DNA of 61,760 bases. It comes from an uncultured Bacilli bacterium. GTDB lineage: Bacteria; Bacillota_I; Bacilli_A; RF39; UBA660. Positions 1 through 61,760 of this stretch are shown here, one piece after another. The stretch's first letter is position 1. Each line of letters begins with the position of its first letter. The position numbers were made by a program, and so were the translations under genes. Where the stretch lies: contig CANRGA010000004.1 in the NCBI GenBank assembly GCA_947630055.1, forward strand, positions 1 through 61,760, written 5' to 3'. Below the pieces are notes generated by a model. That model saw only the letters and a list, made by a program, of their open reading frames with translations. It was not told where the DNA came from and searched no databases.

Positions 1-63
1 CTCCTTTATGTCTATTCATTTATAATTTATGGTTAATATTTTGAAGTGTGAGTGCTTAATTTA

Positions 64-93
64 TTGTATTTATTAAATTTATTATGTTATAAT
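64..93 (+). promoter_or_regulatory. Promoter of the prsA-like gene
   Basis: A -35 TTGTAT (64-69) and a -10 TATAAT (88-93) are 18 bases apart, followed by a strong GGGAGG ribosome binding site for the gene at 111. Nothing else is recognisable in bases 1-63. Confidence 0.55.
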
Positions 94-110
94 TATTTTA
101 GGGAGGAAAT

Positions 111-1127
111 ATGAAGAAAAGTTTAATATTATGTCTAGTATGTCTATTAGTTTTATGTGGTTGTGGTAAAATACCAGAACTAAAAAATGGCGAAGAAGCT
201 GTTATAACATTTAAGAAAGGAGATAAAGAACACCAAATAAGTGTTGATGAATTATATGCTTCATTAAAATCTGATTTTGGACTTCAAGCAACAATTAAAT
301 TAGTTGATGATTATGTTTTAGAAACAGAATTCAAAGATTATAAAAAAGATGCTGAAGAACAAGCGGAAAGTTATATTAAAATGATGCAATCATCTTATGA
401 AAGTAGTGGTCAAGATTTACTACAAGCATTGCAACAAAGTGGTTATTCTTCTATTGAAGCTTATCAAGATTATTTATATACAACATTTATGCAAGCTCAT
501 GCTCTAGAAGAATATGCTAAATTAAAAGTAACTGATAAAGAAATTGAAAAATATTACAAAGATGAGTTAAAAGGTGACATTGAAGTATATCATATCTTAA
601 TTACTCCAGATGTTAAAGATGGTATGACTGCTGATGAACAAGAAGAAGCTGAAACTAAAGCTAAAGATACTGCTAAAGAAATTATCAAAAAATTAGATAA
701 AGCAGAAAATAAATTAGATGAATTTAAAAAATTAGTTAAAGAATATTCTGATGACGATGAAACTAAAGACAAAGATGGTAATTTAGGTTATATCAATTAC
801 AATAAATTAGGTGATGAATACGAAAGTTTAGTTGATGCAGCATACAAATTAAAAGATGGCGAATATTCTAGTGAAGTAATATCTACTGAACTTGGTTATC
901 ATGTAATATATCGTAATAAATCTAAAGACAAAGCTAAATTAGAAGATGCTAAAGAAGACATCATAGAAACTTTATCAGAAGAAAAAATTAGTAATGGTGA
1001 TGTTGAAAATTATGAAGCACTTAAATATTATCGTGAATTATATGGTATGAAAATTACAGATTCTGAACTAGAAAAACAATATGGCATTTATTTAAATAAT
1101 TTAGCTAATAGTACTACTACAGAATAG
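111..1127 (+). CDS. prsA: PrsA-like lipoprotein foldase (parvulin-type peptidyl-prolyl isomerase)
   Basis: This is an extracytoplasmic lipoprotein that should help secreted proteins fold after Sec export. The first 18 residues form a lipoprotein signal with a lipobox LCGC, so Cys18 would be lipidated. Residues about 25-150 are a charged SurA/PrsA-like helical region. Residues about 157-272 are the parvulin domain (VYHILI at its start, DGNLGYI in the middle, LGYHVIYR at its end), and the last 65 residues are helical again. The 338-residue length is in the usual PrsA range. A bidirectional terminator follows directly. The family call is firm; that it is the main PrsA of the cell is inferred. 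Confidence 0.92.
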   Translation: MKKSLILCLVCLLVLCGCGKIPELKNGEEAVITFKKGDKEHQISVDELYASLKSDFGLQATIKLVDDYVLETEFKDYKKDAEEQAESYIKMMQSSYESSGQDLLQALQQSGYSSIEAYQDYLYTTFMQAHALEEYAKLKVTDKEIEKYYKDELKGDIEVYHILITPDVKDGMTADEQEEAETKAKDTAKEIIKKLDKAENKLDEFKKLVKEYSDDDETKDKDGNLGYINYNKLGDEYESLVDAAYKLKDGEYSSEVISTELGYHVIYRNKSKDKAKLEDAKEDIIETLSEEKISNGDVENYEALKYYRELYGMKITDSELEKQYGIYLNNLANSTTTE

Positions 1128-1132
1128 CAAAT

Positions 1133-1160
1133 AAAAAATTGGCATTAAGCCAATTTTTTT
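1133..1160. terminator. Bidirectional intrinsic terminator
   Basis: A 7-bp stem AATTGGC/GCCAATT with a 5-base loop is flanked by an A run on the left and a T run on the right. It can end prsA from the left and the convergent gene at 1159 from the right. Confidence 0.85.
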
Positions 1161-1698
1161 ATTTACATAATTTTCTTGTCTCAACTTTATCTGTTGGTAC
1201 TAAATCTGTAAATGTCATATTTAAATTATGATAAATGTTTACTATTTCTTCTTTAGTAACTAAAGGGGTATACCATTCAAAATATTTTTGATAATATGGG
1301 GTATTCATAAATCTTTTAACCAGACCTGATACTGTAAATAAATCTATTACATCTTCTTCTTGATAATTTTCTACTCTAGTAAACCCAAGTCTTTCTAAAT
1401 CTAATACTTTATCTAGTGTTTGGACAGATTTCCAACTACATTCTTTCATATTACCATTTTCTTCAATATAATCAGTTAAATATGATAAAACTTTAAAACC
1501 ATCTTCTCTACTCATTTTTACTGGTAACATAAATGGTTTATAATGCATATCAACTACACTATATCTATTTTCACCTCTATTATAAGATTCATAATAATGT
1601 AGGCGATATAAATTTTGATTACCTATTGGATGATCAACAAAATCTGCCTCAAATTCATCTTCACGATATATTTTACTAAAAAGAACTTTTATATTCAT
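1159..1698 (-). CDS. Conserved hypothetical protein
   Basis: A 179-residue soluble protein that I do not recognise. It has no signal peptide or membrane segment and is rich in Tyr, Glu and Asp (for example YYESYNRGENRY near residue 35). It starts 6 bases after the end of recX and ends at the shared terminator, so it is the last gene of an ackA-nrnA-recX transcription unit. A role alongside those genes is a guess from position only. Confidence 0.6.
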   Translation of the reverse strand: MNIKVLFSKIYREDEFEADFVDHPIGNQNLYRLHYYESYNRGENRYSVVDMHYKPFMLPVKMSREDGFKVLSYLTDYIEENGNMKECSWKSVQTLDKVLDLERLGFTRVENYQEEDVIDLFTVSGLVKRFMNTPYYQKYFEWYTPLVTKEEIVNIYHNLNMTFTDLVPTDKVETRKLCK

Positions 1699-1704
1699 TT
1701 TTGC

Positions 1705-2439
1705 CTACTTTCTAAATCCTTTCTTTGCTAAAGCTTGTTTTATTTGATATTCTAATTCTTCACCACTATATTTTTTACTCAATTTACTTTTTTGCTTTTC
1801 ATATTCTTTTTGATAAATATCTAGATCATCTTTAAAATCATATGCATCTATTAAAGATAATATATCTTCTTTTGAAAATCCTCTTGTAATTAAATCTTTC
1901 ATTATCTTTTGTTTTAACATCATACTAGATAAATTATGATTACTATTTATTTTTTTATTTATTATTTTGTTTATTTTATCTAACCATATATCATTATCAA
2001 AAGTATCTAAATAATTATTTATTTCACTTTCTATAAAACCTAACTTTTTAAGTTCATAACGAATTTTTAAAGGACCAACCATTTTTAAATTAACTGCATC
2101 ATTTATATAAGATTTTATATATAACAAATTATCTAAATAGCCTTCTTTTTTTAATCTAGTAATTGTATAATTTATCGCATCTTTATTATATTTATTTAAT
2201 TTCTTTCTGATTTCTTTTTCTGTTCTAAGTTTGGCATTAATAAATTTAAGAGCAATATAATAACTTTCTAACTTAGCATTTTCTAAAGTTATTTCAGTTA
2301 GTTTTTTAGCATCTATTTCTTTTTTAATTAAAAGTTCGTATTTTAAAATTATTTCATCATATAAAGAAACTTTAGCATTATTATCTAAAGTTAATTCATA
2401 TAAATTATTATGTTTTTTCTTAAAATTATTTATTTTCAT
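1705..2439 (-). CDS. recX: RecX-family regulator of RecA
   Basis: RecX proteins bind RecA filaments and limit recombination. The protein is made of the three-helix repeats typical of the family: one around residues 60-105 (YYIALKFI, LRTEKEIRKKL), one around 105-150 (LKKEGYLDN, GPLKIRYELKKLG), then two further repeats (LKQKIMKDLITRGFS, SGEELEYQIKQALAKKGF). I chose the ATG at 2439 (residues MKINNF) over a GTG six codons upstream; neither has a strong ribosome binding site. It overlaps the end of nrnA by 14 bases, which suggests translational coupling. Confidence 0.85.
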   Translation of the reverse strand: MKINNFKKKHNNLYELTLDNNAKVSLYDEIILKYELLIKKEIDAKKLTEITLENAKLESYYIALKFINAKLRTEKEIRKKLNKYNKDAINYTITRLKKEGYLDNLLYIKSYINDAVNLKMVGPLKIRYELKKLGFIESEINNYLDTFDNDIWLDKINKIINKKINSNHNLSSMMLKQKIMKDLITRGFSKEDILSLIDAYDFKDDLDIYQKEYEKQKSKLSKKYSGEELEYQIKQALAKKGFRK

Positions 2440-3397
2440 AGTCTTTACACGCTGCACTTAAATCTTTGATCAAATTATCTACTTCAGCCATTGTTTCTAG
2501 TTTAGCACCAGATGCGAATTTATGACCGCCACCATTATAATTATTAGCTATTGTATTAATTATTGGTCCTCTACTTCTAATACTTATTTTATATTGATTA
2601 TTTTTAACATCTTCCGTTATAAATATCCAAACAAGTAATTCATCAATAAAATTATAGCCATTAATTAAATTAGAAGGAGTTGCCACATCAACATTAAATT
2701 CTTTTAAATCTTGATCACTAATCTTAATGTAACCTAAACCATTTTCATCAATTACTAAATTATTAGTAATAAAAGCAATAAATTTATGTTCTGAAAAAGG
2801 TCTTGTATATAAAATATCATAAAGAGAAGTAAAATCTATTCCACTTACTTTAATTAATTCTTTAACAGTATCAAAAGTTTCATAAGTAGTATTTTTTAAA
2901 GAAAATCTTTCACTATCAGAAACTATACCTAAAAATAAATTTTGAGCAATTTTATCATTTAATTTTAATTTAGTATTTAATATTAATTCTGTTATCATTT
3001 GGGCAGTACTAGATTTATCTGTATCTGTCCAATCAACTTTAGCTTTTATATCATCAGCAGGATGATGATCTATTTTAAGTATTTCTGTATATTTTAAATC
3101 TTCTATACCATCAATGCGATGCATATTAGGAACATCTAAAACAATTAATAAAGGATTATTCATTTCTTTATAATTAGGCTTATTCAAAATACCAAATTTT
3201 TTAAATTTAGCCACTGATAAACCAACAGCATATACTTTTTTTTCTGGAAATGTTAAAGAGATGGAATCTCTTAGAGCAATTTGACTACATATAGCATCAG
3301 GATCTGGACCTATATGTCTTGCAATAACAATTTCATCATACTTCTTGATAGTTTTATAAATTTTATTTAATAATAATTTGTTAATTATAAAAATCAC
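2426..3397 (-). CDS. nrnA: DHH-family phosphoesterase, NrnA-type (oligoribonuclease / pAp phosphatase)
   Basis: NrnA degrades very short RNAs and dephosphorylates pAp in the cytosol. Metal-binding DHH motifs are visible in order: ARHIGPDPDA (residues about 26-35), VLDVPN, DHHPADD, and the DHHA1 substrate loop GGGHKFASGAK near the C-terminus. The length (about 320 residues) is normal. The listed start is a GTG that lies inside the ribosome binding site AGGTGAT. The site is correctly spaced (4 bases) for an ATA codon at 3388 in the same frame, so initiation may be at that unusual codon. The gene begins directly after the ackA stop codon. Confidence 0.85.
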   Translation of the reverse strand: MIFIINKLLLNKIYKTIKKYDEIVIARHIGPDPDAICSQIALRDSISLTFPEKKVYAVGLSVAKFKKFGILNKPNYKEMNNPLLIVLDVPNMHRIDGIEDLKYTEILKIDHHPADDIKAKVDWTDTDKSSTAQMITELILNTKLKLNDKIAQNLFLGIVSDSERFSLKNTTYETFDTVKELIKVSGIDFTSLYDILYTRPFSEHKFIAFITNNLVIDENGLGYIKISDQDLKEFNVDVATPSNLINGYNFIDELLVWIFITEDVKNNQYKISIRSRGPIINTIANNYNGGGHKFASGAKLETMAEVDNLIKDLSAACKDYENK

Positions 3398-4597
3398 CTA
3401 CTTAGTTATTAATTCCATAGTATCTAGGGCGATCATTAATTCTTCATTAGTTGGAATTACATAAACTGGTGTACTAGAATCACTAGCGGAAATTTTTCCT
3501 TCATGCTCGTCTAAGTAAGAGGCAATACTATTATTAGCATTTTCATCTAATTTAATATTTAAAGCTGCAAGTCTATTAACAATAGCTTCTCTAAATTCAC
3601 GGGCATTTTCACCTAGACCAGCTGTAAATACTAAAGCATCTACTTTACCATCTAATTTAACATAATATTTAGCAATATAATCTACTATTCTATCTATATA
3701 CATATCATTAGCAAGTTTTGCAGCTTCATTACCATTATTCATAGCCTCTTCAATATCACGATGATCAGAATATTCACCGCTTATACCATATAGACCACTT
3801 TGTTTATTTAAAATATTATCAACTTCTTCAATACTCATACCAGTTTTTTTCATAATATAAGGAATCATTGAATAATCAATATCACCTGAACGGGTTCCCA
3901 TCATAATACCAGCATTTGGACTAAAGCCCATTGTAGTATCAATACTTTTACCATCCTTTACACAACAAATTGAACCACCACTACCAATATGGCAACTTAT
4001 AATATTGACATCATCTTTTCCTAACATTTCTTGCACTTTTTTAGTTATATATTTATGAGAAGTTCCATGAAAACCATACTTACGAATACTATAATCTTCA
4101 TACCATTTCATTGGTACAGGATATAAATATTCTTTTTTAGCCATTGTTTGATGGAATGCTGTATCAAAAACTCCAACCATTGGGGTATTTGGCATAGCTT
4201 CTCTAAATGCTTTAACCCCTACAATATTAGCAGGATTATGAAGTGGTGCTAAACTTGATAACTCTTCGACAGTTTTTATAACATCATCATCGATTAAAAC
4301 TGATTTATTATATTTATCACCACCATGAACTAAACGATGACCTACACCATCTATCTCTTCAAGTGAAGTAATAACACCATTTTCAAGTAATTCTTTAATT
4401 AGATATTTAATCGCATCACTATGATCTTTAATACTTGCTTCTTTTTTTACTTTTTCACCATTCATTTTAATAGAATAAAAACTATCAGCAAGACCAATTT
4501 TTTCAAAATAACCACTTATTAATTCTTTTCTTTCAGGTAGTTCAATACAATTAAATTTTAAAGAAGAACTGCCCGCATTTACAGATAATATTTTCAT
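3398..4597 (-). CDS. ackA: Acetate kinase
   Basis: The enzyme interconverts acetyl phosphate plus ADP with acetate plus ATP, and is the ATP-yielding step of fermentation to acetate. Family motifs are all present: NAGSSSLKF near the start, GHRLVHGG, DTAFHQTM, YGFHGTSH, the ATP-site segment with MGTRSGDID, GLGENA, and the C-terminal TNEELMIA. At 399 residues it is full length. The start has an AGAGGTG ribosome binding site. It is the first gene of the unit ackA-nrnA-recX-hypothetical. No phosphotransacetylase gene lies in this window. Confidence 0.97.
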   Translation of the reverse strand: MKILSVNAGSSSLKFNCIELPERKELISGYFEKIGLADSFYSIKMNGEKVKKEASIKDHSDAIKYLIKELLENGVITSLEEIDGVGHRLVHGGDKYNKSVLIDDDVIKTVEELSSLAPLHNPANIVGVKAFREAMPNTPMVGVFDTAFHQTMAKKEYLYPVPMKWYEDYSIRKYGFHGTSHKYITKKVQEMLGKDDVNIISCHIGSGGSICCVKDGKSIDTTMGFSPNAGIMMGTRSGDIDYSMIPYIMKKTGMSIEEVDNILNKQSGLYGISGEYSDHRDIEEAMNNGNEAAKLANDMYIDRIVDYIAKYYVKLDGKVDALVFTAGLGENAREFREAIVNRLAALNIKLDENANNSIASYLDEHEGKISASDSSTPVYVIPTNEELMIALDTMELITK

Positions 4598-4615
4598 TTT
4601 TACACCTCTTATTAC

Positions 4616-4644
4616 ATTATATAGGACTTCTTAAAATTTGTAAA
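4616..4644 (-). promoter_or_regulatory. Promoter of the ackA operon
   Basis: On the minus strand a TTTACA -35 (4644-4639) and a TATAAT -10 (4621-4616) have the ideal 17-base spacing and lie about 20 bases ahead of the ackA start codon. Confidence 0.7.
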
Positions 4645-4751
4645 TAAAGAAAAACTGCATATTAAATAATTTTTATAATATGCTATCTAAAATATTATTT
4701 AAAATTTTTCTATTCTATGTTATTATATAAATAATAAAGAAGGGATTATTA

Positions 4752-6107
4752 GTGAAAGATAAAATATTTAGAGAATACGATATTAGAGGTATTGTACCAG
4801 ATGATATAAATGAAGATGTTGCTTATAAAATAGGTTTGGGATATGGCTCTTATTTACAAGAATTTTTAAATCAAAAGGCTTGTGTTATATCTCATGATAA
4901 TAGATTATCTTCAGCATCACTTCATGATAATTTAGTTAAAGGTTTACTAGAAACTGGTATTAATGTTATTGATTATGGCCTTACTACTACCCCAATGCAT
5001 TACTATGCTAGACATATAAATGATTTATATGGCATTATGATTACAGCTAGTCATAATCCTAAAGATGAAAATGGCTTTAAATTTTCTTTTGATAAATATG
5101 CTAATGCTAGAGGTAAAATGGTTAAAGACTTAAAAGAGTATATTGATAAAGGTAAGTTTTTAAAAGGCAAAGGCACTATAGAATATAAAGATATTAAAGA
5201 TGAATATATCGATTATGTTATTAGTAATTTAAAACTAGGTAAAAGAAAAATTAAAGTAGTCCTAGATCTTGCTAATGGAACTACTTCTTGTATAGCAAGA
5301 GATATATTTTCTAAATTAAATCTTGATCTAACTATTATTAATGAAGAATCTGATGGTAGTTTCCCTAATCATCATCCCGATCCATCTATTGAAGAAAATT
5401 TAAAAGAGTTAAAAGACAAAGTTAAAGAAATAAATGCCGATATAGGTATTGGTTTTGATGGTGATGGTGATAGAATTGGTATTGTTGATGAAAAAGGTAA
5501 TATGGTATCAATTGAGGCTTATGCCATAATTATTTTAAGAAATATAATTGATAAAGTGGAAAATAAAAAGTTCTTATATGATCCAAAATGTTCTGATAAT
5601 TTTAAAGATGAAATTGAAAAATTAGGAGGAACTCCTGTCATATGCCGAACTGGTACAAGTTATACGCAAGAAAAAGTATTAAGAGAAAATATTCCTTTTG
5701 GTATTCAATATGTTGGTCATATTTCTTTAAATGATCGCTTATTTAGTACTGAATCTGCTATGTATTCTTCTCTTCGCTTAATTGAAGTACTTTCAAGAAC
5801 TGATAAAAGTTTAAGTGAACTGGTTAATACTGTTCCTGTATATTTTAATTCACCGGAAGAAAAATTTGCTTCTACTGATGATAAAAAATATCAAGTAATC
5901 GAAAATATTAAAAAATATTGTGATGAAAAAAATTATTATTATTTAGAAATAGATGGTTTAAAAGTTTTATTTAATGGTAGTTGGGCTTATGTAAGAGCCA
6001 GTAATACCGGACCAAATATAACTTTAAGATGTGAAGCTAAAAACCAAAAAGATTTAGATAATTTAGTTAAATTATTTAAAACATTAATTGATGTTTATAA
6101 CAAATAA
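4752..6107 (+). CDS. Phosphomannomutase / phosphoglucomutase family enzyme
   Basis: An alpha-D-phosphohexomutase that moves phosphate between C6 and C1 of a hexose and so supplies sugar-1-phosphate for envelope sugars. The phosphoserine loop TASHNP (Ser100), the magnesium loop DGDGDR (236-241) and the C-terminal phosphate-binding loop RASNTGP (415-421) are intact. The sugar-specificity loop, normally GE-x-SGH, reads GIQYVGH (317-323): the Glu and Ser are missing although the His is kept. Start is a GTG with an AAGAAGGGA site upstream. Substrate cannot be assigned; the altered loop argues against a standard glucose/mannose enzyme. Confidence 0.85.
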   Translation: MKDKIFREYDIRGIVPDDINEDVAYKIGLGYGSYLQEFLNQKACVISHDNRLSSASLHDNLVKGLLETGINVIDYGLTTTPMHYYARHINDLYGIMITASHNPKDENGFKFSFDKYANARGKMVKDLKEYIDKGKFLKGKGTIEYKDIKDEYIDYVISNLKLGKRKIKVVLDLANGTTSCIARDIFSKLNLDLTIINEESDGSFPNHHPDPSIEENLKELKDKVKEINADIGIGFDGDGDRIGIVDEKGNMVSIEAYAIIILRNIIDKVENKKFLYDPKCSDNFKDEIEKLGGTPVICRTGTSYTQEKVLRENIPFGIQYVGHISLNDRLFSTESAMYSSLRLIEVLSRTDKSLSELVNTVPVYFNSPEEKFASTDDKKYQVIENIKKYCDEKNYYYLEIDGLKVLFNGSWAYVRASNTGPNITLRCEAKNQKDLDNLVKLFKTLIDVYNK

Positions 6108-6135
6108 AAAATGTAGATTAAATTCTACATTTTTC
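6105..6135. terminator. Bidirectional intrinsic terminator
   Basis: An 11-bp stem AAAAATGTAGA/TCTACATTTTT lies between the convergent mutase and deoD genes, with A and T runs on the two outer sides. Confidence 0.85.
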
Positions 6136-6862
6136 ATTTTATTATTGTTTCTAACGCTAAAGTAATCATATCATTTAAACTTTTTTCGCGCATCTCTCCA
6201 CTTAACACAACATCACTAAATTTAGAATCAACAGCAGTTAATATACATGATGCTTCTCTATTAAAATGATTTGCTATATGGAATAAACCAAAAGCTTCCA
6301 TTTCTTCACCAATGACATTTAAATCTTTAGGCATTCTATTAAGTACTCTATCATAATCAATATATGGACCAAAGACATCCATAGTAGTTACATCACCAAC
6401 ATGTAAAGTATAATTTAATTCTTTAGCAGTATTAATAATTTTTTCATTTAATTCTTTTGCGGGATAAGTAATATGTTCTTTATAATCATCAAAAGTATAG
6501 GCAAAATTAGATTCCGAATAAGCACTAGTAGCAAGTATTAACTCAGGAACATTTACATCAGGACTAACTACTCCACATGTACCAATTCTAATAATTTTTT
6601 GAACATTAAAATAATGAAATAATTCCCAGGAATAAATGCCCATACTAGGCATACCCATACCAGATCCTATTACTGATACTCTTACTCCTTTATACATGCC
6701 TGTATAACCTAACATATTTCTTAAATTACAAACTTCTTTTGCCTCAGTTAAAAAATTTTCTGCAATATACTTAGCCCTAAGTGGATCACCTGGCATTAAA
6801 ACAAGTGGGGCAATACTTCCCTTTTCAGCATTAATATGAATGGGGTTTTCTCCTATAAACAT
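6134..6862 (-). CDS. deoD: Purine nucleoside phosphorylase, DeoD type
   Basis: This hexameric trimer-of-dimers type enzyme splits purine (deoxy)nucleosides with phosphate into base and (deoxy)ribose-1-phosphate. The protein shows the phosphate-binding LMPGDPLRAKYIAE near residues 20-35, GSGMGMPSMGIYSWEL, the purine/ribose-site GEEMEAFGLF and a C-terminal catalytic Asp region TAVDSKF. At 242 residues it is standard length. It has an AAGGAGAG ribosome binding site and lies 14 bases downstream of the preceding unknown gene, so it is probably co-transcribed with the two unknown genes. Confidence 0.95.
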   Translation of the reverse strand: MFIGENPIHINAEKGSIAPLVLMPGDPLRAKYIAENFLTEAKEVCNLRNMLGYTGMYKGVRVSVIGSGMGMPSMGIYSWELFHYFNVQKIIRIGTCGVVSPDVNVPELILATSAYSESNFAYTFDDYKEHITYPAKELNEKIINTAKELNYTLHVGDVTTMDVFGPYIDYDRVLNRMPKDLNVIGEEMEAFGLFHIANHFNREASCILTAVDSKFSDVVLSGEMREKSLNDMITLALETIIK

Positions 6863-6876
6863 ATAAATCTCTCCTT

Positions 6877-7347
6877 TTATATAATTATTTGGTTAGCATT
6901 AGGAAAATCAATAGATGCTGTTTTAACAAAGTCTTCGCTACCAATAATTGTTACTAATTCATTTAAATAACGATTATAATTTTTACTATAATCTATCTCT
7001 AATATAATATTTATATTTAATTCTTGATAAATTTTATTAGCTAATTTTACTAAATAAGTAATTGTACCTAAATTATCATCATTGATATATAAAATATATC
7101 TACCAGAGTAATTTGCAATATCATGAATAATTTTAAGAACACTTAAAATATCTCCTTCAGTAATTAATATATTGCCCACAATTGGAGCATTTAAAACATT
7201 TTCAGCTGGAGTAAATTCTAAAAAATTTAAAATATCTTCAGAGGTAACATTTAAATCAAAAATATTATCAGCATCTACTAAAGTTTTAAAATCATCTACT
7301 TCACTTTTGATTATTTCTAATAATCTTTTATAGACATTATTGTTCAT
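6877..7347 (-). CDS. Unknown protein, 156 aa, paired with the next gene
   Basis: I do not recognise this protein. It has no signal peptide or membrane segment. Its middle and end alternate hydrophobic strands and amphipathic helices (RYILYINDDN, LNINIILEIDY, LVTIIGSEDFV), which looks like a small alpha/beta fold. It starts inside the last codons of the gene at 7337 (11-base overlap) with a GGAGGAA ribosome binding site, so the two are translationally coupled, and deoD follows. Confidence 0.6.
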   Translation of the reverse strand: MNNNVYKRLLEIIKSEVDDFKTLVDADNIFDLNVTSEDILNFLEFTPAENVLNAPIVGNILITEGDILSVLKIIHDIANYSGRYILYINDDNLGTITYLVKLANKIYQELNINIILEIDYSKNYNRYLNELVTIIGSEDFVKTASIDFPNANQIII

Positions 7348-8848
7348 GAGTTATTCCTCCACTTTTTAAGCTATTAATAAATTCTACAGCATCTTCAAGT
7401 CGATATGCTCCATTTATTTCTTTATAAATATTTCTCTCCCAATTTGAAATATTAGAATGATATAATCTTTTAACACCTATTTCTGGTAATGTTCTTATAT
7501 ATTCAACTAAATTAATACGAGATATTTTACTCATACTAATAAAGTTATCAATATTCATAATATATGTAGCGTAATTAATAGCAGGACTAATACATTCTTC
7601 ATCTTCCCAAAACTTTTCTAAAATAACTGTTCCATTGGGATAAACATAACCATAATAACCGGTAAATGTATTTAATCCTTTTAATTTACCAACATAACCT
7701 GTACTTTCTAAAAAATCTATTCGTTTAGTTACATCATCTACCCCAACTATTTTAGTATGAGAATTATCTAATGGCTTTACATCATCATTCTTTTCTCTTT
7801 TTTCACTTTCCCCTTTAGGTAATAATTCCCAGTTTATTGTTGTAGTTTCTTCTTTTAACGATGATAATTTTTCCATTAACTCAATATCACGATATTTATC
7901 TCTTTCTTCACCATTTAAAGGTGGTAAATAAAGTGGTTTAGCATCAGGATGTCTTTTCATAAATTCTTCATAATCTCTTTGCAATTCTCTTCTTGTATAT
8001 CGAACTTTTTTACCACTTTCCATTTGATATAGAATATAAGGATTATAATTTTTTTCTTCTCGACATACTATATTGCAAGCTTTTACATATTCTTCTAAAA
8101 AACCATTAAAATTTTTTATAATTTTGTTTTCTTTTTCCATATTTAAAAGATTATCATACATGGCAACCGCACATAACAAATAAAATTTATCAGCATCAAA
8201 AGCAGCATATAATTCTTGATAATTTATTTTAGTATTTAAAAAATCATTTAATTTTAAAATACCAGTTTGTAATTTAGTAGCTATTTCATAAGTACCAGCA
8301 ATATAAGAATGGAAATCTACTCCTGGATTATCAAAACCATAATCTTTCATCGCTGCTTCGAAATACTCAGAATTAAATTCTTTAGTTAATACATCATTTA
8401 ATCTTTCACATTTTATTTTTAAAGCATCAGATAATGCTAAATTTAAATCATCATAACTTGTATATCCTTTATCATAAATTTCTTGTAATTGTGCTTTATG
8501 TTCTTCATCAGTTTGATGCATTTTATCTATTTCATAATTTAAAAAAACTAAATATCCCAAGTAAAAATGAATATCAGAAAAAAATAAACATCTACCATGA
8601 TTATCTGAATTGGCAAGTGAATTAATTGCAACAGGAAAATTTTTAAAATACTTAGTTTGTAAAATGGCATATAAAGGTTCATCATAATTTTTGCGCATAA
8701 ATTCTTCAAATAAATTCTTACCATTTTCTACTTTAGCATTCTTAACTAAATTGTCATAAGAAATATCCCATTCTCCTTGAAATGAGGGAATCGGATCAAA
8801 AACTGCAACTGGGCCATCAAACTTTTCAAAATATTTTTCAATTGCCAT
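7337..8848 (-). CDS. Unknown protein, 503 aa
   Basis: A large soluble protein that I cannot place in a family. It is rich in Tyr, Asp, Glu and Lys, with a helical N-terminal two thirds, a charged low-complexity stretch around residues 305-360, and a C-terminal part with Gly/Tyr-rich strands (TFTGYYGYVYPNGTVIL). The ATG has a GAGTGTGAT ribosome binding site. It is first in the unit followed by the 156-residue gene and deoD. No catalytic motif stands out. Confidence 0.6.
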   Translation of the reverse strand: MAIEKYFEKFDGPVAVFDPIPSFQGEWDISYDNLVKNAKVENGKNLFEEFMRKNYDEPLYAILQTKYFKNFPVAINSLANSDNHGRCLFFSDIHFYLGYLVFLNYEIDKMHQTDEEHKAQLQEIYDKGYTSYDDLNLALSDALKIKCERLNDVLTKEFNSEYFEAAMKDYGFDNPGVDFHSYIAGTYEIATKLQTGILKLNDFLNTKINYQELYAAFDADKFYLLCAVAMYDNLLNMEKENKIIKNFNGFLEEYVKACNIVCREEKNYNPYILYQMESGKKVRYTRRELQRDYEEFMKRHPDAKPLYLPPLNGEERDKYRDIELMEKLSSLKEETTTINWELLPKGESEKREKNDDVKPLDNSHTKIVGVDDVTKRIDFLESTGYVGKLKGLNTFTGYYGYVYPNGTVILEKFWEDEECISPAINYATYIMNIDNFISMSKISRINLVEYIRTLPEIGVKRLYHSNISNWERNIYKEINGAYRLEDAVEFINSLKSGGITHEQ

Positions 8849-8908
8849 ATAATCACACTCTATTATTATTATAGCATTATCTAAAATTTTATAAAATAAA
8901 TCTCTTAT

Positions 8909-9373
8909 TTACTTGACATTATCTTTATTAATTATATGGACAAGTTGATTATTTTTAATTATATCTAAAACTATTTCTGGTAAAAATTTAGATTCTTTAA
9001 GTTCATCTAAACTTAACCATTCATATTTTTCATCTTTACCTTCTATATTTTTAATATCATCTATGTCACTTTCTAACTTTATTTCATTTATAATAAGTAT
9101 TTCATGATAATTTTTATGATTATAACTAGATAGAAAAAAATTCTCAATAATTCCTAAAGTTTTTACATATTTGGCATTTATACCTGTTTCTTCTTTTACT
9201 TCTCTTAAAGTAGCTTCCACTGATGATTCACCTAACTTACAACGTCCTCCTATAAGAGTATAATAATCTGATGGTCCATCTTTTTGCACAAGTATTTTAT
9301 CATTCTTTTTAATGATCGCTCCAACTCGATAATTAAAAACTTCTGTATCTAATGTAAAATTAATATCTGGCAT
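8909..9373 (-). CDS. Nudix hydrolase
   Basis: Nudix enzymes hydrolyse nucleoside diphosphates linked to another group. The complete Nudix box is visible: G-x5-E-x7-REVKEETGI around residues 43-65 (GRCKLGE followed by REVKEETGI). Length of 154 residues is typical for a single-domain enzyme. It starts 10 bases after the Qng1-like gene ends and is very probably co-transcribed with it. The substrate is unknown; a modified nucleotide connected to queuosine turnover is only a suggestion from context. Confidence 0.9.
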   Translation of the reverse strand: MPDINFTLDTEVFNYRVGAIIKKNDKILVQKDGPSDYYTLIGGRCKLGESSVEATLREVKEETGINAKYVKTLGIIENFFLSSYNHKNYHEILIINEIKLESDIDDIKNIEGKDEKYEWLSLDELKESKFLPEIVLDIIKNNQLVHIINKDNVK

Positions 9374-9383
9374 AATACCCTCC

Positions 9384-10307
9384 TTAATAATGACTTGTTA
9401 AAGTCCTATGATATGGTTTTGTAATTTTCTTTTTATCTTGACCAAGTAACCACAAATAATCATTAATATCCATTCTAGATATCTTACCATTTAACTTTTG
9501 ATAAATATAATCTATTACTACTAAATCACAAGCTCTTATTTCAATTTCTTCTTCGCTATTTTCTTTTAACTCGTGTCTTGCCATTATTTTATTATCTAAA
9601 TCTTTACTATATATAAGTACTCCTAAATTATTTAATACTTGAGGTATTTTATAATCAGCACAACCCATTAAATTTGCATAATCAACATCTACTTTTTCAA
9701 TATACTCTCTAATGTGTAAAATATCCGATACCATTAATTGGGCTCTTTTGTAAAAATAAATACTTTCACCTTGATAAATAGATACATCTTTTAAATAAGG
9801 TAAATTTTGAGTTAAATAAACAAGTAATTCACTATCTTTTTTCTTATCTTTAATTAAATCATAAAAATTTCTTCCTTTTAAATATTCATTCATTATACAT
9901 AAATTTTTATATCTATCATCTAGTAAAGGTATTTCATTATTACCTTTTAAAAATTCTTTAAATTCATTTTTTGTCATATTAAAAGATTTTTTACTTTGCA
10001 TCCTTTTTAAAATTAAATACATAATAGCATAAGTTCCATCGAGAACTCCATCACTAGTTTCAACACTCCATTTATTATCTCCCCAAAAGCAATAATCACC
10101 AATAGTATGTAAAACTAATAAATAATACATAATATCTTTAATATCCATATTTAAAATACCAAAGGGATTAGATATTAACCAATGAATATTATTTTCTAAA
10201 TTAATATTTTTAATTATTTCATCTAATGCTTTATAGTTAATTTCTACATATTCAGCATTATCTTTAACATAATATATTGATTCTTTAATTTTATTTAATA
10301 TATTCAT
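9384..10307 (-). CDS. Queuosine 5'-phosphate N-glycosylase (Qng1 / DUF2419 family)
   Basis: This family releases the base queuine from queuosine nucleotide so it can be re-used for tRNA modification. The protein carries the family signatures in order: CFWGDNKW (around residue 73), YFYKRAQLMVSDI (around 183), ADYKIPQVLNNLGVLIYS (around 215), the EIEIRACDL block (around 255), and the C-terminal DYLWLLGQ and PYHRTLTSHY. Length of 307 residues matches the family. An AGGAAG ribosome binding site precedes the ATG. Family call is from remembered motifs; salvage of queuine by this organism is inferred. Confidence 0.82.
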   Translation of the reverse strand: MNILNKIKESIYYVKDNAEYVEINYKALDEIIKNINLENNIHWLISNPFGILNMDIKDIMYYLLVLHTIGDYCFWGDNKWSVETSDGVLDGTYAIMYLILKRMQSKKSFNMTKNEFKEFLKGNNEIPLLDDRYKNLCIMNEYLKGRNFYDLIKDKKKDSELLVYLTQNLPYLKDVSIYQGESIYFYKRAQLMVSDILHIREYIEKVDVDYANLMGCADYKIPQVLNNLGVLIYSKDLDNKIMARHELKENSEEEIEIRACDLVVIDYIYQKLNGKISRMDINDYLWLLGQDKKKITKPYHRTLTSHY

Positions 10308-10341
10308 AACTATATTACTTCCTTTTACTTTTTAGTTTCTT

Positions 10342-10689
10342 CTATGATAATATTAATAAATTATTAGTCTAGCTTAATTGTGTCACTAATGTTGACACAA
10401 ATTCATCATCTTTATAAGTTTCATAAAATTTTTTCATTCTATAAATGCCTCTTCGGCAAAATCCTTTTAAAGTTGGATATTTTTCTTTAATAAACATTGC
10501 TAAATTATCAACAACTTTATTATCCCATTTATTACTTTCTATTTGTTCACGACCAAAAGATTCTACATTCCAATATAACGCTATTAATTCCTCATTTACT
10601 TTTCTATAAGCATTATTTCTTCTATCTTCTATCATTGCAGCAACTTTTGAAAATCATAATAATTTTCATTTTTTTACTATATTGCTCAT
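10342..10689 (-). pseudogene. Decayed DUF1016 (YhcG-like) nuclease gene
   Basis: Only the N-terminal DUF1016 domain survives. A good ribosome binding site (GGAGAT) leads to an ATG at 10689, but that frame meets TGA stops at codons 8 and 12. The same frame then reads 88 codons of clear DUF1016 sequence (AYRKVNEELIALYWNV, GFCRRGIYRMKKFYETY) until a TAG at 10369, exactly where family members have Trp in LSWTNN. The frame goes on with TNNLLILS to another TAG at 10342. The usual C-terminal nuclease domain (about 200 residues) is gone, replaced by the Qng1-like gene. Confidence 0.8.
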
Positions 10690-10777
10690 TATAATCTCCT
10701 TTCATTCTAAATATTATAAGAATAATATATCAAATTATGGCATATTCACATTTAATATATTCATAACTATAACATCT

Positions 10778-11617
10778 TTAATTACCTACTAATAAACCAG
10801 TAATAAAATATAGAGTATCAAATAAATAATCAAAATTTATTTGATTTGAATATGGAGCAGTAATTTGGTAATTTTGCCATAATTTAATAAGTCGCTCATT
10901 TGATTTCATATTATTTAATTGTTCTTTTATTTTTTCTGTATTTAATTCAGTTTCTCTATATTTAAAAGTATTTCTAATTGCCAAAATAAGATTTTTAAAA
11001 TTTAGTTTTTCTTTATTATCATTTAGCAAAACATAAATATCATAAAAGTCTTTCATTCTCGTATTATAAATATCTCTATCTATAATCGTTTGATACTTTT
11101 CAGCAATAATAGTTTCTAATGTATATGCAAAAACTGATATTTTTTTATCTTCAAAGTGTGAAGTATACATATATTCAATTTCTCTTGGAGTAATTATATC
11201 ACCTGTGGTAAGTTCTATTGCAAGATATGTTTTTAAATTATCCATAGTTGCTAAAATGTTTATTTTAAATCCTCCATATTCGCTTTCTTGCCTTATATCT
11301 TTAACACTTTCAATTTCAAATTTTATTCCATCATCAACTTTTGTACTTAATATTTCTGTTATTATTTCTATTACATTATCTTTCTCAAGTGGCAAACTCT
11401 TTAATGTAGCGTCCATATCCTTTGTCATTCTTTCATCATCACCAATAATAGAAGAAAGTAATAAGCCACCTTTTAAAATAATATTATGCTTGTATTTACT
11501 TTTAGAAAGTCTTTCTAAAATATGCTCAAAAAAATACATTTGATATAATTGAGCTGATACATTACTATTGCCTTTTGCTTTTTTTGAAATAATACTTTTT
11601 AATTTACTTTTGTTCAC
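10778..11617 (-). CDS. abiEii: AbiEii-type nucleotidyltransferase toxin
   Basis: This is the toxin of a type IV toxin-antitoxin pair linked to phage abortive infection. The nucleotidyltransferase signature is seen as LKGGLLLSS followed by RMTKDMDA (residues about 44-70), and the second conserved block as TLETIIAEKYQTI and RMKDFYDIYVLL (around 185-215). The 279-residue length is usual. Its GTG start overlaps the antitoxin TAG by one base, so synthesis is coupled. The toxin is downstream of the antitoxin, as in known abiE operons. Confidence 0.9.
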   Translation of the reverse strand: MNKSKLKSIISKKAKGNSNVSAQLYQMYFFEHILERLSKSKYKHNIILKGGLLLSSIIGDDERMTKDMDATLKSLPLEKDNVIEIITEILSTKVDDGIKFEIESVKDIRQESEYGGFKINILATMDNLKTYLAIELTTGDIITPREIEYMYTSHFEDKKISVFAYTLETIIAEKYQTIIDRDIYNTRMKDFYDIYVLLNDNKEKLNFKNLILAIRNTFKYRETELNTEKIKEQLNNMKSNERLIKLWQNYQITAPYSNQINFDYLFDTLYFITGLLVGN

Positions 11618-12207
11618 TATAGCAACACCTCCATATATTCACTTACTTTCTTTTCAATTTTCATAATTTTAGCATACTTTGTAAGTTGACTTAAATTTTT
11701 ATTTTTGTTTTTAGCATAATCTTTAAGTGCCTTTGAAAATATTTCACCATCAATTTTATTTTTATTTTTGATAATATCACAAATAGTTCTCTCAATATCA
11801 TATACTTTAATTTTCATTCCAAAAGGAGATTTCATTTCTATTACTCCTAAATCTAAAATATTTCTATTTACATAATTAAGGTTTACATTTTTTTGCTTTT
11901 GTAAAATACCACTATAACCATAAGGTAAAGTAACATTATATATTAATGGATTGCGTTCAGATAAATTATGAAGATATAAAGCGGTTGCCATTGAAAATCT
12001 TGCATTTTTACTTTTAGAAGCAATTTTATAGTATTCATCTGCAATATAATTCGGAAGTCCATAATAGCCTTTTGAAATTCTTAATAATTTTCCTTTCTTT
12101 ACCATATTTGTTAAAAATCTTCTTTCAATTCCATTATTTACGACTTCCCTAGTCGTAATATAGCCTTTATTTTTTTCAACAATTTTTAAGATTCTTTCAT
12201 AATTCAT
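11617..12207 (-). CDS. abiEi: AbiEi antitoxin (transcriptional repressor)
   Basis: The antitoxin of the AbiE pair. Residues 1-50 form the winged-helix domain (GYITTREVVNNGIERRFLTNMVKKGKLLRISKGYYGLP in outline), followed by a C-terminal antitoxin domain (SMATALYLHNLS, DIERTICDII). Known AbiEi proteins repress their own operon through inverted repeats, and an imperfect repeat lies just upstream of this gene at 12212-12267. The ATG has an AAGGAACG site. Confidence 0.9.
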   Translation of the reverse strand: MNYERILKIVEKNKGYITTREVVNNGIERRFLTNMVKKGKLLRISKGYYGLPNYIADEYYKIASKSKNARFSMATALYLHNLSERNPLIYNVTLPYGYSGILQKQKNVNLNYVNRNILDLGVIEMKSPFGMKIKVYDIERTICDIIKNKNKIDGEIFSKALKDYAKNKNKNLSQLTKYAKIMKIEKKVSEYMEVLL

Positions 12208-12211
12208 AATT

Positions 12212-12267
12212 TTATTCGTTCCTTTTCTAACTTAAATTTTAACATTTTTTCGTTGAAAAGGGAATAA
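12212..12267. promoter_or_regulatory. Inverted repeat upstream of abiE, candidate AbiEi operator
   Basis: The arms are TTATTC-GTT-CCTTTTC (12212-12227) and GAAAAGG-GAATAA (12255-12267). They match in inverted orientation apart from a three-base insertion, and bracket the stretch where the abiE promoter must lie. Confidence 0.45.
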
Positions 12268-12274
12268 CCTTTTG

Positions 12275-12303
12275 AAAGAAATAATATAATTTATTATTTC
12301 TTT
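12275..12303 (-). terminator. Perfect AT-rich hairpin at the end of the methyltransferase gene
   Basis: The 12-bp arms at 12275-12286 and 12292-12303 are perfectly complementary and overlap the stop codon of the upstream RNA methyltransferase. There is no clear T tract on the minus strand, so it may be a weak terminator or an mRNA end stabiliser. Confidence 0.4.
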
Positions 12304-13490
12304 GTTAAGATGCAAAAACTTTCTAAATGATGAGTATGCGTAAACATATCTAATATTATAAAATCATTTATTTTGTAACTATCTTTAAGTAAATCTAAAT
12401 CTCTTACTAAAGTATGGGGATTACAAGAGATATAAATTATTTTATTAATATTTTCATCTTTTATTTTATTTAATACTTTACTAGGTACTCCACTTCTTGG
12501 TGGATCTAAAATAATTGTATCATAATTACTCGTCATCTTATTTAAAATATTTTTTGTATCAGCACAAATAAATTCTAAATTATTTTGGTTATTCAATTTT
12601 TTATTAAAGTTAGCATCTTTAATAGCATTTTCTACTATTTCTACTCCCATTAATTTTTTAGCATTAGTACTTGCTACTATACTAAGAGTACCTACCCCAC
12701 AATATAAATCTAAAACTTTTTCTGAATGCTTAGTATTTTCTTTAATCAAATTAAATATTTCTGTACAAATATAAGGGTTAACTTGAAAAAAAGCATTATA
12801 ACTTACTTTAAATAAGAAGTTATCTAACTTTTCAATAAAATAATCATCACCATAAATACATTTATCATTTAATACAATACCAATAATTTTGTATTTACTA
12901 ACCAAATCATCAATATTATCTATTTTATCTTCTGTTTTTATATCTAATAATAATTCATTTTTATAATTACATCTAATAGTTAGAGTGCCATTTTTAATAT
13001 TTAAAATATGCAAATCTTTTAAAATATTATTTATTTCATCTTTTGCCAAATAACAATAATTAATTTCAATTAATTGATGAGATTCATTTTGATAAAAACC
13101 TATTGCCCCATTAATTATTTTTAAAGTAATCTTATTACGATAATTATAATTTTCTTTATTTTTAATAATATTTTGTACTTTATAATCTATATTATTTTTA
13201 GTAAGTAACTCATTTATCATATCAAGTTTATAATCCATAGACTCTGATAAAGAAATATTTAAAAAATCACAACCACCACATTCATTAAAATATGGACAAA
13301 TAGCTTTTTTTCTTAAAATTGATGGTTTAATAATTTTAACTAATCTTCCTTCATAATAATTTTTCTTTTCTTGAGTAATTTGAATCTCAACTAAATCACC
13401 AGGAATAGTTTTAGGAATAAAAATAATTTTATTATTTATATAACCTATTCCTCTACCTAAATTGTCAAATTTTATAACTTCTATTTCCAT
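12294..13490 (-). CDS. TrmA/RumA-family RNA (uracil-5-)-methyltransferase, RlmCD-like
   Basis: The enzyme transfers methyl from SAM to C5 of specific uridines, probably in 23S rRNA. Residues 1-52 are a TRAM RNA-binding domain. Cys65, Cys71, Cys74 and Cys146 are placed to bind a 4Fe-4S cluster. The SAM motif is VLDLYCGVGTLSI, and the catalytic region shows DPPRSG and ISCNPHTLVRD with the nucleophilic Cys. At 398 residues it is slightly short for the family but complete. Whether it modifies one or two positions cannot be told. Confidence 0.92.
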   Translation of the reverse strand: MEIEVIKFDNLGRGIGYINNKIIFIPKTIPGDLVEIQITQEKKNYYEGRLVKIIKPSILRKKAICPYFNECGGCDFLNISLSESMDYKLDMINELLTKNNIDYKVQNIIKNKENYNYRNKITLKIINGAIGFYQNESHQLIEINYCYLAKDEINNILKDLHILNIKNGTLTIRCNYKNELLLDIKTEDKIDNIDDLVSKYKIIGIVLNDKCIYGDDYFIEKLDNFLFKVSYNAFFQVNPYICTEIFNLIKENTKHSEKVLDLYCGVGTLSIVASTNAKKLMGVEIVENAIKDANFNKKLNNQNNLEFICADTKNILNKMTSNYDTIILDPPRSGVPSKVLNKIKDENINKIIYISCNPHTLVRDLDLLKDSYKINDFIILDMFTHTHHLESFCILTKK

Positions 13491-13519
13491 AAATCTAATA
13501 TAACATATTTAAATATAAG

Positions 13520-13542
13520 AAAAAAGAGTTTTGAACTCTTTA
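13520..13542 (-). terminator. Intrinsic terminator of the surface protein gene
   Basis: An 8-bp stem AAAGAGTT/AACTCTTT with a 3-base loop is followed on the minus strand by a run of T, about 60 bases after the surface protein stop codon. Confidence 0.7.
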
Positions 13543-13603
13543 TATAAAATTAATAATTATTCAGAAAAAGTTAAGCTAATGGAATTGTTTTTGCAAAAAT
13601 CTT

Positions 13604-14923
13604 CTATTCAATGCCTATTCTAAATGGATCATCTAACGTGCCTACCCCGCTAATATCCAAGTCAAACTTCAGATAAAATACTGGACGCACAGGAAGCTCA
13701 CTTCCCACATTCCAACCACCATCGACGTGGCCTCTCAAAGAAACGGACCAAGCATAGAAGTCGTAATCGGTTAGCCCAATACGCGACATAGTCCAATCCG
13801 CACCCCAACCACGTTGTGATGATAACCAACTTACTACAAAATCTTCATTTTTTGCCTCATCTAAAATATAATAATGTTTTGATATCATACAATTATATAT
13901 ACTATTACTTTCAAAACTACTACAATAATCTGTTAAAGTCAATAATCCTATATTTGCTGTTACATTATCGGTTAATTCGTTTTCTCTTTTTACTAATGCT
14001 TCTGATTCTAATTTTGATATTTCTTTTATTTTTTCACGTTTTTGATCATCATTTAATCCACTTTCATAATCATTTTCTTCAGTTCCATATATCGCATCAG
14101 ATAATTCATGATACTTTTCTAGTTCTTTAGGGGTAAATATGTTTTGATTTTCCTCATCAAAATCAATATTGGATATATCGCCATATTTCCATTCTGAATT
14201 TACTATCATTTCTTTTAAATCTATTGATAAGGTATTATAAAATTCACTATTTAAATATTGGTATAATTCACTTTGCGGCCATTTGATATCACTAGAAGAA
14301 TCGCTATTCCATGCAATACTATCATTTGCAGGAACATTTTTTACAACTTTTAATAATCCATCTTCTGTTACTCCAATTATTCGATATAAATCTTTTCCAT
14401 CTTCATTACAGTCTGCACCTAGGCATATATAATTGTTTTTTACTGTATCTTCTCTATCAAATACTCCAGCATCATGATTACTTATTATTGCATTTCCTTG
14501 ATATCTATATAAACCATATACTAATTCGTCTGTTAGTTTACCATCTGATTTTTCTTTTAATATATCTACAATAGATTCTTTTTTTATATCAAAATACAAT
14601 GTGCAATAGACTGTTTGAGTTGTAGTTAATGTTGCTTTTCCATCAGCAAATACTATTACATCTTCTACTAATGCACCATTATTATCTGTACATTTTGCTT
14701 CTTTATATACATATTCTTCACCTGGCCATGTATTACTATCATATTCTTCATAACCAGTTTCATTTTGAATCATTATGGCAAATGATTTATCTTTATTTAC
14801 TATTTCTTTTAATCTAACTTCAGGAAGATCATTATATTTTGACTTCATTATTTTATTACTTATAAATAACACTAAAAATATTCCTGTAATTACTATTAAA
14901 CATTTTAAATATTTTCTTTTCAT
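13604..14923 (-). CDS. Membrane-anchored surface protein with DUF6273-like C-terminus
   Basis: A 439-residue protein with one membrane segment (residues 8-24) and no other, so the rest is expected outside the cell. Residues about 45-115 look like a beta-sandwich ending in TTTQTVYCTLYF; this is followed by an EDTV-YICLG segment and a DLYRIIGV domain. The C-terminal 75 residues (WTMSR, AWSVSLRG, LPVRPVFYLK, GTLDDPFRI) resemble DUF6273-like domains common in gut Bacillota. Codons for residues about 363-437 are far more GC-rich than the rest. Transcription starts at a promoter with an eight-G spacer. Function is unknown; adhesion or recognition would fit. Confidence 0.75.
   Translation of the reverse strand: MKRKYLKCLIVITGIFLVLFISNKIMKSKYNDLPEVRLKEIVNKDKSFAIMIQNETGYEEYDSNTWPGEEYVYKEAKCTDNNGALVEDVIVFADGKATLTTTQTVYCTLYFDIKKESIVDILKEKSDGKLTDELVYGLYRYQGNAIISNHDAGVFDREDTVKNNYICLGADCNEDGKDLYRIIGVTEDGLLKVVKNVPANDSIAWNSDSSSDIKWPQSELYQYLNSEFYNTLSIDLKEMIVNSEWKYGDISNIDFDEENQNIFTPKELEKYHELSDAIYGTEENDYESGLNDDQKREKIKEISKLESEALVKRENELTDNVTANIGLLTLTDYCSSFESNSIYNCMISKHYYILDEAKNEDFVVSWLSSQRGWGADWTMSRIGLTDYDFYAWSVSLRGHVDGGWNVGSELPVRPVFYLKFDLDISGVGTLDDPFRIGIE
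13625..13832 (-). other. GC-rich 3' cassette inside the surface protein gene
   Basis: Bases 13681-13830 count 78 G/C out of 150 (52 percent), while the flanking part of the same gene is about a quarter to 30 percent. The change is abrupt on the 5' side of the codons, near GGTTGGGGTGCG, and fades into the stop codon. The block encodes the WTMSR to VRPVFYL region, the presumed variable face of the domain. Confidence 0.8.
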
Positions 14924-14975
14924 AATCTTATCCTCTCTTTATATGTCGTATCATTGCACTTTATTTTATAAGATT

Positions 14976-15003
14976 ATTATATAATACCCCCCCCGAGAGT
15001 CAA
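14976..15003 (-). promoter_or_regulatory. Promoter with an eight-G spacer, copy 1
   Basis: Read on the minus strand, the -35 TTGACT is at 15003-14998 and the -10 TATAAT at 14981-14976, a 16-base spacing. The spacer contains eight consecutive G (14994-14987). The start codon of the surface protein is 53 bases downstream, with a GAGAGG ribosome binding site. Adding one G would restore the ideal 17-base spacing. Confidence 0.8.
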
Positions 15004-15071
15004 GTACCACGTATTAAATTTTTTTGTATTAAATTGGTATTATTTGCCAATAATAAAAATGATTAAAGTAG

Positions 15072-16493
15072 GTGATAATTATTAATAAAATTGTTGAAAA
15101 ATTACAAAGAGATTTTAAGGATGTAGCAGATCTTAAAATAAAAGAAATGAAAGTAAGTACTTTTAAAAGTATTTATGTCGTTTATATTGAAACTATTTGT
15201 TCAAGTGATAAAATAAATGATTATATTTTAAAAGGACTTCATAATTATCATAAAAATCATGATTTAAACACTAATTTACCGGGTGCTAATACAGTTAGAA
15301 TAGAAATATATGATAAGATAGAATTTTATTTAACTAATGGCTTTGCCATTATTATAAGTGGCGATGAAATAATAGCAATAGAAGTTAAAGGTGATTTATC
15401 AAGAAGTATTTCTAATTCTATTAGAGAGCCATCTTTATTTGGACCAGAAGATTCTTTTAATGAAAATTATCAAACTAATTTAGGACTTATTAAAAGAAGA
15501 ATTAAAAGTAATACTTTAAAAACAAAAGAAATTATTTTGGGAAGAAAAACTAAAACTAACGTAAGTATTAATTATTTAGATGATGTTGCTAATATAGATT
15601 TAGTTAATAATATAATGAGTAAATTAAATGACATAGATGTTGATGGTGTTATAGATGTAGGAACAATTATTAATTATTTAGAAGGAGAAAATAAAACAAT
15701 ATTCCCCACAATTAAAAGAACAGAACGACCAGATCTTGTTGTCACTTCTCTTTTAGAAGGTAAAATTGTTATTCTAACTGATACATCACCATTTGCTTTA
15801 ATTTTACCAACATTTTTAGTTGATTTTATTAATCCAGTTAGTGATAACTATGAAAAAAGTATCAATGTAGGATTTATTAAAATTCTTCGTGAATTATGTT
15901 TTTTATTTTCGATTATTGTTCCTGGTTTCTTTGTAGCTATAATGAATTATAATCAAGAAACTATTCCATCTAGCCTTCTTATTAATTTTAGTACTCAAGC
16001 ATCTGGTGTTCCATTTCCTTCAATTATTGAAATAATTATCCTACTAATTGTTTGTGATATTTTAAGAGAAAGTGATTTAAGATTTCCTTCAAATTTTGGA
16101 TCAGCTATTTCTATTTTAGGAGCATTAATCATTGGAGAGGCCGCTGTTAATGCAGGACTTGTTTCTCCTATTGCCATAATTGTTGCATCATTTACTTTTA
16201 TTACTAGTTTAATATTTAATGATTTAGAAATAAATAATGCACTAAGATTTTATCGTTATTTATTTCTATTCTTTGCTGCTTTTTTTGGCTTATATGGTAT
16301 ATTTTTAAGCTTAATGATTTTCTTAATTCATGTTATTTCAATTCACTCAATTAACTCACCTTTCTTTGCTCCAATTGCGCCTTTTAATAAAGAATATTTC
16401 TTTAAAACTATGTTAAAAGGACAAGACAAAAAAAATACCAAAAGAAGTCATCTTACCACAAATAAAAACTTTACAAGGGGAAGATTTAAATGA
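15072..16493 (+). CDS. gerA: GerA-family spore germination receptor subunit A
   Basis: An inner-membrane subunit of a nutrient germinant receptor in spores. Residues about 1-240 are the cytosolic domain (IIISGDEIIAIEVKGD, FGPEDSFNENYQTNLGLI-RR). The C-terminal half has four to five membrane segments with the family block SGVPFPSIIE and GAAVNAGLVSP-like sequence. Length of 473 residues is normal. The only standard start is a GTG inside the ribosome binding site AGGTGAT. The spacing fits an in-frame ATT at 15081 better. It overlaps gerC by four bases (ATGA). Confidence 0.93.
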   Translation: MIIINKIVEKLQRDFKDVADLKIKEMKVSTFKSIYVVYIETICSSDKINDYILKGLHNYHKNHDLNTNLPGANTVRIEIYDKIEFYLTNGFAIIISGDEIIAIEVKGDLSRSISNSIREPSLFGPEDSFNENYQTNLGLIKRRIKSNTLKTKEIILGRKTKTNVSINYLDDVANIDLVNNIMSKLNDIDVDGVIDVGTIINYLEGENKTIFPTIKRTERPDLVVTSLLEGKIVILTDTSPFALILPTFLVDFINPVSDNYEKSINVGFIKILRELCFLFSIIVPGFFVAIMNYNQETIPSSLLINFSTQASGVPFPSIIEIIILLIVCDILRESDLRFPSNFGSAISILGALIIGEAAVNAGLVSPIAIIVASFTFITSLIFNDLEINNALRFYRYLFLFFAAFFGLYGIFLSLMIFLIHVISIHSINSPFFAPIAPFNKEYFFKTMLKGQDKKNTKRSHLTTNKNFTRGRFK

Positions 16494-17566
16494 AAAAGAT
16501 ATTTATTTTAATAATTACTATACTTTTATTAAGTGGCTGTTATGATAATGTTGAACTTAATAATTTAGCTATTATTACTGGTATTGGCATTGATTATTAT
16601 GATAATGAATTTTATCTTACTTATGAAATACTTAATGATATTAAAACAGAAAATAATATGACTATGAAAAGTTTTATAGCTGAAGGACATGGTAAAACCA
16701 TTAGTGAAGCATTTATTAATACCAATTATAAAGTGGGTAAAAAGCCTTATTTTGCTCATTTAAAAATTGCCTTATTAAGTGAAAGTGTTATTAATGGTAA
16801 TTTAGATAAAATAAGTGATTATCTTTTAAGAGATACTGATATTCGTGATGAATTTATCGCCTTAGTTACTAAAGATGTTAGTCCTAAGGAAATTTTACAA
16901 CATAATAGCGATAACTACCCTGTTGTAAGTGATCTAATAATGGATTTAGTTAATAATGAGCAATACAATAATAATTTAGCTACTGATGAAACTTTTCAAA
17001 ATATTGTAGCTAAACTTGCTAGTAATAAATATGATATTGTCTTAAATTCAATTACATTAGAAAACAATGAAATATCTTTAAATGATTTTTGTTTATTTAA
17101 TGGCTATCTTTTTAAAAATTATTTAAATAATAATTATTCTAGTTTATATAATTTATTAACTAAAAATGTATTTAATTTAAAATTTTTAAAAGATTATCCA
17201 GAGGGTACTATAATAATAAATATTACAGGATCTGAAAGTGATATTAAAGTAGCAAGTGAAAACATAAATATTCAATTGAAATTAGAAGGAAAAGTATTAG
17301 AAAACAATGCTAATTTTAATTTAAAAAATGAAAAAACATACAATAGGCTTAATAAAGATTTTACTAAAGTTATTAAAGATGATGTTACTAATTTTATTAA
17401 AACACTTCAAAATAATAAAAGTGATATTTTAGGTTTTTCAGATATATATTATAAAAATACACGAAAAGAAAATCATAATTTATGGCAAAAAGCCCAAATT
17501 AATGTACAAGTTGATTTAAAAATTAATACTAAAGGTTTTATCTTTGAGGTGGAAAATGAAAAATAA
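16490..17566 (+). CDS. gerC: Ger(x)C-family germination lipoprotein
   Basis: The lipoprotein subunit of the germinant receptor, expected on the outer face of the inner spore membrane. The N-terminal signal ends in the lipobox LSGC with Cys17, directly followed by the family start YDNVELNNLAIITGIGID. The three Ger(x)C domains follow: FIAEGHGKTISEAF, then IVLNSITLENNE, then a C-terminal INVQVDLKI strand. It overlaps gerA by four bases and gerB by eleven. Confidence 0.93.
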   Translation: MKKIFILIITILLLSGCYDNVELNNLAIITGIGIDYYDNEFYLTYEILNDIKTENNMTMKSFIAEGHGKTISEAFINTNYKVGKKPYFAHLKIALLSESVINGNLDKISDYLLRDTDIRDEFIALVTKDVSPKEILQHNSDNYPVVSDLIMDLVNNEQYNNNLATDETFQNIVAKLASNKYDIVLNSITLENNEISLNDFCLFNGYLFKNYLNNNYSSLYNLLTKNVFNLKFLKDYPEGTIIINITGSESDIKVASENINIQLKLEGKVLENNANFNLKNEKTYNRLNKDFTKVIKDDVTNFIKTLQNNKSDILGFSDIYYKNTRKENHNLWQKAQINVQVDLKINTKGFIFEVENEK

Positions 17567-18614
17567 ATTAACTTATTTTATAGCTAGATCATCAATGTTT
17601 GGTATCGGTTTCTTTCTTCTTTTTAAAAATACCGGTAAAGATTCTTGGATTTCGCTTATTCTTGGTACTTTACTAGGTATAATAATTTTATTTGTTTATA
17701 AATATATTAAAGAATATTTTTCTAATCATAATATTAAAGACATATTAAGTAAAACTTTCTTAGGTAAAATATATTTACTAATATTTTTACTTTTCTATAT
17801 TTATTTAATGAGTATTATTTTAATATTATTACCTATGTTTGTTAAATCATTTTATTTATTATATACTCCTAAATTTTTAATCATTGTACCTTTTCTATTT
17901 ATTGCTGTTTATATTTCTTTTAAAGATAAAAAGGTTTTAGAATCTTTAAGTAATTTATTATTTGTACTATGTGTTTCTAGTGTAATTTTATATAGTTTAC
18001 TTTTATTAAAATATGTTGATAGTACTAATTTATATCCTATTTTTTCTTCTAATACTATTAGTATTTTAAAATCAGCTTTTATATATGGTACTATTACTAG
18101 TATTCCCCAAATTATAACAATTAATTTTCATGGTAATACTTTTAAAGACGAATTAAAAGAATATATTTTTGCATCATTAATAAATCTATTAATGATTATA
18201 TTAATAATTCTTACTTTAGGTGAACCTTTAATTAAGATATATAGTTTTCCTGAATATGCCGTATTTAAACAAATTAAAATATTAAATTTTATTGAAAATA
18301 TTGAAAATATTTCTACTTTTATTTGGTATTTCGATATGTTTATGATGCTTGCTACTTTAACCACTAATGTAAAAAATATCTTACCATATAAATATAATAA
18401 ACTTTATCTTTTGGCTATTATCACTTTAATTATTTATATTTCAGCTTATTTTATCGCTAATAACTATCGCTATATAATAACAGTCTTTTATTACTACCCT
18501 GTAGTTTTATCTATTTTCTTTGGTATCTTTGTTACCCTTCTTATTTATTTAAAATATTCTTCTAAATTAAAAGCAATAAAAAAGGAAATGGAAGAAAAAA
18601 ATAAAGAGCAATAA
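17556..18614 (+). CDS. gerB: GerB-family germination permease subunit
   Basis: The integral membrane subunit of the germinant receptor, related to amino acid permeases, with about ten hydrophobic segments over 352 residues. I chose ATG 17556, which has a GAGGTGG site, rather than a TTG four codons upstream. The order gerA-gerC-gerB completes one receptor operon. An intrinsic terminator follows at once. The presence of the operon shows that the lineage forms, or recently formed, endospores. Confidence 0.92.
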   Translation: MKNKLTYFIARSSMFGIGFFLLFKNTGKDSWISLILGTLLGIIILFVYKYIKEYFSNHNIKDILSKTFLGKIYLLIFLLFYIYLMSIILILLPMFVKSFYLLYTPKFLIIVPFLFIAVYISFKDKKVLESLSNLLFVLCVSSVILYSLLLLKYVDSTNLYPIFSSNTISILKSAFIYGTITSIPQIITINFHGNTFKDELKEYIFASLINLLMIILIILTLGEPLIKIYSFPEYAVFKQIKILNFIENIENISTFIWYFDMFMMLATLTTNVKNILPYKYNKLYLLAIITLIIYISAYFIANNYRYIITVFYYYPVVLSIFFGIFVTLLIYLKYSSKLKAIKKEMEEKNKEQ

Positions 18615-18625
18615 TGCTCTTTTAA
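18602..18625. terminator. Bidirectional intrinsic terminator
   Basis: A 7-bp stem AAGAGCA/TGCTCTT with an ATAA loop covers the gerB stop codon and the end of the convergent gene. Confidence 0.75.
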
Positions 18626-18978
18626 ATCCATTTACTTATATATAACTTTCTTGTTGTATATTCTTCATAATTTGTAAAAATTTTAATAATTATATCAACA
18701 ATATTTCTTATAAGATTATTATCTTTCTTAATTCTAACTGTTAGTATTTCTTTTTGTAATGTACTTCTAAATAAGTAATCTTTTATATAGTTACTAAGTA
18801 CACGATCTAATTCTTGAATGCGATTAACTTCTTCAATATCATTGGGATTAATAGTAAATATATAATTTTTATATATACTAATTAATTTGTCACTGATAAA
18901 GTCAGAATCAGCAAAATCAAAATTAACGATATTATAATAATTAGGACAGTATTTTAATATTTCTTCACTACTTTTCAT
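18622..18978 (-). CDS. Hypothetical protein, 118 aa
   Basis: A small soluble protein I do not recognise. It is mostly helical, with alternating acidic and aliphatic residues (NPNDIEEVNRIQELDRVLSN) and no membrane segment or metal motif. An AGTAGG site precedes the ATG. It stands alone between the germination operon and a long stretch without protein genes. Confidence 0.5.
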   Translation of the reverse strand: MKSSEEILKYCPNYYNIVNFDFADSDFISDKLISIYKNYIFTINPNDIEEVNRIQELDRVLSNYIKDYLFRSTLQKEILTVRIKKDNNLIRNIVDIIIKIFTNYEEYTTRKLYISKWI

Positions 18979-19079
18979 ATTTTCCTACTCTCTTTTATTA
19001 ATTAAATCATACTACAATATATTATCTCGGTCAATAAAAAATACTAAATTTTCACAAAAAAATTAATGACAAAAAAGCA

Positions 19080-19366
19080 CAAAAAAATAATCACTCTGAT
19101 AAAATGATTATTTCTAGTTTAAATAACTCATCGCATCATTTAAAATTACTCTCCATAATTTTAAATATTAACTAAATATTATCAGTACTTAGTGCGAATC
19201 GCTTATCTTTCGAGTTTTCTTTCTCATCAAACAATTGTCTTCACTTAGCGCAGATAAGGTCTTTTAAACTTATTTTGCTAAAGAATATATCTTTCACACA
19301 TATTAACATTATTATAAAATAATAACTACTAAACATGACTACTAAATATACTCTATCTACTAAGTA
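19080..19366 (-). ncRNA. Probable stand-alone structured RNA, about 290 nt
   Basis: A consensus promoter and an intrinsic terminator frame this unit, yet it has no convincing ORF. An 11-bp hairpin (ATTTAAAATTA/TAATTTTAAAT) presents a loop TGGAGAG that resembles an anti-anti-Shine-Dalgarno or RNA-binding site. The segments CTTATC-TGCG and GATAAG-CGATT-CGCA could pair in a crossed, pseudoknot-like way. Copies of TTTAGTAG repeat near the 5' end. A 31-codon ORF (19241-19336) has no ribosome binding site. It does not match tmRNA, RNase P RNA or 6S RNA as I know them. Confidence 0.5.
19085..19113 (-). terminator. Terminator of the stand-alone RNA
   Basis: The 9-bp stem AAATAATCA/TGATTATTT is followed on the minus strand by seven T. 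Confidence 0.75.
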
Positions 19367-19371
19367 ATTTA

Positions 19372-19400
19372 ATTATAGACGATAATAAATATTTTGTCAA
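19372..19400 (-). promoter_or_regulatory. Consensus promoter of the stand-alone RNA
   Basis: TTGACA (19400-19395) and TATAAT (19377-19372) are both perfect and 17 bases apart on the minus strand. It is the best promoter match in the window and points into a region without a protein gene. Confidence 0.85.
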
Positions 19401-19456
19401 TATAAGGAAGATGATTTTCTATTGATAAATTTTTAATTTTTGATATACTTAAGTTA

Positions 19457-19536
19457 TAGGAAGCGTGAAATTTCACGTCACCTAAACGATGTTAGATGAC
19501 GTTATCTAGGTATTACTACTTGGACGACGTCTTTTT
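19457..19536 (+). ncRNA. Probable antisense RNA (type I antitoxin)
   Basis: A promoter TTGATA (19422-19427), 16 bases, TATACT (19444-19449) leads to a short RNA that ends in a hairpin (arms GACGTTATCTAGG at 19498-19510 and 19519-19531, pairing with wobbles) followed by five T. The RNA overlaps the coding 3' end and the downstream part of the small hydrophobic ORF on the other strand. It also contains the palindrome CGTGAAATTTCACG (19464-19477) and the stem ACGTCA/TGACGT. Confidence 0.5.
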
Positions 19537-19621
19537 CAATTAAAGTATATACAATATACAATAATATCAAAATGATTAGTAACAATACTTTCACAAGATT
19601 TCTTGCTTTCACCAGCCTCAC
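19502..19621 (-). CDS. Small hydrophobic peptide, candidate type I toxin
   Basis: A 39-codon ORF starting GTG at 19621 (or GTG at 19612, 36 codons). It encodes a basic N-terminus (RLVKARN), a single membrane span (VLLLIILILLYIVYTLI) and a charged tail (EKDVV). AGGAAGG-type purine-rich sequence and a GGGGAGG precede it. Length, composition and a convergent antisense RNA fit type I toxins of the Fst/TxpA kind, but I see no direct sequence match to a named family. Confidence 0.5.
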   Translation of the reverse strand: MRLVKARNLVKVLLLIILILLYIVYTLIEKDVVQVVIPR

Positions 19622-19756
19622 CTTCCTTCCTGAGATTACCTCCCCGAAATTTCAGATTTTTGGTGACGTCTATAACACACTTCCATAAGCATCTATTTAA
19701 TAATAGATTTTTTTATTTGTCTACACATTCGACAAAACTTCTAAAAATTAGACAAA

Positions 19757-19782
19757 AATAAAAGAGCTATTCTAAGCTCTTC
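19757..19782 (-). terminator. Terminator of efp
   Basis: On the minus strand the stem AGAGCT/AGCTCT, with a 6-base loop that includes the last efp codons, is followed by a T-rich run. Confidence 0.7.
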
Positions 19783-20332
19783 CTGCATATTTACCATCAC
19801 TAGTTGTTACTAATATTTTTTCTCCTTCATTAATAAATAAAGGAACTTTGATAACTTTACCAGTTTCTATAGTAGCATCTTTTTGGGCATTAGTAGCAGT
19901 ATTACCTTTTACTGCTGGTGCTGTTTCGGTAACTGTATATTCAACCTTTTCAGGAAGTGTTATACCGATAATTTCACCTTCATAAAAATCAATAGAAATA
20001 TCAATGCCTTCTTTAATAAATGAAGCATCATCTCCTAAAAGTTTTTTAGGTACTTCAACTTGTTCATAAGTTTCATTATTCATGAATACTAGATTATCAC
20101 CACTAGCATATAAATATTGAACACTAGTCTTATCAATATGAGCTCTAGTTATTTTAATATTAGTATTAAATGTTTGTTCAACAATTGAACCTGTTCTTAA
20201 ATTTTTTAATTTAATTCTAACAAATGCTGGACCTTTACCAGGTTTAACATGTTGGAATTCTTGAATTAAACATAGATTACCATCAATAACGATAGTCATT
20301 CCATTTTTAATATCATTTATATTAATATTCAT
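19772..20332 (-). CDS. efp: Translation elongation factor P
   Basis: EF-P binds ribosomes stalled at polyproline and stimulates peptide bond formation. The N-terminal KOW-like domain ends in the tip loop KPGKGPAFVR, with Lys33 at the position modified in other bacteria. Two OB domains follow, with the C-terminal signature ending in TSDGKYAGRA. At 186 residues it is full length. No modification enzyme is encoded nearby. Confidence 0.97.
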   Translation of the reverse strand: MNININDIKNGMTIVIDGNLCLIQEFQHVKPGKGPAFVRIKLKNLRTGSIVEQTFNTNIKITRAHIDKTSVQYLYASGDNLVFMNNETYEQVEVPKKLLGDDASFIKEGIDISIDFYEGEIIGITLPEKVEYTVTETAPAVKGNTATNAQKDATIETGKVIKVPLFINEGEKILVTTSDGKYAGRA

Positions 20333-20354
20333 TAGAGTTTACTCCTTTCTCAAA

Positions 20355-20519
20355 CTATTTTGCTTCTTTTACTGCAACACTTTTACGACATTTAGGGCAA
20401 TATTTTTTAACTTCTAAACGTTCAGGATTATTTTTCTTGTTTTTACTTGTTGGACGTAATTCAGTTCCACAAACAGTACATTTCATTTTAACAAAACTAC
20501 GATTTTCATTTTTAGCCAT
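20355..20519 (-). CDS. rpmG: Ribosomal protein L33
   Basis: A 54-codon gene. The protein starts MAKNENRSFVKMKC and contains two CxxC pairs (Cys14/Cys17 and Cys41/Cys44), so it is the zinc-binding form of L33. The conserved TSKNKKNNPERLEVKKYCP core is present. It lies 22 bases upstream of efp in the same direction, with an AGGAGG site ahead of its ATG, and is probably co-transcribed with efp. Confidence 0.93.
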   Translation of the reverse strand: MAKNENRSFVKMKCTVCGTELRPTSKNKKNNPERLEVKKYCPKCRKSVAVKEAK

Positions 20520-20563
20520 ATAAAATCCTCCTCACTTAATTACCACCCTATTATATCAAACTT

Positions 20564-22501
20564 TTACTTATTTTCAAATAGAAAGTTAGTAATACCTTGC
20601 GAAATATAACGAGTAATATATACTTTACTATAATTATATTCTCTTGCCACATAAATATTTGGAGCCATTACGACTAAACTATACTCGGGATTATCATAGG
20701 GAGCAAAGCCAACAAAGGCAATTGAGGTTGTTTTAGTATCCATTACTCCATCATTATTCGTATCAATAAATGTTTCACTTGTACCAGTCTTTCCAGCTGG
20801 ATTATATTTACTTAAAATATAGTTTCTTGCGGTACCTGATGTAGTTGCTAAATGCATGGCTTCTTTTAATCTTTCTAAATATTTATTATCTAAACTAACT
20901 CTATTTGTAACGGAATATTCATTTTGTAAAACAACACTATCATTATTTTTGATTTCTTTCATTAATTGGGGTTTATGTTTTTCACCCATATTGGCAACTG
21001 TACTTACATATTGAAATAACTCAACTGGTGTATAAGTATCATATTGACCAATACTCAAATTAAGAAGCAAATCAGAAGAAGTTAAATTTCCCGTTATACC
21101 GGGTTTTTCATTTGGTAAATCAATACCTGTAAGCATACCTAAGCCATATTCTCTAAAAGTATTCCTAAATTTTTCAAAATCAGCTGGAGTAGTATTTAAT
21201 TTCATATTATATTTATAAACATTATTAGTAAGACCAATAGCTATTTTAAATTGATAATAATTACTACTTTTGGCAATAGCAGTTAAATCATTAACATTAC
21301 CTAAACTTTTATAACTACATTTAATAGGTACTTGATATAATTTAATACAACTATCTTTAACGGTACTACCAATATCTATTACTTTATATTTATAACCAGT
21401 ACTAATCGTGGCCATTTTGACAACTGATCCTACTGTATAAGAATTATTAATTAAATTGGTATTAACATTTTCAAATTTAGCTTCTTTAACATCAACAAGT
21501 TTTTGCCCAGCAAAAGCAATTATTTCCCCAGTTTTAGGTTTACCTACAATACTATAGCTTTCCGTAAAATAATTAGTATTGGCTCTTTTTTTCGCGTTTA
21601 TTATATTTTCTTTTAATAACTCTTCTAATTTCATTTGCACATCAATATCAATTGATAATATTAAATCATTCCCATTCTTACCTTCCTTAATTAATTTTAA
21701 AGTATTATCACTATTTACTTCATATAAATCTTTTTCGCCTTTTAAATAATCTTCATAATAACTCTCTAAATAAGAAAGCCCTACTGTATCATTTAACTCA
21801 TAGCCTTTTTTTAAATATTCATCCTTCTTCTCTTCAGGGATACTTCCAATTTTTCCAAAAACATCTTTAAGGACATCACCATAATTATAAACTCTCTCCC
21901 AAGTAAGCCCTGTTGTAATACCTTTAATATTACTATCAACTATTTTACTGTACTCTTCGTTTGATAAATTACTGGCTATCTCTTTTTTCTCATAAGAATA
22001 TCCTTTATTCATTAAACTATAAATAGTAGCTATTTCTTTTTCTTCTTCAGTAAGTTTATTTAATAAATCATCAGTAATTCGCTCTACTTTTAATTTCTTT
22101 AAATCCTTACTTGTTAACTTTCTTTCCTTAAATAATTGATATTCATTATCAGTTATTAAATCATCTCCATTATTATGAGTGATAAGATAATATGTTTTTA
22201 GGCTATCTTCATCTATTTCAACAGCTAAAATATTAGATAATTTTTTAGCTATATCTAATTCATCTTTAGTATTTATCCCTTTTAATTTAGTATAAAAAAC
22301 TGTCTTAATTCCTTTATTATCCACTAGTATTTTACCATTACGATCAATAATTCTTCCCCTTGGCGCACTTCCACCAGTTACATAATTATTAGTTTTTTCT
22401 TTAAGCATATCGACATATTTATTATGTTCATTTATATTTAAATAAAAAATTCTCCCTAAAAAAAGTGCAAAAACAATAACTATAAATACATACTTCTTCA
22501 T
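20564..22501 (-). CDS. Class B penicillin-binding protein (transpeptidase, PBP2-like)
   Basis: The protein crosslinks peptidoglycan outside the membrane. It has an N-terminal membrane anchor (residues 3-22), the pedestal motif PRGRIIDRNG (48-57), and the transpeptidase motifs SVVK (359-362), SSN (412-414) and KTG (571-573). At 645 residues it matches elongation-type class B PBPs. The region 100-250 is longer and more charged than the catalytic part. No rodA/ftsW partner is adjacent, so cell elongation versus a sporulation role cannot be separated here. Confidence 0.93.
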   Translation of the reverse strand: MKKYVFIVIVFALFLGRIFYLNINEHNKYVDMLKEKTNNYVTGGSAPRGRIIDRNGKILVDNKGIKTVFYTKLKGINTKDELDIAKKLSNILAVEIDEDSLKTYYLITHNNGDDLITDNEYQLFKERKLTSKDLKKLKVERITDDLLNKLTEEEKEIATIYSLMNKGYSYEKKEIASNLSNEEYSKIVDSNIKGITTGLTWERVYNYGDVLKDVFGKIGSIPEEKKDEYLKKGYELNDTVGLSYLESYYEDYLKGEKDLYEVNSDNTLKLIKEGKNGNDLILSIDIDVQMKLEELLKENIINAKKRANTNYFTESYSIVGKPKTGEIIAFAGQKLVDVKEAKFENVNTNLINNSYTVGSVVKMATISTGYKYKVIDIGSTVKDSCIKLYQVPIKCSYKSLGNVNDLTAIAKSSNYYQFKIAIGLTNNVYKYNMKLNTTPADFEKFRNTFREYGLGMLTGIDLPNEKPGITGNLTSSDLLLNLSIGQYDTYTPVELFQYVSTVANMGEKHKPQLMKEIKNNDSVVLQNEYSVTNRVSLDNKYLERLKEAMHLATTSGTARNYILSKYNPAGKTGTSETFIDTNNDGVMDTKTTSIAFVGFAPYDNPEYSLVVMAPNIYVAREYNYSKVYITRYISQGITNFLFENK

Positions 22502-22586
22502 TAAATTCCACCATTATTAGTATGGTAATAACTAAGAAGAGTATTCAATTTTAAAAATTTAACATAATATATATTAGGTGGTATAA

Positions 22587-22847
22587 ATGTTTAATATAAT
22601 CGAGCGTTATATAAATAATATGAGTGTTGATGATGTGAGAAATTTTGCTATTTCTAAAAATATTAATTTATCGGATGATGAATTAAATTTTACTTATAAT
22701 TTTGTGAAAAAAAACTATCGAGACTTTTTAAAAAACCCGAAAGTTTTTGACATCAGACGTTATAAAAATAATTATAGTGATGATAATTTTATAAAAATAA
22801 ATAAAATATGGAATGAATATTATAATAAATATTCTTCTTATCTATAA
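22587..22847 (+). CDS. DUF2624-like small protein (YqfT-type)
   Basis: An 86-residue helical protein with the layout of Bacillus YqfT: an N-terminal NMSVDDVRNFAISKNINLSDDEL segment in outline and a C-terminal amphipathic helix. In Bacillus yqfT sits next to the endonuclease IV gene, and here the gene also abuts nfo, though convergently and with a 10-base overlap. An AGGTGG site precedes the ATG. Function of the family is unknown. Confidence 0.65.
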   Translation: MFNIIERYINNMSVDDVRNFAISKNINLSDDELNFTYNFVKKNYRDFLKNPKVFDIRRYKNNYSDDNFIKINKIWNEYYNKYSSYL

Positions 22848-23740
22848 AAATCTCTAATATCTTTAATTAGATTTTCGTTAAAAATGCCCTTTTTTAACAT
22901 TTCTATTTCAAATTTATAAGGTGGATATACTAATTCTTTTTCCCCATCTTCCCGAGATACATAAGGTGTTTCTAATATTTTAGGAACATTTTTTAATTTT
23001 TCATTATTTACTATATTAAGAATAGTTAAAAATCCTAATGTACCAAAGCCAATATTTTCATGACGATCTTTATGTGAGTTAATTGGGTTTTTACTATCAT
23101 TGACATGAATACATTTTATTTTTTCTAGACCAATTAAGGAATCAAAGTTATCTAAAAATTCATCAAATTTGGTCATATCATACCCAGCATCATTTAAGTG
23201 ACAAGTATCAAGACATACACCTATATTAGATGATTCTACTCCATTAATAATAGCTTTAATTTCTTCTAAAGTTCGACCACATTCGCTTCCCTTACCAGCC
23301 ATTGTTTCTAATAATATCATACATTTATTATCATCAGTTATCACAAAATTTAGAGCCTCAATTATATTTTTTATACCGACTTCACTTGGCATTCCTACAC
23401 TACTTCCTGGATGTAAAACAATATATTTTATTCCTAAAGTTTCACATCTTTGTATTTCTTTTTTTAAAAAACTAATAGAAAAATTCCAAGCATCTAATTT
23501 AGACTTATTAGCCAAATTTATTATATAAGGAGCGTGACAAATAACATTATCCATACTTATATTATGCTCTGCCATAATCTTCTTAGCATCATTTAAATAA
23601 TTTAAATTGATATCTGTGCGTAAAGTATTTTGCGGTGCTCCTGTATATAGCATAAAAGCATTAGCACCATAACTAAGCGCCTCTTTTAAAGAACCTAAAA
23701 TTTGTTCTTCTTTAAAACGAACATGACTACCAATAATCAC
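22838..23740 (-). CDS. nfo: Endonuclease IV (AP endonuclease)
   Basis: The enzyme cuts DNA 5' of abasic sites in base excision repair using three zinc ions. Metal-ligand segments are all present: GSHVRF near the start, CHAPYIIN, VLHPGS, LETMAGKG, GVCLDTCHLNDAGYD, IHVNDSKN and a C-terminal ETPY. At 300 residues it is slightly longer than the 280 usual because of its C-terminus. It may matter for outgrowing spores, but this is not shown here. Confidence 0.96.
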   Translation of the reverse strand: MIIGSHVRFKEEQILGSLKEALSYGANAFMLYTGAPQNTLRTDINLNYLNDAKKIMAEHNISMDNVICHAPYIINLANKSKLDAWNFSISFLKKEIQRCETLGIKYIVLHPGSSVGMPSEVGIKNIIEALNFVITDDNKCMILLETMAGKGSECGRTLEEIKAIINGVESSNIGVCLDTCHLNDAGYDMTKFDEFLDNFDSLIGLEKIKCIHVNDSKNPINSHKDRHENIGFGTLGFLTILNIVNNEKLKNVPKILETPYVSREDGEKELVYPPYKFEIEMLKKGIFNENLIKDIRDFYR

Positions 23741-23787
23741 AAAATCACTTCCAAATTAATTATCTCAAATATAGTATTTTAATTCAA

Positions 23788-23810
23788 GAAAAAAACTAGG
23801 TTTCCCTAGC
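23788..23810 (-). terminator. Terminator of the prepilin genes
   Basis: CTAGG-GAAA-CCTAG, a 5-bp stem with a stable tetraloop, is followed on the minus strand by at least seven T. Confidence 0.8.
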
Positions 23811-24294
23811 TACATGTACATGATTCATATGAATCTTGCCAAGCTGCATTATCTAATTCACCATTTTCAGTATAATTTTTAGTGGTTAACCCAACGAATC
23901 TAAATTCATCATTTTTCTTAAAGTACAAAGTATAAACAGGGTTCTTTCTATCAGTTAAATTAATATCAACCCGACCTTTAAAAGTTTCTTTATCTTCTTC
24001 ATCTAAATCATAATATTGCAAATCTACTAATGAAGAAATTGTAAAACACATTTTTTTAGTTGATGGATTATAACAACTATTTACGTTGCTAGTATCTAAC
24101 TTGAATGTGCCTAAATCATAAGCTTCTTTAGCCATTTCTGCACTTTTAACAGCATTAGTTGCTTCTAAACGAAATGCTTTTTCACGCGCCTCAGTACCTA
24201 ATGGAAGAACTGAACTAATTGCTAATGTGGCAACTATAGCAAGAACTACAATAACCGCTAAAAGTTCAATTAAAGTAAAACCATTTTTATTCAT
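23806..24294 (-). CDS. Type IV prepilin-like protein 1
   Basis: A pilin or pseudopilin-like protein. The N-terminus is MNKNGFTLIELLAVIVVLAIV: a short positive leader, the prepilin peptidase site after Gly, Glu at position 5 of the mature form, and the hydrophobic alpha-1 helix. The remaining 130 residues include Cys pairs (CYNPSTKKMC, CTCS) that may form disulfides. I chose ATG 24294 with a GGAG site over a start ten codons upstream. It begins directly after gene 2. No pilus ATPase, platform protein or prepilin peptidase lies in the window. Confidence 0.85.
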   Translation of the reverse strand: MNKNGFTLIELLAVIVVLAIVATLAISSVLPLGTEAREKAFRLEATNAVKSAEMAKEAYDLGTFKLDTSNVNSCYNPSTKKMCFTISSLVDLQYYDLDEEDKETFKGRVDINLTDRKNPVYTLYFKKNDEFRFVGLTTKNYTENGELDNAAWQDSYESCTCS

Positions 24295-24296
24295 TA

Positions 24297-24815
24297 CTAT
24301 TCTCCAACATCGCCAGCTGTACAACCAAATCCTGTATGTTCGCTAGAATTATATTCTACAGCATCGTCTTCTGTTACTTTTCCCTCTTTTTCTACATAAT
24401 AATCTTCATTATGCATCTTTACTTTATATGTATAATTATTACTTGAAGCATCTTTTTTAGTTATAATAACTTTACCTTCATATTCGGGCTTTTCCGCATC
24501 AAAAAATTCTATGTCTTTATCATATAGACCTTCTTGAGCCATTAATTTTAATGATATACAAACTTTATTTCCATTTTCTTGATAATCTGTATTTTCTTCA
24601 GCTGGTACATTAAAAGAATTTATTGATATTAATGTCATAACATCAGATGCTGATTCTCTTGCTGCATTAGCTTCATCAACAAAACCAGAAGCAATTGCTC
24701 TATTCATAAGTGGAAGCATTGTCGTAGTAGCTAACACTGTTACAATTGCAAGTACCACAATTACTGCCAAAAGTTCAATTAAAGTAAAACCATTTTTATT
24801 TTTTAAAGTCTTCAT
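24297..24815 (-). CDS. Type IV prepilin-like protein 2
   Basis: The second prepilin-like gene of a two-gene unit with protein 1. The leader KNKNG precedes FTLIELLAVIVVLAIV, nearly identical to protein 1, whereas the 120-residue globular part differs, which suggests duplication followed by divergence outside the helix. ATG 24815 has a GAGGTGG site; an ORF extension of 19 codons upstream is not supported. A good promoter lies just upstream at 24844-24872. Confidence 0.85.
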   Translation of the reverse strand: MKTLKNKNGFTLIELLAVIVVLAIVTVLATTTMLPLMNRAIASGFVDEANAARESASDVMTLISINSFNVPAEENTDYQENGNKVCISLKLMAQEGLYDKDIEFFDAEKPEYEGKVIITKKDASSNNYTYKVKMHNEDYYVEKEGKVTEDDAVEYNSSEHTGFGCTAGDVGE

Positions 24816-24843
24816 ATAGAAGCCCACCTCTATCCTTAAATTA

Positions 24844-24872
24844 ATCTTACAATATTTATAAATCATTGTCAA
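24844..24872 (-). promoter_or_regulatory. Promoter of prepilin genes 1 and 2
   Basis: On the minus strand TTGACA (24872-24867) and TAAGAT (24849-24844) are 17 bases apart, about 30 bases before the start codon. Confidence 0.65.
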
Positions 24873-24902
24873 TTATAAGATTTTTATTAGACAAGTTTTT
24901 TA

Positions 24903-25859
24903 CTAAATAACAATATAAGATTTTGCTATATTGCCCACATTATCTTTAACACATATAAGATATCGCGTATTAAAACTAGTTACTGTAAATTCATTGTTAT
25001 TAATAAAATCATCACTATTACAATCACCAGTTTCTTCTAAACCTAAATAATAACTATTTATTCCGGAACCAGCTCCATCACTTGCAATAATACTTAATCT
25101 TTTTTTAGCAACATCTACATATCGATCAGTTATAGTTTGAGCTGTTTCTTCTAAATAAATTACGGGATTTTCATTATCAATTTTGATATTTACACTACTG
25201 CTATATCTATTTATATAATCATTAGTACTCAATTTAGTTAACTGAAAAGTATATCTAGCATTAAGTATACTATTCACATTATTAATATCTAACACTAATC
25301 CTTTACTATAATTACCACTACTACTTGTCCAATTGCATTTATAATCACTACAATTTAAATCCAAGTTATCACTTATGGCTTTTAAAGTAACACTTCCCTT
25401 TAGCCATTTGTTATAATCCTCTACTTCTTCACCATTATTAAATACTTGAATACTTACTTCGCCACCTAATTCATTTAATTTACTTTCATCACACTTACCA
25501 TCAACTATATAAGATTTATCATTTTGAAAAGTAGCATTATAATGATCACTTACTTTTTCCATTTTAACTAAATAACAATTTAACTTTTCATTATTAACCT
25601 CATTATAAATTGCACCATCTTCTTCATCACTTTGCATATATCCTTCTGTAACCAATTTATCAACAAAGACTATATTTTCTTTTGTATCAAAGGCATATTT
25701 TGATGCCGCAATTTCAATGTTTTTAATCGTATTTTCCAAATGCTTTTTTCTAATTTGGGAAGATAAATTATTAATACCCGGAATAGCAATAGCTAAAATC
25801 ATAGCAAGTATTACTACTGATGCTAATAATTCTACTAAAGTGAAACCTTTATTATTCAT
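24903..25859 (-). CDS. Type IV prepilin-like protein 3 with long C-terminal domain
   Basis: Starts MNNKGFTLVELLASVVILAMI, a canonical prepilin N-terminus, and continues as a 318-residue protein. This is much longer than the other two. The distal part (NIKIDNENPVIYLEETAQ, IIASDGAGSGINSYY, CVKDNVGNIAKSYIVI in pieces) looks like a bacterial Ig-like domain found in surface proteins, so this could be a minor tip pilin. ATG 25859 has a GGTGAGG site; an ATG four codons upstream has none. Confidence 0.82.
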   Translation of the reverse strand: MNNKGFTLVELLASVVILAMILAIAIPGINNLSSQIRKKHLENTIKNIEIAASKYAFDTKENIVFVDKLVTEGYMQSDEEDGAIYNEVNNEKLNCYLVKMEKVSDHYNATFQNDKSYIVDGKCDESKLNELGGEVSIQVFNNGEEVEDYNKWLKGSVTLKAISDNLDLNCSDYKCNWTSSSGNYSKGLVLDINNVNSILNARYTFQLTKLSTNDYINRYSSSVNIKIDNENPVIYLEETAQTITDRYVDVAKKRLSIIASDGAGSGINSYYLGLEETGDCNSDDFINNNEFTVTSFNTRYLICVKDNVGNIAKSYIVI

Positions 25860-25893
25860 AATCCTCACCATTTTAATTTTATCTTATTTATAA

Positions 25894-26774
25894 CTATATT
25901 ACAAGCAACAAATTAATTTTATTAAGTAGAGCCTCTATTACTTCTTTATCTTCCAATTTATTGATAGAAAATGTTTTACTGCCTATATGATTTAGTGATG
26001 TACCACAATGATATATTGTTTTTTTATCTATTATTATATATCTATCATGAAATGTATTATTATATATTACTTTTAAATTACTATATTGCTTATTATATTT
26101 CTCGATATCTATTTCTTTTAATAAACATTTTTCTTTACATATTATGGTTGTATTCACATTAACATTTCTTATCATATCTAACATACTTTTATCTGCATAA
26201 TTATCTACTATTATTAATTCTTTTTTTGCTTCTTTTATTATATCTAATATCTTAGAGTATGCATCGTATATCTGCCCATTAAAATATATTTCATTACTTT
26301 TTCTTTTCTCTTCAAATTTATCAAATGATTCTTGTAATAATTTAATATCTTCTGTATTTTTTAATACTTGTCTATTAATAAATTTTTGTTCAATTAATTC
26401 ATTAGAAATATATTTTCTCATTAATACAAAAGCCCGCATTATTCCAACACTAATCTCATTTGCTACTTTAGTCCTTAAAACTGAAGCCAACATTGCTACA
26501 CCTTCTTCAGTAAAAGCATATGGTAGTATTCTAATCATATTATAATTTGTGGTTTCATTTTGAAACCGCAATTTGTTAAATTCTTCCATATCTAGTTGAA
26601 AATAAAAATCATTAGGAAACTTATCAATATTTCTTTTTACGGCCAAATTAATAGATTTAGTACCATTTTTGCATTCATAAAGTACAGCCAAATCACTATC
26701 CAACATTACTTGTTACCTCTGATTTCATAGATCATATTAGTTATATTTTTGTTATTTACAGTTAAACTATTCAT
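25894..26774 (-). pseudogene. ORF6N-domain gene with an N-terminal frameshift
   Basis: Phage-type ORF6N DNA-binding domain followed by a C-terminal phospholipase-D-like segment (LIIVDNYAD, HDRYIIIDKKTIYHCG). The frame from ATG 26774, behind a G-rich ribosome binding site, encodes NKNITNMIYEIRGNK then stops at TAA. The rest (LDSDLAVLYE onward) continues in the next frame from an ATG that overlaps the TAA. Inserting a single G restores the family sequence RGNKVMLDSDL. So it is a one-base deletion, or two coupled ORFs (TAATG), or an assembly error. Confidence 0.75.
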
Positions 26775-26809
26775 ACCAATTCCCCCCTATCTAGTTTAAT
26801 TGTAAATTA

Positions 26810-26839
26810 ACTATACTACCACGAACATATATTTGTCAA
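26810..26839 (-). promoter_or_regulatory. Promoter of the ORF6N gene
   Basis: TTGACA (26839-26834) and TATAGT (26815-26810) on the minus strand are 18 bases apart, ahead of the G-rich ribosome binding site at 26782-26787. Confidence 0.55.
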
Positions 26840-26853
26840 TAATATTTTAAAAA

Positions 26854-26880
26854 AACTAATTACAAAATATGCAATTAGTT
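26854..26880 (-). terminator. Terminator of the ZIP transporter gene
   Basis: The 8-bp stem AACTAATT/AATTAGTT is followed on the minus strand by a run of T. Confidence 0.75.
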
Positions 26881-27681
26881 CTAACTAAAGGCTACATCAA
26901 GTAACATCATTATTACAAATCCCAAAATAGTAAACAAACTCATTAAATTTTTATGTTGATTTTTTTGACTTTCTGGAATAAGTTCACTTATTGCAACATA
27001 TATCATTGCTCCAGCGGCAAAACTCAAGAAAAATGGTAAAATGTTCTGAACGAATATAACTAAAAAACATCCCACTAATCCCGCTATTGGTTCTACTATA
27101 CCACTCAATGTACCATAAACAAAGCTTTTAGTTCGGCTCATATTTTCTCTTCTTAAAGGAAGACTTACGGCTGTTCCTTCAGGAAAATTTTGAATACCTA
27201 CACCTATTGCTAACATCACTGCTGCTGTAAGAGTTGCTTCCTTAGTACAAAGGGCAATACTACCAAATGCTACACCAATAGCTAATCCTTCAGGAATATT
27301 ATGTAGTGTAATTGAAAACATTAACATTAAGGTTCTTTTTATCCCTTTAATATTTTTGCTTTTTTTACGCGATAAAAATTTATCGAAAAATATATCACAT
27401 AATATTAAAATTACTCCTCCACATAAAAAGCCCAATGATACGACTAACCAAGCGCACATGCCTAAGGAATTAGCTCCATTAATAGCAGGATTTAACAAAG
27501 ACCAAAACGAGGCTGAAATCATTACTCCTGCTGATAAGCCAAGCATTGCATCTAAAACTGTACCATTTATCTTTTTAAAGAAAAATACTAGTGAAGCTCC
27601 TAAAGTGGTTATTCCCCACGTCATTAAAGTTGCTAATAATACTTGAATATATACTGATGTATTAATATACCAGTTAATCAT
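26881..27681 (-). CDS. ZIP-family divalent metal transporter
   Basis: A membrane importer for zinc or similar divalent metals, 266 residues with about eight membrane segments. The two metal-site motifs are HNIPEGLAIGVAFG and NFPEGTAV; the second usually begins with His or Gln and here has Asn. ATG 27681 was chosen because the only upstream start is a TTG inside the end of the preceding gene. Its ribosome binding site (AGGGTG) is part of a hairpin directly upstream, so translation may be controlled by that structure. Confidence 0.88.
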   Translation of the reverse strand: MINWYINTSVYIQVLLATLMTWGITTLGASLVFFFKKINGTVLDAMLGLSAGVMISASFWSLLNPAINGANSLGMCAWLVVSLGFLCGGVILILCDIFFDKFLSRKKSKNIKGIKRTLMLMFSITLHNIPEGLAIGVAFGSIALCTKEATLTAAVMLAIGVGIQNFPEGTAVSLPLRRENMSRTKSFVYGTLSGIVEPIAGLVGCFLVIFVQNILPFFLSFAAGAMIYVAISELIPESQKNQHKNLMSLFTILGFVIMMLLDVAFS

Positions 27682-27712
27682 AAAAAAACACCCTATTATA
27701 ATATAGAGTGTT
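27682..27712 (-). promoter_or_regulatory. Hairpin that covers the ZIP ribosome binding site
   Basis: On the minus strand AACACTCTAT (27712-27703) pairs with ATAGGGTGTT (27696-27687) around a 6-base loop, followed by seven T and then the ATG at 27681. It can act as the terminator of the upstream gtrA gene and at the same time hide AGGGTG, the only Shine-Dalgarno candidate. Confidence 0.55.
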
Positions 27713-27748
27713 AAACAATCATTAGTGTAGGCATTTAACCTATATATA

Positions 27749-28147
27749 TTATTTTTCAATAAAAATTTTTCTAGTTATAAAGTTATATACCATTACTATT
27801 GCTGTGGCAATTATCTTACTAATCATTTCATGGATATGTAATAAATCAACAGATACATACATAATAAGTGAATTTAAACCTAAACCAATAACGCTCAATA
27901 CAATAAATACAATAAATTCTTTAGTAGTTTGTTTCTTAGTTACATCAAATACCCATTTAATACTTAATATATAATTATATATAACTGATATACTAAAAGA
28001 TAGAATAGACGCTATTAAATAATGAATATGTAATAATTGACTAAATATTGTAAAAATACCATAATCAATTAAAAAAGAAGTACCACCAACTATACCAAAT
28101 CTTATTATTTGCATTAATAATTTATTATTTTTTATTTTTTCGATCAT
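27749..28147 (-). CDS. GtrA-family membrane protein
   Basis: A 132-residue protein with four membrane segments. FGIVGGTSFLIDYGIF and a basic C-terminal end (FITRKIFIEK) are typical of GtrA proteins, which are thought to flip polyprenyl-linked sugars. No glycosyltransferase lies next to it, unlike the second GtrA at 52967. It is followed by the ZIP transporter hairpin. Confidence 0.85.
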   Translation of the reverse strand: MIEKIKNNKLLMQIIRFGIVGGTSFLIDYGIFTIFSQLLHIHYLIASILSFSISVIYNYILSIKWVFDVTKKQTTKEFIVFIVLSVIGLGLNSLIMYVSVDLLHIHEMISKIIATAIVMVYNFITRKIFIEK

Positions 28148-28201
28148 TTCACATCACAATAAAATATTAAATTATTAATTGATATTTGTCAAATTTTTTA
28201 T

Positions 28202-28444
28202 CTAAAACATTTTATCTATATTATTAGGCACATTACCATCAACTACTTTTGATATTATTTTATCACTTTGTTCTTTACTTACTTTTTTACCAGTCATCTT
28301 ACTTAAAGTATCGATCACTTCTCTTAAAGTGTTTTCATCTTTTAAATTACCATTTTGTAATTTTTCTGCTAAACTTAGAATAGTATTTTTATCTACTTTG
28401 GTTTTCTTCTCTACTTTATTAAAAAAAGAATCACTTAAGTTCAT
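28202..28444 (-). CDS. SpoVIF-like sporulation protein
   Basis: An 80-residue protein matching the stage VI sporulation protein F pattern: SFFNKVEKKTKVDKNTI near the start, then LAEKLQNGNLKDENTLREVI, then KMTGKKVSKEQSDKI, in pieces. The family acts late in spore coat assembly in Bacillus. It is a single gene with an AGAGGTG site. With the gerA-C-B operon it supports a sporulating lineage. Recognised from memory of the family, not from a search. Confidence 0.75.
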   Translation of the reverse strand: MNLSDSFFNKVEKKTKVDKNTILSLAEKLQNGNLKDENTLREVIDTLSKMTGKKVSKEQSDKIISKVVDGNVPNNIDKMF

Positions 28445-28488
28445 ATAACACCTCTAATTAATTATATGAATTAGTGATTTATTAGTTA

Positions 28489-29340
28489 CTATTTACTTTC
28501 TAATAATTTTTCATCTATATATTCATAATTTAATTTATTATCTTTGGTAACAATAGATTCTTTAAGTTCTTTTTCTAATTCATTTCTAGTCATTTTAGCA
28601 ATATTACCGCCTTTATGAGCAATTTTAATATTTTCTTTTAATCCTTGTGGTTTTTGTTTACTCGCTATTCGTTTAGTGGCTTCTTCTGATAAATCAGTTA
28701 ATATTAATTCAAGACTATCCATATTATCTCTTAAACTTTCTTTTCTTAAACCTTTGTACTCTTTATATTCTTTAGCAGTCATTCCAGACCATGTCTTGTA
28801 TATTTCATTTGTTAAAATAGCATATTCTTTATCTTCTACTATACCATTTTCTTTCCATACATCAGTTAATTGTTTTCGATCTTGTAAGGCTTTTATTCTT
28901 TTAGAAATCCATCCTTCATCATAACCTTTTTCTCTATATAAATCAATTGCTCTTTGCATGGCAATAGATGGATCAAATACTTCATCTATTCTTTCGCTAC
29001 CTAAATGAGCAAGCCATCTCTTAATTGGTTCTGCATTTTTGGATGGCACTGATTCGATTATTCTAAACATTCCTTCAATATCACATACATCAGTCATACG
29101 ATATTTACCATCTGGTGCTTTTAATTTCAACTGGTGACAATTTGTCACCGTTTCATTTCCTTCCTCTTTTAAACGTTGTTTTAGCTTGTTCCAATATTTT
29201 CTTGGCTCTTTGCTTTCTGAAACTATTCCAACAATATCAACCACACTGACATAGTATTTCTCTTGTTCTTTGTCCCACACTGTTCTAATAGTTTCGTTAT
29301 TAAATAACTTATTTACTAATTGCATTTTCTCTTGATTCAT
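28489..29340 (-). CDS. BRO-N domain protein (phage antirepressor / DinD-like)
   Basis: Residues about 15-115 form the BRO-N domain (NETIRTVWDKEQEKYYVSVVDIV in outline, VTNCHQLKLKAPDGK, FRIIESVPSKNAEPIKRWLA), found in phage antirepressors and DNA-damage-inducible proteins. A helical C-terminus (KGYDEGWISKRIKALQDRKQL, TWSGMTAKEYKEYKGL) follows. It sits directly downstream of the RloAB pair. The codons for TVTNC lie inside a palindrome that is shared with rloB. Confidence 0.85.
   Translation of the reverse strand: MNQEKMQLVNKLFNNETIRTVWDKEQEKYYVSVVDIVGIVSESKEPRKYWNKLKQRLKEEGNETVTNCHQLKLKAPDGKYRMTDVCDIEGMFRIIESVPSKNAEPIKRWLAHLGSERIDEVFDPSIAMQRAIDLYREKGYDEGWISKRIKALQDRKQLTDVWKENGIVEDKEYAILTNEIYKTWSGMTAKEYKEYKGLRKESLRDNMDSLELILTDLSEEATKRIASKQKPQGLKENIKIAHKGGNIAKMTRNELEKELKESIVTKDNKLNYEYIDEKLLESK
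29133..29158. repeat. Palindromic element, copy A
   Basis: A 17-base near-perfect palindrome (GGTGACAA-T-TTGTCACC) plus GTTTCATTT. It matches copy B at 29465-29490 in 23 of 26 bases. Two of the three differences are compensatory, so both copies keep the stem. Confidence 0.65.
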
Positions 29341-29423
29341 TTTTAAAACCTCCTGTACTTTAATTATATCATAGAAAACTAGCCTTGTTACCGGACTTTA
29401 TAACTTTTTTAGCAAGAAAAAAA

Positions 29424-30119
29424 TCACCTATTAAAATAAGTGAATTTGTATATTTTTTTCAAATGGTTACAATTTGTAACGGTTTCATTTTTCTGTATTT
29501 TAATTCTTATTTTTTCCTTTAAATTAAAATCATCTATGGCATCTAATATTTTATATATGCTTGTATGAGGATTATAATTTAATATATCTTCCTGATCTTT
29601 AACACTTTGTTTTTCGTAATATTTAGATAGTTTTCTAGCATCCTCAGTTTTATTTTTGATTAAATTGTATATATTCATAGTTTCTTTATATTTACCAAGA
29701 ATGTTATTTAATTCTTTTTTAACATCATGACTTGTTCTAAATTTTAATTTATTTTTTCTATAATGCATTAAATACCATATTTCAAATGTTGGAGAGGAAG
29801 TAATTATTTCAATATTATTTTCTTTACAAATCTTTTCTATTTCTTTTATTTCATTAATTCTTTTTACATCTAAATCAGTATCTAACACTAAAAATATTCT
29901 TACATTATCTTCTGATTTAATATCTTCCTTGTGAATATATTTTATTAAATCTTCTACCATTCCTTTGGGATCAGTACTACTTCCAGTAGAAAATTGAATT
30001 CTTAAATCTCTACTAGAAAAATTTTGAAAATAGATAAACTCAGAAGATTTTTTACCTCCTTCAGAACAAATAACTATTAATGGTTTTCTTTCCCTTAATC
30101 CGTTATATCTTCTTGCCAT
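29424..30119 (-). CDS. rloB: RloB-like protein of a RloAB defence pair
   Basis: RloB proteins are TOPRIM-like partners of the RloA ATPase. Family features visible are PLIVICSEGGKKSSEFIYF (first acidic motif), the DTDLD acidic motif, and SSPTFEIWYLMHY (residues about 105-120). The last 20 residues include NETVTNCNHLK, copied from or shared with the BRO-type gene next door. It overlaps the end of rloA by 25 bases. Nuclease activity is inferred from the fold. Confidence 0.8.
   Translation of the reverse strand: MARRYNGLRERKPLIVICSEGGKKSSEFIYFQNFSSRDLRIQFSTGSSTDPKGMVEDLIKYIHKEDIKSEDNVRIFLVLDTDLDVKRINEIKEIEKICKENNIEIITSSPTFEIWYLMHYRKNKLKFRTSHDVKKELNNILGKYKETMNIYNLIKNKTEDARKLSKYYEKQSVKDQEDILNYNPHTSIYKILDAIDDFNLKEKIRIKIQKNETVTNCNHLKKIYKFTYFNR
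29465..29490. repeat. Palindromic element, copy B
   Basis: The stem GTTACAA-T-TTGTAAC followed by GTTTCATTT, near the 3' end of rloB. See copy A at 29133-29158. Confidence 0.65.
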
Positions 30120-31378
30120 AAATTGATGTCTTTTATAAATGGAATTGCTCCATAACGGCCATTTATATATCCTTTCTCTATATTTTCGTCTTTTCTAACT
30201 GGAAATGAATCGAGAGGATATAAATCGGATACTCCCGTATTTGGATTCTTTTCCGTAAACCATATTTGATCTCTTCTAAATAAATCTAAATCAAGCAAAT
30301 TTGTGGCGTGAGTTGTAAAAATTAATTGACTATTTGCTTTATTAATACTTTTGTTATTAAATAATTTTATAATAAATTTTACTAAAGCTGGATGCATACT
30401 TTTTTCTAATTCGTCTACAAGCATTATTTTTTGACCTTCAAAAGCCGTTTTTAAAAATGGTGCTAAAGCAAACAATACTTTTGTTCCAGAAGATTCATCA
30501 GCAAAATTTAAACTATATAAATGTTTACTATTATTCTTGTCAACGATTTCATGATCTAGTTCAATATTAAAATTAGACATTTTTATTGGGCCTTTATTTT
30601 TAGCAAACGATGGTACTATCTTTTCTATCATTTGCTTATCCATTTCTTTTTCTTCATAATCAACATGAATATCTTTTATTAAAATATCTGCCTCTTTAAA
30701 AAGTTTTAAAGTAAATTTTTTTAAATCCTTATTATTATTACTATACTCCATTAAATTTTGATTCGGAATATTTTGGACAAAATCATACCAATCGTAAGTA
30801 TCTATTGTAAGATTAAACCAAAAAAAGGCATCTTTTGTCTTATCATAATTCCATATTGTCGCTGTATTTAAAAATAATTTATTTTCTGTATTTTTTTCTG
30901 CTAATTGGGCTAATTTATTTTTATCATTAGTAAATTCATAATTATTTGTATTAGTTCTTGTAAATATGTTAGTAGGTTTTTGTGAATAGTAGGCATCTAA
31001 AACTTCATCATAAATTTTATTAGAATCAGCACTAAAGAAATATCTATACTTTATATTATTTGCTAAAAATATAAATTCAAATTCGCTAGGTTTTTTACTA
31101 TTCTCTTCATCAAATAAAAATGGCTTTATAATATCAAGTTTTTCTCCAAGTGAAATTAGATGAGAATTTCTTACCATTAATATTGCACAAGTTAATGCTT
31201 TAAGTAAATTAGATTTACCTGATGCATTGGCTCCATATATGGCAGTCGTTTTAAGTAATTTAATATCATTATTTGTAATTATATTCTCACTATTTTCATT
31301 TCCTTTACTTTTTTCCATAGATAATGTGACCTTATCTTTAAATGACAAAAAGTTTTTAACACTAAATTCTATAAGCAT
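30095..31378 (-). CDS. rloA: RloA-like AAA ATPase
   Basis: An OLD/ABC-type ATPase expected to sense phage or damage and control RloB. Signatures are the N-terminal LIEFSVKNFLSFKD, the Walker A GANASGKSN (residues about 49-57), the long coiled middle, FADESSGTKVLFALAPFL (signature), MLVDELEKSMHPALVKFII (Walker B) and FTTHATNLLDLDLFRRDQIWF (H-loop and following). At 427 residues it is standard. Its promoter region holds GCAAAAA/TTTTTGC repeats that could be an operator. Confidence 0.88.
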   Translation of the reverse strand: MLIEFSVKNFLSFKDKVTLSMEKSKGNENSENIITNNDIKLLKTTAIYGANASGKSNLLKALTCAILMVRNSHLISLGEKLDIIKPFLFDEENSKKPSEFEFIFLANNIKYRYFFSADSNKIYDEVLDAYYSQKPTNIFTRTNTNNYEFTNDKNKLAQLAEKNTENKLFLNTATIWNYDKTKDAFFWFNLTIDTYDWYDFVQNIPNQNLMEYSNNNKDLKKFTLKLFKEADILIKDIHVDYEEKEMDKQMIEKIVPSFAKNKGPIKMSNFNIELDHEIVDKNNSKHLYSLNFADESSGTKVLFALAPFLKTAFEGQKIMLVDELEKSMHPALVKFIIKLFNNKSINKANSQLIFTTHATNLLDLDLFRRDQIWFTEKNPNTGVSDLYPLDSFPVRKDENIEKGYINGRYGAIPFIKDINLWQEDITD

Positions 31379-31415
31379 AATAATCTCCTTTCATTTATAT
31401 TATATAGCCAAATTT

Positions 31416-31460
31416 GCAAAAAGTATACTTATTTTTGCGATTTTTGCGAAAAAAATGCAA
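31416..31460. promoter_or_regulatory. Clustered TTTTTGC repeats ahead of rloAB
   Basis: GCAAAAA and TTTTTGC face each other around AAGTATACTT (31416-31438), followed by two further TTTTTGCGA and one GCAAAAA. On the minus strand a TATAAT-like -10 lies about 10 bases downstream of the first arm. The layout suggests a repressor-binding region controlling the defence genes. Confidence 0.4.
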
Positions 31461-31494
31461 AAATTGTAAAAATATTTTAAATTTATTGTAAATA

Positions 31495-31522
31495 AAAGCA
31501 TATAATTTTTTATATATGCTTT
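31495..31522 (-). terminator. Terminator after the small membrane protein gene
   Basis: The stem AAAGCATATA/TATATGCTTT with an 8-base loop is followed by TATTT on the minus strand, 30 bases past the stop codon. Confidence 0.65.
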
Positions 31523-31551
31523 CATTTTATAACTTTAATATTTAATAATAA

Positions 31552-31830
31552 TTATTTACTTTTCTTTTTGTTTTTTACAACTATATCGTCATTTTCAACT
31601 TCTTTGTTTTTATTTTCATCTATTCCTAATTTATCATTAATTTTCTTCCTAGCTTTGCGAAAATAAATACCAATAAAGGCACCAACAGCGATAACTACTC
31701 CAGCAATAGCTTGAATTGCATAAGTCATAACTGATGGATCAATATAAGCGTGAACATTTATCGCTAAAGCAAAAGTTAAACCAATTGTAACCAAGGCATA
31801 AGATAAACATATCATTATTTTATTTTTCAT
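31552..31830 (-). CDS. Small membrane protein, 92 aa
   Basis: Not recognised by name. It has a hydrophobic N-terminal segment (residues 5-25, signal-like, ending NVHAYIDPS) and a second membrane segment (TYAIQAIAGVVIAVGAFIGIYF in outline), then a very basic and charged tail. I chose ATG 31830 with a GGAAGAG site. Its start overlaps the end of the YidC-TagF fusion by 11 bases, so it is probably an accessory of that enzyme and the sulfatase-fold protein upstream. Confidence 0.65.
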   Translation of the reverse strand: MKNKIMICLSYALVTIGLTFALAINVHAYIDPSVMTYAIQAIAGVVIAVGAFIGIYFRKARKKINDKLGIDENKNKEVENDDIVVKNKKKSK

Positions 31831-33886
31831 TTTTACCACTCTTCCTTTCTTTTATTTTTTCTTTAATAGCGGAAATAATATAATCTCCTCCTACTTCACT
31901 ACTACTGCCAATATTATATACACTTTCTTTAGTAATTTTTTCAATATCTTTTTGATATTTTTGATAATTTTTTAATATTCCATCTATTTCCTTATCAATA
32001 TTTTTAATCTCTTTTAAAGAAAGTAATTTACCAATTTTATTTCTAATCCATATGTTAATTGGCTCTATATCTATTTTCTTGTATTCAGGATTCATAACTT
32101 TCATTGGTGTATCAATAAAGATAACTGGCTTTTTCGTAACAAAGGCATATTCTAGGGAAATACTAGACCAATCAGTTATTAATATATCAGCATTAAATAC
32201 TGTATCATTTTTTGAAAAATCAGTTTCTATAATAATATTTTTATTATCTTTATATTCCTCTTGCATCTTAATAAATTTATCTTTTGCGTGTCTTACATGT
32301 TGAGGATGAGGTCTTACTATTATTTGATAGTCTTTGCCTTTAAGTTTATTAAGTATTTCATCTAAACATAAATCAATAATATTATCTTTTTGCCAAGATG
32401 GAGCGATTAATATTTGCTTTTGTTTATTTTCTTTTTTATTCTTTTTATATTCTTTTATCATTTCATCAAGTAAAGGATAACCACATTTAACAATATTTTG
32501 TTTTATGCCAAATAATTTATCAATAGCAATTGCCTCTTCATATTGTTCCTTACCAATAACATATATAGTATCATAAGCATTAATTGCTTTATTTCTTAAA
32601 GTCATATTCATACTATCCATCGCATGTTGAACCATTATATAATTGATATCTTTTCTTAAATAACTTCTTTTAATATGATAATTATCTAGATCAGGCATTG
32701 TCATAACTACAACATCAGCATCCATTTTCATCATTAAAGTAATAAGTCTTTTATCGTCAATATAATATGCTCTAATTCGATTATTTTCTTTCGCTAAATT
32801 AAAGATATTATCATGATAATCACTAGTTATGTAATGAATTATAATATTAGTATTTTCTAAAATGTATTCAATAAAACCTTTATAATATTTATAAAAACCA
32901 TTACTTTCAGAATAAAATACTAAATGTTTATTAACAACTTTAAAAAATCTTTTATAATCTTCTTTAGATTTTAATTTTTCTTCTCTAGTTAATTTATTTT
33001 GTTTACTAATATCATTTAATTCTTTTAACTCTTGATTTGTTTTTTCTAACTCTTCATAATTTATATATTTTTTGGGACTAATAAAGATATTGAGTAACCA
33101 TTGTTGGATAATCGCAAATAAATTACTAAATACCCAATATAAAGCAACTCCAGCCGGAACAAAAAAGCCTAAATATAAAGAAAGACCAACGGAAAATATT
33201 AACATGCCATATTTATTTGAATTGCTTTGTTCTTTTTGTAACACATTTATTTTATTTTGCGCAATACATAATAAAAGAGAACTTAAGCCCGCTAAAAGAG
33301 GTACTAAAAGAGCAATTCCAAGTTCAATACTAGCCACAATTGATAAATCTAAGCCCATAAATTTTAAATTTAATTTTTCGATATTTTTCGTATCGATTAT
33401 TTTTTCATAATCAGCTAAATTTTGATGATTTTTAATATCTTTAACTACAGCAATTTCTAGTGATGAAGAATCTTTTTCTAAATTATTTTTAGCAACTGCA
33501 ATACTCACCATTTTACTAGTAACATTAGAATCATATTTTAAAATATAAGTTAATGGATGATTAATAACTTCTACTAATCCCACTAATAAAATAATTTGAA
33601 TAAATAAAGGTATTAATGAAGCAAAGGCATTATATTTTTCTTTTTTAAATAATTTAGCTTGTTCATCTGCTATTCTATCTTTATCACCAAAATAATTAAT
33701 TTTAATATGATTAATATCTGGCTCCATTTTTACCATTTTAATTGAGTTTTTTTGTACCCAGATGGAAAGTGGCAATAAAATAAATTTACTAATAAGAGTA
33801 AAGAATATAATAGCTATACCATAATTATTAAATATATTATATAAAAATCGCATTATAATGCCTAATAGATTTATAAAGTAATTCAT
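31820..33886 (-). CDS. Fusion of a YidC/Oxa1 insertase domain with a TagF-like glycerophosphotransferase
   Basis: Residues 1-275 are a YidC/Oxa1 domain with its five membrane segments (YGIAIIFFTLISKFILLPLS near the start, FVPAGVALYWVFSNLFAIIQQWL near 243) and no signal peptide Cys. Residues 275-318 are a Lys/Glu-rich linker. Residues 320-688 are a CDP-glycerol-dependent poly(glycerophosphate) transferase (VVVMTMPDLDNYH, YIMVQHAMDSMNM, CGYPLLDEM, ADILITDWSSISLEYAF). ATG 33886 has an AAGGGA site. I read no frameshift or stop between the domains. It follows the sulfatase-fold gene by 1 base. Confidence 0.88.
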   Translation of the reverse strand: MNYFINLLGIIMRFLYNIFNNYGIAIIFFTLISKFILLPLSIWVQKNSIKMVKMEPDINHIKINYFGDKDRIADEQAKLFKKEKYNAFASLIPLFIQIILLVGLVEVINHPLTYILKYDSNVTSKMVSIAVAKNNLEKDSSSLEIAVVKDIKNHQNLADYEKIIDTKNIEKLNLKFMGLDLSIVASIELGIALLVPLLAGLSSLLLCIAQNKINVLQKEQSNSNKYGMLIFSVGLSLYLGFFVPAGVALYWVFSNLFAIIQQWLLNIFISPKKYINYEELEKTNQELKELNDISKQNKLTREEKLKSKEDYKRFFKVVNKHLVFYSESNGFYKYYKGFIEYILENTNIIIHYITSDYHDNIFNLAKENNRIRAYYIDDKRLITLMMKMDADVVVMTMPDLDNYHIKRSYLRKDINYIMVQHAMDSMNMTLRNKAINAYDTIYVIGKEQYEEAIAIDKLFGIKQNIVKCGYPLLDEMIKEYKKNKKENKQKQILIAPSWQKDNIIDLCLDEILNKLKGKDYQIIVRPHPQHVRHAKDKFIKMQEEYKDNKNIIIETDFSKNDTVFNADILITDWSSISLEYAFVTKKPVIFIDTPMKVMNPEYKKIDIEPINIWIRNKIGKLLSLKEIKNIDKEIDGILKNYQKYQKDIEKITKESVYNIGSSSEVGGDYIISAIKEKIKERKSGKNEK

Positions 33887-33887
33887 A

Positions 33888-35519
33888 TTATCCCTTCCAA
33901 TCAAAAACTCGACCAGTTTTTTTGAATTTAGTTATATCACTTGCTTTTCCATTAGTCATATATTCCACCATATGGTTTTCTTTGGTAAAGTGATACCATA
34001 AGACTATTCTTTTTCTTTTGTTTGGAATATCTTTAAATAAATCAGAACTTTTTTTACCATCTACTAGTTCTACTAAAGCATTGTTAACATCTTCATAAGA
34101 AATAGCTTTATTAGAAAATTCTACTTCATGACTTTCATTTATTCCTTTAATAATAAGTAATGGATTCATGCGATAAAATAAATTCCCTTTACCAGTTTTA
34201 TCATAACCATGATCAGCCATAATAACAATTACCGAATTATCATAAGAATTATTCTTTTTTAATCTATCTAAGAAATTTTTAACATACTTTAAATTACCAT
34301 GTACCTTTTGCATATAAGTACCTTTTTCAACAGACTCTAATTCTTCATTTAAATTAAATGGTTGATGTCCTCCCTCTAAATGCAAATACTTAAATTCATT
34401 ATTCTCGGTAAATTCTAATTTAGGATTATTTTCAATAATTTCATTTCCTTCTTGTAAACCAATACGATATTTATCAATACAATTATCAAAATTAAATGTT
34501 TCAATATTACTATATTTTTTTAAAGGAAATGGTAAATATTTAAACATAACATATTTTAATTCTTGTTTAAAAAAGTATGGTAAATCTATTTTATAAGTAT
34601 TACTAGTTATATTATTATCAATATCAAATTTTTTGTTACCATCCCATACAATATCTTTATCATATAAATTTATATGATAACCTTTCTCGGTTAGTTTTTT
34701 AAATAATGGTGAATTATTATAGGCATTTGATGAAAATTCACTAAATTCCACTTCATTATGATTAATCTCTCCGGTTAATATTAATGGAAGTGAATTAAGC
34801 GTAAAAGGATAATACGCTAAAGCATTATTATAAAAAGTAAAGTCATTAAATAAATCTTTATATTTAGGATCACTTTGCCATTCTTTATAGAACTTACCAC
34901 TATCAACAGCATCAAGTAAAACAATATAATAATTTTTATTATTTGAAACGGTATTTATATTATCAAAAGTTAAAACTAATTTATTTTTTTGATTAAATAC
35001 TCTTTTATTACTATTTAAAGTAGTAAATAAAGACGTACCTAACATTAAACATATTGCTAAAGATACAAAAGATGCATAATTAATAGTTTTAGCTAAGCCA
35101 CATTTTTTAATTGATATGATACTGATAATTATTAATAATAAAGAAATTCCTAAAGTTATATAATTTTCTATATCATATTTATGCCAATTAATTGCACTAC
35201 CATCTAAACCTGGAAGTCTTCCTACTAAATAATTACCTAATATATAAGTTATAAAAAATATAAAGAATATAATAAGTAGTAATGAATAATACCAATTTGC
35301 TTTTTTAAATAATACACCAATTATTAAATATATAAAAGTTATACTAATAATTCCTACTAAAAATATAGGAATAGCTATTTCTAAGACTGGTTTAATCATA
35401 ATATTAAAATTAAACCAAAAATCATTCATATTATTTACATACATCATAATTGGTTCATAGATAAAAAGCATAAAACAAAATGCTAAACAAAGAATGTATG
35501 CTGGTAATAATTTTTTCAT
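33888..35519 (-). CDS. Membrane-anchored sulfatase/phosphotransferase-fold enzyme
   Basis: The N-terminal 180 residues hold about five membrane segments; the extracellular part has the alkaline phosphatase/sulfatase fold. Motifs seen are VLLDAVDSG (first metal site, Asp), a candidate catalytic Thr in YPFTLNSLPLILTG, HLEGGHQPFN, and IVIMADHGYDKTGKG (second metal site). The layout is like LtaS or phosphoethanolamine transferases, but the segments between motifs do not match LtaS closely. ATG 35519 has GGAGGAG. With the next gene it may make or modify a glycerol phosphate polymer. Confidence 0.8.
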   Translation of the reverse strand: MKKLLPAYILCLAFCFMLFIYEPIMMYVNNMNDFWFNFNIMIKPVLEIAIPIFLVGIISITFIYLIIGVLFKKANWYYSLLLIIFFIFFITYILGNYLVGRLPGLDGSAINWHKYDIENYITLGISLLLIIISIISIKKCGLAKTINYASFVSLAICLMLGTSLFTTLNSNKRVFNQKNKLVLTFDNINTVSNNKNYYIVLLDAVDSGKFYKEWQSDPKYKDLFNDFTFYNNALAYYPFTLNSLPLILTGEINHNEVEFSEFSSNAYNNSPLFKKLTEKGYHINLYDKDIVWDGNKKFDIDNNITSNTYKIDLPYFFKQELKYVMFKYLPFPLKKYSNIETFNFDNCIDKYRIGLQEGNEIIENNPKLEFTENNEFKYLHLEGGHQPFNLNEELESVEKGTYMQKVHGNLKYVKNFLDRLKKNNSYDNSVIVIMADHGYDKTGKGNLFYRMNPLLIIKGINESHEVEFSNKAISYEDVNNALVELVDGKKSSDLFKDIPNKRKRIVLWYHFTKENHMVEYMTNGKASDITKFKKTGRVFDWKG

Positions 35520-35596
35520 ACTACTCCTCCAAAACCTCATAGTATATTTTAGCACTTAATACTAGTTTGTTCAATTCAAAAGTAATATTGGCTTAT

Positions 35597-36013
35597 TTAT
35601 AATTTATAATATTTTTTTATTAATTCTGCTTCTTTTTTTAATCCTCTTTTTTCAAGTTCTTTAACAAAAACTGGCCATGGTGGAATATTGCTCATATAAG
35701 TTCCACCTGGACCGGTATATAAGCCTCCGCTTGGACCGGTATATAAACCTCCTCCTGGGCCGGTATATAAACCTCCTCCTGGGCCGGTATATAAGCCTCC
35801 TCCTGGGCCGGTATATAAGCCTCCTCCTGGGCCGGTATATAAGCCTCCTCCTGGACCAGTATATAAACCTCCTCCTGGACCGGTATATAAGCCTCCATCT
35901 GGGCCTTCATATGCGCCTCCTCCTGGGCCGGTATATAAGCCTCCTCCTGGACCGGTATATAAGCCTCCTCCTGGGCCGGTATAATTATTTCTAGGCCATT
36001 GGTTCTTTTTCAT
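35597..36013 (-). CDS. Gly/Pro/Tyr-rich tandem repeat protein
   Basis: A protein with a short basic start ([10 protein letters not shown]), thirteen copies of the octapeptide YTGPGGGL, and a non-repetitive end ([28 protein letters not shown] in outline) that looks like one amphipathic helix pair. There is no signal peptide. The start overlaps the end of the ImmA-Fic gene; ATG 36013 or ATG 36019 fits the GAGGAG site. It is the third gene of the XRE / ImmA-Fic module. Function unknown; a target or scaffold for the Fic enzyme is possible. Confidence 0.7.
35698..35992. repeat. 24-bp coding minisatellite, thirteen units
   Basis: Tandem 24-bp units, one octapeptide each, with only scattered base changes. 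Most third-position changes are GGGCC/GGACC and AAGCC/AAACC, and the diverged unit encodes YEGPDGGL. Such high identity suggests recent expansion or gene conversion and likely copy-number variation between strains. Confidence 0.9.
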
Positions 36014-37385
36014 TATCATCAATCTCCTCATCAATTTCATCTACAAATAAATATCTATTTGTTTCAATCATCGTATTAATTATTCGCTTTTCAATAAACA
36101 TAATAAATGGTACTGGATCATTGTCTACATCCATTTTTGATAAAGCAGCATAATATTCTTTTTTACAATTATTATCAATATATATAGGTGGTATATTTTT
36201 TTTACTTAGTAGCCAATTTAATATGGCTCTTGAAATTCTACCATTACCATCTCTGAAAGGATGAATAATAACAAATTTATATGTAAAATAAGCAACTTGC
36301 TCTATATATTTATCTATATCATATTTATCAATATTTGCAATAAAAAATTGTAATTCTTTATCAAGTTTATTAATTTCATGACTTATTTCATAATAAGAAA
36401 CTGGCTGTATAGTACCACGATTTAATATTGCAGTTTCATCTCTATATTTTCCATTATCTTCAGGAAACGGAACATATTTATAAAGTAATGAATGCAATTC
36501 TTTACATTTTTTTAAAGATATTTCATCTTTTGTCGTTATCACATATTTTTGCAATTCTAAATTTCCAAGAGTCATAACAATTTCTTCATTAGTGCTAGAA
36601 AAAAATCGACTATTTTTACCATGATAGTTTAAATCTGCTAATATATAATTTAATTTTTTTCTATCAATATAATCACCTTCAAGTTTATTATCATTATAAA
36701 TATAATTTTGCAAAAATTTTTGTCCAGTATAACTATTAATATTTACCATCAAAAAACTCATTGAATTAACAACATTCGATAATAATTTACTATCAATTTT
36801 ACTTTTTATTAACTCTTGTCTTTTTGCTGATACACCATATTTTTTCATTCTTTTACGTAAAGATTCTGAAGATATATCTCCATCTATTAAATTTAAATCA
36901 TAGGCTATCCTATTTAAACAAGAATAAAAACTTACTCCAAAATATTCCGATATAATTGTAATATTTTCAAAATCAATAAATCCTTTAGAATTTTTATATT
37001 GCTCACAAATAAGTTTTAATTCGTTGGTAGGCATTAATAAATAACTAGCGAATGAATTGGCATATAATTCTATTTTTTTATTTGACTTTTTCAAACATTC
37101 AATACAATCATTTTTTCCTTTTTCCTTATTTAAATCTTTTATGTAATGACAATATTCATGAGCAGCTGTAAATCTTTGTCTTTGCCAAGTACTATTTGAA
37201 TTAATACCTACAATAGTACAATTGTCATCATCATTAATTATAACCCCATCTAAATTTTCAAAACTTTTTAATACAACAAACACACCTGAGTTGTTAAGAA
37301 TTTTAAATGGATCAATTGGAAAAGTCAATTCATTATTTCTTTTTAATTTTTCTAATACTGTGTTAGCTAATTCTTCTGGTGTCAT
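35991..37385 (-). CDS. ImmA/IrrE metallopeptidase fused to a Fic domain
   Basis: The N-terminal third is an ImmA/IrrE-type zinc peptidase with HEYCH at residues 76-80 and the third-ligand helix [14 protein letters not shown]. The C-terminal third is a Fic domain with HPFRDGNGR (375-383), needed for AMP transfer. NDNKLEG near residue 233 resembles the Fic inhibitory helix, with Asp in place of Ser/Thr. ATG 37385 has a GAGTGAT site; the HTH gene ends just upstream. The peptidase likely cleaves the HTH repressor, as in other Xre-ImmA pairs, and so couples a stress signal to Fic activity (inferred). Confidence 0.85.
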
Positions 37386-37386
37386 A

Positions 37387-37728
37387 TTAATCACTCTTAT
37401 TTTTGGATTTTAAAATGTTTTTATATTCAATTAAATTAAGAATTTCTTTTTTATCTTTCTCACTTAAAGTATTAAAACCTCTAGCAAAAGCTACTTCATT
37501 ATTATTGACAATATGTTCATCTTCAATTAATTCTTCAATACTGATTTTATATAATTTTGAAAAACTCATTAATTCTTGTAAATCGATTTTTCTTTTACCA
37601 TTTTCAATTCTAAGTATTGCATCACGACCAATGCCTAAAATATCCGCTACTTGCTCTTGAGTAAGGTCCATATAATTCCGAAGTTTTCTTAATCTTTCAC
37701 CTATTTTTTTATAATTTAATGTTTTCAT
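37387..37728 (-). CDS. XRE-family transcriptional regulator
   Basis: A 113-residue repressor-like protein. Residues about 10-65 form the helix-turn-helix (GERLRKLRNYMDLTQEQVADIL, IGRDAILRIENGKRKI). A short C-terminal tail with NNNEVAFARGFNTLSEKDKKEI follows; such tails are cleaved by ImmA-type peptidases in related pairs. ATG 37728 sits 4 bases after GGGGAT. A palindrome that overlaps its own -35 indicates autorepression. Confidence 0.9.
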   Translation of the reverse strand: MKTLNYKKIGERLRKLRNYMDLTQEQVADILGIGRDAILRIENGKRKIDLQELMSFSKLYKISIEELIEDEHIVNNNEVAFARGFNTLSEKDKKEILNLIEYKNILKSKNKSD

Positions 37729-37756
37729 ATACATCCCCTCACATAAGTTCTTTTAT

Positions 37757-37785
37757 ATTATATACGCAAATGTTGAAAAAATCAA
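37757..37785 (-). promoter_or_regulatory. Promoter of the XRE / ImmA-Fic module
   Basis: TTGATT (37785-37780) and a perfect TATAAT (37762-37757) on the minus strand are 17 bases apart. Confidence 0.75.
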
Positions 37786-37789
37786 CATT
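37769..37789. promoter_or_regulatory. Operator-like palindrome over the -35
   Basis: AATGTTGA and TCAACATT are perfect 8-base inverted arms around five A/T bases and overlap the -35 and spacer of the module promoter. It is the expected site for the XRE protein. Confidence 0.7.
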
Positions 37790-37879
37790 TTTGTGCTTTT
37801 TTTACACAATAATTCGTTTCTAATTTTTATACTTTCTCTCATATGAGCCACTTCTATATATATTATAGATAATTTCATT

Positions 37880-37902
37880 AAAAAATCTCTTTAAAAGAGA
37901 TT
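37880..37902 (-). terminator. Terminator of the tagGH unit
   Basis: ATCTCTTT/AAAGAGAT stem followed by five to six T on the minus strand, 35 bases past the tagH stop. Confidence 0.75.
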
Positions 37903-37935
37903 AATTATAAAGAAAATTTAAAATAAATTTATATT

Positions 37936-38676
37936 TTATTTATTCATAAATTCTTCGTATTTAGGAAGTACTTTTTCTGGTTTGCCTAACATTTTTTGCT
38001 TACCATCATGAATCCATAATATTTCATCACAAAGTTCTGCTAGAGTTTCTGTACTATGAGATACTATTATAACTGTTCTAGTATCTGATGAAATAAGTTC
38101 TTTCATTTTATCATAACTTTTTTTCTTAAATTGAACATCACCAACACTTAGAACTTCATCAATAAGCATAACATCAGTCTCTAGAATTGCTGTTATAGCA
38201 AAAGCAAGTTTAGAATACATACCTGATGAGTACATCTTAACTGGTTTATAGATAAAATCACCAATATCAGCAAAATCAATTATTTCTTTTTCTTTTTTCT
38301 TGATTTCATCTTCACTGAATCCAAGTAACATACCTGATAAATAAATATTTTCATAGCCAGTTAATTTTTTATTAAATCCTACCCCAATAGATAGAAGTGA
38401 TACAGTATTACCATGTAAATCAATTGTACCTTTATCTGGTGAAAAAATACCTGCAATAGCTCTAAGCATTGTTGATTTACCACTACCATTTTTACCTACT
38501 ATTCCTAAAATTTTGCCTTCTTCAAGTTCAAAGGATACACCATTAACAGCTTTTATTATTTCTTTATTACTTTTTTTGAATTGAAAAAGTCTTTGTTTAA
38601 TAGAAAACTTTTTTAACCCTTTATAAGTTATATGCAAATCATCTACAGTTACTGCAATATTTTTACTCTTTTTCAT
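37936..38676 (-). CDS. tagH: Teichoic acid export ABC transporter, ATPase subunit
   Basis: The ATPase that powers export of wall teichoic acid across the membrane. Walker A GKNGSGKST (residues about 62-70), an ABC signature region YSSGMYSKLAFAI and Walker B MLIDEVLSVGD are intact. The N-terminal 40 residues with the phrase FSIKQRLFQFKKSN are typical of TagH-type ATPases. At 246 residues it lacks the long extracytoplasmic tail seen in Bacillus TagH. It overlaps tagG by one base. Confidence 0.92.
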   Translation of the reverse strand: MKKSKNIAVTVDDLHITYKGLKKFSIKQRLFQFKKSNKEIIKAVNGVSFELEEGKILGIVGKNGSGKSTMLRAIAGIFSPDKGTIDLHGNTVSLLSIGVGFNKKLTGYENIYLSGMLLGFSEDEIKKKEKEIIDFADIGDFIYKPVKMYSSGMYSKLAFAITAILETDVMLIDEVLSVGDVQFKKKSYDKMKELISSDTRTVIIVSHSTETLAELCDEILWIHDGKQKMLGKPEKVLPKYEEFMNK

Positions 38677-39467
38677 TATATCACCTTCGCATATGTATTT
38701 TCATTTTTATGAATTATATGAACACCTATTACACATAAAATAAGTCCAACTACAAACCAAAAAGCAAGACCTTCAAAACTAGGTAATTTTGCATATAAAA
38801 CTACTTTTCTTGTTTCACTCATTATAAACGCTGCTGGATTAGCTCTAAGTAAAATAAATTTTAGTGTTCCATGTAATCTATCATTAATATTATAAAATAC
38901 ACCAGATAAGTAAAAAACTAATTTTAAAACTATATCAGTTAAATTTTTTAAATCATCAATAAATACTCCAAAGTGCATTAATAACAAACCAAATCCAAAA
39001 GAAACAACATACAAAACTAAAATAGCAAGAAAAATATATAATGCATTTAATGTAAGTGGCACTTTTAATATTAAAATAAGTGCAAAAGCTAAAAGAAATG
39101 ATATAAACATTTTAAATAAATATGTATAAGATTTAGCAAGTAATAAAATATATTTCGGAATATATACTTTTGATACCAAATCTCGATTACTAGAAATTAA
39201 AGTAACACTACCCATCATCATTCTTTTGAAAAATTCCCAACAAGTTAATCCTAAAAATACAAATGCTGAAAAATAAACTTCTTTTGATTTAAATACAACC
39301 GTAAAAACAAAAGTATAAATTAGCATAAAAGCAAGTGGTTCAATTATCCACCATAGCCAATTTAAATATGATCCCTCTATTTCACTTTTAAGTTCTGCTT
39401 TAGCAGATCTTAATGCATATTTATTATATTTTCTTATATTATTAAAAAATCTTTTCAAAATTATCAC
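38676..39467 (-). CDS. tagG: Teichoic acid export ABC transporter, permease subunit
   Basis: An ABC-2 type permease with six membrane segments over 263 residues. The N-terminal amphipathic helix (KRFFNNIRKYNKYALRSAKAELKSEI in outline) and LNWLWWIIEPLAFMLIYTFVF-type first span are typical of TagG/KpsM permeases. It pairs with the downstream ATPase. The polymer made by the nearby TagF-like enzymes is the probable cargo. Confidence 0.92.
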   Translation of the reverse strand: MIILKRFFNNIRKYNKYALRSAKAELKSEIEGSYLNWLWWIIEPLAFMLIYTFVFTVVFKSKEVYFSAFVFLGLTCWEFFKRMMMGSVTLISSNRDLVSKVYIPKYILLLAKSYTYLFKMFISFLLAFALILILKVPLTLNALYIFLAILVLYVVSFGFGLLLMHFGVFIDDLKNLTDIVLKLVFYLSGVFYNINDRLHGTLKFILLRANPAAFIMSETRKVVLYAKLPSFEGLAFWFVVGLILCVIGVHIIHKNENTYAKVI

Positions 39468-39515
39468 CTTATCTATATTTTATCAAAATAATAAATAAAG
39501 ATAAATAATAAAATA

Positions 39516-40661
39516 TTAATTTTCAGTTTTTTTCATTATAAAATCGACAATTTTTTTAGTAGTATTTTTTCTAAAATATATATATTTTTTAGAAAAAACT
39601 TTAATTTTATTTAAATCATAATCATTATTTTCTATCCATTTTATTATCTCTTTAGACTTTGAACTCATTTTACCCGGCATTTCTTTTTTATAATCAATAT
39701 AAAATTCGCGATACTTTGTATATTCATCAAAATCATATATATAAAAATAGATTGGTTTATTTAATAATGAAGCTTCAAAGACAATAGCAGAATAATCACT
39801 AATTATATAATCTGATGCTATCATCAAATCCATAGATGTAAATTTATCATCCCATATAACTCTTTCATCATAATAGTCAAGTTTTGTTAAAGGATGAGTT
39901 TTAATTATTAAATTATATTTTTTAAAATTTACAGAATCAATTAATTCTTGAATTTTATGACTACTCTCTTCTTTTCTAAAAGTTGGTACATATATAATAT
40001 TTTTTTTCTTTTTCATTATAGGATATGTATCTTTTATTTCTATTTCCTTATTTTTTTGATATTTATTGTCCATTAAAATATCGACAATTGGTGGTGACAT
40101 TACAACTATATCTTTTGCTTCATATTTAAAAGCATCTACATAATAAGGAACACAAGCTTTGCTACTAGCAAAAATATAACTATATCCTTTATGCATTTTC
40201 ATAATTTTAGATAAATCTTTTTTTTCGTTAATTGTTAATTTTTTTCCAAGAGCAGATGTAGTTGAATCTGTATCTAAAACGCTATATCCAAATTTTTTCA
40301 AAGCACCCATAGCATGCCACATTTGAATTACAATTAAATTTTTTTTATGGTTTAACAAACTAATACAAATACAATATGTATCTAAAATTACTACTTTTGA
40401 TGTTGCTATATGATACATTTGTTTAAACATATGAAATATATATTCAATTTTTTTCTTTATGCCAGGTTCTAATTTATGAGCTAATATAACCACTTCAAAA
40501 TTACCTTGTTTTTCTATTTCTTTTGCTAATAATTTAAAATTTATAGATGGCTTATTTGATTGTCTACTAATCATAGTGATTTTATTTTTTGTAGGTAAAA
40601 ATTTATAAAAAAAATAGATAATTCTTAAAAATATAATTCCTATATTTAATACTATTTTCAT
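39516..40661 (-). CDS. CDP-glycerol/ribitol phosphotransferase family enzyme 1
   Basis: A TagB/TagF-family transferase that adds polyol phosphate to a lipid-linked chain at the inner membrane face. Conserved pieces are an N-terminal amphipathic membrane helix, VIQMWHAMGALKKFGYS (catalytic His), YVPTFRKEE, IKTHPL, and DYIISDYSAIVFEASLLNKPIYFYIYD in outline. At 381 residues it is the size of a primase or a short polymerase. It has its own upstream region after a terminator and lies 48 bases ahead of tagG. Confidence 0.9.
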   Translation of the reverse strand: MKIVLNIGIIFLRIIYFFYKFLPTKNKITMISRQSNKPSINFKLLAKEIEKQGNFEVVILAHKLEPGIKKKIEYIFHMFKQMYHIATSKVVILDTYCICISLLNHKKNLIVIQMWHAMGALKKFGYSVLDTDSTTSALGKKLTINEKKDLSKIMKMHKGYSYIFASSKACVPYYVDAFKYEAKDIVVMSPPIVDILMDNKYQKNKEIEIKDTYPIMKKKKNIIYVPTFRKEESSHKIQELIDSVNFKKYNLIIKTHPLTKLDYYDERVIWDDKFTSMDLMIASDYIISDYSAIVFEASLLNKPIYFYIYDFDEYTKYREFYIDYKKEMPGKMSSKSKEIIKWIENNDYDLNKIKVFSKKYIYFRKNTTKKIVDFIMKKTEN

Positions 40662-40743
40662 AAATGCTCCTTTTAATAAAAAATAATAATTTATATTAAT
40701 GATTATACCATATTTATTTTTACTATACTATTATTTTTGTAAT

Positions 40744-40779
40744 AAAAAATGTAGATTATATTTTACTATATCTACATTT
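40744..40779 (-). terminator. Terminator between the two TagF-like genes
   Basis: The stem AAATGTAGAT/ATCTACATTT with a 13-base loop is followed by T-rich sequence on the minus strand. Confidence 0.75.
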
Positions 40780-40806
40780 CTCTTACAAATTCATATATTA
40801 AAATGT

Positions 40807-42018
40807 TTAATTTTCTTTATTTTTCTTACCAAAAACTTCATTATAAATTCTTTCGGTACTATGTCCATCACATGATGACATATATTCTTCTTTGTATTTT
40901 CTTATTTCTTTTTTATCAAACCATTCGTCTACTGTTAATATTTTTTCTGTTAAATCTTTTTGATTAAATACATATGGTCCTGGTACTAATTCATCATATG
41001 GAAAGAAGAATCCTCGATCTGCATCATATTGATCAATATCATATATATATGATATTACAGGTCTTTCTAGTAAAAAATATTCAAATACTATTGAAGAATA
41101 ATCAGTTATTAATATATCTGCAGCACATAATGCTTCTTCTGGTGTTAATTTCTTTGTTACATCAAAGGCAAATCCTTGTGATACTAACCTATTTGACTCT
41201 TTAAATCCTTCTTTTGCCATTAATGGATGAAATTTTGTTAAAAATACATATTTATCTGATAGTATTTTTTTCATTTCTTTATAATCCAAATTATCATCCA
41301 TATATGATTTTTTCATACTTTTTCCACGATATGTTGGTGCATATAATATTATTTTTCTATTACCTATCTCTGGAATTAATTTTTTTACTTTATCTTTTGC
41401 TTTTTTAACAAATTCTTTATCAAAATATATATCTGTTCTCGGACTTCCTAATGGCTTTATAATATCTTTATTGCATCTATATGCTAAATAATATCCCTCA
41501 CGTACTTTAGGACTTGATGCTGTTGCAAGTGTATATGTATTATGCATTGGATATTTTTTCATTTCTTTTTCAGATCTTCCCCATGCATTACCTGATACCG
41601 CATAGCCAAATCCTTTCATTAAGCCGCAACCATGCCATAGTTGTACTACGTCTACTCCTTTACGAGGTTTTACTATATATGCTAATGGAAAATAATCAAC
41701 TAAAAACAAAGTTCGACATTGAGCAAATAATCTCATAAATTTAAAATAGTATTTAATAGTTGATTTCCATCTTTTTTTAAAAGGCAAATCTTTTTTTAAT
41801 AAATCTCCTGATAATACTTCACATTTATAGCCATTTTCTTTACACATATTATATAATCCAATAAAATTATCAGCCATTTCCCTATTATGACGATCAGCAA
41901 ATAAAACTAAATTCTTATTAATTGGTCTTAAACAATTAATTTTATAATATAAAGGTAAAATTATTTTTAAGGCTACAAATCTAATAAAATTTCTTATAAG
42001 TTTTTTTAAACGCTTCAT
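40807..42018 (-). CDS. CDP-glycerol/ribitol phosphotransferase family enzyme 2
   Basis: A second member of the family, 403 residues, with VVQLWHGCGLMKGFGYAVSGNAWG in outline (catalytic His), YAPTYRGK, LTKFHPLM, and DILITDYSSIVFEYFLLERPVISY in outline. The C-terminal phrase CDGHSTERIYNEVFG is usual in TarL/TarF-like proteins. It is the last gene of the acyltransferase-tarI-tarJ-rpe unit, so ribitol phosphate is the likely donor group. Donor specificity cannot be proved from sequence. Confidence 0.9.
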   Translation of the reverse strand: MKRLKKLIRNFIRFVALKIILPLYYKINCLRPINKNLVLFADRHNREMADNFIGLYNMCKENGYKCEVLSGDLLKKDLPFKKRWKSTIKYYFKFMRLFAQCRTLFLVDYFPLAYIVKPRKGVDVVQLWHGCGLMKGFGYAVSGNAWGRSEKEMKKYPMHNTYTLATASSPKVREGYYLAYRCNKDIIKPLGSPRTDIYFDKEFVKKAKDKVKKLIPEIGNRKIILYAPTYRGKSMKKSYMDDNLDYKEMKKILSDKYVFLTKFHPLMAKEGFKESNRLVSQGFAFDVTKKLTPEEALCAADILITDYSSIVFEYFLLERPVISYIYDIDQYDADRGFFFPYDELVPGPYVFNQKDLTEKILTVDEWFDKKEIRKYKEEYMSSCDGHSTERIYNEVFGKKNKEN

Positions 42019-42071
42019 TTAACCACCCACTTCAAAATAAAATACACTACTTTATCCAAAATGTCAATTTT

Positions 42072-42752
42072 TTATTTAAGAAAGCCTATAGCTTCTCTTA
42101 ATTCATTAATTATTTCATTTATTGATTTATTGACATTTGCAAATAAAGAAGAAGAACCTGAAACAAAAATATTTGCACCTATTTTATATAATTTTGCTGC
42201 ATTTTCAATGGTAATATTTCCATCCACTTCTATTTCAATGTTACTTTTGCCAATACTTTTTAAGTAATTTATTAAATCTTCGACTTTTTTAAAAGCATTA
42301 TCAACCATTTTTCTTCCAGCAAAGCCAGGCTCAACCATCATTACTAATATTCCATCAATATCATCTAAATATGGATCCAAACATTTAAAGTCTGTTAATG
42401 GATTAATAGCAATAAATTTTTTTGCTCCTATATTATCTAAATAATTTAAGCATTCTTTTATATTATCATTATTTTCATAATGAAAAGCAACTTGATCATT
42501 TTTTACAATAGGAAACCACTTCATTTTTTGTAAAGGATTATTAACTAAAAAGTGATAATCAAATGGTATACTACTTAATCTTCTTAAGCTTTTAACGAAA
42601 TCTGTACCTAAAGCAAGATTAGGAACAAATTCACCATCCATTACATCTATATGCAAAAATTCAATATTAGCTTCTTTAAACTCTGTTAAATAATAAAATA
42701 TTTTATCAATACTTGTACACATCATTGATGCCGAAATTTTACCTTTTTTCAT
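42072..42752 (-). CDS. Ribulose-phosphate 3-epimerase family enzyme
   Basis: A TIM-barrel epimerase for ribulose-5-P / xylulose-5-P. Family blocks LHIDVMDGEFVPNLALG, LMMVEPGFAGRKM (as VMMVEPGF) and the phosphate-binding IEVDGNITIENA and FVSGSSSLF are visible in 226 residues. It overlaps tarJ by 14 bases. The position argues that it feeds ribulose-5-phosphate to TarJ rather than serving the general pentose phosphate pathway, or that it acts on a related ketose phosphate. Confidence 0.88.
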   Translation of the reverse strand: MKKGKISASMMCTSIDKIFYYLTEFKEANIEFLHIDVMDGEFVPNLALGTDFVKSLRRLSSIPFDYHFLVNNPLQKMKWFPIVKNDQVAFHYENNDNIKECLNYLDNIGAKKFIAINPLTDFKCLDPYLDDIDGILVMMVEPGFAGRKMVDNAFKKVEDLINYLKSIGKSNIEIEVDGNITIENAAKLYKIGANIFVSGSSSLFANVNKSINEIINELREAIGFLK

Positions 42753-43815
42753 CTACTTCACTCACTTCTAACATTACTTTTGTTTTAAATTCTTTACTAT
42801 CTTTTAATAATGAAAATGCTTGTTTATAATCATCAATTTTAAAGGTATGAGAAATTAACCTTTTAAATAAATTTTGATTATCTTCCATATGCTTTAATGC
42901 ATCTTTCCAATCATTTACATTACTAGTATAACTAGAATTCCAAGTCCCTGTCAAACTTATTTGCTTTCTTAATATTTTCCAATACAAGTCTTTAGGTAAA
43001 TTGATATCAGATTTTGGATTACCAACAATTACTATTTGAGAAAAATTGCTTGCACAAGTTAAACAAGTATTTAAAGATTCATTACTACCTATAACTTCAA
43101 ATATATATTTAAACCCATTATTATCGGTATGATTTTCTAGTTCATCTAAAACATTATTTGTATCAAAAGGATTTAAGCCTAAATCTTTAATGAAATCAAT
43201 ATTGGCTTGTTTCCTGGCGCCAACATATACTTTATGACCTTTTTCTTTTAAAAACAAAGCAATTAATAAACCAATTGTTCCTGAACCCATAACAAATACT
43301 TTACTATTGTTTTCAATATTTATTCTTTTTATCGCATGTAATGCTACAGCTGATGGTTCACATAAAGCTAAAAGTTTATAATCCAAATTATCATTAAATA
43401 CTAAATTCCATTTTGGAACTACTAAATATTCACTAAAGCCGCCGTCACAACGTGAGCCAAAATAATTATAACTTTTACATTGTGCATATTCTTCTTTTTT
43501 ACAGGCATCACATTCAAAACAAGGAAGTAAAGGAAAAACTGCAACCTTTTTGCCTAATAAATTTTCATCGCCATCATTAACACCTACTATAATTCCACCA
43601 AATTCATGACCAATAATTGTTGGAAAATGATAAGTACCATTTTGAAAAACTCTTTCTATATCACTAGAACAAATTCCACAATACTTAATGTTAATCAAAA
43701 CCGCATTTTTTTCTAATTTTGGAGTATCTTTAATATCTAATCTTAAATCATTTATATCATATAAATTTAATACTTTCATCTTATCTGGTATTGTTTTTAA
43801 TAACTTCATCTTCAT
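42739..43815 (-). CDS. tarJ: Ribulose-5-phosphate reductase (TarJ-like, zinc alcohol dehydrogenase family)
   Basis: The enzyme reduces ribulose-5-phosphate to ribitol-5-phosphate with NADPH for CDP-ribitol synthesis. The catalytic zinc site CGICSSD and GHEFGG, four structural-zinc Cys (CFECDACKKEEYAQC), and the Rossmann motif VMGSGTIGLL are present. I keep the ATG at 43815, which has AAGGGA four bases upstream, although an inner ATG at 43779 is possible. It overlaps tarI by 35 bases, so the two are coupled. Confidence 0.88.
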   Translation of the reverse strand: MKMKLLKTIPDKMKVLNLYDINDLRLDIKDTPKLEKNAVLINIKYCGICSSDIERVFQNGTYHFPTIIGHEFGGIIVGVNDGDENLLGKKVAVFPLLPCFECDACKKEEYAQCKSYNYFGSRCDGGFSEYLVVPKWNLVFNDNLDYKLLALCEPSAVALHAIKRINIENNSKVFVMGSGTIGLLIALFLKEKGHKVYVGARKQANIDFIKDLGLNPFDTNNVLDELENHTDNNGFKYIFEVIGSNESLNTCLTCASNFSQIVIVGNPKSDINLPKDLYWKILRKQISLTGTWNSSYTSNVNDWKDALKHMEDNQNLFKRLISHTFKIDDYKQAFSLLKDSKEFKTKVMLEVSEVDEKR

Positions 43816-44521
43816 TAATTCCCTTTACTACTGCTTCTGCTAAAGCAAAATCAGATTTTGTCGTAATTTTAAAATTGATTTCATCGCCTTCTATCATGTA
43901 TATAGGATAATTATTCATCGTACATACTTGTGAAGTACCAGTTAATTTGTTTTTTTGATCTTCTGTTAAATTGTTAAGTAAATCCAAAAAAACTTTCAAT
44001 TTAAAACTATCTGGTGCTTGACCTTTATAATAAAAAGATCTATTTGGTATGCTTTCTACTTGTTCACCATTTGTTGAACAAAGAAGAGTATCTGCCACAG
44101 GCATTGCACAAACCACTGCATTATGTTCACGAGCACTATCTATACTATCATTTAAAATTTTTTCAGTTACAAAAGGCCGAACAGCATCATGAATAACAAT
44201 AACATCTTCTTCTCTACAGCCATTATCCTTAATAATAGAATTAATACAATTAGTAATACTATCAATTCTTTCTTTACCACCGCATATAACTTTAATATTT
44301 GGTATTTCTCCAAAATATTCAAGTATTAATTTATTAGTATAATCTAAATATTCTTTCGAAACTGCAATATATATAATATCAAATCTTTTTGTCTTTAAAA
44401 AATTTAATATTGTATAAATAATCACAGGTTTATCATTTATCAACCTAAATTGTTTCGGTAAATCTATATTATCTTTTATCCTTGTACCTTTTCCACTTGC
44501 TAATATAACTCCATAATTCAT
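43781..44521 (-). CDS. tarI: Ribitol-5-phosphate cytidylyltransferase (TarI/IspD family)
   Basis: The enzyme makes CDP-ribitol from CTP and ribitol-5-phosphate. The nucleotide loop ILASGKGTRI at residues 6-15, the phrase VIHDAVRPFV, and a C-terminal EGDEINFKITTKSDFALAE are family features. Length of 246 residues is slightly more than IspD. IspD is a close relative, but the immediate overlap with tarJ makes TarI the better call. Confidence 0.88.
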   Translation of the reverse strand: MNYGVILASGKGTRIKDNIDLPKQFRLINDKPVIIYTILNFLKTKRFDIIYIAVSKEYLDYTNKLILEYFGEIPNIKVICGGKERIDSITNCINSIIKDNGCREEDVIVIHDAVRPFVTEKILNDSIDSAREHNAVVCAMPVADTLLCSTNGEQVESIPNRSFYYKGQAPDSFKLKVFLDLLNNLTEDQKNKLTGTSQVCTMNNYPIYMIEGDEINFKITTKSDFALAEAVVKGINEDEVIKNNTR

Positions 44522-44580
44522 AGAACACCTCTTATAAAAATTATAACAAAGATAGATTTAATAAGCAAATTATTTAAAAC

Positions 44581-45597
44581 TTATTCATATCTAATGTTTT
44601 TTATAAAATTAATAATCTTTTCAAAAAACTTTTGAGATAATATAATTGTAAGTATAAATGCTACTGGAAATAATATTAAATAATTCGTTTGATAAATAAT
44701 ACTATTTGGTTTATTAAACAAATATATGAATAATGTTACTAATGGCCTATGAAACATATAAACTGATAAACTTCTTCCACCAAGATTAGTAAATATATTT
44801 TTATTTTTAGGTGTTATAGATAATAAACTTATTATAAACAATGCATTTACACCATAATATGCTAGTCTCACTAATCCTCCTAAACTTTTAAAGCCAGGTA
44901 AATTACTAAATGGTGTTTGAGCTGTTAATAAAGCTTTATATGGGAATATCTTATCAATAAACAAGTAAAATAAAATTATTGTTAAAATTAAATATAATAC
45001 CGAAAGCACTCTAATTTTGTTGTTTTTTACAAATTTTGTTATCTTTTGTATATCTATAATATAACCTGCTAAAAAGAATGGATAAAAAACAAATGTTCTC
45101 GATAAGCATAAAAATGAATTAAAATTTCTGTCATAGCCTATACAACATGCAAATATAATAGAAATGATTAATAGATATTTCTTATTTAATTTGTTTAATA
45201 ATATTGTAATAATATAAAAGAAAAAAATAGAAAGAATAAACCATTGAAATCCTCCGACATCAAATAAGTTTATTGTTGGTATTTTTGCATTAAATGCAAA
45301 ATGAAAAATTATATTAAATAATAAAGTATAAATTTGAAGTGCTATATATAATATGAAAAATTCACTAACTTTTTTTAAGTTTTTTTCTTTTATTGTATTT
45401 TTACTAAAAAGTCCACTTATGAAAATGAAAGCAGGCATATGAAATGTGTAAATATAAGTCCAAATAATTTTTATATAATTTGAAGAATGAAAAAAGTAGC
45501 CAATAAAATGACCAGTAACAACCAACAAAATCAAGATAAATTTTAAATTATCATATAATGCAATACGTTCTTTTTTTATAAAAATCACTCCATTCAT
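44581..45597 (-). CDS. Acyltransferase family 3 membrane protein
   Basis: A ten-span O-acyltransferase that usually moves acetyl or succinyl groups onto sugars. KKERIALYDNLKFILILLVVTGH at the N-terminus (in outline) carries the catalytic His, followed by YTFHMPAFIFISG. The ATG at 45597 has no ribosome binding site. A GGAGTGAT site is placed 4 bases before an in-frame ATA at 45579, so translation may start there with KKERIAL. It heads the tarI/tarJ unit and probably acylates the teichoic acid or a wall sugar. Confidence 0.85.
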   Translation of the reverse strand: MNGVIFIKKERIALYDNLKFILILLVVTGHFIGYFFHSSNYIKIIWTYIYTFHMPAFIFISGLFSKNTIKEKNLKKVSEFFILYIALQIYTLLFNIIFHFAFNAKIPTINLFDVGGFQWFILSIFFFYIITILLNKLNKKYLLIISIIFACCIGYDRNFNSFLCLSRTFVFYPFFLAGYIIDIQKITKFVKNNKIRVLSVLYLILTIILFYLFIDKIFPYKALLTAQTPFSNLPGFKSLGGLVRLAYYGVNALFIISLLSITPKNKNIFTNLGGRSLSVYMFHRPLVTLFIYLFNKPNSIIYQTNYLILFPVAFILTIILSQKFFEKIINFIKNIRYE

Positions 45598-45912
45598 TTA
45601 ATTTATATATAACAAAATATAACAAATGCTTAAAAATATTGTGACAAAAATAATTGAAAATGTTTTTTATATTTTACATTTTTATAAATAAAAATAACAA
45701 TAAATTTATTCAATTACACAATTTTAAAAGAATTAAAATTATAATTTTTTATAAAGATATTATAATATTTTTCTCATACATTTGTAAATAATATTTTTTG
45801 TTTTTATTATAATTTGTAATTTTTTTATTTTAAAAGAACTGAATTTATTTTACTTCAGTTCTTTCAAACTTATCATTTATTAATATTTATAAATTCACAT
45901 ATCTTAATTGTT
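45598..45912. other. AT-rich intergenic stretch of 315 bases
   Basis: It holds the upstream region of the acyltransferase gene and, near its right end, an 11-bp hairpin (AAAGAACTGAA/TTCAGTTCTTT, 45833-45864) that can end yfhO transcription. I see no gene or other element in the rest. Confidence 0.6.
45833..45864 (-). terminator. Hairpin after the yfhO-like gene
   Basis: The perfect 11-bp stem has a 10-base loop and TTTT at its base on the minus strand; the T run is short, so termination may be partial. Confidence 0.5.
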
Positions 45913-48675
45913 TTATTTTCTTTTTTTATTTTCATAAATGATACTAGTAATTAAAATGCATATTCCGACCAAAGATAAAATAATTCCTTCTTTTAAATAT
46001 GGTGTATGATACTCTAAATGTATTTTATGCTTACCTTTTTCAAGATTAATTCCTAAAAAATATTTATTTGATTTTAAGATTTCAGCCTCATGCCCATCAA
46101 CAAATACTTTCCAACCATTATTATAAAGAGTTTGAAATTGCAATATTCCTGACATTTCTGCATCAACTGTTCCATTTAAGTATCCGTTATCATAATTTGT
46201 CACTTCAAAATGAGATCTTCTTAAATTATTTATATCACTTTCATAATCATCCATTGATACAGCATACACTTTTAAATTATCAAAAGTATATTTTCCTAGA
46301 CTTGATAAAGAAATTTTAATTGTCCCTGATGTTTCATCATAATATCCTAAGCTTATTAAAGTCATTGGAAAATTTACAATATTTGGTTCTGTATATTGAT
46401 TTGCTTCACCATAACTCTTTTTTAAATTTCCAAATTTGGCTATTATTTTATATTCTGTACTAGGTTGATACCATTTATATTGTTTTTTTATTTTTTCTTT
46501 ACTTAACGAATCAGAGTGTTCATTTATATTTAAATTAATTATTTCTTCTTTGCTATAAGGTATATAATTTAAATTTTCCAAAAGCACATATAATTCACTA
46601 TTTTTAACATTATCGATATTTATTTCAAATGTATTTTTATTATTATTTTTTATACTTATAGTTTTATCATCTATAATATTATTATCATCTATAATACTAA
46701 ATTTTACTGGTTGAATATTCTCAAAATCATCGTTATGATAGTGATTCAAACCATTATCACTTTTTAATACATTTGCCTTTAATAAAATGCTTTCTTTTTC
46801 TATAGGTGATAAAGCATTATACTCTTCTTCAGTAATATAATCTGTGTATAAAGTTGCAAAAGGTAAATAATAATAATTTTCATAAATTTTTGAATCGCCT
46901 TTATAACTATCAACTTTTTTATACCCATAAGGGATATTTTCATTATTATAATTTATAAAGTATTTGACTCCCATTAGTGTATTAATTTTTGTTCGATAAT
47001 CAAATTCATATGCTCCACTTACAAGACCAAATTTATTATTATTTATGTCTAAATTTAAATCATAATACTCTTTTGGAACAACATTTATAGCAGAACTGAC
47101 TGAGTTAAAGTTTCTAAGAAGTGGTACATTTTGATAATCATATGGAATCCTATCAATTTTGTAAAAACTATTGTCGTAATTACTTATAAATTTAATTGCA
47201 TTATTAAAATCTGAAATTGAATTATTAGCATTATTAAGATATGCTTCATAAGAATTTTTAGGTATAAATTGAGAAACATATGTATGTCCGTCTATATCAT
47301 AAATATATTTTATTGATGTAATAATTCCAATTATTGTCATACCAACTAAAGCTATATTATATAAATTAACTTTTCTAAAAACTTTTTTTAAATTATTTTT
47401 ATAATATAATATTGCCAAATACCCAAATAAGAATATTAGTTGAAATTCAATATAATCGTTAAAATTATTATCCATAATTTTGTTTAATAATATGAATGAA
47501 ATAAAACTAATAAAAAATACTAGTAAATCTTTTTTATCTATAGATTGTTCTTCATTTATAAATGATGCACTTATAACTGAAAATATAAATGGATATATGT
47601 ATGACCATCTATTGATTGGAAAACCACACCCCATAAAAATTGCACCAATTGGAGCAATCAAAAGAGGCAATAATAAAATCAATAATAAAATTAATATTGT
47701 ACTTTCTTTTTTTCTATTCTTATATATTGTTAATGGTAATGTTAAAAGAATTAATGATTGTGTTCCTATTATAGTCCAATATCCAGAACTTTTTATATCT
47801 AGAATACCATATACAATATTTTTAAAATAAGCAAGAGTGTAAAAATTTATATGATTTCCCGCTGTCCTTTGAGAATTAAAAGATAAATTTATAGCTGGTA
47901 AAAATATTACTCCAGAAATCATAATTCCAACTAAACTATAACATAAAGTTTTTAGCAAAACTTTTATTATTTTTTTTATACCGTCTTCTTTATAATATTT
48001 AATAGCTAAAATTGTGCCATAAATTGCTAATATTAAAGACATTGGATATGCAAAATAAAAATTAACTATATATGCCAAAGAAATTAAAATTGTATAAAAT
48101 ATTTTTTTGTTTTCTACTATTATTTTTTCTATCCCAATCATTAATAAAGGAAAAACTATTAATTGATTAACAAAAAATGGATGTTTTAAGGCAACTAAAA
48201 CAAATGAAGAAAAAGATATTAGTAATGAACCTATTATTGATGATAAATTATTAAACTTTTTATACTTTGCATAGCATAAAAAAGAGATACCAATACAATA
48301 TATTCTAATAAATACCAATATGTTATACAAACTAATAACATCTTTAGTCCTAACAAAAAGAGAAAAATAAGAAAAAAAATCTCCTAAAATGTGGTAAGCT
48401 AGATATCCAAATAAATCAATCCCACCATTTAGCTTCCAAGTAAATGAGGAAAGATTTCCTGTCCTTATAAAATTTATCAATAAGTCTCTTAAGTATCTTA
48501 AACTAATTGTATGTATATGTACACCATCAATATACCAAACAAAACTCCTGTTGTATTTATTAAATATAGATACTATAAAAAATGTTAATAGCAAAAATAT
48601 AAATGTATAAATCAATGTAACTTTTAAAAAGTCGCTTTTTAATATTTTTGAAAATTTATTTTTTAGTTTTTTCAT
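45913..48675 (-). CDS. YfhO-family GT-C membrane glycosyltransferase
   Basis: A very large membrane protein (920 residues, about 12-14 spans in the first 500, a large extracellular part, and a last span near the end). The early motif SFVWYIDGVHIHTISLRYL in outline places the acidic GT-C residue, and the end domain GYLNGTVDAEMSGILQFQTLYNNGWKVFVDG in outline is typical of YfhO. In Bacillus YfhO adds sugar to lipoteichoic acid together with a GT2 enzyme and a GtrA flippase. Both partners occur at 52254-53392. ATG 48675 has an AGGTG site. Confidence 0.88.
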   Translation of the reverse strand: MKKLKNKFSKILKSDFLKVTLIYTFIFLLLTFFIVSIFNKYNRSFVWYIDGVHIHTISLRYLRDLLINFIRTGNLSSFTWKLNGGIDLFGYLAYHILGDFFSYFSLFVRTKDVISLYNILVFIRIYCIGISFLCYAKYKKFNNLSSIIGSLLISFSSFVLVALKHPFFVNQLIVFPLLMIGIEKIIVENKKIFYTILISLAYIVNFYFAYPMSLILAIYGTILAIKYYKEDGIKKIIKVLLKTLCYSLVGIMISGVIFLPAINLSFNSQRTAGNHINFYTLAYFKNIVYGILDIKSSGYWTIIGTQSLILLTLPLTIYKNRKKESTILILLLILLLPLLIAPIGAIFMGCGFPINRWSYIYPFIFSVISASFINEEQSIDKKDLLVFFISFISFILLNKIMDNNFNDYIEFQLIFLFGYLAILYYKNNLKKVFRKVNLYNIALVGMTIIGIITSIKYIYDIDGHTYVSQFIPKNSYEAYLNNANNSISDFNNAIKFISNYDNSFYKIDRIPYDYQNVPLLRNFNSVSSAINVVPKEYYDLNLDINNNKFGLVSGAYEFDYRTKINTLMGVKYFINYNNENIPYGYKKVDSYKGDSKIYENYYYLPFATLYTDYITEEEYNALSPIEKESILLKANVLKSDNGLNHYHNDDFENIQPVKFSIIDDNNIIDDKTISIKNNNKNTFEINIDNVKNSELYVLLENLNYIPYSKEEIINLNINEHSDSLSKEKIKKQYKWYQPSTEYKIIAKFGNLKKSYGEANQYTEPNIVNFPMTLISLGYYDETSGTIKISLSSLGKYTFDNLKVYAVSMDDYESDINNLRRSHFEVTNYDNGYLNGTVDAEMSGILQFQTLYNNGWKVFVDGHEAEILKSNKYFLGINLEKGKHKIHLEYHTPYLKEGIILSLVGICILITSIIYENKKRK

Positions 48676-48802
48676 TTTTTTGCACCTCATCTTTCATCTC
48701 ACATTTTTTAATTTTTTTATAAAGTAAAAATATTTTAACATAGTTCATAGTATCTATCAACAAAATAATTTTACTTATTAAAATAAATATAAAACAATGT
48801 TA

Positions 48803-49531
48803 TTAATTTGTCTTATATGTTTTTATAAAATAATCTAATTCTTCTGGTGTTCCTAATACATGAACTTTTGAACTATCAATGTTAGAAATAAATATTTCCA
48901 TATTTTTTTCTAACATATAATTATATAAAGGTGCAATGTACTTTTCATTTTTTTCCAATTTTCTATCATCAGTATAATATTCTAAATACAATTGTTCAAA
49001 AAGCTCACATGTTCTAAAATAATATGCACCTATTGTACAATTATCACTTATTCTTTCCTTCTCTTTTACTTCTATAACTTTTCCAGAATCATTTGTTTTT
49101 ACAAAACTCCAATGATTACCTTCCGCATGAAAACATGGTATAAAACCATCACCTTTTAGCTGTTCAATATTCATTTCATTAGGCTCCACATAAGTATCAA
49201 TATTATAAACTAAGAGTTGATCTTTTTTATCCCAATATTTGCTTGCTAACATACAAGTTGTTGCTTGACCATCAGTTACATAGTCAATTTCTATAATGTG
49301 ACAATTGCTAACATTATATTTTTTCATTTTTTCTTCAATAAAATTCTTAGCATTACATTCTTTTCTAACAATAAATGTATACTTTACATTTGAATTATTA
49401 AATCCAATTAAACTATCCATTGACCATTCAAATAAAGTTTTACCTAAAGCTTCAATCATAAATTTAGGTTCTTTATAACCAGCTTTTTGAAAACGAGAAC
49501 CTAATCCTGCCATTGTAATAACTATTTCCAT
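48803..49531 (-). CDS. Sugar/polyol-phosphate nucleotidyltransferase
   Basis: A GT-A fold NTP transferase (242 residues) starting MEIVITMAGLGSRFQKAGYKEPKFM, where GLGSRF is the nucleotide loop, with NIDTYVE as metal site. It is the last gene of a three-gene set with a HAD phosphatase and an APH-fold kinase, so it probably activates a phosphorylated small molecule with CTP or another NTP. Substrate unknown; a phosphocholine-like or polyol head group would fit the context. Confidence 0.8.
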   Translation of the reverse strand: MEIVITMAGLGSRFQKAGYKEPKFMIEALGKTLFEWSMDSLIGFNNSNVKYTFIVRKECNAKNFIEEKMKKYNVSNCHIIEIDYVTDGQATTCMLASKYWDKKDQLLVYNIDTYVEPNEMNIEQLKGDGFIPCFHAEGNHWSFVKTNDSGKVIEVKEKERISDNCTIGAYYFRTCELFEQLYLEYYTDDRKLEKNEKYIAPLYNYMLEKNMEIFISNIDSSKVHVLGTPEELDYFIKTYKTN

Positions 49532-49533
49532 AA

Positions 49534-49935
49534 TTAACTCTCCTTTTTTACTGCTGAATTTTTACATATATTTTCTAATTCTTCATATGAATATTTTAGA
49601 AATTCATCAGGTCTTACACAACGATCATCAATATACATACCATGATGTCCAGGCCATAATTTTCCAGCTACTACTTCATCATAAGGAATATCCCATTTTT
49701 TTAACCACTCTAATATTATTGGTAAAGTATTTACATTAATAAGACCAATATTTCCCTTATAACTATTCATATTTCTAGAAGTGTAAAACACTATTTTTGC
49801 GCCTTCTTTTTTATAATATCTTAATTTTTCTACCATTTCTTTATTAGGTATCAATTCAGAATAATTTTCATCTTTAGATTTAATTGGACAAATTGTTCCA
49901 TCAATATCAAAAATTAATGTTACTTCATTATACAT
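49534..49935 (-). CDS. HAD-superfamily hydrolase (capsule-biosynthesis type)
   Basis: A short HAD protein of 133 residues. The nucleophile motif IFDIDGTIC, the second motif YTSRN, and a final YIDDRCVRPDE acidic motif are intact, with no cap domain. Such proteins occur in capsule and cell-wall clusters beside nucleotidyltransferases. Two bases separate it from the nucleotidyltransferase and it overlaps the kinase gene by one base. Confidence 0.82.
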   Translation of the reverse strand: MYNEVTLIFDIDGTICPIKSKDENYSELIPNKEMVEKLRYYKKEGAKIVFYTSRNMNSYKGNIGLINVNTLPIILEWLKKWDIPYDEVVAGKLWPGHHGMYIDDRCVRPDEFLKYSYEELENICKNSAVKKES

Positions 49936-51371
49936 TACTCTATCTCCTTTAATATATTAATAGCATTTAGCAAAAAGCCAAAAACTTTATGAGGATTATC
50001 CATATGAAGTGGTAACATTGATAAAAATAATGATGCCTCGTACAATCTTACTAATTTATAATCAAAACCTGCTTCTTCAACAAACTTTTTAAATATTTCT
50101 TTAAAATTTGTATTATCGTTATATACTTCTAACTTATACTTTAAATTAGTATCTAAAAATATTGAATAACTACTGCAATTAAAGAAATCATAATTACCAC
50201 ATATTGAATGGGATAATTTTGCAACATCATAATAAGGATTAGTCCATAATTCTTCTTCTGTAAGCGCTCCTTTTGGATCAATTAATTTTAATAAATCTGC
50301 TTCTTTATTATATAACATATTTGCAAAACATAAATCTCCATGGCCTATAACAACATTATATTTTTTCTTTTTGTTATGAGAAAGTTTATTATATAATTTT
50401 AAATAATATTCAAAAATTTCATCTATTGAATTAAAATCTGTTCCACTTTTAATATACATATCAAATTTATTATATAAATTATTCTTTTTTAATTCTTCTA
50501 TTCTATCTTTTACTTTTTTCTTATATAATTTTTCTTCTATTGTTTCATATTCTTCTTTGCTTATATTTTTACAAGTTCTATTAGTTATATAATAAAAAGA
50601 TTTTTTTAATATATTAATAAATTCCTCTTCACTAATTGCCTTATGTGTCCATCTAATAGCAATATCAGTTGTATGAAGTCTTTCCATAGTGTATTGAGCA
50701 AACTCTTCGTTTTCTTTATAATCATATGGCATTATCATCCATTTTTTCATATCATCTGGTAATAGTTGATAATACATATATTCTTGCTTAATTTTCTTTT
50801 TATTATTAGATTTTTTCGTAATTACAAACTCATTTCCTTCTAAACTATTAAAAAATCTTGCATCAAATCCGCCTGAAATATATGTTAAAAAATCATTATA
50901 AATTGATATATCTAAAAACGCATTTGTATTAATAATTTCGTAGTTAATTGAGTCTTTTAAATTATTAACAATATTATTATAATTATTTAAAAATTTTTTA
51001 TAACTTTCTAAATTACAAAAAGCAATCGCTATTATCTTATCGTCTTGAACAATTTTATAATTTTGATTTAAAAAATGTAATTTTTCTATTAAAATTTTAA
51101 AATCTTTAATATTTTTTACCACGTAATTTGAAAAAATATGCAAAACAATAAAGTCGTTTGAAACTTTATCAAAAGTATTAATAATCTCTTCTATATTATC
51201 CATTTTGAATGTTTTTACATTATCAGATACTTCATTAACAATTTCTTCAAATCTATTAAATAGTTGTTTCCTTTTTAAAATTATTTTACCATAACTAGTA
51301 TTTCCAATAATTGTTTGAATATTATCTGGTACTTTAATGGTATCATCATAAACTAAATTTACTTTTTTCAT
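49935..51371 (-). CDS. APH/choline kinase-fold protein with an N-terminal extension
   Basis: The C-terminal 300 residues have the aminoglycoside phosphotransferase fold. The catalytic loop is VIGHGDLCFANMLY and the metal motif LIDPKGA (usually D-x-D/E or DPxxG). The first 170 residues are of unknown fold, with many Asn/Asp/Lys. Together with the two downstream genes it looks like kinase, phosphatase and nucleotidyltransferase steps for activating an envelope head group. The target is not known. Confidence 0.75.
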   Translation of the reverse strand: MKKVNLVYDDTIKVPDNIQTIIGNTSYGKIILKRKQLFNRFEEIVNEVSDNVKTFKMDNIEEIINTFDKVSNDFIVLHIFSNYVVKNIKDFKILIEKLHFLNQNYKIVQDDKIIAIAFCNLESYKKFLNNYNNIVNNLKDSINYEIINTNAFLDISIYNDFLTYISGGFDARFFNSLEGNEFVITKKSNNKKKIKQEYMYYQLLPDDMKKWMIMPYDYKENEEFAQYTMERLHTTDIAIRWTHKAISEEEFINILKKSFYYITNRTCKNISKEEYETIEEKLYKKKVKDRIEELKKNNLYNKFDMYIKSGTDFNSIDEIFEYYLKLYNKLSHNKKKKYNVVIGHGDLCFANMLYNKEADLLKLIDPKGALTEEELWTNPYYDVAKLSHSICGNYDFFNCSSYSIFLDTNLKYKLEVYNDNTNFKEIFKKFVEEAGFDYKLVRLYEASLFLSMLPLHMDNPHKVFGFLLNAINILKEIE

Positions 51372-51379
51372 TATATCTC

Positions 51380-52222
51380 CTAACTTTCTTTAAATAATTT
51401 ACTTATGCCAAATAAAACATAAAATGCTATAAATAAAATTATTGTTACTAAAATATAATATATCGATAATTCATTAGGAATACCAATAAATGAATTATTC
51501 ATATAATTTATAAAATCAATAAAACCAGAATTAACATTAATTGCTCTACTAATTATAGAAACAAACCATATTTCAAAAATCCACGAAAGCATTGTTAATG
51601 ACAATATTAAAATTACTCTGTCTTTAATCATATCTTTAACATCAAAAAATATATTTTTAGCTTCATCAAGTATTTTTAAACATTTAATACAAAGTTCTGA
51701 ATTTTTATTTAAAATTAAATATTTATTTAAAAAATTATAAGTATTTTCAAAAGATATATAAAATATAATTACTAAACCTGTAAATATTAATAACAAAATT
51801 GTAATAATTGATAAAGGTTGAGCATAATAAATCTCTGCTGTAATTAGTATTATTAATAATAATAATGCATCAAAAAATTTATCTACCAAAACACCAATAA
51901 AACTTTTTTTATAATTATTCATTTCATATCCATATAAATATATTTTAAATAATTCACCTATTTTAAAAGGAACTACAGTATTAGTTAAAGAGCTTTTTAA
52001 ATATGCCCTTGTTAATCTACTAATTTTTATTTTATTTTCCATTAAAATTATATATTGTCGTACTATTCTTAATAAATGAATACATAAAAATGGTATTATA
52101 GCAAACAACATATATTTGATATTAACATCAAATATATTATTATTTGCAAAAAACAAATAATAAATTATAATTGAAAACATTATTAAATTTATAAATAGAT
52201 AAATTGTTTTTTTCTTTTTCAT
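51380..52222 (-). CDS. LPG-synthase-type membrane protein (UPF0104 family)
   Basis: A 280-residue integral membrane protein with about seven spans. The family phrase LRIVRQYIILMENKIKISRLTRAYLKSSLTNTVVPFKIGELFKIYLYG (in outline) is the conserved first loop of flippase-like UPF0104/AglD proteins. It lies between a GT2 gene and the kinase trio. A role in moving a lipid-linked precursor is suggested by family and position. Confidence 0.82.
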   Translation of the reverse strand: MKKKKTIYLFINLIMFSIIIYYLFFANNNIFDVNIKYMLFAIIPFLCIHLLRIVRQYIILMENKIKISRLTRAYLKSSLTNTVVPFKIGELFKIYLYGYEMNNYKKSFIGVLVDKFFDALLLLIILITAEIYYAQPLSIITILLLIFTGLVIIFYISFENTYNFLNKYLILNKNSELCIKCLKILDEAKNIFFDVKDMIKDRVILILSLTMLSWIFEIWFVSIISRAINVNSGFIDFINYMNNSFIGIPNELSIYYILVTIILFIAFYVLFGISKLFKES

Positions 52223-52253
52223 TTATTCACCCTCATTAAGCAGAAAGTAGAAA

Positions 52254-52970
52254 TTACTTACATTCATTTAATAAATAATTTTTCTTTAAATTTTTTGAAT
52301 AATTTATAACTCTTTTAACCAACTTAATTCTAGCCTTCAAGCCATTATTCCAAGATGATTTTCCATTTTCTCTTTTATGTTGAATAACTTTAAATCGATA
52401 TATTTTTAATTTTTTCTTTTTAGCTAAATAATAAGAATACAAATCTAATGAAAAATCAAAAGGAGGATTTTTCCAACTATCAAAAAATTCCTTAGACATT
52501 AAAGTTGGTTGACCATTAATATCCCATAATTTTTCGTGTAAAATTATGGATTCATATAAACTCATACCAATAGTAAACAATTTATCTATAATTGGCCTTT
52601 TAGTCCTTTTACCTTTAATAAAAACATCTTCAGGAAAATTGTTAGTATTTAAATATTCAAAAGCCTTTACAAATTCTATCGGCTCAAATTGCAAATCTGC
52701 ATGAATCCATCCAACATAATTTCCTGTAGCTTTTTTTAAACCTTGAATTATTCCATAACCATATCCTTTATTTTTAGCGACATAAACAACTTTTATTCTT
52801 TTTTCATCTAATTTTAATTTTTTAATTACTTCTTTACTATTATCTGTAGAGCCATTTTCTACTAATATAAATTCAACATCGTGTTTATTTGGAAATTTTT
52901 TTAAATTCGATACTAATTTTTTTAAATTTTCACTTTCATTATAACACGGAATAATTACGGAATATTTCAT
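52254..52970 (-). CDS. Family 2 glycosyltransferase (dolichyl-phosphate-mannose-synthase-like)
   Basis: A 238-residue cytosolic GT2 enzyme that charges polyprenyl phosphate with a sugar. It opens with YSVIIPCYNESENL; ENGSTDNS binds the nucleotide, and WIHADLQFEP carries the D-x-D-like motif (DLQ). It lacks the C-terminal membrane spans of CsbB/GtrB. It overlaps the gtrA gene by four bases, so the two form a charging and flipping pair, with YfhO as likely transferase outside. Confidence 0.9.
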   Translation of the reverse strand: MKYSVIIPCYNESENLKKLVSNLKKFPNKHDVEFILVENGSTDNSKEVIKKLKLDEKRIKVVYVAKNKGYGYGIIQGLKKATGNYVGWIHADLQFEPIEFVKAFEYLNTNNFPEDVFIKGKRTKRPIIDKLFTIGMSLYESIILHEKLWDINGQPTLMSKEFFDSWKNPPFDFSLDLYSYYLAKKKKLKIYRFKVIQHKRENGKSSWNNGLKARIKLVKRVINYSKNLKKNYLLNECK

Positions 52971-53392
52971 AACTTTTTGCCTCCTTTAAATACTACATAA
53001 TTTTGTAACAAATAATTGACAATCATTGCTATAAAAGTAGCTATTACAAATGCAATTGTTTTAGAAGTTGTTAAATTGTACATTAAATAATTGACAGATG
53101 TATTTACACTTATATTTATTATTTGTGTAATTACATATGCAATGATCATTTTGTAATTAATTTTTTCTTCATTATTAAATGTCCAATTTTTATTTGCAAA
53201 AAACGAAAAAATACAAGCACATAGCATTGAACAACTTTTTGCTATAATTAAATTTATTTTTATGCTTAATAGCATATAAATAATATAATCGATTATAGTT
53301 GAAATACCACCTATGAATAAAAATTTTATTATTCCCATTTTCTGTGCTTTTTCAATCATTTGTTGCATTTTTTTCTTCAAACTCAAAATCAA
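52967..53392 (-). CDS. GtrA-family flippase-like protein
   Basis: A 141-residue protein with four membrane segments; FLFIGGISTIIDYIIYMLL and the C-terminal YLLQNYVVFKGGKK are family features. It is first in the unit with GT2, UPF0104 and the kinase trio, and is expected to flip the sugar-lipid made by the GT2 enzyme. Confidence 0.88.
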   Translation of the reverse strand: MILSLKKKMQQMIEKAQKMGIIKFLFIGGISTIIDYIIYMLLSIKINLIIAKSCSMLCACIFSFFANKNWTFNNEEKINYKMIIAYVITQIINISVNTSVNYLMYNLTTSKTIAFVIATFIAMIVNYLLQNYVVFKGGKKL

Positions 53393-53484
53393 CTTCTCTC
53401 TTTAATAATTTTAACATACATTTTTCTTATAAATCAATATAAACAAACATTTTCAAAAAAAATAAAAATATCTACAATAACAAT

Positions 53485-53540
53485 AAAAAAATTAATTTAT
53501 TTTGCTTATTTAATAAAACAAAAATAAATTAATTTTTTTT
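53485..53540 (-). terminator. Long AT hairpin terminator after the phase-variable acyltransferase gene
   Basis: On the minus strand an AATTAATTTATTTT arm pairs with its complement AAAATAAATTAATT across an 18-base loop, followed by seven T. It covers the stop codon of the gene at 53529. Confidence 0.75.
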
Positions 53541-54587
53541 CTTAAATATTCTGCAAACATAATTTAATATAATTCCACTAATAATGCTTGATAAAACTGC
53601 AAGCAAAATATTAACTTTATAACTCGAAGTAAGTAGCATCATATTAAATGTACCTTTAACATAAATCATATGGCAAATATAAATATCAAAAGAATATTTA
53701 TCTGAAAAATCTAAAATTCTTTTTATGATTTTATATTTAGTTAGTAATTTTCCTATTAAATAGTAAAAATAAAACAAAGTTAAAGCTTGAAAAAAGCAAC
53801 TATAATTAATTCCTAGATTTACTAAATTAATTAATAATATACCCTCAATATTAGGCTTTATATTATATCTTAAAATATACCAAAAATAAATTACTCCAAA
53901 TAATAATATTGCATTTACTATAGATAAACTTATTTTACTTACTAATTTACTATTTTGAATCTTTTCTTTTAAAAGTGGTAATAGAAAAAATCCAATAAAA
54001 TAGCAATTAATCCTATTTGCAGCAAAATATGAACGAAAGGCATAACCGAAAATCTCAATTAATATCATCCAAATAATAACATATAATACATATTTTATTT
54101 TAGAATCTTTTGATTTCTGTTTTAAATAATTTCTTAAATCATAAAAAAGTGGCGTTAAAATATAACAAAATATAATATATGGAATAAACCATAAATGATT
54201 AACACCATGAAATGTATTAGAAAAAGTTAAAAGCGAAAAAGCACTACCAATTGTAATTGTCCCAGGATTTCTAAAATAATAGATCGGTATAATAACAAAT
54301 ATTACATATACATAATAATCAATTAATATTTTTTTAAAATTTTTAGAAATAAATTTAATTCTTGAAGTGTCTTTTTCAAATAAATCTTTTTTACAGCCAT
54401 ATAAATAGCCTGACAAAATCAAGAAAATTTGAACACCTACAGCTAAAAAATTACCTAATATTCCAACTTTAATACTGTAACCACCATAGCCAATTTGTTC
54501 AAATATATGACAAAATATTACCATAAACATTGCTATAAAACGTATCAAACTCAAATTATAATCTTTTTCTTTATTTATTTCTTTCAT
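53529..54587 (-). CDS. Acyltransferase family 3 membrane protein under a switchable promoter
   Basis: A 352-residue ten-span O-acyltransferase. YNLSLIRFIAMFMVIFCHIFEQ at the N-terminus (in outline) has the catalytic His, followed by QIFLILSGYLYG and HLWFIPYIIFCYI. It is a single gene between a strong terminator and a promoter with an eight-G spacer. It probably decorates a surface polysaccharide or teichoic acid with an acyl group, and its expression is likely on in some cells and weaker in others. Confidence 0.87.
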   Translation of the reverse strand: MKEINKEKDYNLSLIRFIAMFMVIFCHIFEQIGYGGYSIKVGILGNFLAVGVQIFLILSGYLYGCKKDLFEKDTSRIKFISKNFKKILIDYYVYVIFVIIPIYYFRNPGTITIGSAFSLLTFSNTFHGVNHLWFIPYIIFCYILTPLFYDLRNYLKQKSKDSKIKYVLYVIIWMILIEIFGYAFRSYFAANRINCYFIGFFLLPLLKEKIQNSKLVSKISLSIVNAILLFGVIYFWYILRYNIKPNIEGILLINLVNLGINYSCFFQALTLFYFYYLIGKLLTKYKIIKRILDFSDKYSFDIYICHMIYVKGTFNMMLLTSSYKVNILLAVLSSIISGIILNYVCRIFKKKN

Positions 54588-54614
54588 AAAATATTTCCTT
54601 ATTAATATAAGAAT

Positions 54615-54642
54615 ATTTTATAATACCCCCCCCGAGAGTCAA
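54615..54642 (-). promoter_or_regulatory. Promoter with an eight-G spacer, copy 2
   Basis: The -35 TTGACT is at 54642-54637 and a -10 TAAAAT at 54620-54615, 16 bases apart, with eight G at 54633-54626. From the -35 through TATTATA it is identical to copy 1 (24 bases). The start codon is 28 bases downstream with an AAGGAAA site. Confidence 0.8.
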
Positions 54643-54835
54643 GAGGGTTTGAAAAAATTTCACAAATTTGTTCATATTCTATCAATTTTTAATCTTTTAT
54701 AAACTATTAAAAATTGTAATAATAATCTTAAAATATAATTGTAATGAATATTAGTTGTAAATTAAATTATGTTAAAAAGATAAAAAAAATTAAAATTTTG
54801 TCTTTTTATGTTATACTTTCATTAGGTGATAAATT

Positions 54836-55180
54836 ATGATTAGTAATGGTATAGATTTAATAGAAATTGATAGATTTAGTAGTTTAATAAATAATAAAAC
54901 ATTTTTAGATAAAAATTTTTCTATTAATGAACTTGCTTATCTTAACAAACATCATAATATTCAAACTTTAGCTGGACTATATGCTAGTAAAGAAGCTTTT
55001 TTAAAAGCCTTAGGAGTTAGTTTAGATGGATATGATTTTAAAAATATTGAAATATTACATAATGATAAAGGAAAACCATACATTAATTTAATAAAAAAAG
55101 ATATAGATTATAAAAATATTTCTTTATCTATATCTCATGATAATAACATAGTTATAGCCAGTGTTATCATATTATTTTAG
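54836..55180 (+). CDS. acpS: Holo-[acyl-carrier-protein] synthase
   Basis: AcpS attaches the phosphopantetheine arm of CoA to carrier proteins. GIDLIEIDRF at the N-terminus binds the metal, and LYASKEAFLKALG plus SLSISHD complete the active site. At 114 residues it is standard. AGGTGAT lies 5 bases before the ATG. It converges on the dlt-like operon with a four-base overlap. Its product is needed to activate the carrier protein of that operon. Confidence 0.95.
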   Translation: MISNGIDLIEIDRFSSLINNKTFLDKNFSINELAYLNKHHNIQTLAGLYASKEAFLKALGVSLDGYDFKNIEILHNDKGKPYINLIKKDIDYKNISLSISHDNNIVIASVIILF

Positions 55181-56121
55181 CTTGTATAAATTTTATAACT
55201 CTCATTCCATGATTGATACTTTTTATCTTTTCTATGATCCTTTACTAAGCCACTATCTTTTAAATAATTTCCTAAATAGTCAGAAACTTTATACGCACCC
55301 CTAAAATTTAAATGTCCCCCTCCGTCTTTGACATCAATTTGCCAATTTATTTTTAAAAGATTGTCTAAATTAAAATCTATAAATTCCAGATTATATTTAT
55401 TAGCTAAATCAGAAATTGAATTATGTTTTTTGTAGTTCCATAATTTTAAATTTGGAATACTAATTAAAACTAATTTTACTTCATTTTTTTCACATAACTT
55501 AACTATTTTATTAAAATATTCAATGTTTTCATCAACAATTGGCAAATATTCTTTAGAATATTCCATATAATTATATCTACTCTTCGGAGCAGGTTTAATT
55601 TTTTTAATTAAATGATATCCTTTATAAAAATCAAATTTTGTAAATTTTTTATCATTATTTAAAAAATTGAACAAGTATTTTTTCCAATTGTCATGATAAT
55701 TAATAATTGGAATATATCTATTAGTCAACCAAAGTTTTATAGTATCTATAGGTATATTTTTTGGATTTCTAAATAAAACATCTGATTCAAGAAAAATTAC
55801 TTTAGGATGCTGACTATTAATAGATTCTTGTATTGTCTCATAAGATATTATCGGAATTTGTCCAGCAAGAGCGCAATCATACATTGTGTAGCCATATTTA
55901 TCCCATACTACCATTGGATTAATACCTGAATAAACCAAACTATCACCAACTACCACTGCATCTATTGTATTTTCTTCTTCACTTAAAATAGGATAATTTG
56001 CAGTATACAATATTCCATACTTTTTAACAGCGCGCCACGGAAGTAGCAAACATGATATACCTGCAATTAATAAGAATAAAATAAACATAAATAATATACT
56101 TTTTCCAATATTCTTAATCAT
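55177..56121 (-). CDS. SGNH-hydrolase-like membrane-anchored protein (DltD/AlgX-like role)
   Basis: One N-terminal membrane anchor (residues 8-28) and an extracellular SGNH fold. VVVGDSLVYSGINP holds the catalytic Ser in block I, GQIPIISYET gives block II, and GGGHLNFRGAYKVSDYL in outline gives the Asp/His-type block V (His with Asn). ATG 56121 has AGGGTGAT. It is last in the operon after the MBOAT gene, the position of DltD or of acyl-transfer partners in alginate acetylation. It likely completes acyl transfer outside the cell. Confidence 0.82.
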   Translation of the reverse strand: MIKNIGKSILFMFILFLLIAGISCLLLPWRAVKKYGILYTANYPILSEEENTIDAVVVGDSLVYSGINPMVVWDKYGYTMYDCALAGQIPIISYETIQESINSQHPKVIFLESDVLFRNPKNIPIDTIKLWLTNRYIPIINYHDNWKKYLFNFLNNDKKFTKFDFYKGYHLIKKIKPAPKSRYNYMEYSKEYLPIVDENIEYFNKIVKLCEKNEVKLVLISIPNLKLWNYKKHNSISDLANKYNLEFIDFNLDNLLKINWQIDVKDGGGHLNFRGAYKVSDYLGNYLKDSGLVKDHRKDKKYQSWNESYKIYTS

Positions 56122-56132
56122 TTCTATCACCC

Positions 56133-57719
56133 TTAAAAATCTACATATATTGGATCAACAGGCAAATAACCTGCTCCATATGCCCCAAATACAATAATGG
56201 CTAATATTAATGCATAATATAATGTCCATCTTACATAAATTGGTTTTTTACTTATATCTTCACGAATATTTTTTCCCTTTTCTTTTAAAATACTAATAAC
56301 AAGAATAAATATTAATGCTAGTGCAACAATTGCAAAATCCTTAATATCCATTCCTAATGCAAAAACTTCATTTTTAAACGCTGCAACATTAAAATCAGTA
56401 ACTATTTTCTTTATCATACCAAAACCATACAATAATCTTGGGGCTCTAAAGAATAACTCACCTATGAAAACTAAAATAGTAGTTTTTATTATTCTAAAAA
56501 ATACATATATTTTATTTTGACGATTTATGTTTAATATTTCACATATCTTTGCAATAATTGGTTCAAAAATATTTCCTAAAAATATTAAGGCAAAATGATA
56601 ATAACCAAAGAATAAAAATGTTAAACCTGCTCCATGCCATAAGCCATTAAGTGACCAAACAAAGAACAAAGCTATTCCACCCATTATTATAGAAGCAAAT
56701 CTATGGCCAAATACTTTTTTATTAAAATTTGTAAGCATTTTAACTGGTTTAGATAAAGAAACTGGATAAAAAATATAATCTTTAAGCCAAGTTCCTAAAG
56801 TAATATGCCATCTAGACCAAAATTCTGATATGTTCTTTGAGAAAAATGGTTGACGAAAATTTTCAGGCAATATTATATCAAATATTTCAGCAGAACCGAT
56901 AACAACATCCATTGTTCCCGAAAATTCCATATATAACATTATAGTATAGAAAATTGCTCCGACTAAAGATGTAACACCAGAATAAAGCATATAATTTTGA
57001 AAAGCTAACTTAACAAAAATATTTAATCTATCAGCAATTACATATTTTTTAAACATACCAAAAAGTATTCTTTGATAACCAAAGCATAAATTATTATAAG
57101 TAACTTTATTACCAGCATAAATCCTATCTTTTACATCTGTATATCTAGCAATTGGTCCTTCCATAATTGAAGGAAAAAATGTTAAATATAAGCACACTTT
57201 TAAAATGTTTTTTTCGGCACTTATTTTTTCATTATATACATCTACTATATAAGATATAGCTTTTAATGTATAATATGATATCCCAATCGGGGCAATAAAT
57301 TTAACAATTTCAAAGGACAAATTTATCTTAAATATTACAAATAGTCTATTAGCAATTTTTGCAAAAAATCCTAAATATTTAAAATAAAATAGAAAAGATA
57401 CATTAAATATTATTGTTATAATCAAAATTATTTTTTTATATCTTTTATATTTTCCTTTAATTTTTTTACGTTCTTCTCTTTCTTTGCCTTCACATATTAA
57501 ATCTCTTTTACTATCTATTTTTTGCAATAATAATCCTGCTAAATAAATTGATAAAAAGGACAATAATACATAAATTATTAACCACTTACTAATATAGAAA
57601 ATTAATCCCAAACTTGCACATAACAAAATAATTGGTTTTAATTTTTTTGACATTAGTGAATATAGGATTATAACAATTGGTAAAAATATAAAAATATATT
57701 TAATGCCAAAATATGTCAT
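56133..57719 (-). CDS. MBOAT-family O-acyltransferase (DltB/AlgI-like)
   Basis: A 528-residue membrane protein with about 11-13 spans. The MBOAT pieces are IAPIGISYYTLKAISYIVDVY in outline, SIMEGPIARY, FWSRWHITLGTWLKDYIFYP in outline, and the active-site NGLWHGAGLTFLFFGYYH with the catalytic His. It is longer than DltB (about 400) and closer in size to AlgI or PatA types. It begins one base after the carrier-protein stop and should move the acyl group from the carrier across the membrane. Confidence 0.92.
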   Translation of the reverse strand: MTYFGIKYIFIFLPIVIILYSLMSKKLKPIILLCASLGLIFYISKWLIIYVLLSFLSIYLAGLLLQKIDSKRDLICEGKEREERKKIKGKYKRYKKIILIITIIFNVSFLFYFKYLGFFAKIANRLFVIFKINLSFEIVKFIAPIGISYYTLKAISYIVDVYNEKISAEKNILKVCLYLTFFPSIMEGPIARYTDVKDRIYAGNKVTYNNLCFGYQRILFGMFKKYVIADRLNIFVKLAFQNYMLYSGVTSLVGAIFYTIMLYMEFSGTMDVVIGSAEIFDIILPENFRQPFFSKNISEFWSRWHITLGTWLKDYIFYPVSLSKPVKMLTNFNKKVFGHRFASIIMGGIALFFVWSLNGLWHGAGLTFLFFGYYHFALIFLGNIFEPIIAKICEILNINRQNKIYVFFRIIKTTILVFIGELFFRAPRLLYGFGMIKKIVTDFNVAAFKNEVFALGMDIKDFAIVALALIFILVISILKEKGKNIREDISKKPIYVRWTLYYALILAIIVFGAYGAGYLPVDPIYVDF

Positions 57720-57720
57720 A

Positions 57721-57948
57721 TTATTCCTCTTCTAGTCTTTGAATTAATTCCCAAATTTTTTTAGCAGAATTAAAGTTTGCTGGAATTATTTCTACTGTTG
57801 GAATAACAACATCAAATTCATCTTCAATTTCACTTATTAGTGAAAGAATTGTAAGTGAATCTAAATATCTTCCATCCACTAAATTTTCACATGTTTCATA
57901 ATCTACTTCAGGTTGTAATTCTTTTAATATTTCAATTAATTTTTCCAT
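57721..57948 (-). CDS. Carrier protein (DltC/ACP-like)
   Basis: A 75-residue acidic helical carrier protein. Ser31 in the motif YLDSLTI is the phosphopantetheine attachment site; DEFDVVIP follows as in DltC. ATG 57948 sits behind GGAG, and a GTG three codons upstream is not needed. The gene lies between the decarboxylase-fold enzyme and the MBOAT. The divergent neighbourhood supplies acpS at 54836. Confidence 0.92.
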   Translation of the reverse strand: MEKLIEILKELQPEVDYETCENLVDGRYLDSLTILSLISEIEDEFDVVIPTVEIIPANFNSAKKIWELIQRLEEE

Positions 57949-57961
57949 TATTCTCACTCCT

Positions 57962-59125
57962 TTAAATATTATTTGGAAAATTTAAATTGCTTGTTTTAAA
58001 TTTTTCACGAACAACTTTGTAACTACTATATTCGTATAATATCACTTTTGGCAAATCACGACTTAAAAATAATGATATACCTTCAGTACTTGAATATGCT
58101 CCAACATTTTTAAAAACAAAAATGTCATCTATTTTTAATTTACGACAAGTTATATTTTTTACTAAAAAATCATTTATCGTACATAATGAACCACATAAAT
58201 TATATGTTTCATTAACATCATCTTTATGAGGTAATAATTCATAATGTGGTATTTTCATTCCCATTGTCTGACCATAATATACTAAATGATTAATACCACC
58301 ATCCATAATTACAAAATTACCATATTTATTAGTTTTCATATCAACCACTTTAGTAAGATAAGATCCACAAGATGCCGCAATACTTCTACCTATTTCTAAT
58401 GTTACTTTTTTATTTTTTATCTTATCAAGAATTACTTTAAAACTCTCCAAAAATTCATCTTCAGCAAATTCTTCACCTTGATAATAATATACTGGCAAGC
58501 CAGTACCAAATTCAATTTCTTTTACTTCAAAATTCAATTCTTTTTCAATTTTTGCAGTTAGTTCTATCAAATAATCTATTTCTTTTTCTAATCTTTTTAA
58601 AGAATGTTTTTGTGTTCCAGAGAAATATTCAATACCATCAATAATAATAAAATCTTTATTATAAATATTAATTAATTCAAATAATTCATCTTCATTAATA
58701 CCAAATTGATTACCACTAGTTAATCTAGGTAAAACATGTAAACAACAATTATATTTTTGCGATAGTTTTAGTAAAAGATTATATTGATTAATTGATTCAA
58801 TAGTATATTTTGGCAAACTACCATGATTTTTTATTATATTTTCAATTGTTTCTTCATCTTTATAAACACCAGATATAACCATTTTTTCAGGATTAATATT
58901 TAGTTTATCGCAAATTTCATATTCACCTGGAGAACATATTTCAAATCGTGAAACACTATTTTCTAAATGTTTAGCAATAAACGTATTAGCTTTTACTGCA
59001 TAAACCAAATCATATTTTGAACCAAGTCTCTGCTTTAAATATTCTACTCTTTTTAAAAGAACATCAGTATCATAAACATAACTAGGTGTACCATATTCTT
59101 TAACTATTTTATTATAATCTATCAT
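57962..59125 (-). CDS. PLP-dependent decarboxylase-fold enzyme (LysA family)
   Basis: A fold-type III PLP enzyme of 387 residues. Lys45 in VYAVKANTF should bind PLP; EIEFGTGLPVYY and EIGRSIAASCGSYLT bind phosphate and cofactor; LCGSLCTINDFL is the C-terminal active-site loop with the catalytic Cys. It is shorter than most diaminopimelate decarboxylases and sits between an adenylating enzyme and a carrier protein, overlapping the former by four bases. It may make the amino acid or amine that is loaded on the carrier. Normal dlt operons lack such a gene. Confidence 0.85.
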   Translation of the reverse strand: MIDYNKIVKEYGTPSYVYDTDVLLKRVEYLKQRLGSKYDLVYAVKANTFIAKHLENSVSRFEICSPGEYEICDKLNINPEKMVISGVYKDEETIENIIKNHGSLPKYTIESINQYNLLLKLSQKYNCCLHVLPRLTSGNQFGINEDELFELINIYNKDFIIIDGIEYFSGTQKHSLKRLEKEIDYLIELTAKIEKELNFEVKEIEFGTGLPVYYYQGEEFAEDEFLESFKVILDKIKNKKVTLEIGRSIAASCGSYLTKVVDMKTNKYGNFVIMDGGINHLVYYGQTMGMKIPHYELLPHKDDVNETYNLCGSLCTINDFLVKNITCRKLKIDDIFVFKNVGAYSSTEGISLFLSRDLPKVILYEYSSYKVVREKFKTSNLNFPNNI

Positions 59126-60633
59126 ACTTTTTCACCTACTCCTGCAATTAACTTTTTACGATCGATTTTTCCGTTCTTTGTCATTGGGAAAACATCCTTT
59201 TTTATAAGTTTAGTAGGGATCATATATACTGGTAAAACTTCACTTAATTTAGCATGTAATTCTTTTTTATCAATATCGCCAATGTAAAAACCATAAAGGC
59301 GAGATTTTTCTTCATCAAATATGCAACAACTTCTAATTACTTCAGGAAAATCCATCAAAGCTTTATCTATTTCTTCAAGTTCAATTCTATGCCCCATATA
59401 TTTTATTTGAAAATCTTTACGCCCCGTAAAAACTATTTCATCAAATTCGTTTATATATCCTAGATCTCCTGTTCGATAAATCATATCCAAATAATTATTG
59501 TTATTAGGATTTTGCATAAAATGATTTCTTGTTTGTTCTTCATTATTGTAATATCCTAATCCTAAAGCTGTTCCAGCTACACAAATTTCACCTGTTTTAT
59601 TTCTATCATCAATAATTTCATTTTTATCATTTAGTAATATTACTCTTTCATTTGGAAAAGGTAATCCTACTGGAATTTTTTCTTCATAATTTCTATTTCT
59701 ATCTATAATATGATATAAACAATTACAAGTTATTTCCGTTGGACCATAAATATTTACAAATGTAGTATCTGGTAATTTGTCCATCCACATTTTAAGATGC
59801 TTTAAAGGCATTACTTCGCCACTGAAAAGGATTTTTTTAACTGAAGTAGGTACTTTGTAGTCAAGACCATGAAAAGTTGTAATTAAGCATAAAGCGGATA
59901 CTGCCCAAGTTAATGTATTAACATTATGCTCACAAATGTAATCTAACAAAAGTGCTGGATTAGAAAAATATTTTTTAGGGATAATGACAAGCGTAGCGCC
60001 CATTTTAATCGCTGAAAATATATCTTTAACTGAAACATCAAAATCAAATGGAGCTTGATTTCCTATTATATCGTTTTCGGTAAAATTAAAAAGACATGTA
60101 AAAACATCAATAAAATCTATAACAGAGCGATGTGATATAACTACACCCTTAGGAACTCCAGTTGAACCTGAAGTGAAATTTACATATAATGGATCACAAT
60201 CAATGTGTTTATTGTAACAAACATTTAAAATATTATTATCTATTTTGCCTTTTTTTAAATCGCCAATTTTTACTACTTCTAAATCTTTAAAATACTTATT
60301 TGCTTCATCATAGTATTCAGAATTAGTAATGACTATTTTAGATTTTATTGTTTCTTTAATTTGATTTATTCTTACTTCAGGTAATTCTGGATTAATTAAC
60401 GAATAAAAACACCCAGCATAAATTGTACCAAAAAAAGCAATTAAAGTATCTATCCCTTTATCCATAAATACTATAACTGGTTCATTAAATTGTTTTTTAC
60501 CAATATATGATCCAACAATTTTACTATAATTGTTTAATTCACTATAATTTATCTTTTTATCTTCTTCAATTATGGCAATTTTATCTTTAAATTTTTTACT
60601 TGAATTTTCTAAATAATCTATAACATTATACAT
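59122..60633 (-). CDS. DltA-like amino acid adenylating enzyme
   Basis: A 503-residue AMP-forming ligase that activates an amino or other acid and loads it onto the carrier protein. Core motifs are NFTSGSTGVPKGVV (P-loop), FVNIYGPTEIT (motif A5), YRTGDLGY (A7) and a C-terminal NGKIDRKKL (A10 lysine). The size and gene order match DltA, but D-alanine specificity is not proven, and the neighbouring PLP enzyme suggests another substrate. It heads the operon. Its start has a GGGTGA site and its promoter has an eight-G spacer. Confidence 0.88.
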   Translation of the reverse strand: MYNVIDYLENSSKKFKDKIAIIEEDKKINYSELNNYSKIVGSYIGKKQFNEPVIVFMDKGIDTLIAFFGTIYAGCFYSLINPELPEVRINQIKETIKSKIVITNSEYYDEANKYFKDLEVVKIGDLKKGKIDNNILNVCYNKHIDCDPLYVNFTSGSTGVPKGVVISHRSVIDFIDVFTCLFNFTENDIIGNQAPFDFDVSVKDIFSAIKMGATLVIIPKKYFSNPALLLDYICEHNVNTLTWAVSALCLITTFHGLDYKVPTSVKKILFSGEVMPLKHLKMWMDKLPDTTFVNIYGPTEITCNCLYHIIDRNRNYEEKIPVGLPFPNERVILLNDKNEIIDDRNKTGEICVAGTALGLGYYNNEEQTRNHFMQNPNNNNYLDMIYRTGDLGYINEFDEIVFTGRKDFQIKYMGHRIELEEIDKALMDFPEVIRSCCIFDEEKSRLYGFYIGDIDKKELHAKLSEVLPVYMIPTKLIKKDVFPMTKNGKIDRKKLIAGVGEKV

Positions 60634-60658
60634 AAATTCACCCTATTTACACACTTTT

Positions 60659-60686
60659 AAAAAGAATTAAAATGTTAATTCTTTTT
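60659..60686 (-). promoter_or_regulatory. Perfect hairpin in the leader of the dlt-like operon
   Basis: On the minus strand AAAAAGAATTAA pairs perfectly with TTAATTCTTTTT around a 4-base loop, between the promoter and the ribosome binding site. With its U-rich right arm it could attenuate transcription or stabilise the leader. Confidence 0.5.
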
Positions 60687-60698
60687 GCCTATAAGAAT

Positions 60699-60728
60699 AT
60701 TATAGTATACCCCCCCCGAATTTGTAAA
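60699..60728 (-). promoter_or_regulatory. Promoter with an eight-G spacer, copy 3
   Basis: The -35 TTTACA is at 60728-60723 and a perfect TATAAT at 60704-60699, 18 bases apart. The spacer has eight G at 60717-60710. Losing one G would give the ideal 17 bases. The block after the -10 (ATTCTTATA) is shared with copy 2 and nearly with copy 1. The dlt-like operon starts 66 bases downstream. Confidence 0.78.
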
Positions 60729-60763
60729 CACTATTTTTAATTTTTTTGACAATCTGTATAGCT

Positions 60764-60808
60764 ATAAAATAAAACTATCAAATTTACAATTTGATAGTTT
60801 TATTTTAT
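60764..60808 (-). terminator. Long perfect hairpin at the end of the Rpn-like gene
   Basis: About 19 bp of perfect complementarity (TAAAATAAAACTATCAAAT and its complement) around a short loop covers the stop codon at 60800 and ends in T-rich sequence on both strands. Confidence 0.75.
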
Positions 60809-61651
60809 ATTTTTCTTTAATCTATTTATTTCTTTTTTAGTTAATGATGTATATTTCATTATTACATCTATTGGCATATTGTCTTTTAACATATTTATAG
60901 CAATATTGTCTTTTTCTTCTGTTATACCTTTTATTATACCTTCATCTCTGGCTTCAGATATTTCTGATCTTCTTATCTTTTCTTGATCTTCTTCATAACT
61001 TAAATGATTTATTACTACTCCATCTTTTGTTAATGTTAGCATTCTTTCTTCATACTCCTTTACTACTTTATCTTTTTTGCCTAACTTCTCTATCTCGTCC
61101 ATATTTGCATTTAACATTACTAGATGTATATGTTCTTTGTTCCCTTTTATGCATTCATCATACCATAGCTTTTTGTACTTAACAAGATTTACATTTATTA
61201 TCTTAAATGTATTTGTATATATACTTTTATCTTCTACACATGTTATTAAATATGTCTTTTTTGCTAACTCTACTTCACTATCGTGATTTAAGTTTATTAA
61301 AACTGTTTCTAAACCTTCATCATATTTTTTACTTTTTTCTACTATTTGCGAATAATATGATGCATAGTATGATAAGTTTCTTACTTTGATACTACTACTA
61401 AAATTACTATTTAACTCTACTAAGATATGTTTCCCTGTATTTGACTCCACTATTAAATCTGTTACTTTTACTCTTTCCGATTTTCTTCTTACTTTTAATT
61501 CTGTTGGCACAAATTCTATAACATGCACTTTTTCTTCTAAGATATCTGATAATATATAATCAAGTATTCTAGTATCATTTTCATTTGCTATGATAGCTTT
61601 AAAGATAGAATCATACATTAAAACTGGTTTATCTTGAAGTATAAAACTCAT
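60800..61651 (-). CDS. Rpn-family PD-(D/E)XK nuclease / transposase-like protein
   Basis: A 283-residue protein of the recombination-promoting nuclease family, common in several copies in gut Bacillota. The N-terminal DSIFKAIIANENDTRILDYIL in outline and the PD-(D/E)XK core KVTDLIVESNTGKHILVELN (Asp, then ExN in place of ExK) are visible. The C-terminus has KEEKDNIAINMLKDNMPIDVIMKYTSLTKKEI in outline. It stands alone. The strong SD at about 61675 is nearer to an ATG in another frame that stops after eleven codons, so the start is not certain. Confidence 0.82.
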   Translation of the reverse strand: MSFILQDKPVLMYDSIFKAIIANENDTRILDYILSDILEEKVHVIEFVPTELKVRRKSERVKVTDLIVESNTGKHILVELNSNFSSSIKVRNLSYYASYYSQIVEKSKKYDEGLETVLINLNHDSEVELAKKTYLITCVEDKSIYTNTFKIINVNLVKYKKLWYDECIKGNKEHIHLVMLNANMDEIEKLGKKDKVVKEYEERMLTLTKDGVVINHLSYEEDQEKIRRSEISEARDEGIIKGITEEKDNIAINMLKDNMPIDVIMKYTSLTKKEINRLKKNIK

Positions 61652-61760
61652 TATTGTTTTTCATATATGCTTATCCTCCCATGTCATTCTGTATTGATAA
61701 TCATTCGTTATCTACCTAAACTCTTTAATACGGCATTATATGAAACTGGCCTTGGTTATT

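Follow-up and report, generated by a model that had tools for sequence, protein, structure and literature searches.

A GC-rich gene end that probably descends from a diversity-generating retroelement in an uncultured Bacilli bacterium, and a many-template retroelement architecture in its genus

The window gene, its GC-rich end and its insertion site

The stretch of DNA analyzed here (the window, 61,760 nucleotides) is contig C4 of a 1.19 Mb genome assembly in 60 contigs, which is about 90% complete and whose named relatives in protein searches are uncultured Bacilli from 'Lapin' metagenomes. The gene of interest codes for a protein with an N-terminal hydrophobic helix, a DUF6273-like middle (E 1.6e-8) and a variable C-terminal end, and belongs to a family of putative targets of diversity-generating retroelements (DGRs). 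In the following list, C28 and C30 are two other contigs of the same genome.

13604..14923, minus strand: DGR-family target gene, 439 aa (open reading frame; DUF6273 match, E 1.6e-8; 28 family matches in its own genome)
13682..13789, minus strand: core of the variable region (VR), from ATGTCGCG to CGTCCA (codon alignment with the C28 target; alignment with the C30 template)
13604..13681, minus strand: GC-rich conserved 3' tail, outside the template span (85% nucleotide identity to the C28 core target)
14976..15003, minus strand: promoter TTGACT-CTCGGGGGGGGTATTA-TATAAT, whose spacer contains a G8 tract (28-nt sequence that recurs in the genome)
13521..13543, minus strand: terminator-like AT-rich hairpin 3' of the gene (read from the sequence)
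13531..15024, approximate, no strand: single-gene insertion between a methyltransferase gene and gerA (site empty in congeners; junctions approximate)

The original prediction had reported 78 G or C among the 150 bases at 13681-13830, and a direct recount gave exactly this number in a contig of 24% GC overall. When all 150-nt windows of the contig are compared, they hold 36.3 G/C on average (sd 7.9), which places the block more than 5 sd above the mean. One other stretch in the 61.8 kb exceeds it, an open reading frame of GPGGG repeats at 35.6-36.1 kb. At codon positions 1, 2 and 3, GC content is 0.39, 0.28 and 0.10 in the gene body, compared with 0.53, 0.44 and 0.44 in the tail; third-position GC (GC3) is 0.47 in the variable core versus 0.10 in the body. 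The shift is therefore mainly one of codon choice and its boundary is intragenic, bearing out the sharp boundary inside the gene that had been described. The GC excess reaches the stop codon (about 13604-13840), slightly past the limits first given. No tRNA was found within the window, and the sole match of an Rfam scan was a PGK RNA about 5 kb from the block with no overlap. As for the other GC peak, the only one besides the block, it lies at 35597-36040 and consists of LYTGPGGG repeats.

Closest relative G017 and several other congeners have the methyltransferase gene and gerA directly adjacent, with the site empty. The window target, which carries a promoter and a terminator-like hairpin of its own, is thus an inserted single-gene unit of about 1.5 kb. 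Its product may be a surface protein, with the block as the exposed end. A C-type lectin fold is usual, although not universal, for DGR variable domains. A search of the PDB with a profile of the target family returned no match, and a structure prediction from eight sequences had a mean pLDDT of 37.6, too low for a fold search. Elsewhere in the window, an AbiEii/AbiEi-type toxin-antitoxin pair occupies 10778-12207, and relatives of the AbiEi gene adjoin the same methyltransferase gene in three congeners.

The 28-nt promoter sequence has 19 exact copies in the genome, preceding many of the targets of this family, and its reversed sequence, used as a control, has zero matches there. On the plus strand its G8 tract reads as C8 at 14987-14994. 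The position of the tract between the -35 and -10 elements makes slipped-strand switching, and with it a phase-variable surface regulon, possible; switching is unproven because tract length is nearly uniform among the copies (the same in 19 of 20, with one copy of six). A near copy of the promoter lies 5' of an acyltransferase gene (53529-54587, C8 at 54626), and a related one 5' of an AMP-binding, dltA-like gene (59122-60633, C8 at 60710).

Retroelement loci and targets in the same genome

The absence of a reverse transcriptase (RT) and of a template repeat, noted in the original prediction, holds for the window itself. Searches of the genome for these elements and for near copies of the block, which had been proposed as checks, found them on other contigs. 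DNA search of the genome gave one near copy of the block, on C28, beside an RT, and three RTs are present in all, on C28, C43 and C3. The C43 locus comprises a target gene with its VR, a GC-rich hairpin, a template, a MutS_I-like open reading frame, an Avd-like open reading frame, the RT and an open reading frame of 96 aa. When its VR is compared with its template over 112 sites, the 22 differences fall exclusively at template adenines: 22 of 36 adenines are changed (G in 15 cases, T in 6, C in 1) and none of the 76 other bases. This locus is a textbook DGR. The template of the C28 target sits on C30, and since the two contig ends share an exact 77-nt overlap, the order of the locus can be read as target, Avd-like gene, RT, an open reading frame that we take to code for an AlbA_2-type protein, and template. 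Here 16 of 37 template adenines are changed in the VR versus 1 of 68 other bases (p=5e-8), a pattern that identifies C28 and C30 as parts of a second DGR. The two loci are of one kind, with RT, Avd-like and MutS_I-like proteins, a structured template RNA and a core target.

The RTs match RVT_1 above its cut-off and a phage RT family, their best solved relative is PDB 8ub7 ('Reverse transcriptase'), which we take to be the BPP-1 DGR enzyme, and the motifs IGNMTSQ and YMDD can be read in them; their assignment to the DGR class is by homology and these motifs and not by a DGR-specific RT model. The Avd-like open reading frames match the NCBIfam family DivGenRetAVD (NF033474) with E values of 1.3e-12 on C28 and 4.1e-10 on C43, and bAvd with 8e-7 and 9e-8, scores that fall under the curated cut-offs.

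The target family has 28 matches in the genome, and 22 target genes were read. Among them, GC3 of the variable core is highest, at 0.66, in a core target and falls as low as 0.05 in others, which we read as decay after uncoupling from a template. In the targets on C18, C6, C26 and C13, too, most of the departure from a template is at adenines. A remote target on C3 agrees with the C43 template at 71 of the 76 sites that are not adenines, counted from the alignment; this would be expected from templating in trans or if the entire 3' end had been copied recently. Similarity between the C3 and C43 targets continues past the template into the gene end, as whole-gene copying or conversion would produce.

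Of all its paralogs, the window protein is closest to the C28 core target, with 63% amino acid identity over the matched 320 residues. In the codon alignment of the two genes, nucleotide identity is 70-87% in blocks of the body downstream of a divergent N terminus, 55% in the VR core and 85% in the conserved end. The hypervariable stretch coincides with the template span, and in the alignment the VR core is the counterpart of the sister template on C30. Codons of the form NNC, expected from template AAC, are enriched in the window VR (8 of 38 versus 17 of 353, p=1.2e-3). Against the C30 template, its nearest, the window VR differs at 23 of 37 adenines and 25 of 68 other bases (p=0.011), and these 25 differences indicate that C30 is not its direct source. 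The adenine check that had been suggested for copies of the block is thus positive at the C43 and C28 loci and weakly positive for the window copy, since the exact template of the latter was not found. A search of the assembly with an IUPAC pattern (up to 3 mismatches), by DNA similarity and with a template-RNA model yielded no exact template for the window VR, and the same kinds of search found template cassettes of this type in the genome on C30 and C43 alone. Because adenine-masked alignments favor the DGR hypothesis, counts were redone with symmetric scoring.

A GC-rich hairpin or cruciform, present after the stop codons of the C28 and C43 core targets, is absent by reading after that of the window gene. 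Such a hairpin is needed for efficient homing in the DGR of Bordetella phage BPP-1 (PMC3240598). Given its absence here, we do not claim the window gene as an active target.

Template RNAs in the genus

Of 38 genomes of the genus, 17 gave matches to a covariance model of the conserved segment 3' of the template. There were 77 in total, with 13 in G008, 12 in G031, 10 in G037, 7 in G027, 6 each in G003 and G023, and 2 in the genome of the window. Among 193 genomes of the family, weak matches alone were found outside the genus. The matching RT occurs once in most genomes that have the segment; the genome of the window has two loci, no matching RT was detected in G037, and in a few genomes it is broken or split. 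The cassette RNA has a 9-bp stem, AGGTAATCTTG, closing over a template of about 120 nt, and a 7-bp hairpin. Covariation argues for this structure: 100% of cells are paired and four pairs are changed on both sides, while shifted controls are 42-51% paired. By reading, a TATAAT-like sequence precedes the cassette and a terminator-like hairpin follows it. The template cassette of the congeners thus has the sequence features of a structured RNA gene that stands by itself. Even when 46 distinct cassette sequences are compared, the one on C30 is still the best match for the window VR.

Different targets in G008 are best matched by different templates, and pooled target/template differences, scored symmetrically, fall at 218 of 384 template adenines versus 125 of 868 other positions. 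Targets give 64 matches in this genome, which may include split matches, and its single matching RT is a count of the matching class, other RT classes being possible there. The 13 templates of G008, compared with their own consensus, differ at 120 of 548 adenines versus 73 of 947 other positions (p=1e-14), a divergence to be read with the facts that variable codons are adenine-rich by design and that a VR copied back into templates would look alike.

Several template cassettes of G008 adjoin DUF3800 genes (L184, 7880-11150 of G008:C6; also L187), and template and DUF3800 gene look duplicated together. Tandem or clustered cassettes, four within 1-4 kb, lie upstream of the RT in two other genomes (L113 and L114; G032:C21, 3015-7003, and G025:C11, 9087-10135).

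Origin of the block and comparison with known systems

The GC-rich block is very likely the VR of a DGR target gene that was copied away from its retroelement. Its composition follows from templates of 46-48% GC in a genome of 24% GC, to which mutation of A to any base adds G and C. According to this model, RT and Avd would reverse-transcribe a template RNA, placing random bases opposite its adenines, the resulting cDNA would replace the VR of a homologous target, and RT and Avd would serve several templates in trans. Diversified targets would be duplicated elsewhere as whole single-gene units of promoter, gene and terminator. The window gene is probably such a dispersed target, uncoupled from its template and still carrying template-derived GC-rich codons. 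With its exact template missing from the assembly and no GC hairpin downstream, it is most likely an ordinary remote target that is diversified rarely or no longer.

Three causes had been offered for the block, and of these the DGR target is favored by the RT, Avd and templates on other contigs, while plain cassette exchange and horizontal replacement are not. Shuffling of the 3' end among paralogs or silent copies by homologous recombination, without reverse transcription, could draw on a family of 28 matches in the genome, and whole-gene copying or conversion would produce similarity of the kind that runs past the template in the C3 and C43 targets. Such exchange leaves unexplained the adenine-only differences at C43 and the nearly adenine-only ones at C28, long identical blocks common to two VRs are absent beyond the constant template bases, and a bank of partial 3' copies without promoters was not observed, so that we regard it as improbable. 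Whole-gene duplication and dispersal of targets have clearly also happened. Replacement of the 3' end by DNA of a GC-rich organism would account for a sharp intragenic boundary, but the same type of block ends paralogs across the genome and the genus, a source is visible in the templates within the genome, and a phage origin finds no match to the block in 50,697 phage records; this explanation we hold to be very improbable.

In a closer competitor, the window gene would still be live, a remote target on which a template missing from the assembly, or missed in the searches, acts in trans. Its variable core keeps a high GC3, which makes its origin look recent, the C3 target indicates that templates act on, or get copied to, distant genes, and congeners retain many dispersed templates. 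Yet no template for the window VR emerged from the pattern, DNA or RNA-model searches, the hairpin of both core targets is missing, and the missing 10% of the genome cannot explain roughly 20 other targets that also have no template. Continued diversification of the window gene is therefore unlikely, although it is the strongest of the alternatives to an uncoupled target.

Judged by the literature searched, the many-template architecture of the genus is new, with a single RT detected, as many as 13 scattered templates and dozens of targets. Previously described DGRs are compact cassettes that have a single template (in rare cases two) and a few targets. We tentatively propose, at somewhat less than even confidence, a distributed DGR with one RT per genome, many scattered autonomous template-RNA genes and dozens of single-gene targets, in which templates mutated at adenines (or overwritten by VRs copied back) would form a diversified archive and retired targets such as the window gene would be its fossils. 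This gut bacterium, whose genome is small, devotes dozens of genes to a single hypermutation system, and its congeners retain many templates in the form of separate RNA genes, with one enzyme detected to serve them. If the system acts in trans, as its sequences suggest, it becomes testable how templates find distant targets, whether templates are rewritten and why targets retire. More generally, a GC-rich 3' end in an AT-rich paralog family can mark DGR descent without a nearby reverse transcriptase.

In the literature searched, with many subscription papers outside reach, no many-template DGR was found, and cases of remote targets, of trans action and of two templates were. The BPP-1 DGR shares with the present loci the RT and Avd, a 3' VR altered at adenines and, with the core VRs, a GC-rich hairpin; its single template and single target share a locus, unlike the dispersed targets here and the many autonomous template genes of the congeners (PMC3240598). 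The DGR of Treponema denticola is similar in its one RT, mostly remote targets (up to seven) and leftover targets of replaced templates; its isolates have one template per genome, as against as many as 13, together with dozens of targets, in a single genome here (PMC4891356). Thiohalocapsa PB-PSB1 likewise has several DGR loci per genome and some targets best explained by trans action, but there incomplete DGR loci are spread by transposons and targets have MoxR or STAND partners, unlike the stand-alone template cassettes and single-gene target units described here (PMC10907252). More than one template for one system with several target genes is also found in Stenotrophomonas sp. SKA14, with two templates and six VRs compared with up to 13 dispersed templates of conserved RNA structure in this genus (PMC6642488).

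The third RT of the genome, on C3, has an Avd of its own (NF033474, E 2.5e-21; L008, 864-2324 and 4453-6240 of G000:C3). It lies near a different, possibly formylglycine-enzyme-like target and could represent a second kind of DGR alongside that of C43 and C28.

Follow-up and report, generated by a model that had tools for sequence, protein, structure and literature searches.

A poly-G promoter and a putative DGR-derived 3' segment on a predicted lectin-fold DUF6273 surface protein of an uncultured Bacilli bacterium

Surface-protein genes with a G homopolymer in the promoter are known in N. meningitidis (porA) and T. pallidum (tp0126, tprE/G/J) (PMC3639595, PMC7864442). In porA and tp0126, the G tract lies between the -35 and -10 elements and sets their distance, as it does at the locus described here (PMC3639595, PMC7864442). 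Tracts of 11G, 10G and 9G in porA give graded expression (PMC3639595), and length-dependent control has been established for the T. pallidum poly-G promoters (PMC7864442).

In the remote-target diversity-generating retroelements (DGRs) of Treponema denticola, Thiohalocapsa PB-PSB1 and cyanobacteria, a reverse transcriptase (RT) is accompanied by an accessory protein and the change from template repeat to variable region (VR) is adenine-specific (PMC4891356, PMC10907252, PMC7517822). Their targets have the C-type lectin fold and lie away from the RT, as in the present genome (PMC4891356, PMC10907252, PMC7517822). DUF6273 structurally resembles the C-type lectin (PMC10743442), and DUF6273 proteins with a C-terminal VR are DGR targets in Faecalibacterium phages (PMC11792537). 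These phage targets and the tentaclins have DUF6273 and a lectin-like fold in common with the protein family studied here (PMC11792537, PMC10743442), and in the Faecalibacterium phage targets the VR is located at the C terminus of DUF6273, as here (PMC11792537).

The window, i.e. the whole stretch of 61,760 nucleotides that was analysed (contig CANRGA010000004.1 of assembly GCA_947630055.1), comes from a gut bacterium and contains a gene in which the two themes meet. We think it probable that this gene is a dispersed member of a DGR-diversified, membrane-anchored, lectin-fold DUF6273 family, that it carries a VR or a VR remnant, and that its promoter contains a slipping G8 tract.

The window gene and its G8 promoter

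The gene, its product and its promoter have the following features.

13604..14923, minus strand: gene for the 439-aa surface protein P0001, DUF6273 family, with an N-terminal membrane helix (PF19789, E=1.6e-8)
14837..14917, minus strand: N-terminal hydrophobic helix, residues 3-29, membrane anchor or signal (sequence and AF2 model)
13607..14578, minus strand: exposed domain, residues 116-439, predicted C-type lectin fold (AF2 pLDDT 87.8, pTM 0.89)
14931..14938, minus strand: ribosome-binding site AGAGAGGA (sequence; conserved across the repeated 5' block)
14976..14981, minus strand: -10 hexamer TATAAT (sequence; computed spacer to the -35 hexamer 16 bp)
14987..14994, minus strand: G8 homopolymer in the promoter spacer, candidate slippage tract (sequence; excess over shuffles)
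14998..15003, minus strand: -35 hexamer TTGACT (sequence)

P0001 scored 35.0 bits against the DUF6273 profile PF19789, above the gathering score of 23.5. When the domain model was compared with solved structures by VIA-align, the best match was 9qa6 (Z 15.0 over 202 residues, 16% identity), the N-terminal DUF6273 domain of the Thomasclavelia ramosa IgA peptidase, which is the closest solved fold to P0001. Unlike that peptidase, P0001 is without a protease domain. Many C-type lectin domains followed with Z of 5-7.3; each of these matches is weak alone, and it is their agreement that argues for a C-type lectin fold in the model. Foldseek alone, run with the full-length model, gave no match below E 0.3, and the lectin fold emerged from the domain model with VIA-align. 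The gene is a mosaic. Over residues 167-250 its product shares 87-93% identity with that of the target gene on contig C28; over the N-terminal 115 residues, which are of the MKRKYLK paralogue group, the identity is 15-38%.

Read on the minus strand, the promoter at 14976-15003 is TTGACT-CTC-GGGGGGGG-TATTA-TATAAT, in which GGGGGGGG is the G8 tract, and the start codon is the ATG at 14923, located 3' of AGAGAGGA. At 8 nt, the tract is as long as the homopolymers of promoter phase variation (at least about 7-8 nt). The initial annotation had placed its promoter "copy 1" in front of the gene at 13604-14923. This was right. Two more tracts of this kind stand in the window, each in front of an enzyme gene.

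54626..54633, minus strand: promoter copy 2, G8 (TTGACT at 54637-54642)
53529..54587, minus strand: acyltransferase 3, downstream of copy 2 (PF01757, E=1.4e-27)
60710..60717, minus strand: promoter copy 3, G8 (TTTACA, 18-bp spacer, TATAAT)
59122..60633, minus strand: adenylate-forming (DltA-like, AMP-binding) enzyme, downstream of copy 3 (PF00501, E=2.1e-59)

The window is AT-rich, and G7 runs are far above chance in it: six overlapping matches, which form three G8 tracts, were found against an expectation of 0.24 and in 0/100 shuffles. The same holds for the genome, which has 38 tracts of G7 or longer versus about 0.4 expected from base composition, and 21 copies of the pattern TTGAC-N-G7-N-TATAAT versus 0 for the reversed control pattern. 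The -35 hexamer is identical over 22 matched copies, its TTGAC part being fixed by the search pattern itself. Exactly G8 was found in 37 of the 38 G7+ tracts and G7 in one; one G6 copy of the same promoter was found in addition. Wherever a gene was recovered, the G tract was on the coding strand and the gene start was at most 76 bp away. These genes are mostly for surface proteins. They include about 18 DUF6273-like proteins, about eight members of a second family (MKKVIKNNYKFILG...) with a weak FGE-sulfatase match, proteins with terminal NPxTGDN sortase-like signals, one acyltransferase and one adenylate-forming enzyme. The common promoter block starts at the -35 hexamer, takes in the 5' leader and ends at the start codon, and the DNA upstream of it is mostly unique per locus. 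Spacers between -35 and -10 are 15-19 bp across the genome, mostly 16 and 18, while the tract length stays constant.

Several other observations concern the arrangement of these promoters. At C5:30.8-37.8k, three adjoining genes for NPxTGDN-ending proteins each have their own G8 promoter of another type, with an 18-bp spacer. At about position 5000 of contig C28, a promoter combines the -35 half of window copy 3 with the -10 half of the common block, passing from one to the other at the G8. Contigs C6 and C16 share nearly the same block (CCCGAATAAAAGTGGTAC...) at positions 1-90, upstream of a G8 promoter, which may be a recombination site or the end of a mobile element. Promoter inversion or site-specific recombination was set aside, as the upstream sequence is mostly unique per copy and the orientation to the gene is constant; no dedicated search for inverted repeats was made. 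The promoter had no match in the viral contig collection, and there is thus no sign that it is phage-borne.

Tract length in this genome and its relatives

Among copies with the same flanks, one relative had 13 tracts of G9, 12 of G8 and one G7 interrupted by A, a second relative had 11 of G9, 15 of G8 and one of G7, and a third had two of G9 and 17 of G8. At one orthologous locus, the tract was G9 in relative G014 and G8 in relative G031, and the downstream 50 nt were identical. In related species, tract length therefore differs between same-flank copies and, at this orthologous locus, between genomes; in the present genome, the one G7 tract and the one G6 copy are the differences in length. 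Over all the related promoters found, lengths ranged from G6 to G14 with a mode of G8 (68/120), the G14, the G12 and one G11 tract stemming from MAGs labelled Alphaproteobacteria. A pattern search with W at both ends undersampled the tracts, probably owing to a conserved base at one anchor, and was excluded from these counts. The named genome collection, which may not include the window's own record or the nearest ones, gave no promoter of exactly the window's type, and a looser pattern led there to rabbit-gut Bacilli MAGs. MAGs labelled Alphaproteobacteria have very similar TTGACTCT-Gn-TAT promoters with n of 11 to 14.

Slippage of the G tract is likely, because same-flank copies in sister species differ in length. 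The window promoter is probably phase-variable, an assignment drawn from the relatives, since the tract is almost invariant in this genome. Expression would then change with tract length, and switching would take place within one clone. The initial annotation had called the promoter switchable and had set this against an identical tract together with an identical 3' end everywhere. That outcome was not seen; lengths vary across related genomes, with the G9/G8 pair at the orthologous locus. The homopolymer in the promoter spacer and its variation in relatives uphold the term, but the near-uniform G8 of this genome tempers it.

Relatives of the adenylate-forming, AMP-binding enzyme behind copy 3 were found in 12 of the 38 genus-set genomes, this one counted, and no G tract was found upstream of the ten near-full-length relatives in the genus set (38-74% identity). 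On this comparison, the copy-3 tract was most likely gained in the present genome.

Near-constant G8 together with variable spacers looks more constrained than free slippage. The G8 could accordingly be a fixed promoter element, either a regulator box or a spacer of exact length, that does not switch, and the genes behind it would form a co-regulated surface regulon. Such an element would account for the 37 tracts of exactly eight, for a G8 that holds although spacers vary within 15-19 bp and upstream sequence varies too, for the G on the coding strand at every tract with a recovered gene, and for the prevalence of G8 in the relatives as well (68/120). It does not sit easily with G7-G9 among same-flank copies inside one genome and the G9/G8 orthologue pair in the relatives, and the range of G6-G14 over all promoters found implies that exactly eight is not required across the genus. 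We regard a fixed element as rather unlikely. That the tracts are an assembly artefact of a homopolymer or repeat is hardly credible: 12 of the 38 G7+ tracts do stand 135 bp or less from a contig end (0.5 expected), but most tracts are contig-internal with unique upstream sequence, and other species, assembled independently, have similar promoters. The tracts near contig ends are on C2, C6, C8, C15, C16, C23, C25, C27, C31, C37, C41 and C43. Contigs C15 and C37 end at a G tract, and repeats or mixed lengths may break the assembly at tracts near contig ends.

The GC-rich 3' block and the DGRs of the genome

Two nested features mark the 3' end of the window gene.

13604..13813, minus strand: GC-rich 3' block named in the initial annotation (GC and GC3 shift)
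13681..13789, minus strand: VR-like segment (ATGTCGCG...CGTCCAG), homologous to the C28 VR and to the template repeat TR30 (alignment, codon signature)

The GC content of the last 240 nt is 0.45 versus 0.29 for the gene, and GC3 in the 36 codons before RPVFYL is 0.50 versus 0.10 in the gene body. In the ten other window genes, whole-gene GC3 is 0.08-0.14 and no 60-codon block exceeds 0.25. The "atypical 3' cassette" of the initial annotation is therefore borne out by both measures. The VR-like segment is located at the C terminus of the predicted C-type-lectin-fold domain.

Three RVT_1 ORFs, at C43, C28 and C3, were detected in the genome by Pfam search. The RTs carry PIGNMTSQ/PIGNFTSQ and YMDD motifs, and the DGR-type motif [I/V/L]GxxxSQ is present at all three loci. 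Avd and MutS_I-like genes adjoin the RT ORFs; of the matches to bAvd/DivGenRetAVD, only the one to bAvd at C3 reaches its curated cut-off. In alignment, paralogues on C43 and C13 have near-identical flanks around a hypervariable block of about 31 codons, in which third positions are mostly kept. A template repeat (TR) predicted from this pair, with A at every difference, located the real TR on C43, where the order is target, TR, MutS_I-like, Avd and RT. Between the C43 VR and its TR, 22/36 A sites are changed and 0/76 non-A sites. On C28, Avd and RT come after the target with no TR between, and the TR of this target is the free-standing TR30 on C30; here 16/37 A and 1/69 non-A sites are changed (p=5e-8), and third positions are kept at 35/35.

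In front of the C3 operon (MutS_I-like/Avd/RT) lie a second-family target and four TRs arrayed in tandem. The C3 cis VR differs from the last TR at 9/24 A and 5/126 non-A sites, a weaker A-specificity. A trans target with a C43-type VR lies at C3:41.9-43.6k (17/36 A changed, 5/76 non-A). Two DGRs are demonstrated by the adenine-specific TR/VR comparison, and the cis VR of the third operon fits one of its four TRs less cleanly. An ungapped TR scan of the window and the DGR loci found a TR for the C43 target only; those on C3 and C30 were found by reading intergenic DNA and by cassette search. Matches to the C43 TR cassette occur in 23/38 genus-set genomes, several per genome.

Some further details of these loci were recorded. 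The four tandem TRs, at C3:14.5-16.3k between the target gene and the operon, are non-identical. The TR cassette at C30:11597-11744 (minus strand) and those of relatives have a conserved 3' flank. No RT was seen in the DNA read around the C30 cassette, and across the genus up to ten related matches occur per genome. A 24-bp GC-rich tandem repeat of 12 copies, likely a collagen-like Gly-Pro repeat, lies at 35694-35983 of the window, and another collagen-like gene is present on C3 (13286-13795 of the stretch containing the TR array).

The segment in the window gene aligns from ATGTCGCG to CGTCCAG with TR30 and the C28 VR, with one extra codon. A-ending codons make up 3/36 in it versus 51% in the gene body (p=5e-8), and the proven VRs have 0-1/36. 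In the VR block, comparison with the C28 gene shows codon position 3 to be better conserved than positions 1-2, and most other parts of the gene show the reverse. Judging from codon use and alignment, a DGR VR or its remains is the best explanation of the 3' block. The initial annotation had described an atypical, GC-rich cassette in the exposed C-terminal domain. A 3' block of different origin is upheld, but the account was incomplete, and a DGR VR explains the block better.

The window VR differs from TR30 at 25/37 A and 25/69 non-A sites, and it is therefore not a TR30 product. No TR accounting for it was found in the assembly, which is 90% complete, nor in the window by the ungapped scan. 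In BPP-1, a downstream hairpin is needed for retrohoming (PMC3240598). A GC-rich hairpin after the stop codon is present only at the three cis targets and is absent at the window gene and the other dispersed copies. Because of the lack of a matching template and of the hairpin, the window VR is more likely a retired, drifting DGR product than an active target. Over the paralogues, VR GC3 falls from 0.72 to 0.06. This range would fit VRs that fade after diversification stops, and different ancestral templates could also produce it.

The VR might still be an active remote target whose TR belongs to the tenth of the genome missing from the assembly. The assembly is broken at repeats as well as incomplete, TRs can be free-standing, like TR30 on C30, or stand in arrays of four, and trans targets do exist in this genome. 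The missing downstream hairpin and the difference at about a third of the non-A sites from the nearest TR tell against activity, and we hold a remote target to be rather unlikely. The mosaic structure of the gene could instead suggest that the block is an ordinary cassette, acquired by import or recombination and having nothing to do with retrohoming. Such a cassette would not be expected to match the proven paralogue VRs in position, 3' boundary and composition, to be depleted of A-ending codons as they are, or to diverge more at positions 1-2 than at position 3, and this origin is quite improbable. A retired VR is the preferred reading of the segment.

Two proposed mechanisms on one family, and known systems

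The following course of events is proposed. A template repeat would have been copied by the mutagenic RT with its adenines randomised, and the cDNA would have replaced the 3' segment of the window gene (core 13681-13789), giving new sequence to those strands of the lectin fold that face the ligand. Since then the VR would most likely have been retired and have drifted; less likely, it is a remote target with a template absent from the assembly. Independently, the G8 tract would slip by one or more G during replication, which would bring the -35/-10 distance closer to 17 bp or take it further from that value, and the changed spacer would make expression differ cell by cell.

The initial annotation had pointed to two variation signals on one surface protein. 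Both are real, but they are not peculiar to this gene and recur over more than 20 paralogues. They may reflect selection for antigenic or ligand diversity, with a ligand or immune role for the proteins. Across 36 relatives, the counts of G-tract promoters and of TR cassettes showed no correlation (rho -0.12), which means that the two mechanisms are not obligately coupled; here they are combined. We put forward a two-layer system, tentatively and with more doubt than belief. A few DGR loci, each with a cis target and hairpin, own or free-standing TRs and MutS_I-like/Avd/RT, would make new lectin specificities. These would be copied out and stored at scattered loci, every copy with a phase-variable G8 promoter of its own, and the subset of these retroelement-made receptors that a cell expresses would change.

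Compared with porA and the T. pallidum genes, the G tracts here occupy dozens of loci per genome, mostly with one promoter block, in an uncultured Bacilli genus. They are 8-9 long with little spread in the genome. Unlike the remote-target DGRs cited above, three DGRs, a four-TR tandem array and free-standing TRs are present in a 1.2-Mb genome, and the family has more than 20 paralogous members, most of them under G8 promoters. The phage DUF6273 targets and tentaclins are phage proteins, whereas those described here are chromosomal, membrane-anchored and preceded by poly-G promoters. Among the papers covered by full-text search, none joins poly-G promoter switching with DGR hypermutation in a single protein family. 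Both mechanisms are known separately, and their combination over a dispersed family in one small genome is apparently undescribed.

The GC3 and A-ending-codon signature offers a simple way to find old VRs that have lost their template. Two questions become open to test: whether the products of DGRs are kept in store once diversified, and whether small gut Bacilli recognise host, phage or partner through such repertoires. In a host-associated bacterium whose genome is 1.2 Mb, the joint use of both mechanisms would amount to a compact counterpart of the archives used in antigen variation.

Follow-up and report, generated by a model that had tools for sequence, protein, structure and literature searches.

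Described poly-G promoters and related gene modules

Phase variation through homopolymeric tracts is best known from host-adapted Gram-negative bacteria, the spirochaetes and the mycoplasmas. In two described cases, Treponema pallidum tp0126 (encoding an OmpW protein) and Neisseria meningitidis porA, a poly-G tract lies in the spacer between the -35 and -10 elements, and its length controls transcription through its effect on a 17-nt spacing, which is optimal in tp0126; in porA it is slippage that alters the spacing (PMC7864442). The promoter described here, in an uncultured animal-gut bacterium of the Bacilli order RF39, resembles both in the location of its tract, and resembles tp0126 also in its association with surface genes and in the presence of several poly-G tracts per genome (PMC7864442). 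It differs from tp0126 in phylum and in that a near-identical promoter serves about 30 paralogs rather than single genes. Similarly, porA is a lone outer-membrane porin gene of a Gram-negative organism, whereas the promoters here are found throughout the genome of an uncultured member of the Bacilli, and one of them precedes an enzyme operon.

That operon invites comparison with two other gene groups. It shares with dltABCD, responsible for teichoic acid D-alanylation, an adenylating ligase, a carrier protein, an MBOAT protein, and a protein at the DltD position, but it scores below the Dlt cut-offs, has a different gene order and an extra PLP-dependent decarboxylase, and lacks a DltD match. 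The grouped butirosin genes for BtrJ, BtrI and BtrK constitute a module for decarboxylation of a carrier-bound amino acid, the substrate upon which BtrK acts. A ligase, a carrier protein and a fold-III PLP-dependent decarboxylase are likewise found together here, and BtrK is near the decarboxylase; however, the similarity is modest, and here the module is joined to membrane acyl-transfer genes. A literature search for phase variation together with RF39 gave no match, and the literature match for a phase-variable dlt operon concerns meningitis isolates.

A sigma-70-type promoter with a G8 spacer

The window (the whole 61,760-nt stretch of DNA analysed) contains three G8 tracts, compared to an expectation of zero from 100 shuffles. 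All three are on the minus strand, as are the other window features discussed below. Copy 1 (14987–14994) and copy 2 (54626–54633) both have 16-bp spacers and precede genes coding for a DUF6273 protein (13604–14923) and an acyltransferase (53529–54587) respectively, and copy 3 (60710–60717) is upstream of the Dlt-like operon. At copy 3, a -35 element, TTTACA (60723–60728), and a -10 element, TATAAT (60699–60704), together match the consensus at 11 of 12 positions (60728–60699), and the pair is the top-scoring promoter-like site across 53–61.8 kb of the window. The first-pass annotation had described an 18-base spacer with eight G at this copy, and this is borne out by the spacer AATTC-GGGGGGGG-TATAC (60705–60722), in which the G8 homopolymer, the proposed slippage site, runs uninterrupted between the two elements of a good sigma-70-type promoter. 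Transcription is predicted to start at 60692, 7 nt past the -10 element, from the sequence and from the TATA found at an equal offset after TATAAT in most of the poly-G promoters read from the genus. A Shine-Dalgarno-like AGGGTG is present at 60639–60644, and a terminator-like, 22-bp perfect hairpin at 60763–60809 lies where the upstream Rpn gene ends.

A genome-wide set of poly-G promoters

Throughout the genome (1.19 Mb, in 60 contigs) there are 38 tracts of at least seven G, and several patterns are apparent. First, 35 of these tracts are G8 followed by TA and are in promoter position, with two truncated by contig ends and one (L054) having no clear hexamers. The addition of a promoter of the main class with a G6 tract (C26:12348) gives a total of 36, i.e. 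35 with G8 and one with G6. Promoters of this main class (class 1) have the form TTGACTCTC-G8-TATTATATAAT with a 16-bp spacer, and also have about 75 bp in common downstream of the tract. The last three of the 38 tracts are part of a different repeat, AAAAAGA-G7/8-AAATATC, near contig ends; this AGGACAATAAAAAGA-G7/8-AAATATC repeat (L037:44, L038:10786 and L042:77, at three contig ends) is not a promoter and may represent a mobile-element terminus.

Secondly, spacer lengths are unevenly distributed among the 33 promoters in which they are measurable, with 23 at 16 bp, seven at 18 bp (copy 3 and six others), and one each at 14, 15 and 19 bp. None of the 33 has a 17-bp spacer (loci noted in this connection are L055, at G000:C5:33755–37349, L049 and L044), although we do not take this pattern as evidence because most of the copies are paralogs. 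Thirdly, the genes served are biased towards the membrane and surface, with an N-terminal membrane or signal segment in 28 of the 29 readable first genes, compared to a background of 18 of 51 ORFs in the window. Families represented among the first genes include DUF6273, a List-Bact-repeat protein, DUF6591, an acyltransferase, and a weak FIVAR match. The sole first gene without such a segment is that of the Dlt-like ligase, whose operon contains MBOAT and SGNH-position genes.

Because G8 tracts occur far beyond chance, and because 35 of the 38 tracts of at least seven G are in promoter position, we think it probable that copy 3 acts as a sigma-70-type promoter in which a slippage-prone poly-G tract determines the distance between the two elements, and that it belongs to a surface 'phasome' made up of about 36 promoters of this kind. 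Slips during copying would add or remove G residues and thereby change the spacer in single-base steps, and the altered length, starting from 18 bp at copy 3 and 16 bp in the main class, would lead to a random rise or fall in transcription. The addition of a G would take the main class from 16 bp toward 17 bp and copy 3 away from it, with loss of a G having the reverse effects.

Tract lengths in related genomes

Similar tracts are common among the relatives, whose records are labelled 'uncultured Bacilli bacterium' and come from 'Lapin' (rabbit) samples. Among the 38 genomes of the genus that were searched, G8-TA is present in 28 and G9-TA in 29, and a reversed control pattern is nearly absent. 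The exception is G041, the only genome with many matches to this control (ten to AT-G9-H in the whole genome), which are probably poly-G promoters with another flank. Across the order, matches were obtained for 61 of 193 genomes, representing 30 of 83 genera, with hits to the reversed control in just three genomes, and the sequences flanking the G run differ between genera.

The tracts of the relatives vary in length. When promoters were found without requiring G residues, tracts of 6 and 8 were recovered in the genome containing the window (G000), 8 and 9 in G004, and 7, 8 and 9 in G030, each species being represented by one consensus genome. Four adjacent paralogs in G004 share one promoter, with tracts of G10, G9, G9 and G8, and three tandem paralogs in G047 share one promoter with tracts of G9, G11 and G10. 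The 25 class-1 promoters of G004 are divided between G8 (12) and G9 (13), and on a tree of the corresponding 25 proteins the length label requires 9 changes, compared to 8.6 for shuffled labels, with at least six changes forced by well-supported branches (G004 alone was used for this test, as G030 has too few complete genes). Because the G004 labels carry no tree signal, tract length turns over at a rate no slower than that of divergence within the gene family, as slippage predicts and unlike the behavior of a fixed binding site.

The same observations bear on a different explanation, in which the G8 of a shared promoter is under constraint, either as a regulator site or as a spacer geometry suited to RNA polymerase, such that the surface genes are co-regulated without switching. 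The uniformity of the tracts in this genome (35 of 36 with exactly eight G), the conservation in the main class of the segment downstream of the tract, and the presence of mismatch repair genes are all as this explanation would have it; however, a single promoter occurs with G8 and G9 near-equally in G004, the tandem copies elsewhere range from 8 to 11 Gs, one G6 copy is present in the genome itself, and a fixed site is unlikely to tolerate the variation in flanks seen between genera. On balance we regard a constrained element as unlikely.

Slippage of poly-G spacers is thus the interpretation that we favor, although the 35 of 36 tracts at exactly G8 give little sign of current switching in this genome. 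The switchable promoter claimed in the first-pass annotation is supported at the level of the lineage, through the uninterrupted spacer tract, the surface-gene set and the length variation of the relatives, but not for the species itself. Missing mismatch repair was considered as a source of slippage and is ruled out, since both MutS1 and MutL genes were found in the genome. With these present slippage would be damped, and in combination with the uniform G8 tracts this suggests that slippage may currently be infrequent in this species.

The Dlt-like operon

The operon downstream of copy 3 contains five genes, coding for an AMP-ligase, a PLP-dependent decarboxylase, a carrier protein, an MBOAT protein and an SGNH-type protein. 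The ligase (59122–60633; PF00501, 2.1e-59) is of the DltA-like or NRPS-type AMP-binding family, and its nearest relatives are NRPS adenylation domains and DltA. The decarboxylase (57962–59125; PF02784 and PF00278) is a LysA/BtrK-like fold-III enzyme whose closest solved relatives in the PDB are DAP decarboxylases and BtrK. It is followed by a DltC-like carrier protein with an LDSL motif (57721–57957; PF00550), a DltB-like MBOAT acyltransferase (56133–57719; PF03062, with a match to DltB 6bug at 5e-17), and a protein at the DltD (SGNH) position (55177–56130) that is recognized by its conserved position and has no family match. None of the three components scored against DltA, DltB and DltC models reaches its equivalog cut-off: the ligase scores 281.9 bits against 559.85 for the DltA model, the MBOAT protein 146.2 bits against 375 for TIGR04091 (DltB), and the carrier 31.2 bits against 68 for DltC; the protein at the DltD position has no match to the DltD models. 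The order ligase–decarboxylase–carrier–MBOAT–SGNH is kept in most of the related loci that were fetched from Clostridia and Bacilli, the same operon being seen in dozens of them (L117–L184).

The operon was initially described as dlt-like, and its gene set is indeed that of a Dlt-like system, but the scores below cut-off and the extra decarboxylase set it apart from a canonical one. The further proposal, that it changes teichoic acid charge and with it peptide resistance, is not established by these findings, and D-alanylation is unproven because all of the Dlt cut-offs are missed and a BtrK/LysA-like decarboxylase is added. The most economical reading is that a decarboxylated amino acid is transferred, in a Dlt-like manner, onto a surface polymer: an amino acid would probably be activated, decarboxylated on the carrier protein, and moved across the membrane to the polymer, and in this species a promoter of the surface set would drive this operon too. 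We note that Selenomonas bovis (L168:7868) also has a G8 tract close to a TATAAT, preceding a gene for a DltA-like ligase whose operon differs from this one.

The leader hairpin

The predicted transcript has a hairpin, AAAAAGAATTAA-CATT-TTAATTCTTTTT (60659–60686), with a 12-bp perfect stem and a CATT loop, which begins approximately 6 nt from the predicted mRNA 5′ end and has a folding energy of -8.1 kcal/mol (z -5.3). Perfect stems of at least 12 bp (loops of 3–8) number three in the 61.8-kb window, compared to a mean of 0.25 in Markov sequences, and the other two, which are AT-rich, are located at gene ends and are terminator-like. The perfect 12-bp hairpin reported earlier in the untranslated leader is therefore genuine and unlikely to be a product of chance, but the attenuation ascribed to it finds no positive evidence here.

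As an attenuator, the hairpin would provide a second layer of control, compatible with any reading of the promoter. It is real and non-random, and elsewhere in the window two comparable AT-rich hairpins terminate genes, although in its own stem G-C pairs number just one or two, the U run is internal to the stem with none outside of it, and terminator calling gave none at this position; the leader thus lacks a terminator hairpin that is G+C-rich and precedes a U run. Moreover, no such hairpin is found in the leaders of the orthologous operons, it is degraded without compensating changes in a paralogous leader elsewhere in the window (see below), and folding of a single class-1 poly-G leader, that of copy 1, yielded none. 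We consider attenuation quite improbable, and no more likely than a role in stabilizing the mRNA 5′ end or than an incidental fold.

Origin of the copy-3 promoter

A segment of 85 bp that includes the copy-3 promoter (60690–60774) is shared at 89% identity with a second G8 locus, C28:4991–5076, which is downstream of a polA-like gene (named from sequence) and drives a gene for a DUF6273 surface-type protein. This likeness suggests that copy 3 has a portable promoter module in common with the surface set. None of the ten readable leaders of orthologous operons in the genus has a poly-G tract; poly-G control of the operon is therefore not conserved, and it was probably in this species or a close relative that the operon acquired such a promoter. 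For the same reason tract lengths at the Dlt-like locus cannot be compared across species. A transposon or site-specific inversion was considered as the basis of the shared promoter and rejected, as no long inverted repeats bracket the shared piece; the shared stretches reach up to the tract, as expected of copied promoters.

A paralogous promoter and leader with 72% identity is present at 45714–45818 (read from 45818 to 45714), upstream of a second acyltransferase gene (44581–45597), and has an 18-bp spacer, no G tract, a degraded hairpin, and no matching ATG. It is most readily interpreted as a relic, although it could be a poly-G-free version of the promoter. The idea that copy 3 is a passive passenger, which originated by copying from a surface-gene locus and today serves the operon as a plain constitutive promoter, draws on the identity with the C28 locus, the equal 18-bp spacing of the tract-free paralog and the ten tract-free orthologs, but is very unlikely, since in such AT-rich DNA an uninterrupted G8 would be expected to decay in the absence of selection, and apparently did so in the paralogous copy.

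Implications of possible poly-G switching

Returning to slippage-prone poly-G promoters, we tentatively put forward a broader possibility, namely that poly-G surface phase variation is used throughout this order of uncultured gut Bacilli with small genomes, and that capture of a Dlt-like decarboxylase operon here could make a new amino-acyl (decarboxylated) decoration switchable, with one added G moving the 16-bp and 18-bp promoters in opposite directions. If so, a large gut lineage, with dozens of poly-G promoters and with matches in a third of the order's sampled genomes, would diversify its surface by random switching, to which the operon would add a putative switchable surface modification. 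Existing metagenome reads would allow a direct test of such switching. Elsewhere in the window, we note that an ORF at 35597–36040 contains about ten near-perfect YTGPGGGL repeats.
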